Assembly (NCBI GenBank): GCA_945881865.1
Contig: CAMCVK010000003.1
Coordinates: 124,001 to 188,000 of the forward strand
DNA length: 64,000 bases
From: Fimbriimonas ginsengisoli Gsoil 348
GTDB taxonomy: Bacteria; Armatimonadota; Fimbriimonadia; Fimbriimonadales; Fimbriimonadaceae
Direction of reading: 5' to 3'
Of the stretch, positions 1-64,000 are shown in pieces. Position numbers and translations under genes: made by a program. Positions within the stretch are counted from its first letter, which is position 1, and each line of letters opens with the position of its first letter. Under the pieces are notes generated by a model. It ran no database searches. It was given only the letters and a program-made list of their open reading frames with translations, and had not been told where the DNA came from.

Positions 1-2039
1 GGCTGCAGACCCAATTCGAGCTCAAGCAAAGCCACAGGGCAATACGTACGGCAATGGAGAAAGCGGGGGATGCCATTCAGGCTATCAAGCCGGTCTTCTT
101 AATGTCGCCGATTTCCGTTGCGATGTACTTACCGACTCACGGCCCTCGTTTTGATGTTGTCATCTTTGATGAAGCGTCGCAAGTCAAGCCTGAGGACGCT
201 TTCGGAGGGATCTTGCGGGCAAAGCAAACGATCGTGGTCGGCGACTCTAAGCAAATGCCCCCTACGAGCTTTTTCGACAAGCTGACTGGAGATGAGGGCG
301 ACGAGGATGAGGAGACCACAGACGAGGACATCAATTCGCTGAAGGAACTTGAAAGCGTGCTCGCCATGATGAGTTCGAAAATCCCTCGTGAGAGCGCTCG
401 TCGCCGCTGGCTGCGGTGGCACTATAGAAGCCGTCATGACGCCCTGATTCAGACTAGCAACCGACTGTTCTACGATGACCGGCTTGTCGTTTTTCCGAGC
501 CCATACCGATCAGGGGCTGGGGCCGGTCTTGTTCTGAGGCACGATCCATCAACAGTCTATGGAAGGGGCGGATCTCGCAAGAATCCGAAGGAAGCTGAAT
601 CAGTTGCTCGAGCTGCGCTAAAGCATATTCTTGAATCGCCGAATCTCTCTCTAGGGATCGTTGCGTTCAGTAAGGCTCAACAGGAAGCTATCGAGGATGC
701 ACTCGATGTCTTGCGAAGAGATGAACCTGCGTTTGCGCTCTTCGATAATCATCATCGGTTCGAACCACTGGTTGTCAAGAACTTGGAGAGTGTCCAAGGA
801 GATGAGAGGGACGTGATCTTCATTTCTATCGGGTACGGCCGCGATGAAACCGGGTTCATTTCTGCTAGTTTTGGCCCGCTGAATCGAGACGGTGGCGAAC
901 GACGTTTGAACGTTCTTATCACCCGTGCTCGCCTTAGATGTGAGGTTTACACTAATATTCTTGCAGGCGATATTCGTTTAGGTGAAATTCAGGCGATGGG
1001 GGTGATATCGCTGCGTACATTTCTCGCATTTGCTGAAACAGGCAGCCTAGATGTTCCTGCTGCAACGGGCATGGAACCGCAATCACCCTTTGAGGAGTCA
1101 GTCTTGAAGAAATTACGCAGTATGGGCTACGCTGTAGATCCTCAGGTTGGCAGTTGCGGTTTCTACATTGATATGGCTGTCCGGCACCCTGACTATCCTG
1201 AGCAATACGTGCTCGGAATCGAATGCGACGGAAGCATGTACCACAGTGCTCGGTCTGCGCGAGACCGCGACAAACTGCGACAAAGCGTGCTCGAAGATCG
1301 TGGATGGCGTATCCATCGGATTTGGAGTACTGACTGGTTCAACCACGAGGAGCGAGAGGTAGCCCGCCTTCTGGATGTCGTTCAAGCTGCCATCCGGAGT
1401 TCACCAACTCTGCTATCACAGTCGGAAGAAATCGATCATTCGCCTAGTTACAGCGAATTGGAACGTGAAGAAAAAATCACAGTCGCGGAAGATAGTGTTC
1501 CTTACGTCTTCTGCGACCTTCAGGTTGGTCCTGTTTCAGAGTCATATCAAGACCCAATCCAGATTCTAGGATCCTTAGCCGCACAGGTGGTTGAAGTCGA
1601 AGCCCCAGTTCATATTGATGAGGTTACGCGAAGGATTCGGGAAGCGGTCGGATGGGGCCGCGCTGGAAGCCGTATACAAGCTGCGGTGATTCAGGGGATA
1701 GGCTGGGCGGAATCACAAGGCTTGGTGAAGTGCCGCGGGTCGTTTCTGCACCACCCCATCGAAGAACAGAATCTAGTTCGGTGGAGAGGTCAGGTTCCAA
1801 GTGCCTATAAGAAGTTAGAGTACGTCGCTGACATAGAAATCGACGCCGCGTTGATGGCCGTCATTGCAAAGTCTTTTGGCATTGTGACGACAGAAGCGGT
1901 AGTTTTGGCTTCAAAGATGCTCGGCTTTGACAGAACGACTGCTGCAATGTCCGACCGTCTCACCCGGTGCTTAAAACGCTTAGTGGAGGACGGGACTCTC
2001 ATACAGAGTGGCGATTTCCTAAATCTCGCTGCGAAGTAG
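1..2039 (+). CDS. SF1 (Upf1/DNA2-like) helicase with C-terminal Vsr-like nuclease and DUF3320-like domain, 5' end missing
   Basis: The reading frame is open from the left edge (codons begin at base 3), so the gene starts outside the window. Numbering from the Met at base 54, a Walker B/motif II FDEAS lies near residue 40, motif III GDSKQMPP near 63-70, and the motif V-VI region ending LNVLITRARLR near 285-300. Residues about 345-445 form a Vsr/DUF559-like nuclease core with the motif GIECDGSMYHSARSARDRD followed by GWRIHRIWS. Residues about 505-570 resemble DUF3320. Walker A must lie upstream of the window. Large proteins of this architecture are common in bacterial defence or DNA-repair islands; the exact role is unknown. 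Its base composition is more AT-rich than most genes here, suggesting transfer. Confidence 0.85.
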   Translation, partial: LQTQFELKQSHRAIRTAMEKAGDAIQAIKPVFLMSPISVAMYLPTHGPRFDVVIFDEASQVKPEDAFGGILRAKQTIVVGDSKQMPPTSFFDKLTGDEGDEDEETTDEDINSLKELESVLAMMSSKIPRESARRRWLRWHYRSRHDALIQTSNRLFYDDRLVVFPSPYRSGAGAGLVLRHDPSTVYGRGGSRKNPKEAESVARAALKHILESPNLSLGIVAFSKAQQEAIEDALDVLRRDEPAFALFDNHHRFEPLVVKNLESVQGDERDVIFISIGYGRDETGFISASFGPLNRDGGERRLNVLITRARLRCEVYTNILAGDIRLGEIQAMGVISLRTFLAFAETGSLDVPAATGMEPQSPFEESVLKKLRSMGYAVDPQVGSCGFYIDMAVRHPDYPEQYVLGIECDGSMYHSARSARDRDKLRQSVLEDRGWRIHRIWSTDWFNHEEREVARLLDVVQAAIRSSPTLLSQSEEIDHSPSYSELEREEKITVAEDSVPYVFCDLQVGPVSESYQDPIQILGSLAAQVVEVEAPVHIDEVTRRIREAVGWGRAGSRIQAAVIQGIGWAESQGLVKCRGSFLHHPIEEQNLVRWRGQVPSAYKKLEYVADIEIDAALMAVIAKSFGIVTTEAVVLASKMLGFDRTTAAMSDRLTRCLKRLVEDGTLIQSGDFLNLAAK

Positions 2040-2140
2040 CATGATTAATGCGGTGAAGCTTATTTTAAATACTATACATTATGTTATTAAGTTATTATTT
2101 TTTCTATAATTAATAATTAATCATAATGTTGTAAAGCCGG
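2040..2140. other. AT-rich island with flanking inverted repeat
   Basis: Directly after the helicase stop codon lies a strongly AT-rich stretch with no plausible gene. It is bounded by a 9-base inverted repeat, ATGATTAAT at 2041-2049 and ATTAATCAT at 2116-2124. GC content returns to the usual level after about 2140. It may be the edge of an acquired island, or a transcription or attachment site; nothing decides between these. Confidence 0.45.
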
Positions 2141-2325
2141 GACCAGAAACCTCCGGCGTTTCGTCGCAATCACCTTTTCCAGGTACGCGGAAGGCATGCG
2201 TCACTAAGACGCTAAATTCGTCTTGCGAGCGGAAGCGGGCCCGAACCAGATTGCCTCGCTGACGTCGCGGGACGCGGATTCCCTAAGCTCCATCAGAAGA
2301 CATACCGAGCTAAACACATCCTCGG

Positions 2326-2511
2326 TCACTTTCTGAAGGTGGACGCCGTTGCCTTCCAGCCGTTGCCCCCGCACCGGAACTTGAGGGGGCGTTCTGGGCC
2401 CACCGGTTTGCCGGTCATTCGGTTCGCGTAGCGGGTCTGGTCGGCGATATCGATAAGCCGGTTGTTCTCAACGAAGGACTGACTGCTGGCGTCGTTGCGG
2501 AACAGGAGCAT
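2326..2511 (-). pseudogene. possible remnant of a secreted beta-helix-type protein
   Basis: A 61-codon minus-strand stretch begins MLLFRNDASSQSF and contains NNRLIDIADQTRYAN and PLKFRCGGNGWKA. The spacing of NN, D and G residues loosely recalls the C-terminal part of right-handed beta-helix polysaccharide-active proteins, but this is only an impression. It stops after FRK; a different frame continues below it as VTEDVFSSVCLLMELRES, as if frameshifted. The rest of 2140-2582 shows no convincing gene. This is either a decaying 3' fragment or non-coding sequence. Confidence 0.25.
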
Positions 2512-2582
2512 CTTTACATCTTGCTTTGGTTGCAGCGTCTTATTTTTAATTGCAATCTAAGTACCGGCGCTGTCTCGCTCGG

Positions 2583-3137
2583 CTACGAGAAGGTCACGTA
2601 GTAGTAGCCATCCCAGAGTCGCGTGACCGTGTAGACCGTATCTTGCCGGCCGCCATACCAGAGCGAGCTTGGAACATCCTTTTCAAGGAGTCCCGTCGGA
2701 TCGTAAACAACACCCTCGCCGTTATCAATCCCATAGGTGATCCAGCGCCAAAAGACGACGCGCCGGTCATTGATTCGCCCTTCAAATTGGTCGCCGAACT
2801 TCGTCTGCGTCCGGATCGCGCGTTCGTAGTCGGGCCGTTCGAACCCGACTCGGTAACGAAAAGGTCGGGGCGATACAGACGAGTAGGCGAGCACGGTCGC
2901 CATCATCATAAGCGCGTAGAACCTACGATTTAAGTAGAAGCTGAGTCCAATCCCAGCGGCGAGCACCAGGCAGACAAAGAGAATAACCCCGGCGTTTCCA
3001 AACATCCCGGTTTCACCTAGCCACTGCCCCGGGTAACGGTAGCGGTACATCCAGAAGTCCAGGCGGCGTAAGAATGCGGCGAGCGCGAAGCAGTAGGCAA
3101 CCAGAACGACCACCTTCCAGTCCCACTTCCTTCGCAT
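2583..3137 (-). CDS. hypothetical membrane protein
   Basis: The 184-residue protein has an N-terminal membrane segment (VVVLVAYCFALAAFL), a second (GNAGVILFVCLVLAAGIGLSF) and probably a third (FYALMMMATVLAYSS), followed by a soluble C-terminal half rich in Tyr, Arg and Trp. No family is recognised. It stands alone, convergent with an AT-rich gene desert and divergent from the first fic gene. The overlapping plus-strand frame lacks any protein-like features, so the minus strand is preferred. Confidence 0.55.
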   Translation of the reverse strand: MRRKWDWKVVVLVAYCFALAAFLRRLDFWMYRYRYPGQWLGETGMFGNAGVILFVCLVLAAGIGLSFYLNRRFYALMMMATVLAYSSVSPRPFRYRVGFERPDYERAIRTQTKFGDQFEGRINDRRVVFWRWITYGIDNGEGVVYDPTGLLEKDVPSSLWYGGRQDTVYTVTRLWDGYYYVTFS

Positions 3138-3183
3138 ATCTATGTCTACATCTTAGGGACCCAAGCCAGGGGAAGCCGCCTTT

Positions 3184-3210
3184 GAGGCGAATAATGCGCC
3201 TATTCGCCTC
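3184..3210. promoter_or_regulatory. operator O1 of fic1 (perfect palindrome)
   Basis: GAGGCGAATA and its exact reverse complement TATTCGCCTC are separated by 7 bases. It lies 34 bases (start to start) upstream of a second copy and has the same sequence class as the pair in front of the paralogous fic2. It is the likely binding site for the C-terminal winged-helix domain of the Fic proteins (inference). Confidence 0.75.
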
Positions 3211-3217
3211 AGGAATT

Positions 3218-3244
3218 GAGGCGAATAGCGTGTATAATCGTCTC
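3218..3244. promoter_or_regulatory. operator O2 of fic1, overlapping a TATAAT -10 box
   Basis: The arms are GAGGCGAATA and TAATCGTCTC (imperfect) with a 7-base spacer. TATAAT at 3233-3238 lies inside the right half, so binding here would block RNA polymerase. The start codon of fic1 is 12 bases after the palindrome ends. Confidence 0.75.
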
Positions 3245-3255
3245 ACGAGCTAGAT

Positions 3256-4362
3256 GTGTATATTCACCAACTCCCCGATTGGCCCGCGTACACCTACGAT
3301 ACCAGGGCGCTGCTACCTAGCCTGGAGACCGCCCACACCCGTAAAGGCCGTCTCTTCGGCGTGCTCGATGCGATTGGGTTTGACGGCATTCAGGACCAGG
3401 ACATCGAGGCGATCACCCAGGAGCTCATCAAATCCAGCGCCATTGAAGGAGAGCGCCTGGACCTGGAGACCGTCCGAAACTCGGTCGCTCTGCGCCTGGG
3501 CGTCGACCGGGGAGGACTGAAAGGGACCGACCACTACGTCGATGGTCTGGTCGAAATGGCGGTGGATGCCGCGCGGCGATACGACCAGCCGCTCACCGCC
3601 GAAAGAATCTTTAACTGGCATGCCGCCCTTTTTCCGACCGGCCGAAACGCCTTCAGGCGCGTGAAAGTTGGGGACTGGCGCGACGACGCACAAGGCCCGA
3701 TGGTGGTTGCTTCGCAAAAACGCGGCCGCGAAGTCATCCATTTCGAGGCGCCGTCAGCCGACCGGCTAGACGAAGAGATGGCCAAGTTCTTGCAATGGGT
3801 CGAGGGGAAGAACGAGGCAAGCCTGATGCTCAAGGCCGGAATCGCGCACCTTTGGTTCGAAACCCTCCACCCCATGGATGACGGTAATGGCCGCATCGGC
3901 CGCAATATCATGGATTTGTTGCTCGCTCGGGCGGACGAAAAACCGCACCGGCCGTACAGCTTGGCAAGCCAAATCCACCTGGAGCGGGACGCGTACTACG
4001 AGATGCTTGAATCGACGCAGAAGGGCCACCTGGACTACACCAAATGGCTTTTGTGGTTCCTGCATGCCCTGACGGAGGCGATTGAGGACGCCATCAAGAC
4101 GATCGGGCAAGCCATGGAGCGCACCCGATTCTGGCAACAGTTTCACGAAACAGAGATGAATGAACGGCAACGAAAAGCGATCTCCCGAATGCTAATGGGG
4201 TGGGAGGGCAGGATGACCAACAAGAAGTACGCGCAGCTGACCACGTGCTCCGATGCAACGGCCACGCGGGACCTCGGTGACCTCGTGATGAAAGGCGTCC
4301 TGCGCACCGACGGTGCGGGCGGACGCAGCACCGGCTACGAGCTCGCGCCGATCGCGCCCTGA
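3256..4362 (+). CDS. fic: Fic-domain AMPylase with C-terminal winged helix (fic1)
   Basis: This 368-residue protein begins with a DUF4172-type N-terminal domain (residues 1 to about 80) that includes the inhibitory helix motif S60-S-A-I-E-G65, as in class II Fic enzymes. The Fic core motif HPMDDGNGRIGR is at 205-216; it matches HxFx(D/E)GN(G/K)RxxR except that Met replaces the usual Phe. Residues about 303-363 form a winged helix-turn-helix. Family knowledge predicts AMP transfer from ATP to a hydroxyl side chain, restrained by the inhibitory helix. The GTG start fits the alignment with fic2. Paired palindromes overlap its promoter, suggesting autoregulation. The target protein is unknown; no separate antitoxin gene is next to it. 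Confidence 0.9.
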   Translation: MYIHQLPDWPAYTYDTRALLPSLETAHTRKGRLFGVLDAIGFDGIQDQDIEAITQELIKSSAIEGERLDLETVRNSVALRLGVDRGGLKGTDHYVDGLVEMAVDAARRYDQPLTAERIFNWHAALFPTGRNAFRRVKVGDWRDDAQGPMVVASQKRGREVIHFEAPSADRLDEEMAKFLQWVEGKNEASLMLKAGIAHLWFETLHPMDDGNGRIGRNIMDLLLARADEKPHRPYSLASQIHLERDAYYEMLESTQKGHLDYTKWLLWFLHALTEAIEDAIKTIGQAMERTRFWQQFHETEMNERQRKAISRMLMGWEGRMTNKKYAQLTTCSDATATRDLGDLVMKGVLRTDGAGGRSTGYELAPIAP

Positions 4363-4382
4363 CCTGGGTAGCGTATGGGAAC

Positions 4383-5096
4383 ATGACGCGATCCGAGCAT
4401 TTTCAGGAGTTCGGCTACTTGGTCATCGAGGACTTCCTCTGCGATGCCGAGTGCCAAGAACTGAACGCCGCGCTTGACGCAAAGTACGAAGAATGGCGGG
4501 CGGAAGCGCGCCAAGTTCATGACCTCGGCGATGCCTTTGCCTGTGACGTGCTGGCTTGGGACCCGGTCCGGGAAGGACATCCATTGTTTTGCGAGATGGC
4601 GGAGCACGATGGCCTGGCCGACGTCACGCGCGAGGTTTTGGGCGAAGGCTTCGGCACGCAATCTTCGCTCATCATGTTCAGCATTCCAGGCGGCCGGGGC
4701 CAGGCTTGGCACCAAGATTGTCCGCCGGAAGAGACCGGGCTGTTCAACCTGAACCGGTTGCTATACCCGCGCGACGCCACGCTCGAACGCGGCGCTATCG
4801 TGATCGTCCCCGGTTCGCACCGGTTCGGCCCGGTTCCCCCGGGCGAACATCAGGCCCCAATCGAAGGCGAACTGATACTCACGCCGAAGGCCGGAACGCT
4901 CATCCTCTTGCACGGGCACGTCTACCATCGCGTAACGCCGAACCTGACCGACGAACCGAGAAACTCGGTGAACTTCCGCGCGCTCCCGCCAGGGGTTCCC
5001 GAATGGGTCACGTGCGTCGCGGTGTATCGCGATGGCCGGGCGCGGTTCTGCAAAACTCCGGAATTCGCACCCGCGATCTACCACGAGACGCCGTAG
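4383..5096 (+). CDS. phytanoyl-CoA dioxygenase (PhyH) family protein
   Basis: The 237-residue protein is an Fe(II)/2-oxoglutarate-dependent oxygenase of the PhyH family. The metal triad is visible as H110-Q-D112 and H182, and R193 is a good candidate for 2-oxoglutarate binding. PGSHRFGP around 143-150 is typical of the family. The gene starts 20 bases after fic1 ends; a TAGCGT box 8 bases before the ATG could provide its own leaderless promoter. The substrate cannot be inferred; family members hydroxylate lipids or small metabolites. A distant paralogue lies at 43681-44502. Confidence 0.85.
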   Translation: MTRSEHFQEFGYLVIEDFLCDAECQELNAALDAKYEEWRAEARQVHDLGDAFACDVLAWDPVREGHPLFCEMAEHDGLADVTREVLGEGFGTQSSLIMFSIPGGRGQAWHQDCPPEETGLFNLNRLLYPRDATLERGAIVIVPGSHRFGPVPPGEHQAPIEGELILTPKAGTLILLHGHVYHRVTPNLTDEPRNSVNFRALPPGVPEWVTCVAVYRDGRARFCKTPEFAPAIYHETP

Positions 5097-5107
5097 CGGG
5101 TATCTCC

Positions 5108-5296
5108 CTAGCGTGGGCTGGCGGGATTTGCCGGCAAAATCGTTACTCGCCTGGGTTCAGTTCCGGTCTTGCGTTCGTCCCCCATTTTCTGCCCGGCTTC
5201 TGAGGCCATTTTCGGAGCCGGTGGTGGGTCGCCTTCGCAGCCCAAGAGAAGAGTGGCTAGACTGATGATCAAAATCGAAAGATGTTGCTTTTTCAT
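5108..5296 (-). CDS. small lipoprotein
   Basis: The 62-residue protein has a classic lipoprotein signal: MKKQHLSILIISLATLLLGC, with a lipobox ending LLGC and Cys20 as the lipidated residue. The mature part is short, Pro- and Lys-rich and probably disordered. A GGAGG ribosome-binding sequence (complement of 5307-5311) lies 10 bases before the ATG. It follows the pilin-like gene on the same strand and may be co-transcribed with it. It resembles in size and layout the 75-residue lipoprotein at 38136. Function unknown. Confidence 0.6.
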   Translation of the reverse strand: MKKQHLSILIISLATLLLGCEGDPPPAPKMASEAGQKMGDERKTGTEPRRVTILPANPASPR

Positions 5297-5360
5297 AGGT
5301 CAGATGCCTCCCCAAAAGAAATGAGGAGGCGAGTTTGAGCACTAGGCCCGGGACAGATGG

Positions 5361-6365
5361 TCAGGGCTGGTAGTCGGGGCGGAATAGAGGCACGTGACAT
5401 TGTGTGTCGTAAACGGCCGCATTGTTGCAACCCTCTTTTCGGTTAGGGTGACCCTGAGCGTCGTAGCAATTGACATCGAACGGATCGAGCCGCTGGTCGC
5501 CAGTGCCGGTCGGGTGGCTCTTTGCGTGGGTGTCCGCATAGACCCAATTGTCCTGCTTGCCGTAGGCCCAGGTGGTGCCATAGGTGACGACACCAATGCC
5601 AGACTGCTGTCCGTTGCCAGGTCCGGATCCCTGCGCGTCATGGTTCACACAGGTGGTTGCCAACTGTGGGCCAGCCGCCGTAACCTGTGGTCCGCTTGGG
5701 TCGAAGACGCATGCTCGATCGCCGTACGGGCAGATCAAGAACGGATTCGTGTAGGTGAAGCCGTCATAGTTCTGTGATCCGAATCCGTGCCACCAGAGCA
5801 TCACCGAAGACGGATTCGTGACGCCGGTCGCATTGTAGGAAGACAGCAAACCGTTCATGCTGTAGCCAACGCGCGCTCGGGCCGTGTTTCGCTGGTCCGT
5901 GTAGGGGCCGTACTGCTCAAAGTGCTTCGTAAGGTATTCCGCGCCGGGGATCGTTTGGAGGTCGAAGCTCTTGGAGTACGGGTGAATAAGGTTATTCGGG
6001 AGACCTAGCGCGCCCGCGTAGAGGGCGGCGCCCGCATAGTAAGCACCCGTGGCACCAGGATTCGAGATTACGGCTTCGTAAGCCGCCTTTAGGTCGCCCC
6101 ACCATCCGCTTGGGACCGGGACAAATCCGTTGTAATACCAAATGTTGTAGCCGGGTGCGACGCCCGATTGGGTCGGGAAAACGTCATCGCTATCGGCGAG
6201 GTAGATCGCCGTTGCGGTGCCAATTTGCTTCATGTTCGAAAGGTCAACCGTCTTCTTAGCGGCAACTTTCGCCTGGGCAAAAACGGGAAAGAGAATCGCG
6301 GCGAGGATCGCGATGATTGCGATCACGACAAGTAACTCAATGAGCGTGAATGCGAGTTTTTTCAT
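5361..6365 (-). CDS. type IV pilin-like secreted protein (prepilin N-terminus, H-X9-DG/DUF1559-like group)
   Basis: The protein of 334 residues begins [20 protein letters not shown], a prepilin leader with peptidase cleavage and N-methylation at Phe and the invariant Glu five residues later. The hydrophobic helix ends in LFPVFAQAK. The rest is a Gly/Tyr/Asn-rich globular domain, and [10 protein letters not shown] near the C-terminus recalls the DG-H signature of this pilin-like group. Such proteins are abundant in Planctomycetes and Armatimonadota and are thought to be pseudopilin-like or surface proteins. The ATG at 6365 is chosen because it places the leader at the N-terminus; an in-frame start 87 bases upstream would bury it. 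A homologue is at 39407. Confidence 0.85.
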
Positions 6366-6553
6366 TGGAGGACGTCCAACTATGTTTTGGCGACAGGTTG
6401 TTAATGAGAGGTTAAGCCGTCCCTTTTTTAAACGAATTCTATGAGAATTCAAAAATTGTCTTAACGCTTATTTAACAACCTAGCTTTTCGATTTCGGTTT
6501 TGACCGCGATCCAGAGGTGCCGGTCGAACTCGTTTCGCGGCTGAAACGTCCCA

Positions 6554-7318
6554 ATGGTAGTACCCATGCTTGTCCTTACTGCCATCGCCGCTTTGTCGTC
6601 CATAGGCATGCCGGCCGACTCCCCGTCGCCGGCGATGGTGATTCCCCGCAGCCGCTCGATGCCGGTACCGGTCTTCGAGATCGCGCTAGACGGAGCGGTG
6701 CGACTGCAAAAGGACAGACTCGAGGCGCGCTATTGCCCCGGAACCGCCGCGGCGTATGTTCCGGGCGGGTCTGGCTTCCGGTTCGACGGGCGAAGGTCGG
6801 CCATCCTTCTCGGAGATCCGAAGCCGCTTCGGCTCTCCAAGTCTCTCAGCATCGCCACGTGGGTTCGCCTTGATACGCACGTAGCGGACGGGCCCGGGGC
6901 GCAGATCTGTTTTCGCGGCGACGACCGCGACGGCCTAGACCCTTACCACCTCTCCGTGCTGCCCGATCGCCGCGTCTATTTCGTGGTGGAAGACCGTACC
7001 GGCGGCATCGAGTGGGTCGCCGCGCCGATTCCCCTCGGCCGATGGATCCACATTTTGGGTTCGCTAGACGACAAAACGGGGGAGATGCTCCTGTGGCTCA
7101 ACGGGAAGAAGGTCGATTCGCGCCGGGCCACGGTTCGGCCGTACAAAGACTTAGACAAGGCAAGCTCGCCGGGTGTCGGCATCGGAAATGTTCAGAACGA
7201 CCGCGGCCGACACAACCAGCCGTTGCGCGGAGACATCGCCCGGCTGGAGGTGTACGACCGCGCCGTCACCCCGACCGAACTTCGGCTGAACTTCGTCCCT
7301 TGGACCAGCGAAGGCTAG
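6554..7318 (+). CDS. secreted LamG/concanavalin-like domain protein
   Basis: The 254-residue protein has an N-terminal signal-like segment (MLVLTAIAALSSIG) and one LamG/pentraxin-type jelly-roll domain from about residue 60 to 250. Recognisable elements are LSIATWVRLDT, the W-H-I-L strand with GRWIHILGS, LLWLNGKKVDS, and the terminal IARLEVYDRAVTPTEL. Such domains bind carbohydrate or protein ligands. It sits 60-90 bases before the fic2 operators but has no obvious functional link to Fic. No catalytic domain is attached. Confidence 0.75.
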   Translation: MVVPMLVLTAIAALSSIGMPADSPSPAMVIPRSRSMPVPVFEIALDGAVRLQKDRLEARYCPGTAAAYVPGGSGFRFDGRRSAILLGDPKPLRLSKSLSIATWVRLDTHVADGPGAQICFRGDDRDGLDPYHLSVLPDRRVYFVVEDRTGGIEWVAAPIPLGRWIHILGSLDDKTGEMLLWLNGKKVDSRRATVRPYKDLDKASSPGVGIGNVQNDRGRHNQPLRGDIARLEVYDRAVTPTELRLNFVPWTSEG

Positions 7319-7342
7319 GGCTCGATGCCGTTTCAACCCGTT

Positions 7343-7369
7343 GAGGCGAATAGACATGCTATTCCCATC
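7343..7369. promoter_or_regulatory. operator O1 of fic2 (imperfect palindrome)
   Basis: The left arm GAGGCGAATA is identical to that of fic1 O1, followed by 7 bases and a degenerate right arm TATTCCCATC. It lies exactly 34 bases (start to start) before the next palindrome, the same spacing as at fic1. Confidence 0.7.
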
Positions 7370-7376
7370 ATATCTT

Positions 7377-7403
7377 GAGGCGATTACGCGCTATAATCGC
7401 CTC
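7377..7403. promoter_or_regulatory. operator O2 of fic2, perfect palindrome over a TATAAT -10 box
   Basis: GAGGCGATTA and TAATCGCCTC are exact reverse complements separated by 7 bases. TATAAT at 7392-7397 lies within it and the ATG is at 7409, 11 bases downstream, so the transcript is probably leaderless or nearly so. Confidence 0.8.
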
Positions 7404-7408
7404 ATAGG

Positions 7409-8515
7409 ATGCAGACATACATCCACGAACGATCCGGGTGGCCGACCTTCCCGTACGACGCAGTGGCGCTGCTGGCCGGACTGGAGCGGGTCGGCACGAA
7501 GCGAGGGCGACTTTTCGGCGTCCTCGAGGCCCTCGGATTTGAGGGAATGCAGGAGCGCGACCTCGCGGCCCTTACCGAGGAACTCATCAAGTCGAATGCC
7601 ATCGAAGGTGATCGGCTTGACCCCGAGGCCGTGCGAAGCTCCGTTGCCCGCCGCCTAGGCATCGACCGAGGGGGCGTGCCGGAGAAGAGTTCCTACGTGG
7701 ATGGTCTCGTGGAAATGGCAATGGATGTCGCGCAACGCTACCAAGAACCTCTCACCGCAGAGCGCATCTTCAATTGGCACGCCGCGCTGTTTCCAACGGG
7801 CCGCAACGTGTTCGGGCCAATCAAAGTCGGTACCTGGCGAGATGACGCCGCCGGTCCAATGGTGGTTGCTTCCAAGGTTCCCGGGCAGGAAGTCGTGCAC
7901 TTCCAGGCTCCGGCGGCGGAAAGGCTGCCCGCCGAAACCGCCCGCTTTTTGGCTTGGATCGAAGCCGAAAACGAGCCGAGTCTCATCGTGAAAGCCGGGA
8001 TCGCGCACCTCTGGTTCGAAACCTTGCACCCGCTCGACGATGGAAACGGGCGCGTCGGTCGCAATATCATTGATCTCTTGCTGGCGCGGGCCGACCAAAT
8101 TCCGCACCGGCCGTATAGTCTTTCGCCTCAAATATATCGCAAACGTAACGAATACTACGACCTTTTGGAAGCCAGCCAGAAAGGCTCCGGCGACTGCACC
8201 GAGTGGCTGGTTTGGTTCCTTGATCGCCTCGCCGACGCGGTCGATGAGGCAATCGAGCAAGCTACCCAGGCGATTTCCCGGACGCGGTTCTGGAACGCAC
8301 ACCAAGGCGTTCCCCTGAATGACCGACAGAGAAAGGTCATTTCGCGCCTGCTCATGGGCTGGGAAGGAAAAATGACGAACAATAAGTACGCCAAACTCAC
8401 CGACTGCTCCGACGCGAGTGCGGCCCGAGACCTGGCCGAGCTTGTCTCCCGTGGCATTCTCAGCAGGTCCGGTGGCGGCCGCAGCACCGCCTACGAGATC
8501 ATCGTGGACGCCTAG
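7409..8515 (+). CDS. fic: Fic-domain AMPylase with C-terminal winged helix (fic2)
   Basis: This 368-residue paralogue of the protein at 3256 has the same layout: DUF4172-like N-terminal domain, inhibitory motif S62-N-A-I-E-G67, Fic motif [12 protein letters not shown] at about 207-218 (Leu in the usual Phe position) and a winged helix at the C-terminus with [19 protein letters not shown]. Long identical blocks such as [19 protein letters not shown] show common descent. The two genes are separated by unrelated genes, so this is a dispersed rather than tandem duplication, with promoter and operators duplicated along with the gene. Its stop codon lies inside the conserved tail of a dead xylanase gene on the other strand. 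Confidence 0.9.
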
Positions 8516-8617
8516 CTTCCCGCCGCTTTTTGGACGGAGAAGAATGCCGGCTTCGGCTTCAGGGCGCGGTCGAACAGTAGCGGGTAGTCCGTGCGGCCAC
8601 GTACCGGAAAGTTGTTC
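8511..8617 (-). pseudogene. 3' remnant of a GH10 xylanase gene
   Basis: This 107-base block is about 88% identical (13 differences counted by eye) to 10951-11057, the 3' end of the intact xylanase. On the minus strand it encodes [20 protein letters not shown] and continues to a stop, matching the intact C-terminus with mostly silent changes. Similarity ends abruptly after 8617. It is therefore the tail of a second, formerly functional copy. The UvrD-like helicase gene now occupies the place where its body should be. Confidence 0.85.
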
Positions 8618-8684
8618 CGAATCGGCCTCATATGCGTCAATTTTTATTGCCTAAAGTCTATCCATTTGCCGCAATAGAATCGAT

Positions 8685-10811
8685 TCAGCGTGGAAGCGAT
8701 AGGCCAAGCTCTTGCAGATACGGAGAAACAACTGCCTGCCTTCTGCCAATCGTGTCGGCAACTATTAGAGTCACGCGCTTTTTGGCCCGCGTGAAAGCTA
8801 CGTAACAGACGCGCCGCTCTGCCTCCTTTTGAATGGGTGTCTTAGCATTCTTGTTCGGCCATACATTGTCGTTAAAATCGAGCAAGACAACCGAGTCAAA
8901 CTCTTTCCCTTTCGCTCGAATTGCCGTCATCAAGTGAAGCGGACGTTGGAACAGGTCTTCGGATGTGCTGATCTCTTCGTCCTGGTAAGGGGGCAAGTAT
9001 ACGAGCTGTTGTTGAGCTAAGTCGACGTCATCTATAAACGTTGAGAAGTCGCCATCATATCGTTCCGCGTATTCAGCGAGATGCTCGAAAGGAGGATCAT
9101 TGAAGAAGACATCGTCTTCAGCCTTACCCAGATCCATCTGAAGACCCTCAAAGCATACGCTCATCTCAAGTAAAGCACCAGAAACCGTTGGTGACTTGAT
9201 GAACTTGCCAATGGCTTCGGAAATGTGGAAGCCTGCAGAGCCATCCGTCTTGCCCTTGAGTGGCCCGGGATAGCCGGCCAATGACTCCAACGCCGCAAGC
9301 ATACTTCGAGGGTCTTTCGAACTTAAGTAGTTGCGGAGAGGTTCGCGGTCAGCTTTGCTCAGCGGATACCGCTTTACGAGGCTGCATAATTCCATCACGT
9401 CGTCAACCACTTGCGAGCGGGGCTGAGATTGTCCGACATTAACGCGAATCCGTAGTAGCTTTATCAGCCGGTCGAACGCCTTACTCATAAATATCTGCAG
9501 GTCTTCGGCGGCACAGAACGGGATTTTCTGCGAAGCAAAATAGATCTGGTAAGGGATAAGTTGTGCTTTCCTCCTGCCGATAATCGCTACGCGGCTCGGG
9601 CTCGTACCCTCCCCCCGTGCCCGCTCAATTTCCGCAACAACGCGGCCCATCCCCTCTGAGAGGTTCTTGACATTTGCGACTTCGATCACAGCCTCCGTCG
9701 ACTGAGCGGCAACGATTTCCTTTGGAATTCGCCTTGAATTATGGTTTATGAGCTTCTGGGACAAATTAACGATGTTTGCAGGCGAGCGATAATTGGTGCT
9801 CAGTGTAAAGGTGGCAAATTCTACGCCGAAGAATTTCTCGGGGTCTAGCACATACTCTGGCGTCGCACCCCGCCACTCGAACAGTGCTTGGTCATCGTCG
9901 CCCACAATGGTGAGGGTGGCTCGATTTCTCTCGGCAATAGCCTTTACTAAAGCCAGGTCAAGAGGGTTGATGTCCTGAAACTCATCCACGAAAATGTGAT
10001 CCCATCTTGCAATGCCTTGATTCAGCTTGCCCTCTTCCAGCTTCTGCCGCTCGTCAAGGTACGCGCAGTATTTCTGATCTTCAAGAGTGAATATAGAAGC
10101 ATCAATCAACTGTTCAGTCGCGGTACGCCAAAATCTAAAGAATGAGTTGTAGACTTCACGGTCTCCCCCTTTCGTAGGTTCTCCGCCACCGACCTGATTT
10201 GGTTTAAGAATATGTAGTTTTGTAAGCTCCTCTTGAATTTCTTCGATCATCGGGCCAAGTCCTTGGCGTCGCAGTTCGGTGCTCCTTATGAGAAACTCTT
10301 CCAGATTTATTTGGCGCGTATGGTCGAATCCAAGAGTCTTGAATTTGTCCATTAAATCCATTATCTTCTTGGGTGTCGTGTTAGGGCTCCGTTCGATGGC
10401 GGCTTTAACTTTGTCATGACCGCGCCAAACCGATTGGAGCGTATTTTTCACCGTGAAGTGAAAGTCCTCTTTTGAGGAAATGAGCTTGGGATAAGAATGG
10501 ACGTCCTTCAGCCTCCGCCAACCCCATGAGTTCAGCGTTGTTATGCTAACTTGATCTCGGAGGACACTGAAGTTGGGGTCCTCACTTACACGAACTGCAA
10601 GTTCCTCTTGTGCTGCACGAGTAAATGAGATTATTAAGAAGCGTTGTTTGTGTGGCGACAATATGTTCGAAAGGTTAACGCATCTGAAGAGAAGGCTTAG
10701 GGTCTTCCCACAGCCTGCGGGAGCGAGTAGCCGTGTGTTTCCGACCGGTGCCGTACAGAATTGCCGTTGGGAATCATCAAGTGACGAAAGAAAGTCTGAT
10801 TTTGGGCACAT
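8685..10811 (-). CDS. UvrD/Rep-like SF1A DNA helicase
   Basis: The 708-residue protein carries the full UvrD-type motif set: Walker A APAGCGKT near 30-37, motif II IFVDEFQDINP, motif III GDDDQALFEWRGA, motif IV LSTNYRS, motif V AIRAKGKEFDSVVLLDF, and motif VI RRVCYVAFTRAKKR. DEFQD instead of the usual DExQD-type spacing is still compatible with ATP hydrolysis. No nuclease domain is fused. Lower GC than its flanks and its position between two xylanase 3' ends suggest acquisition. Stand-alone UvrD-like helicases of this kind occur in repair and in anti-phage systems; neither can be chosen here. Confidence 0.85.
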   Translation of the reverse strand: MCPKSDFLSSLDDSQRQFCTAPVGNTRLLAPAGCGKTLSLLFRCVNLSNILSPHKQRFLIISFTRAAQEELAVRVSEDPNFSVLRDQVSITTLNSWGWRRLKDVHSYPKLISSKEDFHFTVKNTLQSVWRGHDKVKAAIERSPNTTPKKIMDLMDKFKTLGFDHTRQINLEEFLIRSTELRRQGLGPMIEEIQEELTKLHILKPNQVGGGEPTKGGDREVYNSFFRFWRTATEQLIDASIFTLEDQKYCAYLDERQKLEEGKLNQGIARWDHIFVDEFQDINPLDLALVKAIAERNRATLTIVGDDDQALFEWRGATPEYVLDPEKFFGVEFATFTLSTNYRSPANIVNLSQKLINHNSRRIPKEIVAAQSTEAVIEVANVKNLSEGMGRVVAEIERARGEGTSPSRVAIIGRRKAQLIPYQIYFASQKIPFCAAEDLQIFMSKAFDRLIKLLRIRVNVGQSQPRSQVVDDVMELCSLVKRYPLSKADREPLRNYLSSKDPRSMLAALESLAGYPGPLKGKTDGSAGFHISEAIGKFIKSPTVSGALLEMSVCFEGLQMDLGKAEDDVFFNDPPFEHLAEYAERYDGDFSTFIDDVDLAQQQLVYLPPYQDEEISTSEDLFQRPLHLMTAIRAKGKEFDSVVLLDFNDNVWPNKNAKTPIQKEAERRVCYVAFTRAKKRVTLIVADTIGRRQAVVSPYLQELGLSLPR

Positions 10812-10951
10812 AAGCTCGAGTCCTATCGAAGCTCACCTATGTTATCACAAGCTCTAGAACCGGGCGAGCTTCCAGCGTTTACCCAACCTCGTGGCGACAG
10901 AATTTCACCTCGCTTCTTGCGGTCGTGCTTTTAATATCCAAATGGAGCTAC

Positions 10952-12091
10952 CTAGCTTCCCGCCGCTTTTTGCACGGCGAAGAAGGCTGGCTTTGGCTTC
11001 AAGCTGCGATCGAAAAGCAACGGGTAGTCTGTGCGGCCACGTACCGGAAAGTTGTTCAGCCACGAGCCGCCATCGTGGACTCCCCATAGCGTCACCCGAC
11101 CAATCACCTTGCGGTACCGCAGGAATAGCTCAAACGCACTGGCCATCTTTTCGGCATGCTTTTGGTCGATCTCGTCCGGCAATGCCTTCGTGTACGGGTT
11201 CATCACGGCCACTTGCTCGGGCGTCATGCCCTCGGTCACCGAGATGTCGGCACCTTGATATCGCGACGGCAAAACGCCCATGTCCAGCTCCGTGATCATC
11301 ACCTTAAGCCCTAGGGCAGAGAACTCCTGGATCGCCTTCTCGGCTTCTGCGAGCGGCGGGTTCTCGATGCGCCAGTGCGACTGGATGCCGACGGCGTGCA
11401 CCGGAACCTTCTGGTCCAGCAGCTTCTTCAGCAATTCAAGCGCCTTCGGACGCTTATAGTCCAGCTCGATGTTGTAGTCGTTATATACCAAGATCGCGGA
11501 CGGATCGGCTTCGTGCGCCGCCCGAAACGCCTCGGCGATGTAGTCATCGCCAATCGCCTTGCGCCACGGCGTGTCACGAAGAACGCCCGGGCCGTCGTTG
11601 ATGGCCTCGTTCACCACGTCCCACTCTTTTACGCGACCTTTGTACCGACCAACCACCGTTTTGATATGCGCTCGCATCCGCGCGAGGGCGACGTCGCGGC
11701 TCAACGGCTGGCCATCCTTCCCCTCGAAGAACCAGCCCGGCGTTTGCGAATGCCAAACCAGGGTATGGCCAACGACTTCCGCGCCGGTCTCGGTAGCCAT
11801 TGCCACCAGCTTGTCCGCGTCGTCAAACGTGAACTGACCTTCCCGCGGCTGCATTGCATCGGGCTTCATCGCATTCTCGGCCGTCACGCTGTCGAAATGC
11901 CGCCGGACGATGGGCTCGACGCCCGCCTCCTGACCACGCAAAGTCGCCGTGCTGACGGCCGCGCCAATGCGGAACTTGCCTTTGAAGGAGTCCTTGAGCG
12001 GCGCCGGTTCAACCATGGGCTTCCGCTCCGGAAAAGTCGAGCCGAGCGTCAGCGCGAAGGGCAGGGTGAGGAAAAGCAGATTCTTGTTCAT
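10952..12091 (-). CDS. GH10 endo-1,4-beta-xylanase, secreted
   Basis: The 379-residue enzyme has a signal-peptide-like N-terminus (MNKNLLFLTLPFALTLGSTF) and one complete GH10 barrel. The acid/base is E162 in WDVVNEAIND and the nucleophile is E268 in VMITELDMG. Substrate-binding motifs AENAMKPDAMQP and GHTLVWHSQTPGWF are intact. Family knowledge predicts hydrolysis of xylan backbones outside the cytoplasm. The C-terminus [20 protein letters not shown] is duplicated in the remnant at 8511-8617. No xylose transporter or regulator is adjacent. Confidence 0.93.
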   Translation of the reverse strand: MNKNLLFLTLPFALTLGSTFPERKPMVEPAPLKDSFKGKFRIGAAVSTATLRGQEAGVEPIVRRHFDSVTAENAMKPDAMQPREGQFTFDDADKLVAMATETGAEVVGHTLVWHSQTPGWFFEGKDGQPLSRDVALARMRAHIKTVVGRYKGRVKEWDVVNEAINDGPGVLRDTPWRKAIGDDYIAEAFRAAHEADPSAILVYNDYNIELDYKRPKALELLKKLLDQKVPVHAVGIQSHWRIENPPLAEAEKAIQEFSALGLKVMITELDMGVLPSRYQGADISVTEGMTPEQVAVMNPYTKALPDEIDQKHAEKMASAFELFLRYRKVIGRVTLWGVHDGGSWLNNFPVRGRTDYPLLFDRSLKPKPAFFAVQKAAGS

Positions 12092-12164
12092 GGGACATCA
12101 GCGTCGTAGACAGAATCATAGTCACATTTATCGGTAAATGCTAGGGCCAACCGGCTTTTTGCGG

Positions 12165-12536
12165 TCATACGTGCTGGTCCAGCAGAATCGTGTTGCCGTC
12201 GGGGTCCGTGATGATGAAGCTCGCCGGGCCGGTCGTGGTCTCGTCGGCTTCAGTGACGAACAAAACTCCCTGCGATTTGAGGTCCTTCTGAATCTCACGT
12301 ACGTCGGTGAACTCGCCTACCGGCTGGCCGCTTTGGTCCCAGCCCGGGTTGAACGTAAGGATATTGTTCGGAAACATCCCTTGAAACAGGCCAATCACGT
12401 GGTCCCCGTTCTTGATAATCGCCCAGTTGCTGGCGGGGTCGCCGTGAAACAGGGTGAACCCGAGCTTCCCGTAGAAGTCGAGGGAGGCATGGATGTCTTT
12501 GACCGCAAGGCTAACCGAAAACGCACCGAGTAGCAT
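12165..12536 (-). CDS. VOC (glyoxalase/bleomycin resistance-like) protein
   Basis: The protein of 123 residues is a single vicinal-oxygen-chelate domain: LAVKDIHASLDFYGKLGF is the typical first half-module and PASFIITDPDGNTILLDQH the second. The ATG at 12536 is chosen because the family fold begins there and because a TATACT -10 box lies exactly 7 bases upstream; an upstream in-frame extension would be Arg-rich and read through the cupin gene. Divergent from the cupin gene. Substrate unknown. Confidence 0.85.
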   Translation of the reverse strand: MLLGAFSVSLAVKDIHASLDFYGKLGFTLFHGDPASNWAIIKNGDHVIGLFQGMFPNNILTFNPGWDQSGQPVGEFTDVREIQKDLKSQGVLFVTEADETTTGPASFIITDPDGNTILLDQHV

Positions 12537-12543
12537 GGCGGTG

Positions 12544-12549
12544 AGTATA
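12544..12549 (-). promoter_or_regulatory. leaderless -10 box TATACT for the VOC gene
   Basis: TATACT on the minus strand, followed by 7 bases and the ATG at 12536. There is no space for a ribosome-binding site. Confidence 0.6.
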
Positions 12550-12583
12550 GGCGCTTCAATCCAAATCGGCAAGCCTCTTCGGC

Positions 12584-12589
12584 TAAACT
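12584..12589 (+). promoter_or_regulatory. leaderless -10 box TAAACT for the cupin gene
   Basis: TAAACT followed by 7 bases and the ATG at 12597. It mirrors the divergent TATACT box of the VOC gene. Confidence 0.55.
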
Positions 12590-12596
12590 GCGCCCC

Positions 12597-13076
12597 ATGC
12601 CCGTACAGACCTTCGCGGTAACGCCGCCCGGTTCGCCCGCCGACCAAATCTTGAACATTTTCGGCGACCTTGTCACGATTAAGGTAGCGAGCCAACAAAC
12701 GAACGGAAAACTCACCGTGATCCACTCCGAAACCCCACGAAAAGGGGGGCCGCCGCTGCATGCGCACCTGAGCGATAGCGAAACATTCTTCGTTCTAGAA
12801 GGGGAGTTTTTGTTCGTGTTGAACGATGAAACGGTCGCGGTTAGCGCGGGAAGCACCGTCTTCATTCCGGCCGGGACTCGACACCAATATCAGAACGTCG
12901 GGAATGAACCAGGCAAGCTACTGATTATCCTGGAGCCCGCCGGCCTTGATGCCTTCTTCATCGAACTGGATCACTTGCTGAAACAATCCGCCGAGCCGGA
13001 CATGCCCGCGGTCGCCGCTTTACACGCTAAGTTTGGAATGGAGCTTCTCGGTCCGCCGCTGGCTGCGCTCGGGTAA
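12597..13076 (+). CDS. cupin-2 domain protein
   Basis: The 159-residue protein has a single cupin barrel: metal-binding motif 1 PPLHAHLSDSETFFVLEGEF and motif 2 PAGTRHQYQNVG, giving candidate ligands His-His-Glu and a distal His. Small cupins act as dioxygenases, isomerases or sensors; the sequence does not decide. It is divergent from the VOC gene, another small metal-binding fold. Confidence 0.85.
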   Translation: MPVQTFAVTPPGSPADQILNIFGDLVTIKVASQQTNGKLTVIHSETPRKGGPPLHAHLSDSETFFVLEGEFLFVLNDETVAVSAGSTVFIPAGTRHQYQNVGNEPGKLLIILEPAGLDAFFIELDHLLKQSAEPDMPAVAALHAKFGMELLGPPLAALG

Positions 13077-13135
13077 TCGCTGCAGCTCACTGGGTTCTCC
13101 GATAAAAACCAAGCGGTTTTCGAACGCGGTGGTCG

Positions 13136-13210
13136 TGGTGGGCCCGGAGGGATTTGAACCCTCGACCAACGGCTTAAAAGGCCGCTGCTCTACCGCTGAG
13201 CTACAAGCCC
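13136..13210 (-). tRNA. tRNA-Lys(TTT), CCA end encoded
   Basis: On the minus strand the acceptor stem GGGCTTG pairs with CGGGCCC (two G-U pairs), the discriminator is A and CCA is present in the DNA (13136-13138). The anticodon loop is CTTTTAA with anticodon TTT (complement of 13176-13178). The T-arm GAGGGTTCAAATCCCTC is canonical. It lies between the cupin gene and purM. Confidence 0.95.
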
Positions 13211-13257
13211 CGACGGCGTAATTTTACCAGGGAAACGGCGGCGGGTACGCTCAGACG

Positions 13258-14313
13258 ATGCCGGACATCCACGGGGCTTTCCCAGACGCCGTCACGTACC
13301 AAGACGCCGGGGTCAACATCGACGAGGCGAAACGCTCGCTTCGCGCCGTTACCTCCGAGATCCGCAGCACCTACAACGACCGCGTGCTGGGCGGAATCGG
13401 TGGCTTCGGCGGCCTCCTGGCGGCCGACTTTTCGGGCTACGACCGACCGATTCTGGTCAGTTCGATCGACGGCGTCGGCACAAAAACGAAGGTCGCGGCG
13501 ATGGTTCCGAATTACTCGAATCTGGGCCACGACATCGTGAACCACTGCGCCAACGACATCCTCTGCCAGGGCGCGAAACCACTTTTCTTCTTGGATTACT
13601 TCGGCTGCTCCACGCTCAGCGGGCCGATATTTGAGCAGATCGTTGGCGGAATGGCCGCCGCCTGCCGCGAGCTCGGCATGCCCCTCATCGGCGGCGAAAC
13701 CGCCGAGATGCCGGGCGTTTACCTGGACGGCGAGCTCGACGTTGTCGGCACGATCATTGGCCTCGTAGATTTTGAAAAGCGGCTCCCGCGGGCGAAGGTC
13801 CAGCCCGGTGATGCGGTGGTCGGCATCGCCAGCAACGGCCTGCATACCAACGGTTTCTCCCTCGCCCGACGCGTGCTGTTCGAAGTCGGCGGACTCTCGG
13901 TAAGGGACGAATTGGACGGCCTCGACGGAACCATCGGCGAGGTGCTGCTGAAGCCGCACCGCTCGTATGTGCCGGCTCTCCTTCCGCTCATCGAAGACCC
14001 CGAGGTATATGCCCTGGCGCACATTACGGGCGGCGGACTCTACGACAACATTCCGCGAGTGCTTCCCGCCGGACTTCGCGTGCTGATCGAGAAGCACGCC
14101 TGGACGCCGCCGGAGATATTCCAAACCATCCAGCGCATCGGGAATGTGCCGGAAATCGACATGTACCGAACCTTCAACATGGGTATCGGTATGGTCGCCC
14201 TGGTCAGCCGTTTCTCCGCGCCCGGGTTCGTGAATGCGCTCAACGAAGCCGGCGAGCACGCCGCCGTGATCGGCGAGGTGCAGGCCGGCCCCCACGATGT
14301 TCAGATTATCTAG
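13258..14313 (+). CDS. purM: phosphoribosylformylglycinamidine cyclo-ligase (AIR synthetase)
   Basis: The 351-residue protein matches PurM length and motifs: YQDAGVNIDEAKR at the start, VSSIDGVGTKTKVA, the loop DIVNHCANDILCQGA, and LIGGETAEMPGVY. It catalyses ATP-dependent ring closure of FGAM to AIR in purine biosynthesis, in the cytoplasm. No other pur genes are adjacent, so purine genes are dispersed. A weak TACGCT box lies 6 bases before the ATG. Confidence 0.95.
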   Translation: MPDIHGAFPDAVTYQDAGVNIDEAKRSLRAVTSEIRSTYNDRVLGGIGGFGGLLAADFSGYDRPILVSSIDGVGTKTKVAAMVPNYSNLGHDIVNHCANDILCQGAKPLFFLDYFGCSTLSGPIFEQIVGGMAAACRELGMPLIGGETAEMPGVYLDGELDVVGTIIGLVDFEKRLPRAKVQPGDAVVGIASNGLHTNGFSLARRVLFEVGGLSVRDELDGLDGTIGEVLLKPHRSYVPALLPLIEDPEVYALAHITGGGLYDNIPRVLPAGLRVLIEKHAWTPPEIFQTIQRIGNVPEIDMYRTFNMGIGMVALVSRFSAPGFVNALNEAGEHAAVIGEVQAGPHDVQII

Positions 14314-14714
14314 ACGTAGCGAACGGTAAACCGTGCGTTGCCGAACGAAATCTCGACGCCATCCTGAATGGCCTCGCGGTCGATCTTCTCGAAATCCTCG
14401 CGAAGAATAAACGTTCCGTTCGAGGAGGCAAGGTCCTCCAGCACGATTTCACCGCCTTCCTCAACGAAGCGGGCGTGCCGTCGGCTGATGTAGCTGCCCT
14501 CCGGCTGAAGCGCACCTAGGTCGATGTCGATGGGGCCAACCGTGGGGTCAAACCGGCCGACGACAGCGGGAGTGATAAACGGAAACTCGATATCCGTCTC
14601 AACTCCGCCCCGGCGAAGCACCAGCTTGCCGCTGAGGGGGCCGTGAGAGATCGGTTCCGGCGCGTCGACTTCGGGCTCTTGCGGCTCTACTTGGGTCTGG
14701 AGATCATCCGTCAT
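14310..14714 (-). CDS. small FHA-domain protein coupled to symporter
   Basis: The protein of 134 residues has an acidic, Pro/Glu-rich N-terminus and one FHA domain (about 35-134). Key phosphothreonine-binding elements are visible: VVGRFDP, YISRRHARF and LASSNGTFI. The ATG at 14714 overlaps the stop of the symporter gene by 4 bases (ATGA), so the two are translationally coupled. An FHA adaptor encoded with a sodium-coupled transporter suggests phosphorylation-dependent control of transport, but this is inference. Its 3' end meets the convergent purM stop. Confidence 0.85.
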   Translation of the reverse strand: MTDDLQTQVEPQEPEVDAPEPISHGPLSGKLVLRRGGVETDIEFPFITPAVVGRFDPTVGPIDIDLGALQPEGSYISRRHARFVEEGGEIVLEDLASSNGTFILREDFEKIDREAIQDGVEISFGNARFTVRYV

Positions 14715-16129
14715 TGTTCTAATTCCTTCTTGCTGGCAAGTGCCCCAATTCCTAAAACCGCGGCGGAAACCACGACTCCCGGAACCAAAGTGCCAAGGCC
14801 AAATTTCTGACCCATCATACTGACTTCCAGAAACGGGTTGTTGGTTCGCAGACCGGCAATCAGCCAGCCAAAAGCCACGCCAAAACTCAAAATCATGCTG
14901 GCGGCAACCCAAGGAGCACCGATTCGGCGGTTTTTCGCCAGGTAGGCGATCGCAACCGGGATCAGCAACGCCCCGACCACCGCCCCCGCCCACGAATACC
15001 AAAGTGCCACCACGCTCTCGACGGACAGCGCCAGCGGGATCGCAACGCACAACCCGACCCCGATACCGATGCGGCTCCAAAGTCCGGCGGAGGCTTTCGG
15101 TTGAAGCCTCGCTACGAGCTCACGGCCAAAGGTTCCGCCGCTCACCAGGAGGTAGCCGACAAACGCGGAGAGCACGGTGCCGATCAGCCCGCACAGAAAA
15201 AGCCCCTTCAGGCCGGGCGGCAGGACTTGGTTCCCTAGCGCCGGGAAAAGCTGCAAGCCACTGGCCGGTTGAGGACGCAAGAGGTCGAGGCCGTACAGCC
15301 CGGCGGTGATCGTCAGCACGTCAAAGACGAACCAACAGCCGATCGCCCAAAATACGCCGCGCTGGCCGGTGGCGGCATCCTTGCAGCTAGCCACGCGTTG
15401 GTGAAAGCCGGGATCCACGAGGGTCCACGCTCCGAGAATAAAGAACGACAAGATCGCAAGCGGCCCTTGCCCGCCGAGAAAGTCCATGCTGCCTTTGGCT
15501 TGCAGGCGGGCGGCGGTTTCCGGCCACGGGTGGAACGTCAGGCACCAGCCGACGATGACGAGAAAACCCAGATACATGGCGATGAACGCCACCGCACCGA
15601 TCCGGACGTCGGCCAAAAGCCCACCGCGATACAGGAACAGGCTGCCAACTACACCGGCAACGACGACGGAAACGGCGTGCGGCCAGCCGGTAATCAGCTG
15701 GGTTAACGTGCCGAGCATCAGCACGTGGGCGGCGGGAACCGCCAAAAGAAAAACTAGCCCCGCGGCCACGAGGCCAGACGTCCGGCCAAAACGCTCCGCG
15801 AGCAGCTCAGGAAGTGTGATCTCCTCGGCGTTGCGCACTTTCTTCGCAAAGAAAATGGCGTAGATGGCGGCGAATACGTAATACGGAACGCCCAGGAGAA
15901 GCCAAGTCCCGATTCCGTAGAACCCGACCGACTCGCCGATGCCGAGAATTCCGCCGTACCAGGTGCTAACGAGGGTCGCGACGAACACCGGAAGCGTCAA
16001 CGCTCGACCGGCAGTCAGAAACTGAAACGCGCCGGAGTCTCGGAGTTTTGCCGAGAATCCAAGCGCGAGGATAAGGCCAACGAAAAGCAGAATAACCGCG
16101 ACGTCGGCCGGAGAAAGACTAAGCGTCAT
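14711..16129 (-). CDS. sodium:solute symporter (SSS family)
   Basis: The 472-residue integral membrane protein has about 12-13 hydrophobic helices and typical SSS landmarks: an early helix ending in GLILALGFSAKLRDSG, the segment STWYGGILGIGESVGFYGIG, and PELLAERFGRTSG. SSS proteins import sugars, amino acids, nucleosides or vitamins with sodium; the substrate is not evident. It is followed by the coupled FHA gene and preceded 14 bases upstream by the 53-residue basic protein, probably one transcript. Confidence 0.85.
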   Translation of the reverse strand: MTLSLSPADVAVILLFVGLILALGFSAKLRDSGAFQFLTAGRALTLPVFVATLVSTWYGGILGIGESVGFYGIGTWLLLGVPYYVFAAIYAIFFAKKVRNAEEITLPELLAERFGRTSGLVAAGLVFLLAVPAAHVLMLGTLTQLITGWPHAVSVVVAGVVGSLFLYRGGLLADVRIGAVAFIAMYLGFLVIVGWCLTFHPWPETAARLQAKGSMDFLGGQGPLAILSFFILGAWTLVDPGFHQRVASCKDAATGQRGVFWAIGCWFVFDVLTITAGLYGLDLLRPQPASGLQLFPALGNQVLPPGLKGLFLCGLIGTVLSAFVGYLLVSGGTFGRELVARLQPKASAGLWSRIGIGVGLCVAIPLALSVESVVALWYSWAGAVVGALLIPVAIAYLAKNRRIGAPWVAASMILSFGVAFGWLIAGLRTNNPFLEVSMMGQKFGLGTLVPGVVVSAAVLGIGALASKKELEQ

Positions 16130-16143
16130 CGGACGCTAACGGA

Positions 16144-16305
16144 CTAATCCGCCTTTTTGGTCTTCTTCGGTGCCGGCTTTGCCTTGGGGGCGGCCGCTAC
16201 CGTCTTCTTGTCGCCGTACTGCAGGCGAAGAGCGCGATCGGCTTCTTTGATCTTTTGCTCTTTGCGGTGGCGGCGACGACGAATTTCCTTGTTTTTTACG
16301 CGCAT
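16144..16305 (-). CDS. 53-residue Arg/Lys-rich small protein
   Basis: This short gene encodes MRVKNKEIRRRRHRKEQKIK followed by a Tyr-Gly-Asp-Lys segment and an Ala/Pro/Lys-rich tail ending KKTKKAD. The RRRRHRKE block resembles the tiny DUF6800-type proteins of Planctomycetes and related phyla, though that match is from memory. The charge suggests nucleic-acid or ribosome binding. It lies just upstream of the symporter gene on the same strand. The alternative overlapping frame lacks such regularity. Confidence 0.6.
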   Translation of the reverse strand: MRVKNKEIRRRRHRKEQKIKEADRALRLQYGDKKTVAAAPKAKPAPKKTKKAD

Positions 16306-16346
16306 GCTGACTCAGTTCCAATCAATGGATGGATAAGAGAAGATAC

Positions 16347-17309
16347 CTAAATTCGCAGCGACGAAATGTGGTTCAGGCTCGTCTCATCCGGAACCGCGAC
16401 CCCGACCTGCTGCACGACCGATGCCGACGTGTGCGCCGCCAGCCTTAGGACGGCCTCCGAAAGGCCAAACAGGGGGTACGCCGCTGCGACCGTTGCGATG
16501 ACGGTGTCTCCCGCGCCGGCCGTATCGAAAACGTTCACCGGGATCGCCGGCACCGAAGCCTCGCGACCGGCCATTCCCTTTGCCCCCATCGTGATGAGCA
16601 CGTGGTGGATCCCAAACCGCGCCTCGATTTCTCCCGCCGCAGCCGGGGCGTCTTCAAACGCGAGCTCCTCGATGCCCAACGCACCGCACGCTTCTGGTTG
16701 GTTTAGGCTGACGAGGTCGGCGCCACGGTAGAAAGCCAGCGTCTTCGGCTTGGCGTTTGCGATCACCGGAATCCCGCGCTCGCGTGCTACGTCGATTAGG
16801 CGACGCACGAGCGAAGCCGTAAGCACACCTTTCTGATAGTCGCTGAGCAGCAGAAAGGCCACATCGCTCAGATAGGCTTCGGCGCGGCTGAACACGGCGT
16901 CTTCTCCGGCGACGTTCAGCGGCTCGGTCGTTTCGTGGTCGATGCGCAAAACCTGGTGGGCTTTGTCGGCGTAAACACGGGTTTTGCGGGTGGTCGGTCG
17001 ACCCGGATCGACGACAATTTGGCCAGATTCAAACTCGGCCGCCACCGCGCCGCGAAGCCAGTTGCCAGGTTCGTCGTCGCCGACGACACCGATCAGCCGA
17101 TCGCGCACGCCCAAGGCCCTTAGGTTAAACGCAACGTTTGCCGCCCCGCCCAAAACGCGCGAAACCGCGCTTTGCCGAACAACCAAAACGGGGGCCTCCT
17201 GGCTAACGCGGGTGCCCTTGCCGTGGATATATTCATCCACCATGACGTCTCCGACGACGACTCCGCCGGAGCCCTGCACGCGGGAGAGAAGCTCGCCAAA
17301 AGTCTTCAA
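16347..17309 (-). CDS. rfaE1: D-glycero-beta-D-manno-heptose-7-phosphate kinase (PfkB family)
   Basis: The 320-residue ribokinase-fold enzyme has VVVGDVMVDEYIHGKGTRVS and the N-terminal GGAANVAFNLRALG motif characteristic of the RfaE/HldE kinase domain, plus the PfkB signature DTAGAGDTVIA with the catalytic Asp. The cytidylyltransferase domain of HldE is absent, so this is a stand-alone kinase. It supplies ADP-heptose precursors for LPS inner core, consistent with a diderm envelope. Its ATG overlaps the lgt stop by 4 bases, indicating an lgt-rfaE1 operon. Confidence 0.85.
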   Translation of the reverse strand: MKTFGELLSRVQGSGGVVVGDVMVDEYIHGKGTRVSQEAPVLVVRQSAVSRVLGGAANVAFNLRALGVRDRLIGVVGDDEPGNWLRGAVAAEFESGQIVVDPGRPTTRKTRVYADKAHQVLRIDHETTEPLNVAGEDAVFSRAEAYLSDVAFLLLSDYQKGVLTASLVRRLIDVARERGIPVIANAKPKTLAFYRGADLVSLNQPEACGALGIEELAFEDAPAAAGEIEARFGIHHVLITMGAKGMAGREASVPAIPVNVFDTAGAGDTVIATVAAAYPLFGLSEAVLRLAAHTSASVVQQVGVAVPDETSLNHISSLRI

Positions 17310-18106
17310 GCCGCGAGTTCCTGACGCTTCACGGTGCCCCGCATGAAGATGGCGTACATGATGCCGCCGGCGACGATCATGATCAGCGCCATGAGCTGCG
17401 CCTCGGTGATGGGCAACCCGGGCAGGTACGCCGAGCTCGCCTTTCCGACCAAAGTGTCGGCTTTCGTGCCCGCACGCCAGAACTCATAGATGAACCGCGC
17501 GACGCCGTGCAACACCAGAAAGAGGGAGAAAACGGTGCCGAGATGGCGGGGCCGCCGGTCGAACGCAAGCACCAATCCAAGGGCGATCAGGTTCAAACCG
17601 GTGTCGTAAATCTGCGCCGGATGGTGCAGGAAGTTGTCGCTGGCAACGCGGATCCCGATCGGGAAGTTTGGCGGGCAGACGCCGCCGAAGCAGCATCCAT
17701 TCATCAGACAGCCGACGCGGCCGATGGCGTGGCCCAGTAAAAACGCCGGGGAAAGGAGATCGGCCAGGGCCAGGAACGGCACCTTGTTGATTCGGGCCCA
17801 AATCGCGGCGGCAGCCATGCCAAAAAAGAGTCCACCGAAGCTCGTGAGCCCCCGGAACTGAAAGCTTAAAAGCTCGGCCGTGTTCTCTCGGTAGTAGCTG
17901 ATGTTCAGCAAAATAAACACGATTCGCGCGCCGAGCACACCCGCGATGAGCGCGTAGAATGCGCAATCTTGAACCTGGCCGGAGGTGAGGCCGTACTTCG
18001 CCGCGCGCTTGCTGGCGAGCCACATTCCGGCGAAGAACGCCAGAACCATCAGGACGCCGAAGGTGGGCAGGGAGAACGAACCGATCTTAAAGAGGACTGG
18101 ATGCAT
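17306..18106 (-). CDS. lgt: prolipoprotein diacylglyceryl transferase
   Basis: The 266-residue membrane enzyme has about seven hydrophobic segments and the Lgt signature GHAIGRVGCLMNGCCFGG. It transfers diacylglycerol from phosphatidylglycerol to the lipobox Cys of prelipoproteins such as those encoded at 5108, 38136 and 58788. It is the first gene of an operon with rfaE1 and is divergent from an unknown membrane protein. Confidence 0.95.
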   Translation of the reverse strand: MHPVLFKIGSFSLPTFGVLMVLAFFAGMWLASKRAAKYGLTSGQVQDCAFYALIAGVLGARIVFILLNISYYRENTAELLSFQFRGLTSFGGLFFGMAAAAIWARINKVPFLALADLLSPAFLLGHAIGRVGCLMNGCCFGGVCPPNFPIGIRVASDNFLHHPAQIYDTGLNLIALGLVLAFDRRPRHLGTVFSLFLVLHGVARFIYEFWRAGTKADTLVGKASSAYLPGLPITEAQLMALIMIVAGGIMYAIFMRGTVKRQELAA

Positions 18107-18180
18107 TGGGTCCGTCGCGGAAGATGGATTTTACCTTTTGGACCGTAGGGTCCCAATTTTCTCCGCTATCATTTGAAAAG

Positions 18181-18813
18181 GTGCTGGAACATCGACAGCG
18201 AAATCGCATCTTGACCGCAGGTTGGATCGTCACGCTCGTGCTGGCCGTGTTCATCCCGCTGGGCAGCCGCGTCTTGCCGACTCCATTCGACGGCAGAGTG
18301 GCGATGGCAGGCTGCGTTGCGCTGATGTTGGCCGTGTTCGCCCTCCTTCCGGATCGCGTGAAGAATCTTGAGGACGCTCTACTTATGAGTGCCTCTGCGA
18401 TTTGCCTTGGTGCCGGAATTGGATTCGCGATTCGCCTGGGGATGTATTCCCCGATTACCGGAAAGTGGCTCATCGCCGGCTCGGTGATCTTAGCATTTTT
18501 CATGCGAAAGTTGAAGTATGTTGAACCTGCGCAGGGCCTTGCGTTAACACGGTTTGATGTCCGTCAGCTACCAAACGACATTGCGGCCCGATATGAAGTC
18601 ACATCGCTAGGAGAGCTTTTCGTGAAGGTTGAGTCGATGACGGGGGAGGATGAGGCAGTAACTCGCTTGGCTTTAAAGCAGTTAATGTCGGAAGTCAGGG
18701 AAGAAAACAAGCAAATGGAAGTGCTTCTCCGACGAGTTCAAGTTCGGATGTTTTTTGGCGCGATCTTAATGGCCTTAGGCGGGTATTTGATCATCCTCTC
18801 CATGAACCGTTGA
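18181..18813 (+). CDS. hypothetical membrane protein
   Basis: The protein of about 210 residues has four N-terminal membrane segments (ILTAGWIVTLVLAVFIPLG and three more), a soluble region with a predicted helix (about 130-185), and a C-terminal membrane segment MFFGAILMALGGYLIILSM. The GTG at 18181 is preferred because a TATCAT box lies 8 bases upstream and the lgt start is only 75 bases away; an ATG at 18124 is possible. No family recognised. Confidence 0.55.
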   Translation: MLEHRQRNRILTAGWIVTLVLAVFIPLGSRVLPTPFDGRVAMAGCVALMLAVFALLPDRVKNLEDALLMSASAICLGAGIGFAIRLGMYSPITGKWLIAGSVILAFFMRKLKYVEPAQGLALTRFDVRQLPNDIAARYEVTSLGELFVKVESMTGEDEAVTRLALKQLMSEVREENKQMEVLLRRVQVRMFFGAILMALGGYLIILSMNR

Positions 18814-18908
18814 TTCGGCCCAAAAAAATTGAACCCGTATGAACTGGCCGACGGAAAGCCGTAAACTTTCCGGCGTAGGAACACGCGGGATCCCCGCAGG
18901 AAAAAACC

Positions 18909-19322
18909 ATGAACCGACACGCAAATGCCCTTTGGAATGGCGACCTTAAGACCGGCACCGGCCGCGTAACCGTAGAGTCGCAAGCTTTCGTTGATCAGCC
19001 GTACAGCTTCAAAACTCGGTTCGAGGACGGCACCGGCCTGAACCCCGAAGAGCTGATCGCCGCTTCCCACGCCAGCTGCTTCAGCATGGCCACCAGCGCC
19101 CAGCTCGGCGAGCGCGGTATCACCAACGCGACCATCGAGACGACTTCGGTCATCACGATGGAGAACCTCGCTCTCACGAAGTCCGCCCTGACCGTAAAGA
19201 TTTCGGCCCCGGGTGCCGACGAAGCCACCGTAACCGAAGCCGCCAACGCCGCTAAGGAAGGCTGCCCGATATCGAAGGTGCTCAACCTCGAAATCACGCT
19301 GGACCTCACGGTTTCGGTCTAA
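18909..19322 (+). CDS. OsmC/Ohr family peroxiredoxin-like protein
   Basis: The 137-residue protein belongs to the OsmC family: the N-terminal Cys is in SHASCFSM and the second in EGCPISKV, the pair that reduces organic hydroperoxides. NPEELIAASHASC is the conserved helix. It is closer to OsmC than Ohr by the sequence around the first Cys. An AGGA ribosome-binding sequence lies about 8 bases before the ATG. Its 3' end overlaps the dead PQQ dehydrogenase on the other strand. Confidence 0.9.
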   Translation: MNRHANALWNGDLKTGTGRVTVESQAFVDQPYSFKTRFEDGTGLNPEELIAASHASCFSMATSAQLGERGITNATIETTSVITMENLALTKSALTVKISAPGADEATVTEAANAAKEGCPISKVLNLEITLDLTVSV

Positions 19323-19549
19323 GCGCAAACGCGACCAAACGCGCCGGTTCGCGGAATCCGCCGACCGGCAGCACAGTGTATTGCTTGCCCCGATAGGCGT
19401 AGGTCATCGGGGCTCCGCCGCTAGGCCTATCAATGGCATGCAGCGACGGCGGCATCCCGAGCAGCCAAAATCCACGCCTGCTTCAGGCCGGAATACTTCG
19501 TGCTCGCCGCGTCGGCGGCGTAATGATCCCAATCCGGAAAGTACGGCAC
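19306..19549 (-). pseudogene. collapsed PQQ-dependent dehydrogenase
   Basis: Reading the minus strand, 19549-19430 encodes PDWDHYAADAASTKYSGLKQ and more, the typical N-terminus of PQQ quinoprotein dehydrogenases, ending at a stop. In another frame 19416-19306 encodes APMTYAYRGKQYTVLPVGG and FREPARLVAFALRPKP, the typical C-terminus. Nearly the whole propeller (several hundred residues) is missing between them. It is thus a gene reduced to its two ends by internal deletion plus frameshift. It lies directly after the phosphodiesterase stop and in the same orientation. Confidence 0.75.
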
Positions 19550-19555
19550 AACCGC

Positions 19556-20323
19556 TTAGACGGCCGAACGGCCCGTCCATATCGCAGACGGCGCGATTCC
19601 GAGTAACCGCGCAACGGTCGGCGCGGTGTCGAAAATGCGAACCGGATTCGTCAGTTCGCCGGGGACGGTACCCGGGCCAAAGGCAATGAACGGAATCGTC
19701 ATGTCCTCGGGTAGATCGGTGCCGTGGGTTTTGCCGTGGCCACCGTGGTCGCTCAGCAACACGATGTTGCCGTCCGGGTGGTGGCTCAAAAAAGCATCTG
19801 CAACCTGGCGCACGGCGTGGTCGGCTCGGTTGGCAGTCTCCAGATAGCCTTCGGACAACCAGCCGTCCCGGTGACCGACTTCGTCGGTGTCGCCAAAGTA
19901 GACGAACGCAAAGTCCAGCCCGGCGAGGTGCGGCAGGGCCATTTCTGCGACGAGCGGGTCGGAATCGGTCGGTCCGGCCGAGCGATCGAACAGGCTCACC
20001 ACTACCGACTCGGGCTCGAAGAGATCCCGAAGCGGACCCCAATTAAAGAACGCTCCGCATCTCAAACCAGCCGCAGAAGCCACGTCAAAAACGCTGGGCA
20101 CCGGTCGCGCCAGCGGCATAAACGTGTTCGTCGTGATGCCGTGACGATCGACATCGACCCCGCGCATCATGCTGGTGTGGCAGGGCAGGGTCACGCTCGG
20201 CATCACGGTTTGCGCGTTCAACGTATACGCCGAGGTCTGCAAGAGACTCTGCGTAAAGTGCATATCGCCCAGGTAGATCGCCTCCGGACGAAGGCCGTCA
20301 ATGCTGAAAAGCAGCGTTGCCAT
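19556..20323 (-). CDS. type I phosphodiesterase/nucleotide pyrophosphatase family protein
   Basis: The 255-residue alkaline-phosphatase-superfamily enzyme shows the first metal-binding Asp in LLFSIDGLRP, the nucleophile Thr in PSVTLPCHTSMM, the YFGDTDEVGHRDG metal motif and SDHGGHGKTHG. It lacks a clear signal peptide, so it may act in the cytoplasm. Its ATG overlaps the serS stop (TAATG), indicating a two-gene operon. Physiological substrate unknown. Confidence 0.85.
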   Translation of the reverse strand: MATLLFSIDGLRPEAIYLGDMHFTQSLLQTSAYTLNAQTVMPSVTLPCHTSMMRGVDVDRHGITTNTFMPLARPVPSVFDVASAAGLRCGAFFNWGPLRDLFEPESVVVSLFDRSAGPTDSDPLVAEMALPHLAGLDFAFVYFGDTDEVGHRDGWLSEGYLETANRADHAVRQVADAFLSHHPDGNIVLLSDHGGHGKTHGTDLPEDMTIPFIAFGPGTVPGELTNPVRIFDTAPTVARLLGIAPSAIWTGRSAV

Positions 20324-21603
20324 TAGGCCGCCCGCAGCACGTCGGTGCCGACCAACCCGCGAAGCACTTCCGGCACGACCACCGAGCCGTCCGCCTGCTG
20401 GTACGTTTCCAGGATTGCGGCGAAGGTCCGGGGCATGGCGATTCCGCTTCCATTAAGAATGTGCACGAACTCCGGCTTAGCGCCCGCCTCGGGTCGGTAC
20501 CGAATCATCGCTCGCCGGGCTTGGTAGGCCTCAAAGTTCGAGCAGGAAGAAACTTCAAGCCACTTCCCGACTCCGGGGGACCAGACTTCGACGTCGTACT
20601 GCTTCGAGCCCTTCGCGCCGATGTCGCCGGTGCAGATTTCGATGACCCGATAGTGCAGGCCGAGCAGGCGAAGAATGTCCTCCGCGTTCTGGGTGAGCGA
20701 CTCCAGTTCGTCGTAGCTTGTCTCGGCCGTACAAAACTTCACCATCTCGACCTTGTCGAACTGGTGGAGGCGCTGAAGTCCACGCGTGTCCTTTCCGGCG
20801 GCACCGGCCTCGCGGCGGAAGCAGGCCGAGTACCCGGCGATGCGAAGCGGCAAGTCCGCCGCATCCAGAATCTCGTCGCGGTACAGGTTCGTGATCGGTA
20901 CCTCGGCGGTCGGAATGAGGAAGATATCGTCCTGCGTCTTATACAAATCGTCTTCAAACTTCGGAAGCTGGCCGGTCCCGATGAGCGACGCGCGGTTCGT
21001 TAGGTACGGCGGATAGACCTCGTGGTAACCGTTCACCAGGGTCTGGTGGTCGATCATGAAGTTGAACAGCGCACGTTGCAGGCGCGCCCCAAAGCCGGTG
21101 TAGACCGGGAAACCGCTGCCCGCGATCTTTGCGCCACGCGGAAGGTCGAGCAACGCGAGCGACTCGGCCAGATCCCAGTGGGCTTTTGGCTCGAAGTCAA
21201 AACCAGGGACATCGCCGACGACACGAACGACCACGTTCTCATCCTCGGTCTTTCCGTCCGGCACGCTCTCGTGCGGGAGGTTCGGCACTTCAAGCTCAAT
21301 CTCGCGCAGTTGCGCTTCAAGTTCCCGCTCGGCGGCTTCAGAAACGGCGAGATTCTCTTTCTGCGCGCGAATCTCGACCTTGGCGGCTTCCGCTTCCTCC
21401 TTTTTGCCTTGGGCCATCAGTTCGCCAACGCGCTTGCTGGACCGCTTGGACTCCGCGTTGGCCGTCTCAACGGCCTGAATGGCGGCGCGCCAGGCAGAAT
21501 CGACCTCTAGAAACCGGTCAACGATCGACGAGTCGAGACCTTTCCGATTGATTCCGGCCCGAACGACGTCGGGTTGTTTGCGAATGAGGTCTCGATCTAA
21601 CAC
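20323..21603 (-). CDS. serS: seryl-tRNA synthetase
   Basis: The protein of 426 residues has the N-terminal coiled-coil arm (about 30-105) that binds tRNA-Ser and a class II catalytic core with GTGQLPKFEDDLY, PTAEVPITNLYRDEIL, CFRREAGAAGKDTRGLQRLHQF and a C-terminal motif 3 GSGIAMPRTFAAILE. The GTG start at 21603 gives the normal family length and lies 6 bases after a TATACT box; the in-frame Met 255 bases upstream gives an unrelated extension. Confidence 0.95.
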   Translation of the reverse strand: MLDRDLIRKQPDVVRAGINRKGLDSSIVDRFLEVDSAWRAAIQAVETANAESKRSSKRVGELMAQGKKEEAEAAKVEIRAQKENLAVSEAAERELEAQLREIELEVPNLPHESVPDGKTEDENVVVRVVGDVPGFDFEPKAHWDLAESLALLDLPRGAKIAGSGFPVYTGFGARLQRALFNFMIDHQTLVNGYHEVYPPYLTNRASLIGTGQLPKFEDDLYKTQDDIFLIPTAEVPITNLYRDEILDAADLPLRIAGYSACFRREAGAAGKDTRGLQRLHQFDKVEMVKFCTAETSYDELESLTQNAEDILRLLGLHYRVIEICTGDIGAKGSKQYDVEVWSPGVGKWLEVSSCSNFEAYQARRAMIRYRPEAGAKPEFVHILNGSGIAMPRTFAAILETYQQADGSVVVPEVLRGLVGTDVLRAA

Positions 21604-21609
21604 GCGGCA

Positions 21610-21615
21610 AGTATA
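21610..21615 (-). promoter_or_regulatory. leaderless -10 box TATACT for serS
   Basis: TATACT on the minus strand, then 6 bases, then the GTG start of serS at 21603. Confidence 0.6.
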
Positions 21616-21687
21616 TTCAGCCGGAATCGGGGGCGAAAAAGCTCGACGAAACAAAAGACCTAATGGGTTCGACAAAACCGACGAAAC

Positions 21688-21716
21688 TTGCACAAAGTTC
21701 ATCCGTGTGACATACT
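21688..21716 (+). promoter_or_regulatory. sigma70-like promoter of the first SLH porin
   Basis: TTGCAC (21688-21693) and CATACT (21711-21716) are separated by 17 bases. The expected start is near 21723, leaving an untranslated leader of about 170 bases before the ATG at 21897. The box is followed by GTGA; the second porin promoter likewise reads ATACTGTG. The leader carries no obvious structured element. Confidence 0.6.
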
Positions 21717-21896
21717 GTGATTGGTGCGGTTTATCCGTGCCGAACGCCGATACAGGAAGTGGCGGAAGAGAATAGGCGCGAAGGAAGCGGCGCACCCATA
21801 GGAAACTGTGGAAAGTTGTGGGTTCAAAGCTTCGAGCGTGCGGAATATTTTCCTTCACCGATCGTCTCGGACACTGTTTGGAGAACCTAAAAACAC

Positions 21897-23825
21897 ATGA
21901 AGCGAACTCTTAAGTTAGCTCTTACGGCTGTTCTTGGCGCAGCGCTGGTCGTACCGGCACTTGCACAAGACAACTTCCCGGATGTTCCGGACAACCACTG
22001 GGCCTACGAAGCCCTTCTCCGATTGAAGAGCAATGGCCTCCTCGTCGGCTACCCGGACGGTCTTTACCGCGGCGGACGACCGGCTTCTCGATATGAGATG
22101 GCCGTCGCCATCCACGCCACCTACGTCAACCTGAAGAACATCACCGACGGCCTGCAGAAGCAGATCGACGAGCTGAAGGGTCAGATGGGCAACAGCAACA
22201 CCGGAGACCTCCAGGCAACCAAGGCTGCCCTCGAGAATCTTCAGAACGAAGTTGCTGGCATGAAGAAGTGGGGCGATGACGTCGCTTCGCTCCGCAAGCT
22301 CGTTGACACGTTCCAGAAGGAACTTCAGGACCTCAACGTTAACGTCGAGCAGGTCAAGAAGGACCTCGGCGACCTGACGACTCGAGTTGAAGTACTCGAG
22401 AAGATCAAGCCGGCAATCGCTATCTCGGGCGACGCAAACCTGTTCATCACCTCCGGTGGCGGCACAGACGGATTTGCCAACCTGGACAAGGACGGCCGAT
22501 TCAGTGGTGCTCGCTTCCAGGCTCAGCCGGCAAACGTGACCGGCCAGTCGTTCCTGAAGGACCTCTCGGTCTTCCACGAAGGCGCCCTGACGTTCACCTC
22601 CACCAAGGAGACCGGACCGAAGTTCGCTGGAACCCTCGTGTTCTCGAACCTCGTCGGCCCGAGCACGAACGGTAACGTTAACTCGCTCGGTTCGCAGAAC
22701 GCACTGAACTACGGACAGGCATACGGCGAAGGAAACGCAACCGATGTCTACATCCAGAACTTCGGCGTCAAGTTCGACAGCGCATTCCTCGGCCAGCCCC
22801 TGACCGCAGAAGTTGGACGACTTGGCTACAAGCTGAGCCCGTACATCCTTCGACGACAGGACAACACGTCCTACTACAGCAACGAGCGATGGGACAACGG
22901 CGAGTACATGGTCGACGGTGCAAAGGTTGGCCTCAACTTCGGTAAGGCTAAGCTCGAAATCGTTGGTGGTAAGACCAACCGACGATTCTCCAACAACGGA
23001 ACCGACATCCAGATGCTCACCGCTGGTGGCATCGGAATCGACCAGACCCTCGGACTCAACCTTGGCTTCGGCTTCGGCGAGAATGGCAACGTAAACGTTA
23101 GCTACCTCTTGCTCGACAGCACGACGGCTACGGGCGTCGTCCAGGGCAATGCGTTCACCCGAATCGGCGTCTTCGGTGCTGACGGCAGCATCAAGTTCGG
23201 CGACCTCAAGGTGATGGCTGGTTATGCTCAGAGCACCTACCAGAACAACAGCTCCAACGCGTTCGACTCCGATAACAAGGCGATCTACGCTGGTGCAGGC
23301 TACGAGGGTAACAACTGGGGAGTTTCGGCAACCTATCGAGACATCGACGCATTCTACGCCGCTCCGGGAGACTGGGGACGACTTGGAATCTGGCGCAACC
23401 CGACCAACATCCAGGGCGCAATGGTTAAGGGTCACCTGAACCTTGGCGACAAGCTCACGGTTCACGCTGGTGGCGAGTTCGAGAAGGGCAAGAAGACGAT
23501 CGCAGGATCGCCGCTCAACAAGGACACCGAGATCACCTCGCTTAACCTGTCGGTGGACTACAAGCTCGCGTCGAACTTCTCGCTCATGGTGGGCTACGAA
23601 GAGACCGAGTTCAAGAGCCTCGCAAACAACAACACCAAGCCGAAGTATCGCTTCACCACGCTTGGCCTTGGCTACAACATCAGCGACACGACGATGCTGA
23701 AGATCGGCTACGAACTTTCGGACGTTGAGAACGAATTCGTGCTCCCGCTCTTCGGCGCCAACCGAAACAACGCTGGCACCTACCGTGGCGGCCTGTTCAC
23801 CACGCAGCTCTCGGTTAAGTTCTAA
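21897..23825 (+). CDS. SLH-domain outer-membrane porin (first copy)
   Basis: The 642-residue protein starts with a signal peptide (MKRTLKLALTAVLGAALVVP, cleavage after ALAQ), then one SLH domain (about 25-85: FPDVPDNHWAYEAL, GYPDGLYRGGRPASRYEMA), a coiled coil (about 85-165) and a long beta-rich C-terminal region ending in aromatic Phe (LSVKF) like an outer-membrane barrel. This matches SlpA/SomA-type porins, whose SLH domain grips the cell wall. Arginine is encoded by CGA 16 times in 22, and the gene is strongly codon-biased, suggesting very high expression. A rho-independent terminator follows. Confidence 0.9.
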   Translation: MKRTLKLALTAVLGAALVVPALAQDNFPDVPDNHWAYEALLRLKSNGLLVGYPDGLYRGGRPASRYEMAVAIHATYVNLKNITDGLQKQIDELKGQMGNSNTGDLQATKAALENLQNEVAGMKKWGDDVASLRKLVDTFQKELQDLNVNVEQVKKDLGDLTTRVEVLEKIKPAIAISGDANLFITSGGGTDGFANLDKDGRFSGARFQAQPANVTGQSFLKDLSVFHEGALTFTSTKETGPKFAGTLVFSNLVGPSTNGNVNSLGSQNALNYGQAYGEGNATDVYIQNFGVKFDSAFLGQPLTAEVGRLGYKLSPYILRRQDNTSYYSNERWDNGEYMVDGAKVGLNFGKAKLEIVGGKTNRRFSNNGTDIQMLTAGGIGIDQTLGLNLGFGFGENGNVNVSYLLLDSTTATGVVQGNAFTRIGVFGADGSIKFGDLKVMAGYAQSTYQNNSSNAFDSDNKAIYAGAGYEGNNWGVSATYRDIDAFYAAPGDWGRLGIWRNPTNIQGAMVKGHLNLGDKLTVHAGGEFEKGKKTIAGSPLNKDTEITSLNLSVDYKLASNFSLMVGYEETEFKSLANNNTKPKYRFTTLGLGYNISDTTMLKIGYELSDVENEFVLPLFGANRNNAGTYRGGLFTTQLSVKF

Positions 23826-23845
23826 GGAACCCAACCGTTAGCGGA

Positions 23846-23881
23846 AAGCCCCTCGGCCATCTTTGGTCGGGGGGCTTTTTT
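23846..23881 (+). terminator. rho-independent terminator after the first SLH porin
   Basis: A 14-base-pair stem (AAAGCCCCTCGGCC with GGTCGGGGGGCTTT, two G-U pairs), 6-base loop, then a T-run. It separates the two porin genes into independent transcripts. Confidence 0.85.
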
Positions 23882-23930
23882 CTTGCATTTTCCCGACTTC
23901 CGACGGGGCAGATGCGCCCGCTCACCGTCA

Positions 23931-23936
23931 TATACT
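23931..23936 (+). promoter_or_regulatory. -10 box TATACT of the second SLH porin
   Basis: TATACT, followed by GTGG and the ATG at 23947 only 10 bases after the box. The transcript would be leaderless or nearly so, unlike the first porin with its long leader. Confidence 0.55.
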
Positions 23937-23946
23937 GTGGCAAAAC

Positions 23947-25869
23947 ATGACCACGCGCAACCTCACTTTCGCACTCGTGCTGGGTGCCTTGATCACCACC
24001 AATGCGCTCGCCCAAGACTCTTTCCCGGACGTAAAGGACAACCACTGGGCGGCACGAGAGATCGCAAATCTAAAGTCGAAGGGACTCCTGACCGGCTATC
24101 CGGACGGTACTTTCAAAGGCAGTCGGCCGCTCTCTCGCTATGAAATGGCGGTCGCGATTCATGCCAGCTATGTGAACCTGAAGAGCCTCACCGAGGGCCT
24201 GCAAAAGCAGATTGACGAGTTCAAAGGCAGCGTTTCCGCCGGCAATACTGGTGACCTCGAGTCGGTGCGGTCGGGGATCACCATTACTCAGAACGCAGTA
24301 AATGGCCTCAAGCAGTGGAGCACCGATATCGCCTCTCTCCGCAAGCTAGTCAATGAGTTCCAAACGGAGCTTGGCGATCTTCGCGTCGATGTTAAGAAGC
24401 TCCGCACCGACCTAGACGCCCTCGCCGAACGCGTCGGTCTTCTCGAAAAGAACCAACCAACCATCGCGATCTCCGGCGACGCGAACCTCTTTGTGCTGAC
24501 CGGCGGCGGACGTGACGGCAAGGCGAACCTCGACCGAGACGGGCGGTATAGCGGATCCCGATTCCAGACCGCACCGGCTAATGTCGTCGGCACGAGTTTC
24601 CTAAAAGACCTCAGCGTGTTTCACGAGGGTGCCTTCACGTTCGCCTCGACGAAAGAAACCGGACCGAAGTTTTACGGAGCGCTGGTTTTCTCCAACTTGA
24701 TTGGGGCCGGCACGAACCCGAACGTCACCTCGTTCGGTTCCCAAAACACCCTTAGCTACGGCCGCGCTTACGGCGAAGGCGCGGCGACCGACGTCTATAT
24801 TCAGAGCTTTGGCGTCGATTTCGACGGCAAGCTTGCCGGTGTTCCGCTCGAATTCCGGGTCGGCCGGATCGGATTAAGCCTCGGCCCGTACCTATTCCAA
24901 CGTCAAGACCTAACTTCCTACTTCCAGAACGAGCGGTGGGACAACGGCGAGTATGCGCTTGACGGGGCCGAAGTGGAGTTCGAGCTCGGCAACGTCGAAC
25001 TTGAGATCACCGGTGGCAAAATCAGCAATCGCGGGTCGAACAACGGAACCGATCTGCAAGGCATCCTAGCTCGAGGCTTGGAGGTCGATCGCCTGTTTAG
25101 CGTCAACGCCGAGGTCTCGCTTGGCGATGAAAACGAGCTAAACCTGAACTACCTTCTGCTCGACGGCACTAGGTCGGCTCCGATAAACGGCAGGTTTTTC
25201 AATCGGCTCGCCGTGTTCAATGTCGATGGGAAGGTCGAGATCGGAAAGGCTTCCCTTGCGGCCGGATTCTCGCAAAACGACTTTAAGGAGAACGAGAAGA
25301 ACCGCCTGAACAAGGATAACAAGGCCTACTTCGTCTCGGGCTTGCTCCCGGTTGGTAACACCGAGTTGACCCTGAAGTACGACGCCGTGGAAGCTAACTT
25401 CGCGGCTCCAGGAGACTGGGGACGCCTGGGCATCTGGCGAAACCCAACCAACATCGAGCGCATCTCGGCGGGAGCGACCCTGCCGCTTGGATCGCGAGTG
25501 AAGTTGGCGGCCGATGGCACCTACGCGCGGGGCAAGAAGAATGGCGGAAACTCGCCGCTCGGAAAGGATTCCTACGTCGGCACCATCGGGCTGCAGGCAA
25601 CTTACGAAGCCAGCAAAACGTTGTCGTTCGTCGCGGGATTCGAGAACGTGGAGTTCCGACGGCTGCCGGGCAACAACACCACGCCAAAGTACCAATGGTT
25701 TAACCTTGGCGCGAACATGAAGCTCAGCGATTCCGCCACGCTTAACGTCGCCTACGAAGCGTCTGACATCAAGAATGAGTTCTATCTGCCTTACCTTGGG
25801 GTTCCAAGAAACGGATCGAACCGGTACACGGGCGGGCTGTTCACCACCCAGCTATCCGTAAAGTTCTAA
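23947..25869 (+). CDS. SLH-domain outer-membrane porin (second copy)
   Basis: The protein of 640 residues has the same plan as its upstream neighbour: signal peptide ending ALAQ, one SLH domain (FPDVKDNHWAAREI, GYPDGTFKGSRPLSRYEMA), coiled coil, beta-barrel region, and the identical ending GGLFTTQLSVKF. The ATG at 23947 puts the signal peptide first; an in-frame start 84 bases upstream would lie in the preceding terminator. Arginine codons are mixed, without the CGA preference of the first copy, suggesting lower or conditional expression. Its stop overlaps that of the convergent histidine kinase gene. Confidence 0.9.
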   Translation: MTTRNLTFALVLGALITTNALAQDSFPDVKDNHWAAREIANLKSKGLLTGYPDGTFKGSRPLSRYEMAVAIHASYVNLKSLTEGLQKQIDEFKGSVSAGNTGDLESVRSGITITQNAVNGLKQWSTDIASLRKLVNEFQTELGDLRVDVKKLRTDLDALAERVGLLEKNQPTIAISGDANLFVLTGGGRDGKANLDRDGRYSGSRFQTAPANVVGTSFLKDLSVFHEGAFTFASTKETGPKFYGALVFSNLIGAGTNPNVTSFGSQNTLSYGRAYGEGAATDVYIQSFGVDFDGKLAGVPLEFRVGRIGLSLGPYLFQRQDLTSYFQNERWDNGEYALDGAEVEFELGNVELEITGGKISNRGSNNGTDLQGILARGLEVDRLFSVNAEVSLGDENELNLNYLLLDGTRSAPINGRFFNRLAVFNVDGKVEIGKASLAAGFSQNDFKENEKNRLNKDNKAYFVSGLLPVGNTELTLKYDAVEANFAAPGDWGRLGIWRNPTNIERISAGATLPLGSRVKLAADGTYARGKKNGGNSPLGKDSYVGTIGLQATYEASKTLSFVAGFENVEFRRLPGNNTTPKYQWFNLGANMKLSDSATLNVAYEASDIKNEFYLPYLGVPRNGSNRYTGGLFTTQLSVKF

Positions 25870-28800
25870 TCCGTTCGGCCGGACCAACGGCGGAGCAGAG
25901 CGCAGAACTGATCCCGGGTGTATGGCTTGCTCAGCAAGTCGTCCATTCCTGCCGCCAGGGCGTGCTGGAGATTCTTCTCTGACGCGCCCGCCGTAAGGGC
26001 GATAATCGGCGTACGCGGACCGTCCCCCTCGAACTCTCGGATTCGTTTCGTCGCGGTAAGGCCGTCCAAAACCGGCATCTGAACGTCCATCAGCACAAGG
26101 TCGTAGGTGTTCTCCAGGAAGTGATCGAGAGCTTCCTGCCCGTTCCGCGTCACGGTGTATTGAACGCCCTCCGATTTGAGAAGCCGCGTTAGCAACAGCT
26201 CGTTCGTCTTGTTGTCCTCCGCCACCAGCACGTTGAGGCCGGCGATCGAGCCGACCGATTCGCGTTCTTCTTGTGCGGGCTCGGCGACGGCGCCGCGTTC
26301 CAACTTGATGAGCGGCAAGTAGACGCTGAAGCGACTTCCCTTGCCGATTTCGCTCTCCACCTTTAGATCTCCGTCCATCAGCTTCACAAGGTCGCGCGTG
26401 ATGGTGAGACCCAGACCGGTTCCGCCGTACTTTCGCGTGATCGAGTTGTCGGCCTGGGAGAACGGATCAAAAATGGAGGCGAGTCGCTCCGGCGGGATGC
26501 CGATACCGGTGTCGGTGACCGAGAGCCGCAGCCCATCGGGCTCGCATGTGAGCTCGGTCGTAATCGAGCCGCTCTCGGTGAACTTCACCGCGTTGCCGAG
26601 AAGGTTCGTGAGAATCTGTTGGAAGCGAATTCGGTCGCCGTTGTAGGCCGCATTGGCATCGCCGGTGACGATGAGCTTCAACTCCAACTTCTGCGCCAGC
26701 GCCTGACCGCGCTGCAAACGGACGCAGTGGGCGGCGGCCTCTTGGGCGACAAACGGCTCCAAATCCAACGTAACCTTTCCGGCTTCGACCTTGGAGAAGT
26801 CGAGGATGTCGTTGATGACCTTCTTAAGAATCTCGCCGCTGTTCACGATCTCGCGGGCGAGCGCGGATTGCTCTGGCGTTAGGTTGTCCTTCAAGAGCAC
26901 GTCGGCAAGGCCGAGAACTCCGTGCATCGGGGTCCGAATCTCATGGCTCATGTTCGCCACAAACTCGCTCTTCGCCCGTAGCGCGGCTTCCGCCTCATAG
27001 GCCAGCTTCTCGGCACGCGCCACCGCCTGTTGCAGTTCCAGGTTCGTTTGCACGATCACTTGGCGCGTTTCGTTTTGTTCGGCGGCAAGGCCAATATTGC
27101 CGGCCAGTGAGTTCATCAGCGCCATCTCGCCTTCGGCGAGTGGCTCGTCGAGCCGGTGCTCCAGTAGCAGGGCGCCCCAGTATCCGCGCGGCGCCATGAT
27201 CGGGAGGAACGTCCGACGAAGCTCCCCTTCACCCGGGCACAAAACTGAGCGACCCGCTTCCAATTCGGGGCCGTAGTTGCTGAGCGCCTCAACGTCGGCG
27301 GTCGCGAACTTCGAAGTTGAGCGCGGGTTTCGCTCGTAGCTGCTCACCACCGTATCAACCGTGCCGGCCAAATTACGTGAGAAAACTACGACCCGCGAAA
27401 GCTCTAGCGCAGCGGCGATGCTTCGCGTGGTGGAGCTTAGGGCCAGGCCGAGATCGGTCGACTGAATGAGGCTTTGATTGGCCTCGGCCACCGCCAAAAG
27501 GAGTCGTTCTTGCCGCTTTCTGGCCGTAATGTCGGTGTGAGTTCCCACCACGCGGACCGCTCGGCCATCGGCATCGCGAGTTGCCTTTCCGCGAGAGTTG
27601 ATCCATCGGTAGCGGCCGTTGCTTGCCCGCATCCGAAACTCGCACTGGTAGATTTCCGTCTCGCCGTTAATGTGCTGTTCGTATACCTGCGTGAACCGTG
27701 GTCGGTCCTCGGGGTGCATTCGCGGAAGGAAGATGGCGGTCGGATCGTTGTGAACGTCGGGATCCAACCCGAGCATTTCGAACCACTGCGCCGAGGCGTA
27801 GCTATGATCGGTTGCCACGTCGTGGTCCCAAACGCCGTCACGACTTCCCGCGACCGAGAGCTGCCATCGCTCCTCGCTAAGTTCAAGTGCCGAAAGCAAC
27901 TGACGCCGTGAAGTCGTTTCGCGAATCGTAAGCGCGACCGCCTCGCCCACCCGGAAGAACTGGAACTCGGCCCACTCGGGCTTGAACCAGCTCTTACTCA
28001 TTTGAATCTCTTCGGTGAAAGGCTCTCCGGTCTTAAGCACCTTGCGCAGGATGCGACTGGCCACGCGCCAGGCTGCCCGGCTTAGGCGAGACTTCAGCCC
28101 GAGGCCGACCGGATTCTCGTCGGTCATCGAGACCATTTCGCGCCCCTGTCGGTTGATCTCAGAGACCCTTGCGTCCGCAAGCTCGCCGCGGGCACCAATC
28201 ACCGGTGCAAAGAGGACAAAGCCATCGAAGCCGGCCTCAATCGCCTCACGGAATCGGCTTTCGGTCGCGCGAAGGGCGTCCTCAACCCGCTTCTCTTCCG
28301 TCACATCGCGAAAGAAGCCGTGCACGACCAAGTTGCCTTTCGAATCCATCGCGGACCGGGCATCGTCGCGCAGCCAGACTTCGCCTCGGTTGGGAACGTT
28401 AAAGCGACCGCGGAAACTAAAGTCTTCACCAGAGGACCGCTTGTTGTCGAACTTCGACTGGTACCGGGCGGCGTCCTCCGGCAGCACTTGCAGCAGTTTT
28501 GGTTGCGTCTGCAATTGCTCGGCGGTAATCCCCAAGATATCGAACGCGCGCGGGCTCACGTAGGTGTACTCCTCGTAGCCGCTCAAGGTTCTTTGCCAGC
28601 GATAGAGAACGCCGGGAACGCTCTCGGTAAGTTCCCGGAGGAAGCGATCGTGAATGGATTTTGCCTCTTCCTTCGATCGCTCATAACGGTTCGACCAAAG
28701 CATGAGGCGACGCCGAAGCTCCATCGCCTTCGTCTCGTCCTCCTCTTCTCGGGCGAGCGACTGCATCTCATAGGCCCGTTTGAAATCACCAACTTCGGCG

Positions 28801-29726
28801 CAATAGCGCGCAAAAACTTTGTTTGCTCGCGTCCGAACCCGCGCCGACTTCATCTGCTCTGCGATCGCCACCGCCCGGGTGAGTCGCTCGTCAAAGTCTG
28901 TCTCCAATCTTGAGAGCGAGAGCGATGCGGACACCAGGTCGATACTGGACAGAGCCTCGGCGTTGCCGTCGCCCATGTGGACGGCGCGCACGTTGGCCGC
29001 CCGGAGGACGTCCACCGCTTCCTCGTACTGCCCACATTGAATGAGCATTTCCCCGTAGGTCTGCAACATCGTCGCTTCGTATTTGCTACTTTTTCCTGAG
29101 ATCAGGTCGAGAGCTTCGCGCGCCGAGTTCCGCGCAAGTTCCGGCTGATGATTCGAGAGATACACGTAAGCGAGATTATTGAGTGAAGTCGCGATTTTTT
29201 CGACATCGCCGAGTTCGCGCGCGTGGCTGATCGCCGATTCGAGGACTTTCGCCGCGTTGTCGTACTCATCCATTCGGATGTAAATGAGGCCGACGCCAAT
29301 CTCGATTCGGCGAATGAGGTCCACATCGCCGTTTGGCAGTAGCAACGAAAGCGCAGACTCGTAAACCGTCATTGCTTGCGCAAAGTCGCTCTGGTGGCTA
29401 TAGGTGCCGCCGATCTCGACCAGCGTTTCCGCGCGGGCGTGCGTATCGTTTAGCGCCGCAAATCGGGATTCCGCTTCTTTGAGGGCCTCGTGCGACTCTT
29501 GATCGCGCGAGGTATCGCGGAGGGCCTTGCCGATCTCAACCAGACACCGGGCAATCTGGGCTGACTCTCCAAACTCTCGCGTTTTGAAAAGGAACGGTTC
29601 CAGCGCGACCACGCGCTCGATCGGCTTTTCTGCACTGGCGACGACGTCGCGCAGGCTCTGCTCGAAACCGAGCCGAAGAGCATCGCCTAACTCTTTAGGT
29701 TCGGCGTTAAGCTGGTGAAGTTCCAT
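25866..29726 (-). CDS. soluble hybrid histidine kinase: TPR, PAS x3, GAF, HisKA, HATPase, receiver
   Basis: The 1286-residue protein has an N-terminal tetratricopeptide-like helical region (about 1-330), PAS-like domains at about 365-490, 495-620 and 630-745, a GAF-like domain at about 750-900, HisKA with the phosphoacceptor His near 929 (SHEIRTPMHG), HATPase with N box NLLGNAVKF and G boxes DTGIGIPP and GGTGLGL, and a C-terminal receiver with the phospho-Asp near 1215 (LVLMDVQMPVLDG). No membrane segment or signal peptide is visible, so it senses cytoplasmic signals. No response regulator or Hpt gene is adjacent. The output partner is unknown. Confidence 0.92.
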   Translation of the reverse strand: MELHQLNAEPKELGDALRLGFEQSLRDVVASAEKPIERVVALEPFLFKTREFGESAQIARCLVEIGKALRDTSRDQESHEALKEAESRFAALNDTHARAETLVEIGGTYSHQSDFAQAMTVYESALSLLLPNGDVDLIRRIEIGVGLIYIRMDEYDNAAKVLESAISHARELGDVEKIATSLNNLAYVYLSNHQPELARNSAREALDLISGKSSKYEATMLQTYGEMLIQCGQYEEAVDVLRAANVRAVHMGDGNAEALSSIDLVSASLSLSRLETDFDERLTRAVAIAEQMKSARVRTRANKVFARYCAEVGDFKRAYEMQSLAREEEDETKAMELRRRLMLWSNRYERSKEEAKSIHDRFLRELTESVPGVLYRWQRTLSGYEEYTYVSPRAFDILGITAEQLQTQPKLLQVLPEDAARYQSKFDNKRSSGEDFSFRGRFNVPNRGEVWLRDDARSAMDSKGNLVVHGFFRDVTEEKRVEDALRATESRFREAIEAGFDGFVLFAPVIGARGELADARVSEINRQGREMVSMTDENPVGLGLKSRLSRAAWRVASRILRKVLKTGEPFTEEIQMSKSWFKPEWAEFQFFRVGEAVALTIRETTSRRQLLSALELSEERWQLSVAGSRDGVWDHDVATDHSYASAQWFEMLGLDPDVHNDPTAIFLPRMHPEDRPRFTQVYEQHINGETEIYQCEFRMRASNGRYRWINSRGKATRDADGRAVRVVGTHTDITARKRQERLLLAVAEANQSLIQSTDLGLALSSTTRSIAAALELSRVVVFSRNLAGTVDTVVSSYERNPRSTSKFATADVEALSNYGPELEAGRSVLCPGEGELRRTFLPIMAPRGYWGALLLEHRLDEPLAEGEMALMNSLAGNIGLAAEQNETRQVIVQTNLELQQAVARAEKLAYEAEAALRAKSEFVANMSHEIRTPMHGVLGLADVLLKDNLTPEQSALAREIVNSGEILKKVINDILDFSKVEAGKVTLDLEPFVAQEAAAHCVRLQRGQALAQKLELKLIVTGDANAAYNGDRIRFQQILTNLLGNAVKFTESGSITTELTCEPDGLRLSVTDTGIGIPPERLASIFDPFSQADNSITRKYGGTGLGLTITRDLVKLMDGDLKVESEIGKGSRFSVYLPLIKLERGAVAEPAQEERESVGSIAGLNVLVAEDNKTNELLLTRLLKSEGVQYTVTRNGQEALDHFLENTYDLVLMDVQMPVLDGLTATKRIREFEGDGPRTPIIALTAGASEKNLQHALAAGMDDLLSKPYTRDQFCALLRRWSGRTD

Positions 29727-29759
29727 TTACTCTATGTTCTATACGAACGAACGCGGCTA

Positions 29760-30896
29760 CTAAGAGAAGTTCGACGGCATCGTATTACCCGGAAGCACAA
29801 GATAACCGCTTATATCATCCGACACAACGGCAAGTCCGCGCAAGTCTCCAAACGCCTTCGGGGCGTGTTTTTTTAGGGTGTAACGGATATAGGGCACGTA
29901 TTCACGCGTGTGGTCCGTGCTCGCATCGGTCGGGTCGTTTCCGTGATCTGCCGTGATAAGGAGCAAGTCTTCCGCCCCAAGGGTCGGAAGGAACGCCGCC
30001 ATCGTGGCGTCGAACTCTTCCAGGCATCGCGCAAAGCCAACCGCGTCGCTGCGGTGGCCGTACTTCATATCGAAGTCTTCGAAGTTCGCGAAGATGAAGC
30101 GGGCGTCGCTCTGCATTGCGCGCGCCAGTTCGGCCGCATGTTCCGGGTTGCTTTGGGTTCGAACACCGTCGCGAAAGCCGACGCCGCCAAACAGCTCCGG
30201 CACCACACCGATGCCGTAGACGTCGGCCAGGGTCGTCGCCAGGTTGAAGGGGGCCGGAAGCGGAAAATCCCGCCGGTGCTGAGTTCGGGTGAAGCTCCCC
30301 GGCGAGCCAACAAACGGCCGGGCGATTACCCGTTGCACGGCGTCTTTGCCTTCGCAGAGTTCGCGGGCAACGGCGCACATCGCATACAGGGAGTCCAACG
30401 GCACGATGGCCTCGTGGGCGGCGATTTGGAACACAGAGTCGGCGCTTGTGTAGACGATGGGCTTGCCGGTGGCGATGTGCTCCGCCCCAAATTCTTCGAT
30501 TACCTGAGTGCCGCTTGCCGGACGGTTTGCCAGAACTCCCCGGCCAATGGCTTTGGTAAAGGCCGCAACCAGCGGCTCGGGAAAGCCGTCCGGATAGGTC
30601 GGGAAGCGATCCGTGAGCGTGACGCCCATCATCTCCCAGTGGCCGGTGACGCTATCCTTTCCGCCGAGGCTCAAGGGTTGAAGCCGCCCGTAGTCGGCCA
30701 TCAAGTCATCCGGCGGGGGCTGGATTCCCGCTGCGGCCAAGAAGCCAAGCCGCGCTAATGTGGGTGCCTGGAACCCGCCAACCGCTTCCCAGACGTGACG
30801 CAAGGTGTTGGGCATGCCGGAATCGCCGAACGCCGCCGAATCTGGGGCAGCACCGGCCCCACATCCGTCCATCACGAGCAAGATCACGCGTCGCAC
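29760..30896 (-). CDS. deoB: phosphopentomutase
   Basis: The protein of 378 residues matches DeoB length and motifs: RVILLVMDGCGAGAAPDSAAFGD at the start, GKDSVTGHWEMMG with the catalytic Thr, YTSADSVFQIAAHE, and metal ligands in ITADHGNDPT and STDHTREYVPY. It interconverts (deoxy)ribose 1- and 5-phosphates in nucleoside salvage. The GTG at 30896 is chosen because the family fold starts at once; the 58-codon upstream extension would run into the next gene's start and looks non-coding. Confidence 0.93.
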   Translation of the reverse strand: MRRVILLVMDGCGAGAAPDSAAFGDSGMPNTLRHVWEAVGGFQAPTLARLGFLAAAGIQPPPDDLMADYGRLQPLSLGGKDSVTGHWEMMGVTLTDRFPTYPDGFPEPLVAAFTKAIGRGVLANRPASGTQVIEEFGAEHIATGKPIVYTSADSVFQIAAHEAIVPLDSLYAMCAVARELCEGKDAVQRVIARPFVGSPGSFTRTQHRRDFPLPAPFNLATTLADVYGIGVVPELFGGVGFRDGVRTQSNPEHAAELARAMQSDARFIFANFEDFDMKYGHRSDAVGFARCLEEFDATMAAFLPTLGAEDLLLITADHGNDPTDASTDHTREYVPYIRYTLKKHAPKAFGDLRGLAVVSDDISGYLVLPGNTMPSNFS

Positions 30897-30990
30897 GCAA
30901 CATCTAACCGTAATTTCTTCCTGCCCGGCAAAAACTCGGAAAACCGTTGCCGGCAAGCTACGGACGATGATGCCGATCGTCAAAGCAAAG

Positions 30991-31035
30991 TAGAGTCGAG
31001 ACAATTCGGACCCCGGAAACAAACCGGGGTCTTTT
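30991..31035 (+). promoter_or_regulatory. possible promoter with leader terminator (attenuator-like) before the FHA operon
   Basis: A TAGAGT box at 30991-30996 is followed by a strong hairpin (GACCCCGG at 31009-31016, 7-base loop, CCGGGGTC at 31024-31031) and TTTT. It is oriented with the plus strand, where no gene precedes it; the neighbouring deoB runs the other way. It could terminate a short leader RNA and so control the operon beginning at 31069. Confidence 0.5.
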
Positions 31036-31068
31036 GCACGTCCTATAAGTGCCGCCAAACGTGATGCC

Positions 31069-31959
31069 ATGACTCCCCTCGACCCCGGATTTGCCCGAAC
31101 GCAACGTAATCAAAAGGCGGCGATGGTAGCCCTTGGCATCGTCGCGCTGATCCTAGCCGCGTTATTGGGTCTTTCGGCATCTGGAATCCTTCGGTTTGGT
31201 GCGCAGACACCTCCGACCGGGCAGCTCGCGGCCAAAGGGATGGCCCCGAATAACAACATCTTGCAGGACAGCGGCGCGGCTCCCGCACCGGTGCTTGAAA
31301 AAACCGCCGAGGGTCCCCCCGCGATGCCGGCCGACGTCGAGGCATGGCTGAAGCATCTCGAAAAGTGCGAGAAGGCCAAGGTCGAAATTAGCGGAGACCA
31401 GTCTGCCGAGATCACCGTCTTCATGCAAAAGAACTCCGTGCTGGGTGCCGGAATGGGCCTGATGAACCCGTACGATCAGTCCGACGATGGCACCGGTGAC
31501 CAAGACCCCGGCACGTATACCAAGGGCAAGATTCTCGACCTTCGACCGCGCTGGCAAGAGCTGATCACCTACTTCAACTCGGTCCCGCCGCCGGAAGAAT
31601 GCAAGCCGCTGGCCGACGATTTTAACCAAGCAATCAGTGAGATTCCGGGCGTAATGGGCGACCTAGGCGAGGTGCTGAACGAAGTCAGCACGAACCCCGA
31701 GAAGGCACTGCAAACCGTCAACAAGATGAAGAACGGCAGTTACGACGGGATCGACCGGTACTTCGCCCGCGCCGACCAAAAGCTGGGAGCGATCTGCGCA
31801 AAGTACGCCCGTAACAAGTGGTTCAACATTCAAACCGACGTCGGGGCCGGCGGTATGTTTAGCAAGGGCATGCTTGGCGGAATCGGAGGCGCGGGAGCCA
31901 TCGAAGTTCCTCCGCAGCTTGGCGGCGGCCAAAGCACCGCCGGGGCAATCGGCCAGTAG
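31069..31959 (+). CDS. unknown membrane-anchored protein
   Basis: The 296-residue protein has a short cytoplasmic N-terminus, one membrane segment (MVALGIVALILAALLGLSASGIL) and an external soluble domain with two pairs of spaced Cys (EKCEKAK, PPEECKP, GAICAKY) and a Gly-rich C-terminal tail (GGMFSKGMLGGIGGAG). No family recognised. It is the first gene of a compact plus-strand run that includes SprT-like, Nnr, two FHA and one VWA protein; only 2 bases separate it from the next start. Confidence 0.6.
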   Translation: MTPLDPGFARTQRNQKAAMVALGIVALILAALLGLSASGILRFGAQTPPTGQLAAKGMAPNNNILQDSGAAPAPVLEKTAEGPPAMPADVEAWLKHLEKCEKAKVEISGDQSAEITVFMQKNSVLGAGMGLMNPYDQSDDGTGDQDPGTYTKGKILDLRPRWQELITYFNSVPPPEECKPLADDFNQAISEIPGVMGDLGEVLNEVSTNPEKALQTVNKMKNGSYDGIDRYFARADQKLGAICAKYARNKWFNIQTDVGAGGMFSKGMLGGIGGAGAIEVPPQLGGGQSTAGAIGQ

Positions 31960-31961
31960 CC

Positions 31962-32465
31962 TTGAGTAGGCAAGCCCCCGACCCACGAATCGCCTTCGCC
32001 GAGAGTTTGCTCTCTGACCTCTGCGAGCGGTTCCCGATGAATTACCGGCCGGTCATCCACTGGAAGGGGCTCCGCGTCACGGCCGGCCAGGCCTTCCCAA
32101 CCAAAGGCATTATCGGCCTCAGCTACCGAGTCCTGAAGACCGAAGCCGACGTCCGCACGACGCTGATACACGAGTACGCGCACCTGTTGGCGGTTTTTCG
32201 CGAGGGCCTGGGAGCCGGTAACCACGGGCGAGCCTGGAAGCAAGCGATGCGAGATTTGGGCGAGCCGCCGGAAATCTATCATCGCCTCCCGGTAGAACGG
32301 TCGGAACCAAAGAATCCAAAGTCGTACCGGTGTGCGAAGTGCGGATTCGAGTTCGTCCGCGCGCGGGCACTGCCAAGCCACCGGACTTACCAGCACCGGG
32401 ACTGCGGTGGGGCAATCGAGGCGATTCCACCGCAAAAAGGCGATTCCGCAAAACGCCCGCCATAG
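31962..32465 (+). CDS. SprT-like zinc metalloprotease-fold protein
   Basis: The 167-residue protein has the HExxH zinc motif at H70-E-Y-A-H74 and a third ligand candidate in GNHGRAW, followed by a C-terminal zinc ribbon (YRCAKCGFEF and HRDCGG). This matches SprT/SPRTN-like proteins, some of which act on DNA-protein crosslinks. The TTG start is 2 bases after the previous stop, implying coupling. Target unknown. Confidence 0.8.
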   Translation: MSRQAPDPRIAFAESLLSDLCERFPMNYRPVIHWKGLRVTAGQAFPTKGIIGLSYRVLKTEADVRTTLIHEYAHLLAVFREGLGAGNHGRAWKQAMRDLGEPPEIYHRLPVERSEPKNPKSYRCAKCGFEFVRARALPSHRTYQHRDCGGAIEAIPPQKGDSAKRPP

Positions 32466-32496
32466 ATCACACGTAGACCCGCGATAACGACGACTT

Positions 32497-34035
32497 ATGT
32501 GGATCGCGACATCTGAACACACCCGGGCCATCGACCGACGCACGACGGAAGAATTTGGGATCCCGGCATCGGTACTCATGGAGCGCGCTGGGCTGGCCGT
32601 TTTTGACGTTCTTAAGGAAATGCTCCCCGAGGGCGGCCGAATCACCGTTTTCTCGGGAAAGGGCAACAACGGGGGCGACGCCTTTGTTACCGCCCGGGCC
32701 GCGCTGGATGCAGGGTTTAAAGTCGACTCTCTGGTCGCCGCCGACGAAGCCGACCTCAGCCGCGACTGCGCGCTGCAACTGCGCATCGCCCAAGCCCACG
32801 GCTTGGTACCCATTTTTCGGTCCGACGCCCGTTGGGACCGAAAGATTGAACAATTAGGCGGGCAAGACCTCATCATCGACGGCTTGCTCGGCATCGGCGG
32901 AAAGAGCGCGGTGCGCGGTTCCGTGAAGGAAGCGATCGAGGCGATCAACCGGAGCGGCGTGCCCGTGCTGGCGATCGACGTCCCAAGCGGGATCGATGCC
33001 GACACCGGCGAGGAACTCGGCGAGAGCGTCTGGGCACTGCGGACGGTGACGTTCGGGCTACCCAAACCCTATCTTTTTGAGGGCATTGGCCTAGAGCACG
33101 CCGGGTACTGGACGGTCCACGAAATCGGCATTCCCGCCGTTTTGCTGGCCGGGGCCACCAACGCGATCCTGGTCGACAAGGACTGGGTGGGATGCATGAT
33201 GCCGGAGCGGATGCGAAGCGCCCATAAAGGCGATGCCGGGGCCGTGCTTATCGTCGCCGGAAGCGACGCATATCGGGGTGCGGCGGTGCTGTCCGCTATC
33301 GCGGCAATTCGGTCGGGTGCCGGAACCGTTACCGTCGCCGCGATTCCCTCGGTGTGCGCCGCCGTTGCGGCGCAAGTGCCGGAAGCGATCCTGTTGGTCC
33401 TTCCCGAGCGCGACGGTCACGTTGATCCAGCCGGTGCCGAGCTAGTGCTGGGAGTGAACAAGGTCCACGCGGCGGTGTTTGGCCCGGGCCTCGGCCAAGG
33501 CGACGACGTCCAGGAGTTTCTCGCCCGCATTTGGGCCAATTGGCACCGGCCCTGCGTCGTCGATGCCGATGCTCTGAACGCCGTGAGTTCCGGCGTACGT
33601 CTTCCAGATACAGAATGGATCCTAACGCCACACCCGGGGGAAATGAGTCGGCTTCTGCAGCTCAGCATCGCCGAAATCCAGTCGGATCGCTTTCAGACCG
33701 TGCAGCACGCCGCCGAACGATTTGGCGGAACCGTGTTGCTCAAGGGCGCCTACTCCGTAGCGGCGCACCCGGGTCAGCCAATTCGCGTGAATTCGAACGG
33801 CAACCCGGGCTTGGCGACGGGCGGAACCGGCGACGTTCTTTCCGGCGTTTTGGGCACGTTGCTGGCGCAAGATCTTCCCCCGTTCTGTGCGGCGGCGGTC
33901 GGAGCGTACTGGCACGGGGCGGCGGGAGACCGATGTGCGGAAGAAATTGGCCCAATTGGCTTCTCGGCGGGGGATGTTGCCCGCACGCTACCTCAAGCAC
34001 GGGCCAAAATCATCAAGTGCTGTCACGCGCACTAG
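32497..34035 (+). CDS. nnr: bifunctional NAD(P)H-hydrate epimerase/dehydratase
   Basis: The 512-residue fusion has an N-terminal YjeF_N epimerase domain (about 1-215; GKGNNGGDAFVTARA and IDGLLGIGG) and a C-terminal ADP-dependent dehydratase domain (about 225-505; HKGDAGAVLIVAGSDAYRGA, LTPHPGEMSRLL, and the nucleotide loop NGNPGLATGGTGDVLSG). It repairs hydrated NADH and NADPH in the cytoplasm. Its 3' end overlaps the following FHA gene by 19 bases. Confidence 0.93.
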   Translation: MWIATSEHTRAIDRRTTEEFGIPASVLMERAGLAVFDVLKEMLPEGGRITVFSGKGNNGGDAFVTARAALDAGFKVDSLVAADEADLSRDCALQLRIAQAHGLVPIFRSDARWDRKIEQLGGQDLIIDGLLGIGGKSAVRGSVKEAIEAINRSGVPVLAIDVPSGIDADTGEELGESVWALRTVTFGLPKPYLFEGIGLEHAGYWTVHEIGIPAVLLAGATNAILVDKDWVGCMMPERMRSAHKGDAGAVLIVAGSDAYRGAAVLSAIAAIRSGAGTVTVAAIPSVCAAVAAQVPEAILLVLPERDGHVDPAGAELVLGVNKVHAAVFGPGLGQGDDVQEFLARIWANWHRPCVVDADALNAVSSGVRLPDTEWILTPHPGEMSRLLQLSIAEIQSDRFQTVQHAAERFGGTVLLKGAYSVAAHPGQPIRVNSNGNPGLATGGTGDVLSGVLGTLLAQDLPPFCAAAVGAYWHGAAGDRCAEEIGPIGFSAGDVARTLPQARAKIIKCCHAH

Positions 34036-35240
34036 TTTGGCTCTTCTTTCTGCTATGCCTTGCCCCCCTTGCGCACGCCCAAGCGACGCTTACCTTCCCT
34101 GCGGCCGGCGAGCACTGGGTCTGGACGAGCGCGAAACGCTTTGACGCCGAGCCCACCGGCTACGTCAAAACCGGGGAAACCACCCTGAACTTCCCCGGCA
34201 CCGGCGCTAAAGATACCGACCTGCTTCACGTCTTGGACGCAAAGTCCGGTTTGGTAGCAATTCGACCTTGGGCGGCTGCGCAGAAGAACCCGACATTTGC
34301 CCCAGGGGACTTCTCGGTTCGCTACAAAACGACGGTTCGCGTCGTTTCGGGTGAGAAGGCGGTCGCCGCCGCCAGTTTGAAAATATCGGCGGGTAAAGAA
34401 ACCCGGCAGGCGCTGCTCGATCCTTCACTTGATGGGAACGCGACGTTCTTCGGCCTCCCGCAGGGCAAAGCCTCCGTTGAGGTGCAGGTCAACTCGGCGG
34501 GCAAGCCGACCACGATACGCCAAGAACTGGAACTTACGGCCGATCCCGCCGTCACGTACGCGGTCGCGGTTCCGGGCCCAGTCGAAACGGTGAGCGGCTC
34601 ACCGGCTGCCGCTGCCGCGGCTACCGAAACAAAAACGAACAAAGAAGCCGCACCCGCACCGAATCCGGTCGGCACCGCCCTCGTTTATCTGATCTCGATT
34701 GCCGCGATCGTCGCGATCGGCTATTTCGTGTTGCAATACTACCGAGGCAATAAGTCGGCGGTGGATTCAAAGCTAGAGCAACTTGGCGTCCAGGTGCCAA
34801 AGCCCGGAGACGCCAATATGACCACGGCCCCGGCGCAGCCTGATCCGGGTTACTCGAAGCCCGCCCCGGTTCAGAAAATCGTTTTGGACGGCACCACTCC
34901 CGACCCCATCGTGGTCCCGCCTTCCGCAGCCGCGCCGGCGGTCAGTTCGATGCAGACCGGCGAGCCGCGCCTTGTCAGTGACTCGGGCGACGTGATTCCT
35001 TTGTTCGATGGCGAAACGATTGTCGGCCGCGAGGTTGGCGTCGGGCTCAGCCTGCCCGATGAGACCACCATTTCTCGGCGACACGCCAAGCTTGATCGGC
35101 TTGGCACCGGCGTCACCGTGTCCGACCTCAGCAGCACCAACGGCACCTACGTGAACGGCGTGCGGGTCACGGCCGGCATCACGTTGCGGCCCGGCGACGC
35201 CGTGCAGTTCGGCTCCGTTCGCTTCCGCTTCGAGAGTTAA
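34017..35240 (+). CDS. membrane-anchored FHA-domain protein with secreted N-terminal region
   Basis: The protein of 407 residues starts with a signal peptide (ALVWLFFLLCLAPLAHAQA), has an extracytoplasmic beta-rich region (about 25-190), an Ala/Thr/Pro linker, a membrane segment near 225 (TALVYLISIAAIVAIGYFVL) and a cytoplasmic C-terminal FHA domain with ETIVGREVG, TISRRHAKL and LSSTNGTYVNG. The GTG at 34017 is chosen because it places the signal peptide at the N-terminus. This topology links an outside domain to an inside phosphothreonine reader. Confidence 0.8.
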   Translation: MLSRALVWLFFLLCLAPLAHAQATLTFPAAGEHWVWTSAKRFDAEPTGYVKTGETTLNFPGTGAKDTDLLHVLDAKSGLVAIRPWAAAQKNPTFAPGDFSVRYKTTVRVVSGEKAVAAASLKISAGKETRQALLDPSLDGNATFFGLPQGKASVEVQVNSAGKPTTIRQELELTADPAVTYAVAVPGPVETVSGSPAAAAAATETKTNKEAAPAPNPVGTALVYLISIAAIVAIGYFVLQYYRGNKSAVDSKLEQLGVQVPKPGDANMTTAPAQPDPGYSKPAPVQKIVLDGTTPDPIVVPPSAAAPAVSSMQTGEPRLVSDSGDVIPLFDGETIVGREVGVGLSLPDETTISRRHAKLDRLGTGVTVSDLSSTNGTYVNGVRVTAGITLRPGDAVQFGSVRFRFES

Positions 35241-35242
35241 CT

Positions 35243-36595
35243 ATGGCCGGCGTTAGTTTTCGATTCATCCTGGGGCTGATTGCAGGCGCGCTTGCCTGGG
35301 CGATGTGGGAGCCGGCGTACCCGAAGAATCCTGACGCACGCAGCCCCGTTGAGTTGTACATGGTCCTCACCGCCGGGGCGCTCATTGGCCTTGCGGTCGC
35401 TGGGCTTGGAGGATTTTTGCAGGGCAGCCGGGCGCACGCGATGCGCGCGGGCTTACTGGGGCTTCTGTTTGGCACAATTGGGATTTCGCTCGGCTACACC
35501 CTCGGTGGGAACATCAGCCGCGCACTGTTTGGCTTGATCATATTTCAGGACCCAACGGCAAACATCTTCACGCAGATCCTCGCCCGCACCACGGCCATTG
35601 CGCCGATGGCGATCTTCCTAGGTGCCGCCGTCGGCGCGAGCACGCTCAACGTTAAGCGCACGATTCAAGGCGCGATTGGTGGAGCGATCGCCGGGGTGGC
35701 CGCTGGCCTCACGTTCGACCTTCTTAGTGAGACGCTGAAAAACACCGTTCTTGCGTTGCAGGGCCAGCAGACCGGCGACGTCGGCGGGACCGCCCGCGCC
35801 CTCACCTTTTCCCTCATCGGGGCGCTGATTGGGCTGTTCATTGGCTTGGTTGACCTTTTGGCGAGAAAAGCCTGGGTTCGCCTGAGCCTCGGGCGGAACG
35901 AGGGCCGCGAGTGGTCGCTCGACTGGGCCGACAACTACATCGGTCGCAACGAAAACGCGACGATCCCGCTGTTCGGCGACCCGAATATTGCGCCAGTACA
36001 CGCCGTCATTCACCGGCAAGGAAACCAGTACATCGTGCGCGACGGTGGGAGCCCGATGGGTACGGGATTGAACGGCCAACGGATTCAGGAAGCGGTGCTC
36101 TTCCCTGGGGCGATCATCCAGATTGGCAACTTCTCGCTTGAGTTCATGGAGAAGGGGTCGCCGAGCCGAGCCGTCCAGCCCATGCCAACCCAGATGCCAA
36201 CACAAATGCCGACCCAGATGTACGGTCAGCAACCGATCCAACAACAGAGCCAGATGCCGAACTTGAACAAGACCGTGGCCTACGGTCAGCAAAACCCGCT
36301 GGTGACGGCCCCGGCGGTCTTGTCGCTGGTCGTGCTAGACGGCCCACTGTCCGGCCAACGGTTCCCGCTGATGAGTCCCATCGAGCTCGGACGGGAATCC
36401 GCTCAAGTGCCGATGCAGTACGACAGCCAGGCTTCGCGGCGCCACGCGGTGGTTTCGCCGTACCCCTCCGGCGTCGAGGTTCGCGACAACGGCTCGACGA
36501 ACGGAACTTTTGTGAACGGACAGAGAATTTCGCAGACGATTGCCCGGCCTGGAGACGTCGTAAAGGTCGGAAGCACTTCCTTTAGAATCGAATAA
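35243..36595 (+). CDS. multi-pass membrane protein with two FHA domains and MPTQ repeats
   Basis: The 450-residue protein has about six N-terminal membrane segments (1-210), then a first, degenerate FHA domain (about 225-310; YIGRNENATIPL, no RH motif but APVHAVIHR and TGLNGQRI), a spacer with three MPTQ repeats and Gln-rich sequence (about 313-350), and a second canonical FHA domain (about 365-450; ELGRESAQ, QASRRHAVVS, NGSTNGTFVNG). It starts 2 bases after the preceding FHA gene. It could scaffold phosphorylated partners at the membrane (inference). Confidence 0.8.
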   Translation: MAGVSFRFILGLIAGALAWAMWEPAYPKNPDARSPVELYMVLTAGALIGLAVAGLGGFLQGSRAHAMRAGLLGLLFGTIGISLGYTLGGNISRALFGLIIFQDPTANIFTQILARTTAIAPMAIFLGAAVGASTLNVKRTIQGAIGGAIAGVAAGLTFDLLSETLKNTVLALQGQQTGDVGGTARALTFSLIGALIGLFIGLVDLLARKAWVRLSLGRNEGREWSLDWADNYIGRNENATIPLFGDPNIAPVHAVIHRQGNQYIVRDGGSPMGTGLNGQRIQEAVLFPGAIIQIGNFSLEFMEKGSPSRAVQPMPTQMPTQMPTQMYGQQPIQQQSQMPNLNKTVAYGQQNPLVTAPAVLSLVVLDGPLSGQRFPLMSPIELGRESAQVPMQYDSQASRRHAVVSPYPSGVEVRDNGSTNGTFVNGQRISQTIARPGDVVKVGSTSFRIE

Positions 36596-36611
36596 AGTAG
36601 CAATTTACGCC

Positions 36612-37997
36612 ATGGAACCCACACAGCGATTCGACCCGAACCGGACCCAACTTGGGGCACCGCCCCAGGCGGTGGACCCGCAACGCACGCAGGCCATGGC
36701 CGCGTTCGACCCGCTGAAGACAACCGCAATGGCCCCGGCTTTCGAGGGCCTGAAGGTGGAAGTGATCTGTGGCCGCGCCGCGACGATGGCAAACGGTCCC
36801 GCGCGCGAGCAATTCTTGCTGGAGGTCTCGGCAGGTGCCGCGCCGGGTGGTCTCAGTGGCGTGAGCGTTGGCGGCGGAACCCGCACCCCGCTCAACCTCT
36901 GCCTCGTTATTGACCGCAGCGGCTCGATGGAAGGTGCCCCGCTGGAATACGCCAAGCAGGCGTGTAGCCACGTGGTCGACATGCTCGGCCCCAACGACAT
37001 CCTCAGCATCGTCACGTTCGAAGAAGTTGTGGACGTTCTGATGGCGCCGCAACGGGTCACCAGCAAGCAGCCGATCAAGGACGGCATTTCCCGACTTCTG
37101 CCCGGCAACACGACGAACCTGTACGACGGCATCGCCGTTGCCGCGCAACAGATTCAGCAGATTCAGGAAGGCGGCCGCGCGACCCGAATGGTCGTCCTCA
37201 CCGACGGCGACCCGACCGCCGGGATCAAGGACTTCAGCGCGCTGGTGGCGCATGCGGGCGACATCAAAAATCGAGGTATCACCGCGACGTTTCTCGGCTT
37301 CGGCCCGGATTACAACGAGGAGCTCCTGGCCAGCATGGCCAAAAAGGCCGGCGGGAACTACTATTACATCCCGCAGCCGCAAATGATCCCGGACGTGTTT
37401 CGCACCGAGCTCGACAAGCTGATGACCTCGGCCGCACGCGGCCTTTCGATGACCATCAAGCCGTCGCGCTGGGTGACGCTGCGCGGCCCAGAGAACGCCA
37501 ACGAGGGCCAGGAAATCAAGATCTCGCTGACGGACCTTGAACGGGGAAGCTCGCTCCAACAGGTGTTTGATTTCGAATTTCGCAACCACCCGCTCGGCTG
37601 GTATCGCGTCGCCACTGCAAAACTCACGTACGACGACCTAGGCGAAGGCGGAGCCGCGAAAACGGTCGATGTTGATTTCGTGATCGAATTCACCGCCGAT
37701 GCCGCGCGGTACTCGGTTGCGGCCGACCCACGCGTTGCCGGGGCGGCGCAGGTCGCGCAGGCCAGCCGAGCCGTTGAGAAGACGGTGATGGGCCTGAAGA
37801 CCGGTGTCCTCACGCAGATGGGTGCCATCCAGGAGCTACAGAGGACGCAAATGCTGCTGACGACCCAAGGCAGAACCGCCGAGGCGCAGGAGGTCACGAT
37901 GGCTCTGCGCGCCCTTCAATCTGGCGATGCCGGACAAGCCGAAAAGACCCTCATGGGCACCATGGTGCACCTCGACCAGGGCAAGAAGTCAAGCTAA
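36612..37997 (+). CDS. VWA-domain protein with N-terminal DPxxT repeats
   Basis: The 461-residue protein has no signal peptide. Residues 1-40 carry three repeats, FDPNRTQL, VDPQRTQAM and FDPLKTTAM, with Thr12, Thr26 and Thr37. A von Willebrand factor A domain follows (about 92-270) with an intact MIDAS motif D101-x-S-x-S105 (DRSGSMEG) and a later Asp in LTDGDPTAG. The rest is beta-rich, then a helical C-terminus with many Gln and Ala. The repeats look like phosphothreonine sites that the two FHA proteins upstream could bind. A terminator overlaps its stop codon. Confidence 0.85.
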   Translation: MEPTQRFDPNRTQLGAPPQAVDPQRTQAMAAFDPLKTTAMAPAFEGLKVEVICGRAATMANGPAREQFLLEVSAGAAPGGLSGVSVGGGTRTPLNLCLVIDRSGSMEGAPLEYAKQACSHVVDMLGPNDILSIVTFEEVVDVLMAPQRVTSKQPIKDGISRLLPGNTTNLYDGIAVAAQQIQQIQEGGRATRMVVLTDGDPTAGIKDFSALVAHAGDIKNRGITATFLGFGPDYNEELLASMAKKAGGNYYYIPQPQMIPDVFRTELDKLMTSAARGLSMTIKPSRWVTLRGPENANEGQEIKISLTDLERGSSLQQVFDFEFRNHPLGWYRVATAKLTYDDLGEGGAAKTVDVDFVIEFTADAARYSVAADPRVAGAAQVAQASRAVEKTVMGLKTGVLTQMGAIQELQRTQMLLTTQGRTAEAQEVTMALRALQSGDAGQAEKTLMGTMVHLDQGKKSS

Positions 37998-38021
37998 AGC
38001 CCGTATTTCTACGGGCTTTTC
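37997..38021 (+). terminator. rho-independent terminator of the FHA/VWA operon
   Basis: Perfect 9-base-pair stem AAGCCCGTA / TACGGGCTT with a TTTC loop, followed by TT. It overlaps the last base of the VWA stop codon. Confidence 0.8.
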
Positions 38022-38037
38022 TCAAAACGTGATCGAC

Positions 38038-38057
38038 ATGATTGATCGAATAATCAT
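38038..38057. promoter_or_regulatory. possible operator: inverted repeat ATGATT-N8-AATCAT
   Basis: The 20-base inverted repeat lies in an AT-rich stretch ahead of the lipoprotein-LacI-pilin operon, followed by TATGATTAATCCGTTAATC (38065 onward), which contains a second partial repeat. It could be the operator for the LacI-type regulator encoded just downstream. Confidence 0.4.
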
Positions 38058-38135
38058 CGTTGTGTATGATTAATCCGTTAATCGCACTTCGCCGACGTCG
38101 GTGAAGGCACCTGGAGCAACGAACGCCCGATCAAC

Positions 38136-38363
38136 ATGAAGTCCATCCTCACCCTATTTCTCCTCGTTTTGTGCGGCGGCATCATCGCCGGCTGCGACTC
38201 GAACCCCACCAACGAACCGACGCAAGCGAGCATCGACGCGGCGAACGCCACCCGACTGAAGGCCATCCAGGATGACCCGAAGATGAGCGAAGCCGACAAG
38301 CAAAAGATGATCGAGATGCTGAAACTTGGCGGCGAAAAGAGCGCCGCCGACCGCGGCAAGTAG
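38136..38363 (+). CDS. small lipoprotein
   Basis: The 75-residue protein has a lipoprotein signal MKSILTLFLLVLCGGIIAGC with lipobox IAGC and Cys20. The mature part is a short charged helix (KLGGEKSAADRGK at its end). The stop codon directly abuts the LacI-family start, so they are co-translated. Size and layout match the lipoprotein at 5108, which likewise accompanies a pilin-like gene. Function unknown. Confidence 0.7.
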   Translation: MKSILTLFLLVLCGGIIAGCDSNPTNEPTQASIDAANATRLKAIQDDPKMSEADKQKMIEMLKLGGEKSAADRGK

Positions 38364-39410
38364 ATGGCCGTAACGATTCGCGAGGTGGCCAAAGCGGCCG
38401 GCGTAAGTACCGCCGCGGTATCCAAGGTTCTGCACGGGCGCGGCAATAGCGTTCGCGTCAGTGATGTAAGGGCCGCGCACATCCGCGAGATTGCCGAAAG
38501 CCTGAATTACCGTCCGAACGCCGTTGCGCGTAACCTCCGAATCCGGCGAACCCACGCGGTCGGGATCATTTTTGAGAACTTTGGCTCGTTCGCGAACGGT
38601 CCGCTGTATTACATGCACCTCTTCGAAGGGGTCGGCGGCGTTCTCTTCAAGAACCACTACCGCATGACGATCCTCGCGGAGATTGCGCACGACGACGTCC
38701 TGTCCTCGCTTGGCGACGGCCAGCTGGACGGCGTCGTTTGGTGCAAGCTGACCCGCGATCCAGAAAGCCTTGCGCTGATTCATAGCTGCCCGATCCCGAT
38801 CGTCGCCATGAACGCCCCGGCACCGACCGTTCCCACCGAGGCCGTGTTCGTTTCTTGCGATAACGAAGGTGGCATCGATCTCGCCGTGCAACACCTCGTC
38901 GCCCTGGGCCACCGCCGCATCGCCTTCCTGTACGAGCGGCAGGAGCTTGATACTCCGGACCGCCAGGCCCGGCTTGAAGGCTTTCATGACGCCATGAAGG
39001 CGCGCACCGGAGTCGATGCAACCGCCGAGGACGTGCTCGAGTGGGACTGGCTGTTACCCGAGTTTAGCGGTTGGTGGGCAGCTAAGCCGCCCCACACCGC
39101 AATTATTTGCTGGAGCGAACGCACCGCCGGTAACTTGATTCTGCAAGCCACGAGCGCGGGTCTGTCGTTGCCTGGCGACCTCAGCATTGTTGGGTTCGAC
39201 AGCACGCAGTATTGCGAGACCACCACGCCGCGCCTCACCGCCGTCTGCCAACCCATCTACGAGATGGCCGCCGCCGCCGCCACCACGCTCCTGGCGATGA
39301 TCGACGGGATGCCTCCCATTCAGTCTTCTTTCACCTTCCCGTGCACGTTTGACGTGCGCGATTCAACGACAACGCCTCGGTCCCCTCTCAATGCAGAGAA
39401 TCCATCATGA
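38364..39410 (+). CDS. LacI-family transcriptional regulator (first)
   Basis: The 348-residue protein has a LacI helix-turn-helix (residues 1-26: [20 protein letters not shown]), hinge helix region [11 protein letters not shown] and a periplasmic-binding-protein-like sensor domain with [18 protein letters not shown]. Its ATG immediately follows the lipoprotein stop and its own stop overlaps the pilin-like gene by ATGA, so the regulator sits inside a three-gene operon. No sugar transporter or enzyme is nearby. Effector unknown. Confidence 0.9.
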
Positions 39411-40306
39411 AAAAAGCATTTACGCTCATTGAACTTCTCGTCGTCATCGCGATCATCGCGATTCTCGCGGCGATCCTCTTCCCAGTCTTCGCCCAGGCAA
39501 AGAACGCCGCAAAGAAGACCCAGTCGCTTAGCAATGTCAAGCAGCTCGGCCTCGGTGTGCAGATGTATGCCGGCGACGCGGACGACTCTTTCGTCCAGTC
39601 CGAGACCGGCGGCGGAGACAACTACGTCAGCTGGGCTGCCGCCATCTACCCCTACATCAAGAACGGCGACAAGCGAACCACGGCAACCGGAACGCAGGTC
39701 TCCTACGGCGCAGAGGGCATCTTCAGATCGCCGGGCAACCCGCGCGCAGCCGTTGGCGGATTCAACAGCGAAGGCGCGTTTAGCTACGGTGCGCACCACT
39801 CGCTCTTTGTAGACAATAACGGCCACACGCCGGAAGAAGGCGCACCGAACCCGGGCGTTCCGTACAGCGTCGTCGATGCTCCGGCCGACAAGATCGCCCT
39901 CATGGAAAAGGGAGCCAATAACGCTGGCGCCGGATGGAACTACCCGTGGTTCCACGACTGGCAGCAGATGTTCATCGGTTCGATCCTGGCCACGCCAGGC
40001 GACGCCAGCTCGGTCACTCGTGACGGCGTTGAGGTCTACACCCCGGGAACTTCGGTCTACTCCCCGGTCTTCGACTCCGACTGCGGTGCCAGCTCCGGCG
40101 GAGCATGGGAGTGCGCGGCACACCCTCGCTACCGATTCACCGAAAGCACGGTTGCGGTGTTCGTGGATGGTCACGCCAAGGCGATCAAGAAGGGCGGCCT
40201 GAAGTGGTACCAGAACATCTGGGTTGACCGACGAAACGTCAACCGACGAAGCTGGACTTACGGCTACCTAAACGACGGCGGCTGGGGCTTCCCCGGCATT
40301 CACTGA
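39407..40306 (+). CDS. type IV pilin-like secreted protein (H-X9-DG/DUF1559-like group)
   Basis: The 299-residue protein starts [20 protein letters not shown], a prepilin leader nearly identical to that at 6365, and has [24 protein letters not shown] after it. The domain ends with the family mark [19 protein letters not shown]. Arginines favour CGA (6 of 10), as in the first SLH porin, suggesting high expression. Translational coupling to a LacI regulator implies expression tied to a small-molecule signal. A GC hairpin follows at 40316. Confidence 0.88.
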
Positions 40307-40315
40307 CCCCAAGAT

Positions 40316-40342
40316 TCGGCTCCTCCCGAGTGGAGGGGCCGA
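40316..40342 (+). terminator. hairpin after the pilin-like gene
   Basis: TCGGCTCCTCC pairs with GGAGGGGCCGA (one G-U) over a 5-base loop. There is no clear T-run, so termination is likely but not certain. Confidence 0.5.
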
Positions 40343-40457
40343 GATCGTTGATCATTATAACCTGGTAATTTTACGGCGTTTTGAGTTAACGCGTTCGCGA
40401 AGTCTTCCTCGCTTCGGAATCTTGTGATATAACCTTAAATCGGAGGTGTCAGGGTCG

Positions 40458-41486
40458 ATGCCGATTACAATCAGAGACGTAGCCAAAGCCGCCGGGGTTT
40501 CCCCCATGTCTGTTTCACGAGTATTGCACGGGCGTGGTGCGAATGTGCGGGTTAGCGAAGAAACCGCTGAACTCATTCGAAAAGTCGCCATTGAGCTCGA
40601 CTACCACCCGAACGCTCTCGCGCGCAGTTTTCGTCAACGCCGAACCAAAGCCATTTCTCTCGTTTTCGAGGCGATGCCCGAAATTGGCGCAGGCAGCCGA
40701 TACTTTAGCGACCTTCTCGATGGCGTCACCACCGCATCGTTTCAGCGAGGTTACAGCGTGACGCTTTGCTCCAGCATGATGGGGCCTAGCGCGCTCACAT
40801 CTTTTCGGGATGGCCGATTCGATGGCTTGATCTGGTGCCGAAACTCCCAAGACATTGAGCTTCTTACCGCGATCGAGCGATCGCAGCTCCCGGTTGTGGT
40901 GCTGCACGAGCTGCCCAGCGGCCGCGAAGAAACGATGTCGCACGTGATCTGGGACAACCGAGCCGCTTCGGTCAGTGCCGTCCAACACCTTCTGGGCCTC
41001 GGGCACAAGCGCATCCTGTTCGTGATTTCGTCGACCGGCCTACAAAACACCGAGTCGCACATCCGGTTCGATGCCTTTCGGCAGGCGATGCAGGATGCGG
41101 GACTTCCGATTGAGCTTCGCGACCGGGTGATTTGGAGCGACGATTGCGGTGAGTTTGCTGACTGGTGGGCCACGAAACCCCCGCACACCGCCGCCATCGT
41201 ATGGAACGAAGCCGTTGCCGGAGCTCTCTTGCTCCAGGCAACGGCCAATGGAGTTACGGTTCCCGCCGAGCTCTCGGTGATCTCCTACGACTCGACGTCG
41301 GCATGCGAAATGATGGTCCCGCGCCTCACCGCACTTCGTCAGCCATTGGTCGAGATGGCCGCAAAGGCGGCGACGATGCTGATCGACCACCTGGAAAGCG
41401 AGACGTTCGTGGCGAACCACGTGATCTACCCTTGCCGGCTCGACCTTCGAAGTTCGACCGGAGTTCCGCGACCTACTTCGCCATAA
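40458..41486 (+). CDS. LacI-family transcriptional regulator (second)
   Basis: The protein of 342 residues has the LacI helix-turn-helix ([20 protein letters not shown]) and sensor domain; its segment WWATKPPHTAAIVWNEAVAG parallels [20 protein letters not shown] of the first regulator, showing paralogy. A GGAGG sequence at 40441-40445 precedes the ATG at 40458, which is preferred over a GTG at 40446 directly after it. It stands in its own unit with a TATAAC-like -10 upstream. No sugar genes adjoin it. Confidence 0.9.
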   Translation: MPITIRDVAKAAGVSPMSVSRVLHGRGANVRVSEETAELIRKVAIELDYHPNALARSFRQRRTKAISLVFEAMPEIGAGSRYFSDLLDGVTTASFQRGYSVTLCSSMMGPSALTSFRDGRFDGLIWCRNSQDIELLTAIERSQLPVVVLHELPSGREETMSHVIWDNRAASVSAVQHLLGLGHKRILFVISSTGLQNTESHIRFDAFRQAMQDAGLPIELRDRVIWSDDCGEFADWWATKPPHTAAIVWNEAVAGALLLQATANGVTVPAELSVISYDSTSACEMMVPRLTALRQPLVEMAAKAATMLIDHLESETFVANHVIYPCRLDLRSSTGVPRPTSP

Positions 41487-41865
41487 GCTGGCCGTAAAGC
41501 AAGCCATCCAGCACGAGCAGGGCAACGCCTTGCACGACGACCGCCCAGCCGGCGCCTTGCGCCCGGTCTTTCGTGCGAAGCCCGACCGCAGCACCGACAA
41601 CGATGTAGACCACATTGAGCCAAAGGTTCAGGACCAAGAAGCTGTTGAGAGCGGCTAAGTTCGGCAAGCCTCGGTCGTTACCTGAAACCAAAACGATGAG
41701 CAAGTTGATCGAGGACCAAGCCGCCGTCATAGTGGCAAACCCAAACTTCGGGCCTTCGGGATTTCGCCGCCAGGCAATGAGGCCCCAGAGCAGCATCACG
41801 ATGCTGAAGATCATCAGCCGCTGCAAATGGTTGTCCACCAAAACGCGGGCGACTTCGGGGGTCAA
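41473..41865 (-). CDS. small four-helix membrane protein
   Basis: The protein of about 130 residues has four hydrophobic segments, including [34 protein letters not shown] and [17 protein letters not shown]. The TTG start at 41865 overlaps the hisI stop (TTGA), implying translational coupling. Its 3' end overlaps the convergent LacI gene by 14 bases. No function can be assigned. Confidence 0.6.
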
Positions 41866-42227
41866 CTCTCCATGACCCGCTCGCTGTTTTCGACCAATTG
41901 ACCATCGACAATATCGCGATAGAAGCAGGTTCGGAAGTTCTCGTGGCACGCCGCACCCACCTGTTCAACTTGGAGAAGCAGCGCGTCCTGGTCGCAGTCA
42001 ACGGAGATGCCTTTCAGCAACTGAATATGTCCCGAGGTCTCGCCCTTGATCCAGAACTTCTGGCGCGAGCGCGACCAATAGGTGACCCGTTTCGTCTCGA
42101 TCGTCTGGGCGACGGCTTCGCGGTTCATCCACGCCATCATGAGCACCTGGCCGTTTTCTGCATCCTGCACGATGGCCGGAATGAGGCCATTCCCATCAAA
42201 TTTGAGCCCGTCCAGAATTGCATCCAT
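41862..42227 (-). CDS. hisI: phosphoribosyl-AMP cyclohydrolase
   Basis: The protein of 121 residues is a stand-alone His[38 protein letters not shown], and the zinc/magnesium motif [21 protein letters not shown] with FRTCFYR. It opens the purine ring of PR-AMP in histidine biosynthesis. The ATG at 42227 gives the family length. The PR-ATP pyrophosphatase (HisE) domain is absent and no other his genes are nearby. Confidence 0.93.
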
Positions 42228-42252
42228 GCCCAGAGGGTACCGTTCTTGACCG

Positions 42253-43671
42253 GTGGTCCAAACCCGGCGCTCCTTCATCCTCACGCTCTTGCTGGCAGCC
42301 CTGCCGCTGCTTGGCTGGTGGACGACCGGACTGACGGACCTCGACGAAGGCTTCTACGGTGCCATCACCGCCGAGATGAACCGACGCGGCGAATGGATCA
42401 CGCCGTATCTCGCGGGCCGACCATGGTTCGAAAAGCCGATCCTTCTTTACTGGCTGGCAAAGCCGTCGCTAATGGTTTTTGGCGAAATGGTCGGACCGCG
42501 AGTGCCGTCAGTTCTAGCCACGGTTGCGACGCTTGCGATTGTCGGCTGGTACGGGCAGCGAAATTTTGGCGAGCGGGTTGGGCGACTGGCGATGCTGATT
42601 CTGGGGGGGGCACTGCTGTTCTCTGGCCCGGGGCGGCTCATGCTGACCGATCCGCTGCTGGTGCTTTGCATCACGGCCGGGTTCCTGCTATTCGAGGAGT
42701 CGATACGCGGGATGCCCCACGCCAGGTGGCTGTCTGGTCTCGCCATCGGCGTCTCGGTTTTGGCGAAGGGGCCGGTGGCGGTGCTGCTTTTGGTGCCTTT
42801 GCTGATCTGGCGATTCTTTCGGTTCCCGGAGCTTCGCGGGCAGTTTCGAGGCGGCTGGCTTGGCTTTTTCGCGGCGTTCGTAGTGGCGGTGGCGAGTTGG
42901 TACCTGCCGGCGTACCTGGTCAACGGCGATCTGTTTGTGCAGAAGTTCCTCATCGAGCAAAACCTGCGTCGGTTTACCGGCGGAGACGAAGCGCATACCC
43001 TGGGCGGCCCGGCGGCTTTCGCGTTTTTTGTGCCGGTGTTCCTGGTTGGCTTTATGCCTTGGTCGTTTGTGCTTTTGGGCAACGCGATCGTTCATCGCAA
43101 AAGCCGCCAAACTGACGAGAGACTGCTCTTCTTGATCGCGTGGGCCGTCATTGTATTTGCGTTCTTCAGCGTGTCGGGCGCGAAGCTGATCCACTACATC
43201 ATGCCGATGTTCCCGCCGCTTGCCCTCGTGCTTGCGGCGACTCTAGACCGGCACTCGAAGTTTTTCGATCGCTGGTTTCTGGCTGCCGGAATCTGGGTCG
43301 TCTGCCTAGCTGGATTGCTGAACGTCGCCCTCCCGCTGGTGGATGCCGCCACCGGGCAGAAAGAAGCCCGGGAGAAGATCATCGCCTTGCGCGAGCAACC
43401 CGGCACCCTGGTGTTCTATCAGATCGGTCGGCGCGAAGCTTCGAAAGGAACCGGAACGCTCCAGCTTCGTGAGACCTCGCTGCCGTCGCTTCGCCTCTAC
43501 GCAGAGCGGGATGCTTTGGACGTGGAATCCATCGCAGACTTGCAGACGCTGCCTTCCCCGCTCATCATTTTCACGCGTAAGGACCGAATTTCGGATGCCG
43601 AAGCGATCGAATTCGGATTAAAGCAGCAACCAACGAAGCCCGAAGATCGCTTTGTAGTCTTCGTTCGATAA
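42253..43671 (+). CDS. membrane glycosyltransferase of the GT39/ArnT (PMT) type
   Basis: The 472-residue protein has about 11 membrane segments and the N-terminal motif [15 protein letters not shown], where the acidic pair DE lies in the first periplasmic loop typical of ArnT-like lipid-linked sugar transferases, followed by [20 protein letters not shown]. Such enzymes move sugars from polyprenyl-phosphate donors to lipid A or proteins on the outer face of the inner membrane. It is divergent from hisI with 25 bases between the starts. Acceptor unknown. Confidence 0.85.
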
Positions 43672-43674
43672 ACT
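43669..43674 (+). promoter_or_regulatory. leaderless -10 box TAAACT for the PhyH gene
   Basis: TAAACT overlaps the upstream TAA stop codon and is followed by 6 bases and the ATG at 43681. Confidence 0.5.
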
Positions 43675-43680
43675 GCGCAA

Positions 43681-44502
43681 ATGGAACCGCGATCTGCAGC
43701 GCCGCTCGACACCGCCTACCCGCTAACCGACGACCAGATTTCTGCCTACCGCCAGAACGGCCACGTTCGGCTAGACGGCGTGGTGTCGCCGGACGAGATC
43801 ATTCCGTATCGGGATGCAATCCTCGCGGCGGCCATGGCTCATAACCGTGAATCTCGGCCGCTGGAAGAGCGGGACACCTACGGCAAGGCGTTCCTGCAGA
43901 TCATGAATCTGTGGACGGTGGACGCCATCGTGAAGCAGTTTGTCTTCGCGAAGCGATTTGCCAAGATCGCCGCCGACCTGCTTGAGGTCGATTCGGTTCG
44001 CTTGTATCACGACCAGGCACTCTTTAAGGAACCGGGTGGCGGGCACACGCCGTGGCACCAGGACCAGTTTTACTGGCCGCTTGCCGACGCCCGGACCGTA
44101 ACGCTTTGGATGCCACTTATCGATGTTTCGGCGGTGATGGGCAGCATGTCCTTTGCCGATGGCTCACAGGAAGACGGCTTTATCCGCATCGATAATGAAA
44201 TCAGCGACCTCAGCGAGGCGTTCTTTGAAGGTTATGTTCGCGGGAAGGGATATCCCCTTACGGCAGGCGCAGCGATGGCCGCTGGCGATGCCACGTTCCA
44301 TTCGGGCTGGACGCTCCACCGCGCCCCCGGCAACGTCACCGAGACGGTTCGCGAAGTCATGACGATCATCTACCTTCCGGCGGATGCTAAGGTGACAGAG
44401 CCGAGCAACGCCTTTCAAAAGGCGGACCTGGCGACATGGCTGAACAGCGCGGCGCCCGGCAGCCTGGCGGAAGGGCCGCTCAACCCCGTCCTGTGGCCCT
44501 GA
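43681..44502 (+). CDS. phytanoyl-CoA dioxygenase (PhyH) family protein
   Basis: The 273-residue Fe(II)/2-oxoglutarate oxygenase shows H126-Q-D128 in TPWHQDQFYWPL, the distal metal His at 213 (TLHRAPGN) and a 2-oxoglutarate-binding Arg candidate at 224. It is longer than and only distantly related to the PhyH protein at 4383. It follows the glycosyltransferase gene by 9 bases but seems to have its own promoter. Substrate unknown. Confidence 0.88.
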   Translation: MEPRSAAPLDTAYPLTDDQISAYRQNGHVRLDGVVSPDEIIPYRDAILAAAMAHNRESRPLEERDTYGKAFLQIMNLWTVDAIVKQFVFAKRFAKIAADLLEVDSVRLYHDQALFKEPGGGHTPWHQDQFYWPLADARTVTLWMPLIDVSAVMGSMSFADGSQEDGFIRIDNEISDLSEAFFEGYVRGKGYPLTAGAAMAAGDATFHSGWTLHRAPGNVTETVREVMTIIYLPADAKVTEPSNAFQKADLATWLNSAAPGSLAEGPLNPVLWP

Positions 44503-44581
44503 ATGTTTCGGGGCGATTAAGTTTGGCTGGTAATTATGTGGGTCCGGTCCGATTCACCTAGAGCTTTTGCGTTTACTGCCA

Positions 44582-44587
44582 TACAAT
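44582..44587 (+). promoter_or_regulatory. leaderless -10 box TACAAT for the DUF433 gene
   Basis: TACAAT followed by 9 bases and the ATG at 44597; no ribosome-binding sequence. Confidence 0.5.
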
Positions 44588-44596
44588 AAAAGCGTT

Positions 44597-44815
44597 ATGA
44601 GTTTAGTTGTGTCCGACCCCCACGTTTTGTGGGGAACACCGGTGTTCCAAGGCACACGCGTTCCAGCAGAAACCCTCTTCCTCTATCTTGAGGAAGGGGA
44701 GTCGATTGATACGTTTCTGCACGACTTTCCGAACGTATCGCGGGAGCTAGCGCTCCGCTCTCTGCGTTCGGCGGGCGGGGCGTTGATCGACGCGGAACTG
44801 CACGCGGATCGGTAG
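44597..44815 (+). CDS. DUF433 (VapB-like antitoxin family) protein without a partner
   Basis: The protein of 72 residues is a complete DUF433 domain: VLWGTPVFQGTRVPAETLFL and EGESIDTFLHDFPNVSRELA are the family's hallmark. DUF433 proteins are usually antitoxin-like DNA-binding partners of a DUF5615 PIN-like toxin encoded just downstream. Here the next gene is a glycoside hydrolase family protein, so the toxin is missing or elsewhere. The internal ATG at 44597 fits both the domain start and the -10 box. Confidence 0.85.
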   Translation: MSLVVSDPHVLWGTPVFQGTRVPAETLFLYLEEGESIDTFLHDFPNVSRELALRSLRSAGGALIDAELHADR

Positions 44816-44836
44816 TTCGTCGCTGGGCGACGTCGC

Positions 44837-44842
44837 TATACT
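44837..44842 (+). promoter_or_regulatory. leaderless -10 box TATACT for the GH172 gene
   Basis: TATACT followed by 8 bases and the ATG at 44851. Confidence 0.6.
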
Positions 44843-44850
44843 AGGGACCC

Positions 44851-46008
44851 ATGAGCCAAGGTCCACTGTCGAACCTCGCCCGCATTGTCGACGCAACGAG
44901 CCACCGAATCTCCAGCTTTGACCGCGCCGGCGGCAATCAAGACTGCATCTCCGTAGAGCCAGGAGCTACCCAAACCATTGCCGAGATTGAAGGCGCGGGC
45001 ATCGTGAAGCACATCTGGATCACGATGAGCAGCGGCGACCCCGACCTGCGACGGAACCTCGTGCTTCGCGCCTATTGGGACGGGCAGGAGCACCCGAGCA
45101 TCGAGTCGCCTATCGGCGACTTTTTCGGCCAAGGCTGGGGTAAGAAGTACAACTTCATCTCTCTGCCTCTCGCGGCTGCACCGGCCGGAGGCAACGCGCT
45201 GGTCTGCTACTTCCCGATGCCGTTTGGGAATGGAGCGCGATTTACCATCGAGAACCAGAGCGAGTTCCGCCTAGACAGCTTTTACTACTACATTGACTAC
45301 GAAGCCCACGCTTCGATTCCCGACGACATGGGACGGTTCCACGCCTGGTACCACCAAGAACTCACCCAGCCCGAAGGCCAAACCGACGGCGACGGCGTTG
45401 GCGGCGACATTGAGAACGAGTGGAGCGTCTTCGGCAAGTTCCCCAACAACCCAACCGACGCGAACAACTACCTGTTCTGCGAGATCGAGGGCCAAGGCCA
45501 TTTCGTGGGCGTGAATTATTACGTCAACTCGCCGAGCCCGATTTGGTACGGCGAAGGCGACGATATGTTCCTGGTGGATGGCCAAGCATGGCCCGGTAGC
45601 GCGCACGGAACCGGCACGGAAGACTATTTCAACCAAAGCTGGTGCCCCGACGACCACTACTGCCATCCCTACTTTGGGACCGCCTATGCGCCCGGACGCG
45701 GAAACAACGACCCTCGATTTGGCTGGCTGGGCCAGACCCACTGCTACCGCTTCCACCTGGAAGACCCGATTCGGTTCAAGAAAAGCCTTCGCGCCTCGAT
45801 TGAGCACGGCCACGCCAACTGCCTTACGCTCGATTTGGCCAGCGTTGCGTACTGGTACCAAACGATGCCGAGCAAGCCGTTCCCGGCACTTCCGGCGAAT
45901 CGGAAACCGCGTCCGACGATCGGCGTGGTGGATGTTCACCGCTGGCGTCGGGCCTGGCGAGACAGCCGAGACGGCGAGCGGTTCGGCAACGAGAACCTAT
46001 CCCAGTAG
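44851..46008 (+). CDS. DUF2961 (GH172) family protein
   Basis: The 385-residue protein is a complete DUF2961 domain: RISSFDRAGGNQDCISVEPG, GIVKHIWITMSS, SPIGDFFGQGWGKKYNF, and the late GTGTEDYFNQSWCP. GH172 members cleave or form difructose anhydrides or alpha-D-arabinofuranose linkages and assemble as oligomers. Acidic residues in the E-D-Y motif are candidate catalysts. No signal peptide is seen. It stands alone with its own promoter. Confidence 0.88.
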   Translation: MSQGPLSNLARIVDATSHRISSFDRAGGNQDCISVEPGATQTIAEIEGAGIVKHIWITMSSGDPDLRRNLVLRAYWDGQEHPSIESPIGDFFGQGWGKKYNFISLPLAAAPAGGNALVCYFPMPFGNGARFTIENQSEFRLDSFYYYIDYEAHASIPDDMGRFHAWYHQELTQPEGQTDGDGVGGDIENEWSVFGKFPNNPTDANNYLFCEIEGQGHFVGVNYYVNSPSPIWYGEGDDMFLVDGQAWPGSAHGTGTEDYFNQSWCPDDHYCHPYFGTAYAPGRGNNDPRFGWLGQTHCYRFHLEDPIRFKKSLRASIEHGHANCLTLDLASVAYWYQTMPSKPFPALPANRKPRPTIGVVDVHRWRRAWRDSRDGERFGNENLSQ

Positions 46009-46027
46009 ATTTCCCTGCAATAATACT

Positions 46028-46084
46028 AGCAATTCAACCATGAAAATCAGCCACGCGATGGCTGATTTTCATGGTTAAATTGCT
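46028..46084. repeat. 57-base hairpin with 26-base arms
   Basis: Two 26-base arms (46028-46053 and 46059-46084), reverse complementary with a single mismatch, enclose the loop CGCGA. The arm core is TGGCTGATTTTCATGGTTAA. No T-run follows, so it is not a typical terminator of the GH172 gene. The right arm is repeated just before the AAA_14 start codon. Confidence 0.85.
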
Positions 46085-46131
46085 CGCTATCTCCGCCCAA
46101 CACCATAAGATTCTTCCATCGAACTACGGAT

Positions 46132-46146
46132 ATTCATGGTTAATTG
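46132..46146. repeat. partial copy of the AAA_14 upstream repeat
   Basis: ATTCATGGTTAATTG shares TTCATGGTTAA (46133-46143) with the two longer copies at 46057 and 46198. It lies between them in the intergenic region. The remainder of 46009-46226 holds no gene. Confidence 0.55.
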
Positions 46147-46197
46147 TCTGTTAGTCTTTGTACTACGGCGGCAAATAACCAAGAAATTTTTACATTG

Positions 46198-46221
46198 GAT
46201 GGCTGATTTTCATGGTTAAAT
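46198..46221. promoter_or_regulatory. 24-base direct repeat abutting the AAA_14 start (operator candidate)
   Basis: This 24-base segment is an exact copy of 46057-46080 in the hairpin's right arm. It ends 5 bases before the GTG start at 46227, leaving no room for a separate ribosome-binding site, so a protein bound here would block both transcription and initiation. Confidence 0.65.
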
Positions 46222-46226
46222 AGAGT

Positions 46227-47381
46227 GTGCGACGGGAAATCTTTGAAGAGCGGTGCGCCGAACTGATGGACATCTTTCCCGTCATGGCGATTCTGGGGCC
46301 GCGTCAGTGCGGAAAGACGACCCTGGCGCGCTCGATCGCCGCCAACGACCCGTCCCATGATCCCGCCCTAAACTACTTCGACCTCGAGTCGCCGGTCTCA
46401 CTGGCGCGGTTAGAAGAGCCGTGGACGGCGCTTTCGGGCCTCAAGGGTCTCGTGGTCATCGACGAGATTCAGCGTCGGCCCGACCTGTTTCCGGTCCTCC
46501 GCGTTCTGGTTGATCGGCCCGAGGCACCGGCGAACTTTCTGATTCTCGGGTCTGCCTCCACCGAACTCATTCGGCAGTCATCGGAGTCGCTGACCGGCCG
46601 GATTGGGCACCTGGAGCTCACGCCGTTTGCGATGCCGGAGTACGGACCGGAAATGATGCGGACGTCTTGGCTGCGGGGCGGCTACCCCCGTAGCTTCCTC
46701 GCGAAGACCGACAACGCCTCTTGGCTGTGGCGCGAAGCCTATTTGCGCACCTACCTCGAGCAGGACGTGCGCGAGTTTGGTATCGGGGCGTCGGTCGGAG
46801 TCGTTCGCCGACTGTGGCAGACGATTGGCTATCGGCACGCTCAGGTCGTGAATCTCTCCGAGATGGCGCGAGACCTGCAGGTTTCGTCGCAGACGGTCCG
46901 TCGGTACCTGGATATCTTGGCGGGCACGTTTGCCGTTCGCCTGTTGCCGCCTTGGTTCGAAAACGCCGGAAAGCGACTGGTGAAGAGCCCCAAGCTCTAC
47001 ATCCGCGATTCCGGTTTGCTCCACGCCGTCACTGGGGTGCGCCACCTTTCTGAACTGGAGGGTTCGTTTGGGGTTGGGCCGTCGTGGGAGGGGTTTGCGA
47101 TGGAGGAGTGCCTTCGGGCCACCTCCGCCGCACCGTACTTCTGGACGACGCACAACGCCGCCGAAATCGACCTGGTTTTGGTGAGCGGGCGAAGCCGCCT
47201 TGGGGTGGAGTTCAAGTTCGCGGATGCGCCCAAGCGGACGCGGTCGATGCTGACCGTGCTGGATGAGTTGCATCTCGAAGGCATATTGGTTGTGTATCCA
47301 GGGGAGGCCGCCTACTCGCTCGGCGACCGGATCCAGGTCGTCTCGCTCCCCGAAGCCGTCCGCCGGCTCTCGGGGTTCTAG
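46227..47381 (+). CDS. AAA_14/DUF4143 family ATPase
   Basis: The 384-residue protein has a Walker A motif GPRQCGKTT (24-32), Walker B LVVIDEIQRRPDL, sensor-like LILGSAST, a central winged-helix-like segment (about 195-240; LSEMARDLQVSSQTVRRYL) and the C-terminal DUF4143 region with ESPKLYIRDSGLLHAV-type sequence and an HNAAEIDLVL nuclease-like strand. Family function is poorly known; many are suspected of defence or toxin-antitoxin-like roles. A stop codon just upstream in frame leaves GTG 46227 as the only long start. Upstream repeats suggest self-control. Confidence 0.88.
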   Translation: MRREIFEERCAELMDIFPVMAILGPRQCGKTTLARSIAANDPSHDPALNYFDLESPVSLARLEEPWTALSGLKGLVVIDEIQRRPDLFPVLRVLVDRPEAPANFLILGSASTELIRQSSESLTGRIGHLELTPFAMPEYGPEMMRTSWLRGGYPRSFLAKTDNASWLWREAYLRTYLEQDVREFGIGASVGVVRRLWQTIGYRHAQVVNLSEMARDLQVSSQTVRRYLDILAGTFAVRLLPPWFENAGKRLVKSPKLYIRDSGLLHAVTGVRHLSELEGSFGVGPSWEGFAMEECLRATSAAPYFWTTHNAAEIDLVLVSGRSRLGVEFKFADAPKRTRSMLTVLDELHLEGILVVYPGEAAYSLGDRIQVVSLPEAVRRLSGF

Positions 47382-47391
47382 GCGCATCGCC

Positions 47392-47397
47392 CATACT
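47392..47397 (+). promoter_or_regulatory. leaderless -10 box CATACT for the methyltransferase gene
   Basis: CATACT followed by 7 bases and the ATG at 47405. Confidence 0.5.
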
Positions 47398-47404
47398 TCT
47401 CGTC

Positions 47405-48142
47405 ATGAGCACCACTTGGAGGTCGTTTTTCGACGCCCATGCGCCGAGTTATGACGAGAACCCGTTCACCGCGAACACCGTCGCCGAGGTCGATTTCATC
47501 ATTCGGCTCTACGCGATTCCGGCCGGGGCGAGCATCCTCGACATCGGCTGCGGAACCGGTCGCCATGCCGTCGAGCTCGCCGCGCGTGGATTCCAAGTAA
47601 CGGGTGTCGACTTCAGCCGAGGCATGCTCGACGTCGCCAAAGCGAAGGCTGCATCACGCGAGGTTGAAGTCCGCTGGATTCACGAAGACGCCCGCACGTT
47701 TGCCCTTAACAATCGATTTGATGCCGCAATTTGCCTTTGTGAAGGCGCCCCGGGCCTGCTGGAGCGCGGCGAGGACCCGGTCCGGCACGACCGCGACATC
47801 TTCCTGAACGTCGCGCGGCACCTCAAGCAGAACGCGCCTTTCGTGCTCACGGCGCTCAACGGCTACTCGGCCATCCGCCAAATGACCGACCAACTCGTGC
47901 AGGAAGGCCGCTTCGACCCCGCCACAATGGTGTCGTTCTATCCGGACGAATGGGACCTGCCCGACGGCAAGCAGCAACTCATGATCTACGAGCGGCTGTT
48001 CATCCCGCCCGAAATGGTGCGCATCCTCCAGGCCAGCGGCTTCGCGGTGGATAACGTCTACGGCGGAACCGCCGGCCACTGGGCGCAGCGACCGGTCAGC
48101 CTCGACGAAGTCGAGGCCATGTACATCTGCCGTAAGGCTTAG
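47405..48142 (+). CDS. class I SAM-dependent methyltransferase
   Basis: The 245-residue protein has the Rossmann motif I ILDIGCGTGRHAVELA, motif II TGVDFSRGMLDVAK and an acidic EDART loop. The N-terminus FFDAHAPSYDEN is typical of small-molecule methyltransferases. It is close to UbiE/Cfa-like sequences but the substrate cannot be named. It is a single-gene unit with its own -10 box, convergent with the decayed helicase. Confidence 0.85.
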   Translation: MSTTWRSFFDAHAPSYDENPFTANTVAEVDFIIRLYAIPAGASILDIGCGTGRHAVELAARGFQVTGVDFSRGMLDVAKAKAASREVEVRWIHEDARTFALNNRFDAAICLCEGAPGLLERGEDPVRHDRDIFLNVARHLKQNAPFVLTALNGYSAIRQMTDQLVQEGRFDPATMVSFYPDEWDLPDGKQQLMIYERLFIPPEMVRILQASGFAVDNVYGGTAGHWAQRPVSLDEVEAMYICRKA

Positions 48143-48162
48143 CCTGAACTTCGCAGCTTCGG

Positions 48163-48893
48163 TTAACGCAAGATGCGTTCAAGCAGGGATGTCAACAACT
48201 GGGGATCGCGACAAACCAAGAACTCCCATCGTCCCAACTTGCCCCAGTTGTTCACGGCACTGATCCACCTCTTCGCCGCCTGATGTGTCGGTCCGCAAAA
48301 CCTGGAGTCGTTCCTTGATCGTCAGGTTTGGGCAGCAAATCAGTGCGGCTTTGGGGAGTCGATCGTCGCTGGGCACCCTCGCCCGATTCCAGAATGCCCA
48401 GGAGATCATCATCCCCATGAAGACCGTCTTGCCACTACCCGTGCACATCTTGGTGCACATCCGCGTCAGGCCGCCGTTGGTAAGGGCCCTGAAATCCTCG
48501 TCGGAGAAATCAGGTGTCCATCGCGGGCGGTTGCGTGTTCCATCCTTGCGGAGCCCCCAATTTCATTCAGGGAGATCAGGGTTTCCACCGCTTCGATGTG
48601 GCAAAAGAAGAACGGACGTTGACGATCGTGCCGGGTCCAATGATGCAGCAAATCTTTAGTGGCATTGGCGGCTTCTTCCCACTGAGAGTCGCGCCAAGGC
48701 TTGTTCACCGCTACCATGTCACGGTGATGCTCTTCGAGCTCTAGGATGCGCTTCTGCTTGCGGCTGCCGGATTCGTGCTTGTACCAGTAGTAGCTAGGAG
48801 TCCCGCTGTCGTAATCCAAGTGATGGCTCGGCTACGCATATGGAGAGCAATCACGGCAGATTCAACGGACTGAAGAAGCTTCGGCTCCGCCAT
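48163..48893 (-). pseudogene. decayed DEAD/DEAH (type III restriction-like) helicase
   Basis: Read on the minus strand in shifting frames: MAEPKLLQSVESAVIALHMR from the ATG at 48893; then LDYDSGTPSYYWYKHESGSR to VETLISLNEI; then RPRWTPDFSDEDFRALTNGG and MCTGSGKTVFMGMMISWAFW to NLTIKERLQVLR; then, after a large deletion, RWISAVNNWGKLGRWEFLV to the stop at 48163. The Walker A and both protein ends survive, but most of the helicase core is gone and at least three frameshifts are needed. The ATG overlaps the stop of the DUF4268-like gene by ATGA, so it was the next gene of that operon. Confidence 0.85.
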
Positions 48894-49834
48894 CACGGAA
48901 GCTCCCTAACCAGCGGGCGAAACACAACCATGAACGCCTGCAACTCGTCGACTACCCAGGCAAATTGGCTTGGCCAATCTTCACGATCCTCAACTTTGCA
49001 GTCCTTATAGACCTCGATTGCGCTCTCCTTTTTGCCCTCCTTCCTGTTGAAAATGGCATTCGGTATGTGAGCGCGGATTTCACTTTCACAGGCTTTCAAG
49101 AAGTCGGCAACATTCTTATCAGCATCTAAGTACGCTACAAAGTCGACGACTAAATTTTTCTTTTGCATCCCAGCAGAGACGCGCAAATGGTAGTTGGTTT
49201 TTCCGACAGAAATGTTCGTCCACTTCTGAGGGAGCGGATTCATTGTCTTGATTTGCGGAGCCTTTTCCGCGATGTAGGCGAAGAGCGCCGTAAAGTATTC
49301 AAAGTAAAACTGAGACGTCGCATTGCCAGCACTTTCCTGAGCCTGCCGCGTATGCTTCTGGAAACTGTTCGGGCGAGAGACAACATTAAATTTTGGTGCT
49401 AAGTCTGATTCGCCGATTTGCCAAAGTTCGACTTCGATGGCGAAGAAGGCGGTGTTTTCTGGGGTCTTGGAGTTCAACCAATCCATTGCCGCCCGGTGTT
49501 CTTCCCGAACAATGCGTGAAATCCAGACAACGGTTGTGGCATCCAGCCCTGACGCGTACGTTATAAGCTGCCCCAAATGGGAGTGGTCGGTCGCCTCAAG
49601 TTGGTTTTCGATGACCACGAACGTATCGGTAGCGGTATCTTTCGCCAGAATGTCTGCGCTAAAAGCCCCAACCCCTGCCTCTCGCTGGACAACCTCTAAA
49701 TCCATCCCAAGTGCCTCTCCAAGTAAAAGCATGTTTTCAGGCTCAGCTAGCCAAGGCGTGAAATTATAGGCCTCGTTTGCCCATGCTGTTCTTGGATCAA
49801 CTTGTTTGAGTCTCCCAAGCTTTGGGGTCACCAT
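48893..49834 (-). CDS. DUF4268-like PD-(D/E)XK nuclease-fold protein
   Basis: The protein of 313 residues has an N-terminal PD-(D/E)XK-like core (FSADILAKDTATDTFVVIENQ with D and ExQ in the expected spacing, then LGQLITYASGLDATTVVWIS) and a C-terminal half resembling DUF4268. The ATG at 49834 is chosen because the domain starts there; the upstream in-frame extension reads through another gene in a composition unlike protein. Such proteins occur beside restriction helicases and methylases. Its downstream helicase partner is now a pseudogene. Confidence 0.75.
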   Translation of the reverse strand: MVTPKLGRLKQVDPRTAWANEAYNFTPWLAEPENMLLLGEALGMDLEVVQREAGVGAFSADILAKDTATDTFVVIENQLEATDHSHLGQLITYASGLDATTVVWISRIVREEHRAAMDWLNSKTPENTAFFAIEVELWQIGESDLAPKFNVVSRPNSFQKHTRQAQESAGNATSQFYFEYFTALFAYIAEKAPQIKTMNPLPQKWTNISVGKTNYHLRVSAGMQKKNLVVDFVAYLDADKNVADFLKACESEIRAHIPNAIFNRKEGKKESAIEVYKDCKVEDREDWPSQFAWVVDELQAFMVVFRPLVRELP

Positions 49835-49835
49835 C

Positions 49836-50000
49836 TCAGTTGCAACCCCCGACCTTGTGCACCCGCACCACCTCGTTGCCTCTCGGGTCAACCACCTGGG
49901 TGGGGACGCGACCACGCTTGCCCTTCGGGAAGGCCAGCGAAACGGTTCCCACAATTTCAAACATTCGCCGGCGGTCGTACGGCTTCTGCAAGTTACGCAA
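49836..50000 (-). CDS. 54-residue protein between HNH and DUF4268 genes, possibly a truncated methylase tail
   Basis: A TTG overlapping the HNH stop codon opens a frame of 54 residues that includes YDRRRMFEIVGTVSLAFPKG and RVPTQVVDPRGNEVVRVHKV, ending 1 base before the DUF4268 ATG. The tight packing argues that it is or was translated. It resembles no whole protein I know; it could be the C-terminal end of a lost DNA methylase or a genuine small subunit. Confidence 0.4.
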   Translation of the reverse strand: MRNLQKPYDRRRMFEIVGTVSLAFPKGKRGRVPTQVVDPRGNEVVRVHKVGGCN

Positions 50001-50934
50001 CGAACATCTCCTCCATACGCCATTTAAGCAGGTCTCGGGAAGGCCAGAGCGCTTCGCTCTTGGGAAGAGAGCGGAGCTGTTCACCTTCATGTGCGTAGTA
50101 CACCTTTCCATTTAGGTATTGCTCGCGAATCTGGCTACTAACCCTGATTCGGAAGTCGGCGTCGATCCCAAGTAGCCCCCTATCATAAAGAATATGCATG
50201 TCAGCACGCATGAGAAGCCCATTTTGAAGTGAGTGGCCCCCCTCCTGTGCAACTGGCTGGATATGGGCCGCCTCAAGAACTGGAACGGTTGTTTCGCCCG
50301 TTATGCAGCACCGGCGATCGTAGTTTTCCAAGGTCATCAGGCGGAAGGCGCCTTGTCCGAGTCGTGCTGTTCTCAAGTATTGGTTTCCAAGCACGGGACC
50401 CTCGGATGATCGCGTTTCACGCACCACCTTTTTCGCTATCTGAGGCTGGACTCCAAATATCTTTGCCGAGACTTCGGCCCAAATACTTTGTCCAATCTCC
50501 GTGGTGTCCTCGTAGCTCTTGCCTTGCACGAGGTTAGGTGCCCAGTCGGCCGGAGACTCAATCCAATCTGACTCCTCGAAGAAGAAGGGGTTGGAAAGAA
50601 CAATGCACCCGACTTCCGGATCAATCGTTTGAAGTCCATGCTTCTCACGGTAGTTGGCTATGGCTGATCGGAATTCTTCGAATGTTGCCGCGCCGTTCTT
50701 TTGGCCAAACGCGTCCCAGGCCGTGCTTATCGGAACTCTCGAGTAGCCACTAAAGAATGCACCGCCAACGATGAAATCGTTCGGCTTGTGCAACTTGAAA
50801 AGGAATGGTGCGCCAGGTTCGATGACCCGGAACGCAGTGCGAGCGGAAGGACGCCAGAAGTTCACTTCGTCCGGCTGGAGTTGCTTCAGATACTCAAACC
50901 ATTTGCCGTCAGTAATTCCGATGTAAAACTTCAT
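49993..50934 (-). CDS. HNH endonuclease, restriction-type
   Basis: The 313-residue protein has an N-terminal region rich in aromatic residues (KFYIGITDGKWFEYL; FLFKLHKPNDFIVGGAFF, suggesting an ASCH/PUA-like modified-base reader, which is inference) and a C-terminal HNH_2 nuclease (about 205-265: RRCCITGETTVPVLEAAHI, NGLLMRADMHILYDRGLL). The His in AAHI and the downstream N and H complete the motif. It is the first gene of a minus-strand run with the DUF4268-like protein and the dead helicase. GC is lower than in flanking genes, suggesting acquisition. Confidence 0.85.
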   Translation of the reverse strand: MKFYIGITDGKWFEYLKQLQPDEVNFWRPSARTAFRVIEPGAPFLFKLHKPNDFIVGGAFFSGYSRVPISTAWDAFGQKNGAATFEEFRSAIANYREKHGLQTIDPEVGCIVLSNPFFFEESDWIESPADWAPNLVQGKSYEDTTEIGQSIWAEVSAKIFGVQPQIAKKVVRETRSSEGPVLGNQYLRTARLGQGAFRLMTLENYDRRCCITGETTVPVLEAAHIQPVAQEGGHSLQNGLLMRADMHILYDRGLLGIDADFRIRVSSQIREQYLNGKVYYAHEGEQLRSLPKSEALWPSRDLLKWRMEEMFVA

Positions 50935-51023
50935 TTCAAAGAGCTACCTCGGGGCTAATCCAGAACTCGAAGCCTTCGCCCGCTTCATTATCGCCCTTCC
51001 TCGCCATTCTGCTCCAAAGGATC

Positions 51024-51815
51024 TTACTGTGGACTCCGATCGCGCAGGCCCTCCGGCGACTTTTCTCTCCCAATAATCTGCGACGGGGTCGGGCGGAGGC
51101 AGGTCGCGTTCGGTAAGTCCTGCTCGCGGATGACGCCGATCAGTTCCGGAATCCAGCCCGAAGCCGGGAGCCAGGCCCGAACGTCGTCCACCGACGTTTC
51201 GTCCGGGCGGGTGAAGTTCAGGCTGAGTTGCGCCAGGTCGGCGATTTCCAACCCAAAACCAAGGGCCTGAACCCCCGCGAAAAGCTCGTCGCCGGCGTTC
51301 CGCCGGACCCGAATCTCCCGAGCTAGCCGCTTCACCAATGCAACATCCTGCCCGGGCAGAGAAAAGTTCACCGCCAAGAGCCAATCCCGAAAGCCCATCA
51401 CCGTCGAGCCCCATCGCGACGCGGCCACCCCATCGCGCCGCAAGGAAGTCAAACTCGCCGAGCCGGAGTGTCCGTACAAAGAAACCGGCACGCCATACCG
51501 TTCCTCAAATAAAGCCGCAAACTCCACCAAGGAAGGGTAAGGCGGCATACCAATAAAAGGGCAAACGTCTAAAGCCCCAATGCGAGGATGCACGCCGCGG
51601 TGTACGCGGAGGTCAATCGAAGGAAAGACTAAGTCGGCAATCCACAGAATCGCCGCCGTTAGGTCCGAAAATGAACCGGAAAAGGCGATCACGGTCCGGC
51701 CGTGGTCCTCGTCACCCTGACAGTAGTGAACGGTTAGCCCGCGCGACAAAAGCTCGTCCGTGATCCGCCGGGCAAGCGGCGGATCATAAAACGACCAGTT
51801 CGGAACGGTTAGCAA
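51024..51815 (-). CDS. formiminotransferase-domain protein
   Basis: The 263-residue protein matches the formiminotransferase N- and C-terminal subdomains of glutamate formimidoyltransferase: IDLRVHRGVHPRIGALDVCP, GVPVSLYGHSG, and the later KRLAREIRVRRNAGDELFAG and QLSLNFTRPDETS. It carries no cyclodeaminase domain. Such enzymes transfer a formimino group to tetrahydrofolate in histidine breakdown, though related stand-alone proteins have other folate roles. The TTG start immediately follows the fabI stop, so they are co-translated. No hut genes are present. Confidence 0.8.
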   Translation of the reverse strand: MLTVPNWSFYDPPLARRITDELLSRGLTVHYCQGDEDHGRTVIAFSGSFSDLTAAILWIADLVFPSIDLRVHRGVHPRIGALDVCPFIGMPPYPSLVEFAALFEERYGVPVSLYGHSGSASLTSLRRDGVAASRWGSTVMGFRDWLLAVNFSLPGQDVALVKRLAREIRVRRNAGDELFAGVQALGFGLEIADLAQLSLNFTRPDETSVDDVRAWLPASGWIPELIGVIREQDLPNATCLRPTPSQIIGREKSPEGLRDRSPQ

Positions 51816-52580
51816 CTACAGCGCAACGGCGTTATAGCCCGAGTCGATGAAGATGAGCTGCCCGCTGACGCCCTGGCTCAGGTCGCTCAGCAGATACACC
51901 GCCGAACCCGCAACCTCGGCCTGGCCGTACGGTCGCTTCAGCGGCGCGGCGTCGGCGACGGTCTTGATCATGTCGCCCAGACCCTTCACGCCTCGGCCGG
52001 AAATCGTGTTCACCGGTCCCGGCGAAAGCGTGTTCACGCGGATGCCTTTCGGCCCGAGATCGAGCGCTAGGTACCGAATCGCGGACTCCAAAGCGGCCTT
52101 GCAAACGCCCATGATGTTGTAGTTCGGCATGGCACGGGTGCTTCCCAGGTAGCTCAGCGTGAGGACGCTGGCGTCCTCGTTGAAAAGGTCTTCCAGCTCG
52201 CGCGCGGTGCGAATGAGGCTGTAGCAGCTTGCGTTCATCGCAATCTGAAAGTCCTCCAGCGAGGTCTCGATGAACCGGTTGTCCAAAGCCGTCTTTGGCG
52301 CATAACCCACGCTGTGCACCAAGAAGTCGATCTTGCCGTAGGTCTGCGCGACCTGCTCGCGGAGCACCGCATACTGCTCCTCAAAGGAAAAGTCGATCTG
52401 GAACCGGTCGAACCGCTCGCGCCCCGCGATCAGCTTATCGACGCCTTCCTGCAAGCGCTCGTTTTGCGCGCCGATGCCGACGGTTGCGCCGTGCTGGTTC
52501 GCGAGGTCGGCGATGGCCCAGCCGATCGAATTCTTGTTGGTCACGTTGAGGACCAGGCCTTTTTTGCCTTCAAGCAACAT
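51816..52580 (-). CDS. fabI: enoyl-[acyl-carrier-protein] reductase (NADH)
   Basis: The 254-residue short-chain dehydrogenase has the FabI hallmarks: LEGKKGLVLNVTNKNSIGWA replacing the usual GxxxGxG loop, LVHSVGYAPK, and the active-site Tyr-x6-Lys arrangement in YNIMGVCKAALES. It performs the last reduction of fatty-acid elongation. It is upstream of the formiminotransferase gene in a two-gene unit. Confidence 0.93.
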   Translation of the reverse strand: MLLEGKKGLVLNVTNKNSIGWAIADLANQHGATVGIGAQNERLQEGVDKLIAGRERFDRFQIDFSFEEQYAVLREQVAQTYGKIDFLVHSVGYAPKTALDNRFIETSLEDFQIAMNASCYSLIRTARELEDLFNEDASVLTLSYLGSTRAMPNYNIMGVCKAALESAIRYLALDLGPKGIRVNTLSPGPVNTISGRGVKGLGDMIKTVADAAPLKRPYGQAEVAGSAVYLLSDLSQGVSGQLIFIDSGYNAVAL

Positions 52581-52619
52581 GCATACGTTGTACCCGCCGG
52601 GGTTTTTTGGATCCTGATT

Positions 52620-54503
52620 CTAATAGGCCACCAGTTGGTCGATGTGCAGCTCGCCGCCTTCCGGCACCGCCGAAGTCGTAATGCGCACGTAAACCGAGCC
52701 CTCGTAATCGGGGATCTTCGAAGGTGTGGGAATTCCAAGCGTTTGCCGGCTCCAGCTGGCGCTGGCCGCGCCTTCGCGCACGGTGGACCAGGTGCCGTAG
52801 GGATACGATGCGGTCGACCAGTTGTAGACCTCAATCTTCTCGGTCGCTTCCGGAGACTTTACATACTTGCGGCGGAAGACGATGCGTGAAACGCCTGCCT
52901 TTGGCACGCGCCGAAAGGTCCCTTCGATGACGATTTGCCCGCCGTTCTGTCGGGTGACCCGAATGGCGTCCCGGTCCACGTTGAGCGAATCCCAGAATCC
53001 ACCGATCACCTGCCCGCCCGATCGCGTCGAGCCCTCGATGAACGGATACACCACCTGGTCGGGAAACGGCGAAACCACCGTGCCCAACCGCCGGAAGCCA
53101 GAGAAGACGCCAAACTCGGCTCCTTGCGCACCGAGCGGCACGTCGGCGTAGTCGCGGGTGACCAGGCTTGGTCTGCGTCTTTGGTTCCCGGCAAAGATCT
53201 CCAGCGGCGCAGCCCGAAGGCTTCGCCCGTAAATTCGCGTCGTCACGTTCCTGCCAATCGGGGTCGCATAGCGCATCATCGGCGAGTGCCGAACTGCGGT
53301 GTCGCCGTCTAAAACGGCATCCAATGCGGCGGCCGAATCGACCAAGCCGTAGGTCGTGTATTCGCCAAACGGTGCCTGGATCAGCGGTCGTGAAGTGTTT
53401 TCGATCGCGTTTCGAACTTCCGCCACTGTGGCCGAGGGTTTCGCGCCAACGATTAGGGCGGCCAGACCCGCCACGTGGGGGCAGGCCCCGCTGGTTCCGC
53501 CGAAGCCCTGGTAGCCGCCGCCCGACTTTGTCGCGGTGAGGCCGGTTCCCGGCGCGGCTACGTCCACCCAACTGCCCCAGTCGCTAAAGCCAGATTTCGT
53601 AAGGTTTTGGTTGATCGCCGCGACCGAAAGCGTGTTCTCGTAGGCGGCCGGATAGTAGGGCAGCACGGTCGAATCGTTCCCGGCGGCGGCCACCGGCAGG
53701 GTTCCGTTCGCTGCGCAAAAGTCAATCGCCTCGCGTTCGGCGGGACTCAGGCTGTCGGAATAGAAGCTCATCGAGAGCACTTGAGCGCCGTTCTTGGCGG
53801 CATAAATGTAGGCGGGGAGCGTGCTGGAAAGGAAGAAATAGCCGTCGTCCCGGGCGGCCTTAAGGGCCATGATTCGGGCGCGGGGCGCAACACCGACCAT
53901 CCCGATTTTGTTGTCGCCCACCGCCGCCGCGATGCCCGCGCATGCGGTTCCGTGCCCATGCACGTCGTCGGTCACCGCGTCGTTCGCGACGAAATCCCAA
54001 CCGTAGTTGTCGTCGACGTAGCCGTTGCCATCGTCATCCACACCGTTGCCGGCGATCTCGTCCGAGTTCTGCCAAATGTTCGCCGCCAGGTCCTCGTGGG
54101 CGACGTCCACCCCGGTATCCATAATCGCGACGACGCCTTGGTTCGAGCCTAGGCTGCGATTCCAGGCGACGTCGGCGCGAATCGTGCGCATGTGCCAAAG
54201 GTCGCCCCACTTCGGGTCGTTCGGGTCGTAGGCGGGCTTGGCGGCCCGGTCGAGTTCAACGCGCTCAACCCCAGAGATGCCAGAAAGTCGCGAACGGGTA
54301 GCGAGCAGTTGCTTTGGCGTGGTCTCGACTACCGCCAGCTTAAGCTCCGGAATGTACTCCCGAACCGAAAGACCACGGAGCGCCGACTGGTCGCGCACCT
54401 TCACGATCAGTCGGCTTGGATGGCAAAGGATGCCGTCGATTCGAATCGGGGCCAAGTCGTAGGCGGTCCCAGACAAGGCAAGAATGGCGGCAACAATTCC
54501 CAT
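52620..54503 (-). CDS. secreted subtilisin-like serine protease (S8)
   Basis: The 627-residue protein has a short hydrophobic N-terminus, an inhibitor-I9-like propeptide (about 25-90), and an S8 catalytic domain with D129 (AIMDTGVD), H184 (HGHGTACAG) and S338 (GTSGACPHVAG). An Asp/Asn-rich calcium-like loop (NGVDDDGNGYVDDNYGWD) sits between the Asp and His. A C-terminal beta region of about 225 residues follows, probably for substrate or cell-surface binding. A TAGACT box lies 7 bases upstream of the ATG. Confidence 0.92.
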   Translation of the reverse strand: MGIVAAILALSGTAYDLAPIRIDGILCHPSRLIVKVRDQSALRGLSVREYIPELKLAVVETTPKQLLATRSRLSGISGVERVELDRAAKPAYDPNDPKWGDLWHMRTIRADVAWNRSLGSNQGVVAIMDTGVDVAHEDLAANIWQNSDEIAGNGVDDDGNGYVDDNYGWDFVANDAVTDDVHGHGTACAGIAAAVGDNKIGMVGVAPRARIMALKAARDDGYFFLSSTLPAYIYAAKNGAQVLSMSFYSDSLSPAEREAIDFCAANGTLPVAAAGNDSTVLPYYPAAYENTLSVAAINQNLTKSGFSDWGSWVDVAAPGTGLTATKSGGGYQGFGGTSGACPHVAGLAALIVGAKPSATVAEVRNAIENTSRPLIQAPFGEYTTYGLVDSAAALDAVLDGDTAVRHSPMMRYATPIGRNVTTRIYGRSLRAAPLEIFAGNQRRRPSLVTRDYADVPLGAQGAEFGVFSGFRRLGTVVSPFPDQVVYPFIEGSTRSGGQVIGGFWDSLNVDRDAIRVTRQNGGQIVIEGTFRRVPKAGVSRIVFRRKYVKSPEATEKIEVYNWSTASYPYGTWSTVREGAASASWSRQTLGIPTPSKIPDYEGSVYVRITTSAVPEGGELHIDQLVAY

Positions 54504-54510
54504 CTGGCAT

Positions 54511-54516
54511 AGTCTA
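54511..54516 (-). promoter_or_regulatory. leaderless -10 box TAGACT for the subtilase gene
   Basis: TAGACT on the minus strand, then 7 bases, then the ATG at 54503. Confidence 0.6.
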
Positions 54517-54546
54517 AACCGTAAGCGACGCCTTCGGAGAACTCAC

Positions 54547-55368
54547 GTGCAATTTCGAGCCCTAACCACCGCAAAAATAAATGAGTTCTTGGCCGTCGGT
54601 CTGCCGGATGAAACCGGCTACCACCCCATCGAGACCATCTTTCAAGAAATTTCCTACGGAGATATTTTAGAGTTCGATCTAGGCGTTGTGGAAAACCGGG
54701 TTACGTTCGAGTGGGTGCCTTCCCTTACGACCTTTGACGGCACGATTGGTCCGCTGAATACCGTGAGCCGCGCCTTGCTCCTTCTGGCGGCGAAGGTCGA
54801 AATCCCGCCGGTCGCGGTTCACGTGACAAAACGCGTGCCGCCCGAAAGTGGCCTTGGCGCCGGTAGCGCCGACGCCGCCGAGACCCTCCGCTTCTTTCAC
54901 ACCCGGTTCCCCGAGACGGTCACGGCCGAGGTTCTGCTCGACATCGCGCCCGCAATCGGCGCGGATGTCACGTTCTTTCTGCGCGGCGGGCGGGCCTTCG
55001 GCACCGGTCGCGGGGACATTCTTCGACCGCTACCAGACCTCCCGGCTCGCGCCGTCGTCATCTTGCGACCGAAGGTTGGGGGCTCGACCAAGCTCATGTA
55101 TCAGGCACTCGACCAACAAACGCGTCCGCTCGTCACCTTCAACGGCGAGCTCGGTCACAACGACTTTGAGCGCGTTGCCGATTGTGATTCGCTGGAGCTC
55201 ATCGATTTGTTGAAAACGCTCGGCGCAGTCTCGGCGGGCCTCAGCGGATCCGGCTCGGCGGTTTACGGCTTCTTTTCTTCGCGCAAGGCCGCCGAGTGGG
55301 CCTCGGCGAAGGTTTCTTCGGCCGACGTGGTCTTTAACGTCGTTACGGAAACCTGCGCCGCCCGCTGA
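54547..55368 (+). CDS. ispE: 4-diphosphocytidyl-2-C-methyl-D-erythritol kinase
   Basis: The protein of 273 residues is a GHMP kinase with ALTTAKINEFLAVG at the start, GYHPIETIFQEIS, the ATP loop PPESGLGAGSADAA, and SAGLSGSGSAVYGF near the end. It phosphorylates CDP-ME in the non-mevalonate isoprenoid pathway. The GTG at 54547 lies 6 bases after a GGAGA ribosome-binding sequence (54536-54540) and fits the family start. It is divergent from the subtilase. Confidence 0.93.
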   Translation: MQFRALTTAKINEFLAVGLPDETGYHPIETIFQEISYGDILEFDLGVVENRVTFEWVPSLTTFDGTIGPLNTVSRALLLLAAKVEIPPVAVHVTKRVPPESGLGAGSADAAETLRFFHTRFPETVTAEVLLDIAPAIGADVTFFLRGGRAFGTGRGDILRPLPDLPARAVVILRPKVGGSTKLMYQALDQQTRPLVTFNGELGHNDFERVADCDSLELIDLLKTLGAVSAGLSGSGSAVYGFFSSRKAAEWASAKVSSADVVFNVVTETCAAR

Positions 55369-55403
55369 AGATAATCGTTCTAACGGAGCCTTTCCGAATG
55401 CGC

Positions 55404-55409
55404 TAGACT
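55404..55409 (+). promoter_or_regulatory. leaderless -10 box TAGACT for the acyl-CoA ligase gene
   Basis: TAGACT followed by 7 bases and the ATG at 55417. Confidence 0.6.
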
Positions 55410-55416
55410 CCCGTCC

Positions 55417-57114
55417 ATGGCTTCGGCTTCTTCCCTGGGCGACGTTCTTTTCCGGAATTCTCGGACTTTTGCCGAGCGCCCGGCCCTGTTTTTGGCGCCG
55501 CCAAAGGGTAGCGACGTCTTCACGCCAATCACCTACACCGAGTTGTGGGAGCGCGTGCGCGGCTTCGCCGGTGCATTGCGTGACTACGGCGTCGAGCGCG
55601 GCGACCGGGTTTCCATCTTTGCCGAAAACTCGCCGGAGTGGGCCATTTTTGACTGGGCTTGCCAAACGCTGGGCATCGTTGTGGTGCCGATCTACCCCAC
55701 CCTGCCCCCCGACCAAGCCCAGCACATCCTGCGAGATTGCGGCGCAAAATTGGTCATCGTTGGAACGGCAGAACTGGGCAAAAAGGTCGGCGACGTGCCG
55801 TTTCTGCTGGTGCGCGGCGAAGGGTCGCTGGCCGAGAAAGCCGCCCAAAGCACCATCGACGACGCGGCGTGGGCGGCGATTCGGGAATCAGTCTTGCCGG
55901 ACGACACCGCCACCATCATCTACACCAGCGGAACGACCGGCCTGCCAAAGGGCGTCATGCTGTCGCACCGCGCCTGCATGCACGCGATCGAGTTCGGACC
56001 GAGGACGATCTCGATCGACAAGGACGACCTGTTCTTTTCGTTTCTGCCGCTTTGCCACGTCTATGAGCGCATTGCGGGGCACTTCCTCCCGATTGGCATT
56101 GGGGCTTCCATCGCCTACGCCCGCAATCTGGCATCGATTGCCAGTGACCTCGCGAAAGTCAATCCGACGGTGATGTTCTGCGTGCCGCGCTTCCTCGAAG
56201 CGTTCTTCGACCGGGTGACGGAGCACGTAAAGAAGCAATCGCCCCTGCGGCAGAAGCTATTCAAGCTCGCCATTGCGCAAGGCGTGAAGAAGGCCCGGGG
56301 TCAGTTCGCGCCGCTTCAGCCGCTTCTCGACACCCTCGTGATGAAGAAGGTCCGTGAGCGCGTCGGTATGCGAATGCGCTACTTCGTCAGCGGTGGGGCC
56401 GCGCTGGCCCCGCACGTTGCCGAATTCTACTTAGCGACCGGGCTCGTCGTGCTGCAAGGATATGGCCTTACCGAGACGGCCGGTCCGTGCTCGATCAACC
56501 ACCCAGACCGAAACAAATATTGGACGGTGGGCGAACCACTCGGCATGGAGATCACTTTGGCGGCAGATGGAGAGATCCTCGTGCGCGGGAACGGAGTGAT
56601 GACCGGTTATTACAACATGCCTGAAGAAACTGCTCGCGCCATCGACACGGAGGGATGGTTCCACACCGGGGACATCGGGGTGTGGGAAGGCCCGAGCCTG
56701 AAGATTACCGACCGGAAGAAGGACCTGCTGGTCCTTGGAAACGGCAAGAACATCGCGCCCCAGCTTCTAGAGAATCGGTTGCGCGAGAGCGAACTGATTC
56801 AGGAAGTGGTCGTGCTTGGCGATGGACAAGAATATTGCGCCGCCCTGATCGTGCCCGCGTTCGAAAAGGTTCGAAAAGCATTGGGTCTTGCTGACACCGA
56901 GCCGCTGGCCGACCGAGACGATGTGCGCAAGCTGATCAAAGCCGAAGTCGACGCCGTGAACAAAACATTGGCCAGCTTCGAGATGGTGAAGAAATTCGCC
57001 CTGCTTGAAACTCCGTTCTCCATTGAATCGGGCGAGCTAACGCCGACCCTGAAGGTGAAACGCAAAGTCGTTCTGGAACGCAACGCCGAGAAAGCCGTGA
57101 CGCTGTTCCGCTAG
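55417..57114 (+). CDS. long-chain fatty-acid-CoA ligase (AMP-forming)
   Basis: The 565-residue adenylate-forming enzyme has the P-loop-like motif IIYTSGTTGLPKGVMLSHRA, the A5 motif GYGLTETAGPCSINHP, the WFHTGDIG motif and KDLLVLGNGKNIAPQ, which carries the residues of the C-terminal hinge. This sequence around the hinge is typical of the FAA1-like long-chain ligases. It activates fatty acids for beta-oxidation or membrane-lipid synthesis. The gene is convergent with the small membrane protein at 57111, overlapping it by 4 bases. Confidence 0.92.
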   Translation: MASASSLGDVLFRNSRTFAERPALFLAPPKGSDVFTPITYTELWERVRGFAGALRDYGVERGDRVSIFAENSPEWAIFDWACQTLGIVVVPIYPTLPPDQAQHILRDCGAKLVIVGTAELGKKVGDVPFLLVRGEGSLAEKAAQSTIDDAAWAAIRESVLPDDTATIIYTSGTTGLPKGVMLSHRACMHAIEFGPRTISIDKDDLFFSFLPLCHVYERIAGHFLPIGIGASIAYARNLASIASDLAKVNPTVMFCVPRFLEAFFDRVTEHVKKQSPLRQKLFKLAIAQGVKKARGQFAPLQPLLDTLVMKKVRERVGMRMRYFVSGGAALAPHVAEFYLATGLVVLQGYGLTETAGPCSINHPDRNKYWTVGEPLGMEITLAADGEILVRGNGVMTGYYNMPEETARAIDTEGWFHTGDIGVWEGPSLKITDRKKDLLVLGNGKNIAPQLLENRLRESELIQEVVVLGDGQEYCAALIVPAFEKVRKALGLADTEPLADRDDVRKLIKAEVDAVNKTLASFEMVKKFALLETPFSIESGELTPTLKVKRKVVLERNAEKAVTLFR

Positions 57115-57722
57115 CGTCGTCGGCGAATCTGCGACATGAGTCGTCGAGATCGTAGCTTCTTCGCATCGGGCTTCTTTTCGTCGCCAGACTTTGAGGCTTC
57201 GATGATGCTCGCGAGCAAAGTCGTAACGACCGCGCTGACGGGAATCAAAAACCCTTGAAAGTTCCGCAAGTGCTCGAAGAAATTCAGCTTCGATTGGTCG
57301 GCGGACAGCGCCGTGTCCTTCATCATGAAGCCGACCTGGAGAAAGAAGAGCCACCCAGAACCGCAGAGGAGGATTCCGTAGAGCATACAAACCAAGACCG
57401 CGACGGCAAGCTGCGAAATGGAAAAAGTTCGGCTGCCATCGCGCTTCGAGAACACTGCCTGAACCGTAGCGAGCAGTTGGGGTAACCACAAAGCTGCCAT
57501 TTGACCTGCAATGGAGAACGACTCTGAGTAGCTCACCGCGATTCTGGGCTCCGGCACTTTCGGGCCGGCCGCACCCGGAAGGACAGAAGGCAATTGACGG
57601 CCGGTGGGAAAAGCGTGGAAAGAAAACCAGAACGAATACAAGGTCGCCAAGGACGCAATGACCACCAAGGCCAAAACAAGGCAGGCAAGTAGCACCTCTG
57701 GCCCTACTCGAAATTTGGCCAA
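57111..57722 (-). CDS. hypothetical membrane protein (third gene of a secreted/membrane cluster)
   Basis: The 203-residue protein has membrane segments at LLACLVLALVVIASLATLYSF, LAVAVLVCMLYGILLCGSGW and LIPVSAVVTTLLASIIEASK and a basic C-terminal tail (KKPDAKKLRSRRLMSQIRRR). The TTG start directly follows the stop of the preceding gene, so the two are co-translated. No family recognised. Confidence 0.6.
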   Translation of the reverse strand: MAKFRVGPEVLLACLVLALVVIASLATLYSFWFSFHAFPTGRQLPSVLPGAAGPKVPEPRIAVSYSESFSIAGQMAALWLPQLLATVQAVFSKRDGSRTFSISQLAVAVLVCMLYGILLCGSGWLFFLQVGFMMKDTALSADQSKLNFFEHLRNFQGFLIPVSAVVTTLLASIIEASKSGDEKKPDAKKLRSRRLMSQIRRRR

Positions 57723-58736
57723 TTAAGGTGCCCCGTAGAGATTCTTTAGCAGAGTTTCAGTGGTTTGTTGCAGGTAGCCGCGATCGATCTGAATCTTGAT
57801 TGGGCTGGTCGCCACCGTCGTGTTCAACAATTCCATGTTGGCAATAAGCCGGAATTTATCCGTGATTCGAAAGCCGGCGTCGAGACGGCAACTCGTTTCT
57901 GGGTTTGGCGAGAAGGAGTACTGAGATTCAAGGGATGCTGCGCGCTCATCCGCCTTAAGGATCCGAACGGCGCCGTTGCAGAGATCCACCCAGCCAGATC
58001 GCAAGCGGTTGAACACTTTGGCGCGATCTATTTGGTTTGTCCCTGGCTTCCGAAAGCTCTTCTTGTTTATCCGATAGACATTCATGTTCAGCCCGAAGTC
58101 GCTTACAGACGCTCGGTCATAAAACGCATTCATCGCGAAGATATCGCCGAGAGCCGATTCGGACTTGCCCTCCAGCGCCTGTAGCCGATTACGCAGGAGG
58201 GCGATCTCGGCATCTGAGCGAGTGAAGTTCGACTTCCGAAAGCTGAGGGTGAACCCAGCCCCGGTCTTCTCGTAGATTGTTTTGGTCAGAGCGGCCTGAT
58301 AGGCTTCCACCCGTTTAGTGTCGTCATCCACCCGTGCGAGATACTCTTGCAAGGTCGCTTCATTCTGCTCCAGGGTCATCGTCGAGGAGTAGACAGGCGG
58401 TTCTTGGCCAATGACGATCCAGGCGTTCTTGTTCTCGGCAAATCCCGAATTCGGCTCAAAGCCAACCGTACTCGTGGGAAACACCGCCGCCCGAACAAAA
58501 GCACTCACCGCCGACATAAAGATGCCCTGCCCCCCGTTGAGCCCGGCCGATGTCGGCTTTTTTCCCAGCACCCAAGCCTGAAACGGAAGCTTTTCGGCCA
58601 GCCCGAGCGACTTCATCGTCGCGTTCCAGACCTTCGGAAACTCGTCGGGGTCGGGCAAATCGCTTTGGAATTGAGGCTGGAGAATGCAAACGCCGGCGAT
58701 GAGGGCAAGTTGAACCATAACTAACCCCCACAGCAT
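57723..58736 (-). CDS. hypothetical membrane-anchored protein
   Basis: The 337-residue protein has an N-terminal hydrophobic segment (LVMVQLALIAGVCILQ) that is either a signal anchor or an uncleaved signal peptide, followed by a large mixed alpha/beta extracytoplasmic region with one long helix (about 125-205). Only two Cys occur in the mature part (DLCNGAV, ETSCRLD). It is immediately followed by the membrane protein at 57111-57722 and preceded by a lipoprotein gene 51 bases upstream. No family recognised. Confidence 0.6.
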   Translation of the reverse strand: MLWGLVMVQLALIAGVCILQPQFQSDLPDPDEFPKVWNATMKSLGLAEKLPFQAWVLGKKPTSAGLNGGQGIFMSAVSAFVRAAVFPTSTVGFEPNSGFAENKNAWIVIGQEPPVYSSTMTLEQNEATLQEYLARVDDDTKRVEAYQAALTKTIYEKTGAGFTLSFRKSNFTRSDAEIALLRNRLQALEGKSESALGDIFAMNAFYDRASVSDFGLNMNVYRINKKSFRKPGTNQIDRAKVFNRLRSGWVDLCNGAVRILKADERAASLESQYSFSPNPETSCRLDAGFRITDKFRLIANMELLNTTVATSPIKIQIDRGYLQQTTETLLKNLYGAP

Positions 58737-58787
58737 AGCGGGAATCGCCTACGTTGGCAAACTCGCCTTGCTCCAACCCCAATGTAC

Positions 58788-59843
58788 TTACTTGACGATT
58801 CGGCCGGCGATGGTGAAGTAGCCCTGCGGCGTACCGTCCTCGGCCAGCATGCTGGTCGGCTGAATCGTGAGGTCAACTGTCCCCGCGCCAACTCCGCTAA
58901 CTTGCATCGCACCGTAGCCTACGCCGTAGTTCTTACCGTTGTCGGAATACTTCAGCGACACCAGGCTGTACGGCAGGTTGTACGTCCTCACTTCCAGAGG
59001 CTCGGCCGACTGAATGGTGAGGGTGCGGTTGCCCGTTCGCACCTGCATGCTGAATGGCTTGCCGGCGACGGTTGGGAAGGTGATGGCGTCCGGTGTGAAA
59101 GTCCAGGGAGAGGCGATGCTGGCGCCCGCCTGCTGTAGGGTAAAGGTCACCCGGTTGGTTTGCTCTTGAACCTGCAGGTTGAATTCCCTTTCGGCAAGCT
59201 TGCTCGTCCCTCTCTTCCACTCAATCTTGATCGGATAGGTTCCGGGCGCCGCCGTGCCACCGAAGGAAAGCAGCGACTCAAAAACGCCCGCCCCGTGGGT
59301 CCTCTCGGTTCCCTTTTTGAAGTCACCGGTGAGGTTGTAGGTGAGTCCGGGAGGTAGGTTCACTACTTCGACCCTCGACGCGCCGGATAGTTTATCCGTC
59401 AGACCAAAATACACCTGCGTCGCTTGGCCGGTCCGGAGGGGCGAAGCCACTTCGATACCGCGTCCGCCCGTCATCGAGGTCAACATGATTCGAGTTGTTG
59501 GACCGTTGCTCCATCCGAGAGGTCGAATAGAAACGTCGTGTACGATCCCTCCCACCAGCGTGGGGATGGTTGCGGTGAACTTCTGACCCTCGATCTTTAG
59601 GATCCGCTGTCCGAACACTGCCGAGACGGCGGGATCCTGTGCTACGAAATTGTACGTACCGAGTTCTGCCGTTCCGGTGAACTCCGTAGCGACGCCCCGC
59701 GTGACCACCACCGGCTCAAGGTAGGCGAAGGACGGCAAGGTTGCCGCTCCCGTCGGGCACTGGAACCCCCCGCTGCAGCCCAGCGCGGTTACGATCCCCA
59801 TTCCGATCCAAAGACGAACTCTCTCTCTAGAAAAAAAACGCAT
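58788..59843 (-). CDS. secreted lipoprotein with Ig-like beta domains
   Basis: The 351-residue protein has a signal MGIVTALGCSGGFQ with a lipobox TALGC, so it is a lipoprotein. The mature part consists of repeated short beta-strands in the style of Ig-like or putative-Ig domains (for example LPPGLTYNLTGDFKKG and FSMQVRTGNRTLTIQSAEP). It is the first gene of a three-gene minus-strand unit with two unknown membrane proteins and could be their surface partner. Confidence 0.7.
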   Translation of the reverse strand: MRFFSRERVRLWIGMGIVTALGCSGGFQCPTGAATLPSFAYLEPVVVTRGVATEFTGTAELGTYNFVAQDPAVSAVFGQRILKIEGQKFTATIPTLVGGIVHDVSIRPLGWSNGPTTRIMLTSMTGGRGIEVASPLRTGQATQVYFGLTDKLSGASRVEVVNLPPGLTYNLTGDFKKGTERTHGAGVFESLLSFGGTAAPGTYPIKIEWKRGTSKLAEREFNLQVQEQTNRVTFTLQQAGASIASPWTFTPDAITFPTVAGKPFSMQVRTGNRTLTIQSAEPLEVRTYNLPYSLVSLKYSDNGKNYGVGYGAMQVSGVGAGTVDLTIQPTSMLAEDGTPQGYFTIAGRIVK

Positions 59844-59932
59844 CGGAATTTCGGATTAGGGGTTCTCGCGGTTTTGTTCCCGTGATATGAAGTTTTTTTG
59901 CGTCGGAGTTTCGTCGCCAGCTCGTCCCAAAT

Positions 59933-59990
59933 GGTTCCCCCGCCTGGGGGAGCCGTGCATCCGAGATGGTTCCCCTTGAAAGGGGGAACC
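59933..59990. repeat. two tandem GC-rich hairpins (GGTTCCCC repeats)
   Basis: Hairpin one pairs GGTTCCCCC (59933-59941) with GGGGGAGCC; hairpin two pairs GGTTCCCC (59968-59975) with GGGGAACC (59983-59990). Both begin ATGGTTCCCC. No T-run follows either. They lie between divergent genes, 40 bases or more before the trmO start, and look like copies of a small dispersed element. The rest of 59844-60029 holds no gene. Confidence 0.6.
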
Positions 59991-60016
59991 GTGGGGGAGG
60001 GGGAACGCAAGGCGGC

Positions 60017-60022
60017 TATCCT
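60017..60022 (+). promoter_or_regulatory. leaderless -10 box TATCCT for trmO
   Basis: TATCCT followed by 7 bases and the GTG at 60030, which is also the start expected from the protein family. Confidence 0.5.
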
Positions 60023-60029
60023 AAGCACA

Positions 60030-60833
60030 GTGGAACATCCCTCCCTTTCTCTGCGACCCATCGGGCACGTTCGGGCCGCGAGCCGGGTGAAGTTCTACTC
60101 GCCAAACCAGCCGGACGCTACCGCCAACGAAACGAACTTGATTGAGCTTCTTCCCGGACAAGGATTCGAGCTCGCCCTTAGCGACCTGGACGGCTTCAAC
60201 CGAATTTGGGTCGTCTCGTGGTTCGACCGAAACCGGAACTGGCGGCCACGCGTCCTCCCGCCGCGGGGCCCGGCGAAGCGGCGCGGCGTGTTCGCGACTC
60301 GCTCACCGCACCGCCCGAATCCGATTGGCCTAACGAGCGTTCCGCTCCTCGGCATCGAGGGTCGCTTCCTCACCGTCGGGCCGCTGGACCTCATCGACGG
60401 CACCCCGATTCTCGACATCAAGCCGTACCTGCGTACCGTCGACTGCCATCCGACAAGCTCGCTGGGCTGGCTGGAGGAGGTCGAAGCCGCCGACCAGGCG
60501 CCGCCGACGTTCCAAGTCGTGGTATCCGATGTCGCGCAACGGCAACTCGACTGGTTGGCCACCCGATGGGGGATCGACTTCACCGAACGCGCGTTTCGCC
60601 TGCTCCGGCGCGACCCGACCCCGCACCGCACCCGCCGGATCCTGCAGATCGACCCCAACCTCTATCGCATCGCTTGCGGTGCCTGGCGCATGTACTTTCG
60701 GGTCGAAGGCGACGCGGTCGTCGTCGAGCGGATCGACAAAGGCTACGCCGACGAAACTCTCACCACGCCGGGCTACGAGAAAATTATTGACCGCGACGCG
60801 CAAATCGCCTTCGCGGTCTGGAACGCAGAGTAG
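60030..60833 (+). CDS. trmO: tRNA (N6-threonylcarbamoyladenosine(37)-N6)-methyltransferase TrmO-like
   Basis: The protein of 267 residues has the TsaA/TrmO beta-barrel (about 8-145) with LRPIGHVRA, LDGFNRIWVVSWFDRN, the S-adenosylmethionine site GVFATRSPHRPNPIGLTSV, and LDLIDGTPILDIKPYL. The C-terminal region (about 160-240: DPTPHRTRRILQIDPN and YRIACGAWRMYFRV) matches the second TrmO domain. It methylates t6A37 in tRNA-Thr. The GTG start excludes a low-complexity upstream extension. Confidence 0.88.
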   Translation: MEHPSLSLRPIGHVRAASRVKFYSPNQPDATANETNLIELLPGQGFELALSDLDGFNRIWVVSWFDRNRNWRPRVLPPRGPAKRRGVFATRSPHRPNPIGLTSVPLLGIEGRFLTVGPLDLIDGTPILDIKPYLRTVDCHPTSSLGWLEEVEAADQAPPTFQVVVSDVAQRQLDWLATRWGIDFTERAFRLLRRDPTPHRTRRILQIDPNLYRIACGAWRMYFRVEGDAVVVERIDKGYADETLTTPGYEKIIDRDAQIAFAVWNAE

Positions 60834-60835
60834 CC

Positions 60836-61834
60836 CTAGGGGCTGGTCCACCAATGACCGTTAGCGTCAATGATTTCGGTTAGCGGTCCATCGGTCGCGA
60901 TCCGGCTTCCGTCTGGCTGGAGAACGAAGCGATCTTCCAACTCCGCCGGAATTTCAAACCGCAGGCCGCCATCGACCAGCCGAACCACGCGGGGTGTTGC
61001 GATCGCTCCTTTCCAATCTGGTCCCTCGACCTGAGTCGCCCAACCAAACAGAAGCCGCCGACCCTGGCCATCTAGCAACGTCTTTCCGGCATAAAATGCC
61101 GAGAAGCCGCCCTCGCTGGGCAAAAAAGCACCGTCGCAAACCCCGGACTTTTCCGCAATAAATCGCGACCCATCGAAGGAACCCACCTGCCAGTGGTTCG
61201 CAAACCGTGACGTCAACAGCACCCACTTGTCCTCCAGCGGAAACAGATCCGGGCACTCGGCGTCGAAACCAAACCGGCCATCCGGCGCGCGCCACGCCTC
61301 GCCCACATACGTCCACTCAATCAAATCGGCGCTCGCGTACTGCAACAAGACTGGCAACTCGCCGAACTGGCTGCCAATCACCATCCGCCATTCGTCGCCG
61401 AACCGGAACACGCATGGATCGCGGAAGCACTCCCCATAGCCCTCCGGAACACGCAACACCACCGGATTCAAAGGAGACTTTTCCCAGTGAATCAGGTCAT
61501 CCGAAACCGCCAGACATTGGCACTGATCAAGCGGATTGTAACCACGAATTCCGGTGTAGAACGCATAGAACCGGCCGTCGTGAGCCACCACGCACCCGGT
61601 CCATATCGCAATATCAAAGACCTCGCCGGGTGAAATCGCCTCGGGGTGCACCGTCCAATCCACCAGATTCGGCGAGGAAACATGCCCCCAACGCATGACG
61701 CCGAAAGACGGCGCGGCGGGGTTGTGCTGCAGGTAAAGATGGTAGGTGCCGTCGTGGAAAAACGGAACCGGGTCGTTGTTCCACGGGGCAAGGTGCGGGT
61801 GCCAACGCAACTCTGAGTCGGGCGAAGTTTGCAT
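60836..61834 (-). CDS. GH32-like glycoside hydrolase
   Basis: The protein of 332 residues is a five-bladed beta-propeller of the GH32 type: the nucleophile D21 is in LAPWNNDPVPFFHDGTYHLY (matching the WMNDPN motif with changes), the transition-state D139 in CFRDPCVF and the acid/base E193 in DAECPDLF. It lacks the C-terminal beta-sandwich of most GH32 enzymes, being about 130 residues shorter. No signal peptide is visible. Fructan or sucrose hydrolysis is the family function; the altered motif leaves the exact substrate open. Confidence 0.8.
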   Translation of the reverse strand: MQTSPDSELRWHPHLAPWNNDPVPFFHDGTYHLYLQHNPAAPSFGVMRWGHVSSPNLVDWTVHPEAISPGEVFDIAIWTGCVVAHDGRFYAFYTGIRGYNPLDQCQCLAVSDDLIHWEKSPLNPVVLRVPEGYGECFRDPCVFRFGDEWRMVIGSQFGELPVLLQYASADLIEWTYVGEAWRAPDGRFGFDAECPDLFPLEDKWVLLTSRFANHWQVGSFDGSRFIAEKSGVCDGAFLPSEGGFSAFYAGKTLLDGQGRRLLFGWATQVEGPDWKGAIATPRVVRLVDGGLRFEIPAELEDRFVLQPDGSRIATDGPLTEIIDANGHWWTSP

Positions 61835-61898
61835 AATTCCGACCGTTGTACCCGCCGATTCCAAACCACCAAGACCCGCCGCAGCGTCAAACAGACTG

Positions 61899-62229
61899 AT
61901 GCTGATGTCGTGCCTGGTTTCCGCCTTCGTCCTCCAGGCGCCTCCGCGCATCGACTACACGGTGGGCTGGGTCGGCAACTCGTACAGTGGCAACTTCGTC
62001 CGGTTCGCGGGCCGAATCCATGGCTACGGCTACAACGGTGAATCGACTATCGCCGCAACATAAATATGTCAAAATTCATCAAGCGTCAACATCGAGGGCG
62101 GCGGGCTTCACGGCAGTTCCTGGCCAAAGCAGGGCTTCCGGTAGTCCACCGAATACCTGGTTTTTTTGGAAGACGACTACAAGTCGAAGTCCATCGTGTT
62201 TCGCATGAAGGACCCGAGCGCAAAGTGAT
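61899..62229 (+). pseudogene. decayed secreted protein gene
   Basis: From an ATG at 61899 the plus strand encodes MLMSCLVSAFVLQAPPRIDY and DYTVGWVGNSYSG, a signal peptide and a well-formed N-terminus, then stops at 62061-62063. Further on another frame encodes GGGLHGSSWPKQGFR, an in-frame stop, and STEYLVFLEDDYKSKSIVFR with MKDPSAK before the final stop at 62227. The two ends look like one protein that has lost its middle. The original family is not identified. Confidence 0.6.
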
Positions 62230-62250
62230 CGCGCCCGGGTGATCTATCGG

Positions 62251-62763
62251 CTACACCGTTTCTTGGCCGGAGACGTCCCGAAGGGCGCCTGTTGCAATCA
62301 TTACAAGGTCAATAATCGACCAGACGTAGGTGATCGCGACACCGACGCCACAAGTCAGTATCGACAGTAAGAGCATCGCGATTCCGGTGCCTGTATGACC
62401 GAGATAGAAACGATGGATGCCCAAGGGGCCGAGAAAGAACGCAAGCAAAATCGCGACCACTTTGCTTTTCGGAGGGGTGAGACTCCCTTGTTGGTAAGAA
62501 TTATTCATGATGACTTGGCCTTGAGGCGACGATGGGAAGTACCCCGGCGGTTGACCCATCCCAGGGGCGCTAGGCGGAACGGCCGAAGCGGTCGGGAACA
62601 TTCCGTAAAGAACCGGCGCATCCTGCGCCTGGAGGGTGCGACCGTCGATGGGATCGATGAGGTTCGTCGTCGGAAGAATGCGACCCTCCTTGATCCACTG
62701 CGTTAACGTATCCATGTCGACTGGACCGTAACGCTGACCATCGCTGCCTACAACCGTGTACAT
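62251..62763 (-). CDS. GYF/DUF4339 plus TM2-domain membrane protein
   Basis: The protein of 170 residues has an N-terminal GYF_2-like domain (1-55: YTVVGSDGQRYGPVDMDTLT with W-I-K-E-G-R) and a C-terminal TM2 module (about 100-160: SKVVAILLAFFLGPLGIHRF, YLGHTGTGIAMLLLSIL, VWSIIDLVMI). A Pro/Gly/Gln-rich linker joins them. The ATG at 62763 lies 7 bases after a TATATT box, which fixes the start. Members are common in diverse bacteria; function unknown. Confidence 0.85.
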   Translation of the reverse strand: MYTVVGSDGQRYGPVDMDTLTQWIKEGRILPTTNLIDPIDGRTLQAQDAPVLYGMFPTASAVPPSAPGMGQPPGYFPSSPQGQVIMNNSYQQGSLTPPKSKVVAILLAFFLGPLGIHRFYLGHTGTGIAMLLLSILTCGVGVAITYVWSIIDLVMIATGALRDVSGQETV

Positions 62764-62770
62764 ACGCAAA

Positions 62771-62776
62771 AATATA
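62771..62776 (-). promoter_or_regulatory. leaderless -10 box TATATT for the TM2 gene
   Basis: TATATT on the minus strand, then 7 bases, then the ATG at 62763. Confidence 0.6.
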
Positions 62777-62820
62777 GCCTATTCCATTCCGCCGTCGGGA
62801 CTTTCACCGGACGAGTCGGT

Positions 62821-64000
62821 TTAATCTTCATCCTCGTCCTCCGCGTCGTCGTCCAGCGGCATCGCGATCGTGGTAATCGGGTTCGCGGACATCTGCGTGC
62901 GGAGCCCGTAAACGTTCGCCAAGATGGCCTCGCGGAACGGCCGGCTGGGTTCAGCCACCCAAGACATCATGCTAGACAGCACCAGTTCCTTCAGGTAGGC
63001 GTAGCTGAACTCATCGGTCACGGCCGCCACTTCCTTCGCGGTCTCCTCGTCCAGCCGCAAATGCTCCTCGAACGAGCCGGTGATCCGGAGAAGGTAGGTC
63101 GCCCGCTCGCTGAAGGCGGGAAGCTCGAACACATACGTGCGGTCGAACCGGCTCGGGCGATCGGCCAAGGCCGGGTCCAGCTTCTCCGGGTCGTTCGCCG
63201 AAGCAATCGTGAGAATGCCGTGGTTTCGGGCGAAGCCATCCAGTTCGTTCAGGAAGTAGGAGCGGTTTTTCGGTGTGATCAATGTGTCGAGATCTTCGAG
63301 GATCAGAAAACACGGTGCCTGTTGGCGAGCGTGGTTAAACACCTGCCGGATGTTATTGCTATCGCTGCCATGGCGAGTACTAAAACTTCGAACGTAAAGA
63401 ACATTGATCGCGAAATGGTTCAGCAGCGCTTTGATCGTGTGGGTTTTGCCGTTACCGGGAGGTCCGGCGAAGATGATGCCGCGCTTCCAAGGGATTCCGT
63501 AACGATCGTACGTTTCGCGTGAGTCCAACCAATGCTGGATATCGCTGCGGAGTGCCTCAATCCTCCCTGCTGGTTGCACCAGGTTCTCCAGTGTGTAGCG
63601 TTCGATATCGGCACGGAGTGCGTTGCTCACGGACCAACAGCCGTCCTGGAAGACCTGCACCGCGGAATCAAGCTCCCCGGCGAAATCAGAAATCAGTCTA
63701 AGCAGTTCCTCAATCTTCTCGAAGTTGCGGGCGGTCAGAACGCAGTAGCAATCTTGGCTATAGGTTCCCTGAAGGTGAACCATCACCACCTCATACTTTT
63801 CCCCGGCTATGTCAACCTCGAACCAGCCGGTTTTCCGCGTAACGCTCAGGTTATTGCTTTCGTCGAGGGCCGCATGAAAGTCCGGAGAAAATCCCGGATA
63901 GTCGGTAACCGTAGCCCGGCCCTCCGCCGCTAATTCAAGGATCTCATCGAATTGGTGGTCATAGAATTCGACCACAACCTGGTCGCCGCTGAAGGTCGCC
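62821..64000 (-). CDS. AAA+ ATPase (BCS1/spastin-like core), 5' end at or beyond window edge
   Basis: The frame stays open to the right edge (codons ATFSGDQVVVEFYDHQFD), so the start is probably outside; a GTG at 63975 is possible but unsupported. Counting from that GTG, an N-terminal domain of about 165 residues precedes an AAA+ core with Walker A AGPPGNGKTHT (about 195), Walker B FLILEDLDTL, sensor 1 TIASANDPEKLD and an arginine-finger-like RPSRFDRTY. The C-terminus is acidic (DDDAEDEDED). Such ATPases remodel proteins; the client is unknown. Confidence 0.85.
   Translation of the reverse strand, partial: ATFSGDQVVVEFYDHQFDEILELAAEGRATVTDYPGFSPDFHAALDESNNLSVTRKTGWFEVDIAGEKYEVVMVHLQGTYSQDCYCVLTARNFEKIEELLRLISDFAGELDSAVQVFQDGCWSVSNALRADIERYTLENLVQPAGRIEALRSDIQHWLDSRETYDRYGIPWKRGIIFAGPPGNGKTHTIKALLNHFAINVLYVRSFSTRHGSDSNNIRQVFNHARQQAPCFLILEDLDTLITPKNRSYFLNELDGFARNHGILTIASANDPEKLDPALADRPSRFDRTYVFELPAFSERATYLLRITGSFEEHLRLDEETAKEVAAVTDEFSYAYLKELVLSSMMSWVAEPSRPFREAILANVYGLRTQMSANPITTIAMPLDDDAEDEDED

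Follow-up and report, generated by a model that had tools for sequence, protein, structure and literature searches.

What do the threonine repeats at the N-terminus of a VWA protein do when the genes of two membrane FHA proteins stand directly in front of it? The question is raised by four genes (NnrD, FHA1, FHA2 and VWA) that run head to tail on the + strand of the window, the 64-kb stretch of DNA analysed here (contig C3, 124001-188000), taken from a genome (G000) of 3.23 Mb that is 98% complete. The first-pass annotation had counted three DPxxT motifs in VWA and, in the two membrane proteins together, three FHA domains, and proposed from the equal numbers that phosphorylated repeats recruit VWA to the membrane. 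Gene set, linkage, co-occurrence, predicted fold, motif conservation, and the integrity or loss of FHA pockets were established by computation. We consider it probable that FHA1 and FHA2 are the membrane half, and VWA the ArnB-like receiver, of a phosphothreonine switch of six proteins in Armatimonadota, controlled by a kinase and a phosphatase.

The VWA gene (36612..37997, +; Pfam VWA) encodes the motifs FDPNRTQL (residues 7-14), VDPQRTQAM (21-29) and FDPLKTTAM (32-40) within a tail, residues 1-42, that is predicted to be disordered (AlphaFold2, pLDDT mostly <50). Their cores lie on the + strand at 36633..36647 (DPNRT, T12), 36675..36689 (DPQRT, T26) and 36708..36722 (DPLKT, T37). The three genes, the motifs and the unstructured tail were thus as first described; a fourth, degenerate site had been missed, a zeroth repeat (MEPTQRF) with T4 at 36621..36623 (+), where many homologues have MDxTQ. 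T4 and T12 are each Thr in 21/22 distant homologues, T26 is invariant in 44 aligned proteins, and T37 is invariant in these 44 and in the 22 distant homologues; apart from the repeats, the VWA N-termini of relatives are variable. Among 52 distinct VWA tails (51 relatives and the window's own) DP..T occurred 121 times against a shuffled mean of 2.6 (maximum 9), and D...T 140 times against 18.6 expected (maximum 32), with 1 to 4 D...T motifs per tail. The same tails contain 259 Thr and 75 Ser. When 61 genomes were scanned with a DNA pattern that encodes a pair of DPxx[RK-like]T units, 35 of the 73 matches fell in VWA, 37 in FZF (an FHA-zinc ribbon-FHA protein with the same tandem repeats) and 1 elsewhere; the reversed pattern gave 5 matches. 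Shuffling and the genome-wide specificity of the tandem pattern together rule out a chance origin. As judged from sequence, the Thr repeats of the tail form a phosphosite-like module under strong selection.

The conserved core of the repeats is wider than the threonine and takes in D, P, N, R/K, Q and M, as in ordinary docking motifs. The repeats could on that account be short linear motifs that act independently of phosphorylation, for example as ligands of a partner protein, and their linkage to FHA genes would then be coincidental operon membership. We regard this as highly improbable: it is Thr that does not vary, other lineages having lost D and P, and the operon holds kinase, phosphatase and FHA genes. 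Distant VWA relatives in family f18 (e.g. L302) are without DP repeats, yet FZF, the phosphatase (PP2C) and the Ser/Thr kinase (STK) are kept, and the repeats are therefore dispensable to the system.

Behind the tail, the AlphaFold2 model of VWA (pLDDT 86) consists of a beta-sandwich, into which a VWA domain with MIDAS is inserted, and a C-terminal four-helix bundle. The VWA domain (36894..37397, +; Pfam, residues 95-262) has a complete MIDAS (DxSxS, Thr, Asp), in which D101, S103, S105, T167/T168 and D198 are invariant (n = 44). The top structural match of the model was ArnB in the ArnAB complex (PDB 8s05; Z 32.9, rmsd 3.7, 370/380 residues aligned), at a sequence identity of only 18%. It was followed by a VWA protein of Catenulispora acidiphila with the same three-part fold (PDB 4fx5, Z 32.4) and by vWA2 (Z 30.2), the next row being at 26.7. 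ArnB_C (IPR040929), a model that the library may not contain, was not among the Pfam matches of the 44 VWA members at E<=1. ArnA and ArnB are the archaellum regulatory module of Sulfolobus, together with the kinases ArnC and ArnD and the phosphatase PP2A (PDB 8s05, 5a8j and 5a8i). In that system ArnC phosphorylates the helix bundle of ArnB and the FHA domain of ArnA then binds there (PMC6509490, PMC12852372); the phosphothreonine sites mapped in ArnB are in the C-terminal bundle and not in an N-terminal tail.

The bundle of the window's protein (37728..37979, +; helices 373-456, AlphaFold2) contains T391 (37782-37784), T412 (37845-37847) and T446 (37947-37949), all on the + strand and all invariant in the 44 aligned and 22 distant homologues. 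For a profile, 540 sequence contexts of tail Thr were combined, leaving out the DP positions; when it was scored on the folded columns where Thr is common, T391, T412 and T446 ranked first to third of 26. Between 0.7 and 1.8% of all folded VWA positions match the profile as well as the bundle Thr do, and these matches could reflect helix composition. The parallel with the ArnB phosphosites was drawn post hoc and is suggestive only. Such look-alikes would fit a scheme in which regulatory phosphorylation takes place in the bundle, as it does in ArnB (PMC12852372), and the tail repeats act as decoys for the bundle Thr, competing for kinase or FHA sites and so setting a threshold. The invariance of the three Thr in 66 proteins and their position as the best tail-profile matches among folded Thr speak for it; the likeness is modest and short, the bundle Thr would have to be accessible, and we find the decoy scheme improbable.

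FZF is encoded on the - strand of contig C15 (L091:7587-8492), where it was found as a match to the tandem DPxxT pattern. Its tail runs MSDQNRTQM-LNADPNKTRLGM-APAVDPNKTIMGV..NVTQT; a zinc ribbon comes next, then a pair of FHA domains. FZF tails contain 69 DP..T motifs against 1.7 expected; in family f2 the DPN is lost and T-x-A-M-like sites are kept. The ribbon, CX2CX10CX2C in 55/55 proteins, has a spacing identical to that of ArnA (C21/C24/C35/C38; PMC12852372). ArnA was among the PDB matches of FZF (E 2.7e-13), through the FHA domain only, and since FZF carries two FHA domains instead of the single one of ArnA-type adaptors, it is not classed as ArnA proper. FZF also resembles actinobacterial GarA and OdhI, in that N-terminal Thr sites are joined with FHA domains of the GarA/OdhI sequence group. 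Identification as a switch of that small, single-FHA type was rejected, given the zinc ribbon, the two FHA domains and a score of 57.6 against the 200-bit cut-off of NCBIfam OdhI; the sites of FZF are moreover repeated, and its partner is an ArnB-like VWA and not 2-oxoglutarate dehydrogenase. In five distant relatives (L295, L297, L299, L301 and L304) a single FHA domain is combined with two zinc ribbons in one protein, which in L295 stands directly behind a divergent VWA, nearer the ArnA layout. An FZF homologue at L303:3888-5204 has an N-terminal stretch that resembles a J domain.

The membrane pair is encoded between NnrD and VWA. The start of FHA1 (34017 or 34035..35240, +; one FHA by Pfam) is likely the GTG at 34017, which overlaps NnrD. 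The protein comprises a signal peptide or anchor, an extracytoplasmic beta-rich domain, one TM helix, a cytoplasmic linker and one FHA domain (35016-35213); in the AlphaFold2 model, numbered from 34035, the beta-rich domain spans residues 16-183 (pLDDT mostly >94), the helix 211-238 and the FHA domain 312-401. Foldseek gave FHA matches only among the matches listed for FHA1, and none for the extracytoplasmic region. FHA2 (35243..36595, +; two FHA by Pfam; alignment A4) consists of a glycine-rich hydrophobic region with multiple TM segments (read by eye from the sequence), a degenerate FHA domain, a linker and an intact FHA domain at the C-terminus. NnrD-type NAD(P)HX epimerase/dehydratase (32497..34035, +; Pfam Carb_kinase and YjeF_N) is found at this position ahead of the module in most relatives, and other classes have it there too; it is probably a conserved neighbour with no part in the mechanism. 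A LacI-type regulator follows VWA at 38364-39410 and is also near VWA in relatives L059, L060, L062, L065 and L084. A protein without Pfam match at 31069-31959 stands ahead of an SprT-like gene in many genomes of f1, the window's family, and only there.

Conservation of the phosphothreonine pocket separates the FHA domains of the module. The GR Arg, SxxH Ser and NG(T) Asn are kept in all rows with residues in four domains: that of FHA1 (64 rows), the second of FHA2 (FHA2-B, 36383..36571, +; 66/66 rows) and both domains of FZF (FZF-A and FZF-B). In the first domain of FHA2 (FHA2-A, 35939..36127, +; residue census of 67 rows) the SxxH Ser is present in 4/67 rows and mostly replaced by Ala, and the NGT Asn is lost; its place is taken by I/M/V/A/L or a gap in most rows, Asn being outside the six commonest residues. 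Three membrane FHA domains are therefore a correct count by Pfam, of which only two keep the phosphothreonine-binding residues. The proposed match of three baits to three readers fails on this degenerate domain and on the variation of the tails, which carry 1 to 4 sites while the FHA set is fixed. In deep-branching FHA2 proteins of alignment A4 (L050, L051, L057, L180, L182, L261, L265 and L266) a zinc-ribbon-like CxxCG..CxC segment separates the two FHA domains, a segment that the window's family has lost.

A VWA orthologue was found in 60/61 genomes searched. No curated NCBI family reached its cut-off. Of 121 genomes sampled across the phylum, 70 have a strong VWA (E 1e-80 or better), and 69 of these also have a strong FZF (E 1e-40 or better), as against 2 of the remaining 51 (Fisher p 3e-30, a value that overstates independence because the genomes are related). 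FZF is immediately downstream of VWA on the same strand in 52/55 genomes outside family f1, families f3 and f4 among them. The first-pass annotation had overlooked the most closely linked reader, FZF, in which repeats like those of VWA are joined to two intact FHA domains. The repeats might serve only VWA-FZF pairing or self-regulation of FZF, either by a GarA/OdhI-like intramolecular closure or by FZF FHA domains on the VWA tail, with FHA1 and FHA2 reading other targets and no membrane recruitment of VWA. Support for this comes from the presence of repeats and two intact FHA domains in one protein, from VWA-FZF being the tightest gene pair, and from f2, where the VWA locus is mostly without the FHA pair. 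We nevertheless judge it unlikely, though a more serious contender than docking motifs or decoys, since FHA1 and FHA2 immediately precede VWA across most of the order as well as in other classes, and the FHA1 and FHA2-B pockets are invariant. The f2 genomes examined keep the pair elsewhere, and co-conservation of repeats and FHA pair, which had been suggested as a check, therefore holds throughout the order, where no loss of the repeats beside a retained pair was seen.

The absence of a Ser/Thr kinase, noted at the outset, is true of the window. The genome has five kinases over the Pfam cut-off, all outside the window, and kinases occur in 61/61 relatives. PP2C and STK both follow in 11/15 VWA-FZF loci with enough downstream sequence (3 of the 11 from one genus), and the kinase is not downstream in the other 4; L261 and L265 have the full NnrD-FHA1-FHA2-VWA-FZF-PP2C-STK operon. 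Since the operon of other Armatimonadota holds both enzymes, the "missing" kinase and phosphatase exist. PP2C is a neighbour of FZF in 22/30 f1 loci, and in the window genome kinase, phosphatase and FZF are unlinked. Of its five kinases, the one that comes closest to the operon kinases (39-58% identity) is on contig C11 (L104; L309:6638-8425), and a PP2C orthologue (64%) lies at C3:230896-231636; sequence similarity thus makes it likely that orthologues of the operon kinase and phosphatase are encoded elsewhere in this genome. The same genome has two further FHA/PP2C/Ser-Thr kinase operons, at C1:215812-217737 (about 215.8-218.8k; L093) and C3:7853-10721 (about 7-11.5k; L092). Their kinases were rejected as the module kinase, not being the best match to the operon kinases. 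Apart from the module, C11:50464-51084 (L108) encodes a divergent protein that resembles a kinase but scores under the Pfam cut-off; its C-terminal part resembles the helix-hairpin-helix kinases found with TerY-type genes. Anti-phage defence was also rejected: the kinase matches models named for defence-system kinases, which the kinase domain alone could explain, and PADLOC has no family for the VWA or FHA proteins.

We hypothesize that Thr residues in the VWA and FZF tail repeats are substrates of the kinase, as probably are the look-alike Thr of the VWA helix bundle. The phosphothreonines would be bound by the four intact FHA domains, of which FZF has two and FHA1 and FHA2 one each. A multivalent complex would thereby link VWA with FZF and both of them with the membrane proteins, and PP2C would reverse this. 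The unlinked kinase, phosphatase and FZF genes of the window genome, the four loci with no kinase downstream, the f18 relatives and the position of the mapped ArnB phosphosites weigh against the scheme. VWA may be recruited to the membrane, plausibly by a tether through FHA1 and FHA2, and the extracytoplasmic domain of FHA1 may bring in an outside signal. Phosphorylation, FHA binding, output and any sensing are what we infer from the computed features.

With ArnA/ArnB the module shares a VWA fold over the full length, a complete MIDAS, invariant C-terminal bundle Thr, a zinc ribbon joined to FHA, adjacent VWA and FZF genes (outside the window's own family), and kinase and phosphatase partners. 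It differs in being bacterial, in having Thr repeats in the VWA N-terminal tail and in the adaptor, in the two FHA domains of that adaptor, in the two added membrane FHA proteins and in PP2C instead of PP2A; ArnA/ArnB control the archaellum, whereas no gene of the Armatimonadota operon points to motility. Our tentative reading, which we hold with some reserve, is of a widespread Armatimonadota counterpart of ArnA/ArnB whose operon also includes the kinase and the phosphatase. Bundle-like phosphosites would have been multiplied into repeats on receiver and adaptor, and membrane FHA proteins added, to give a multivalent, phosphorylation-driven membrane assembly.

The ArnA/ArnB papers found concern Sulfolobales, and literature searches found nothing joining forkhead-associated with Fimbriimonas or on an FHA/PP2C/VWA cluster of Armatimonadetes. 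To our knowledge, there are few bacterial FHA-phosphothreonine systems in which kinase, phosphatase, substrate and readers are all named. Here a single operon gives the whole set, with candidate substrate sites by name, and the switch could therefore be reconstituted in vitro with six proteins. The system would allow repeated Thr motifs to be tested as multivalent handles, and it provides a testable hypothesis for genes outside every curated family. If the reading is true, the ArnAB architecture would be no archaeal peculiarity.
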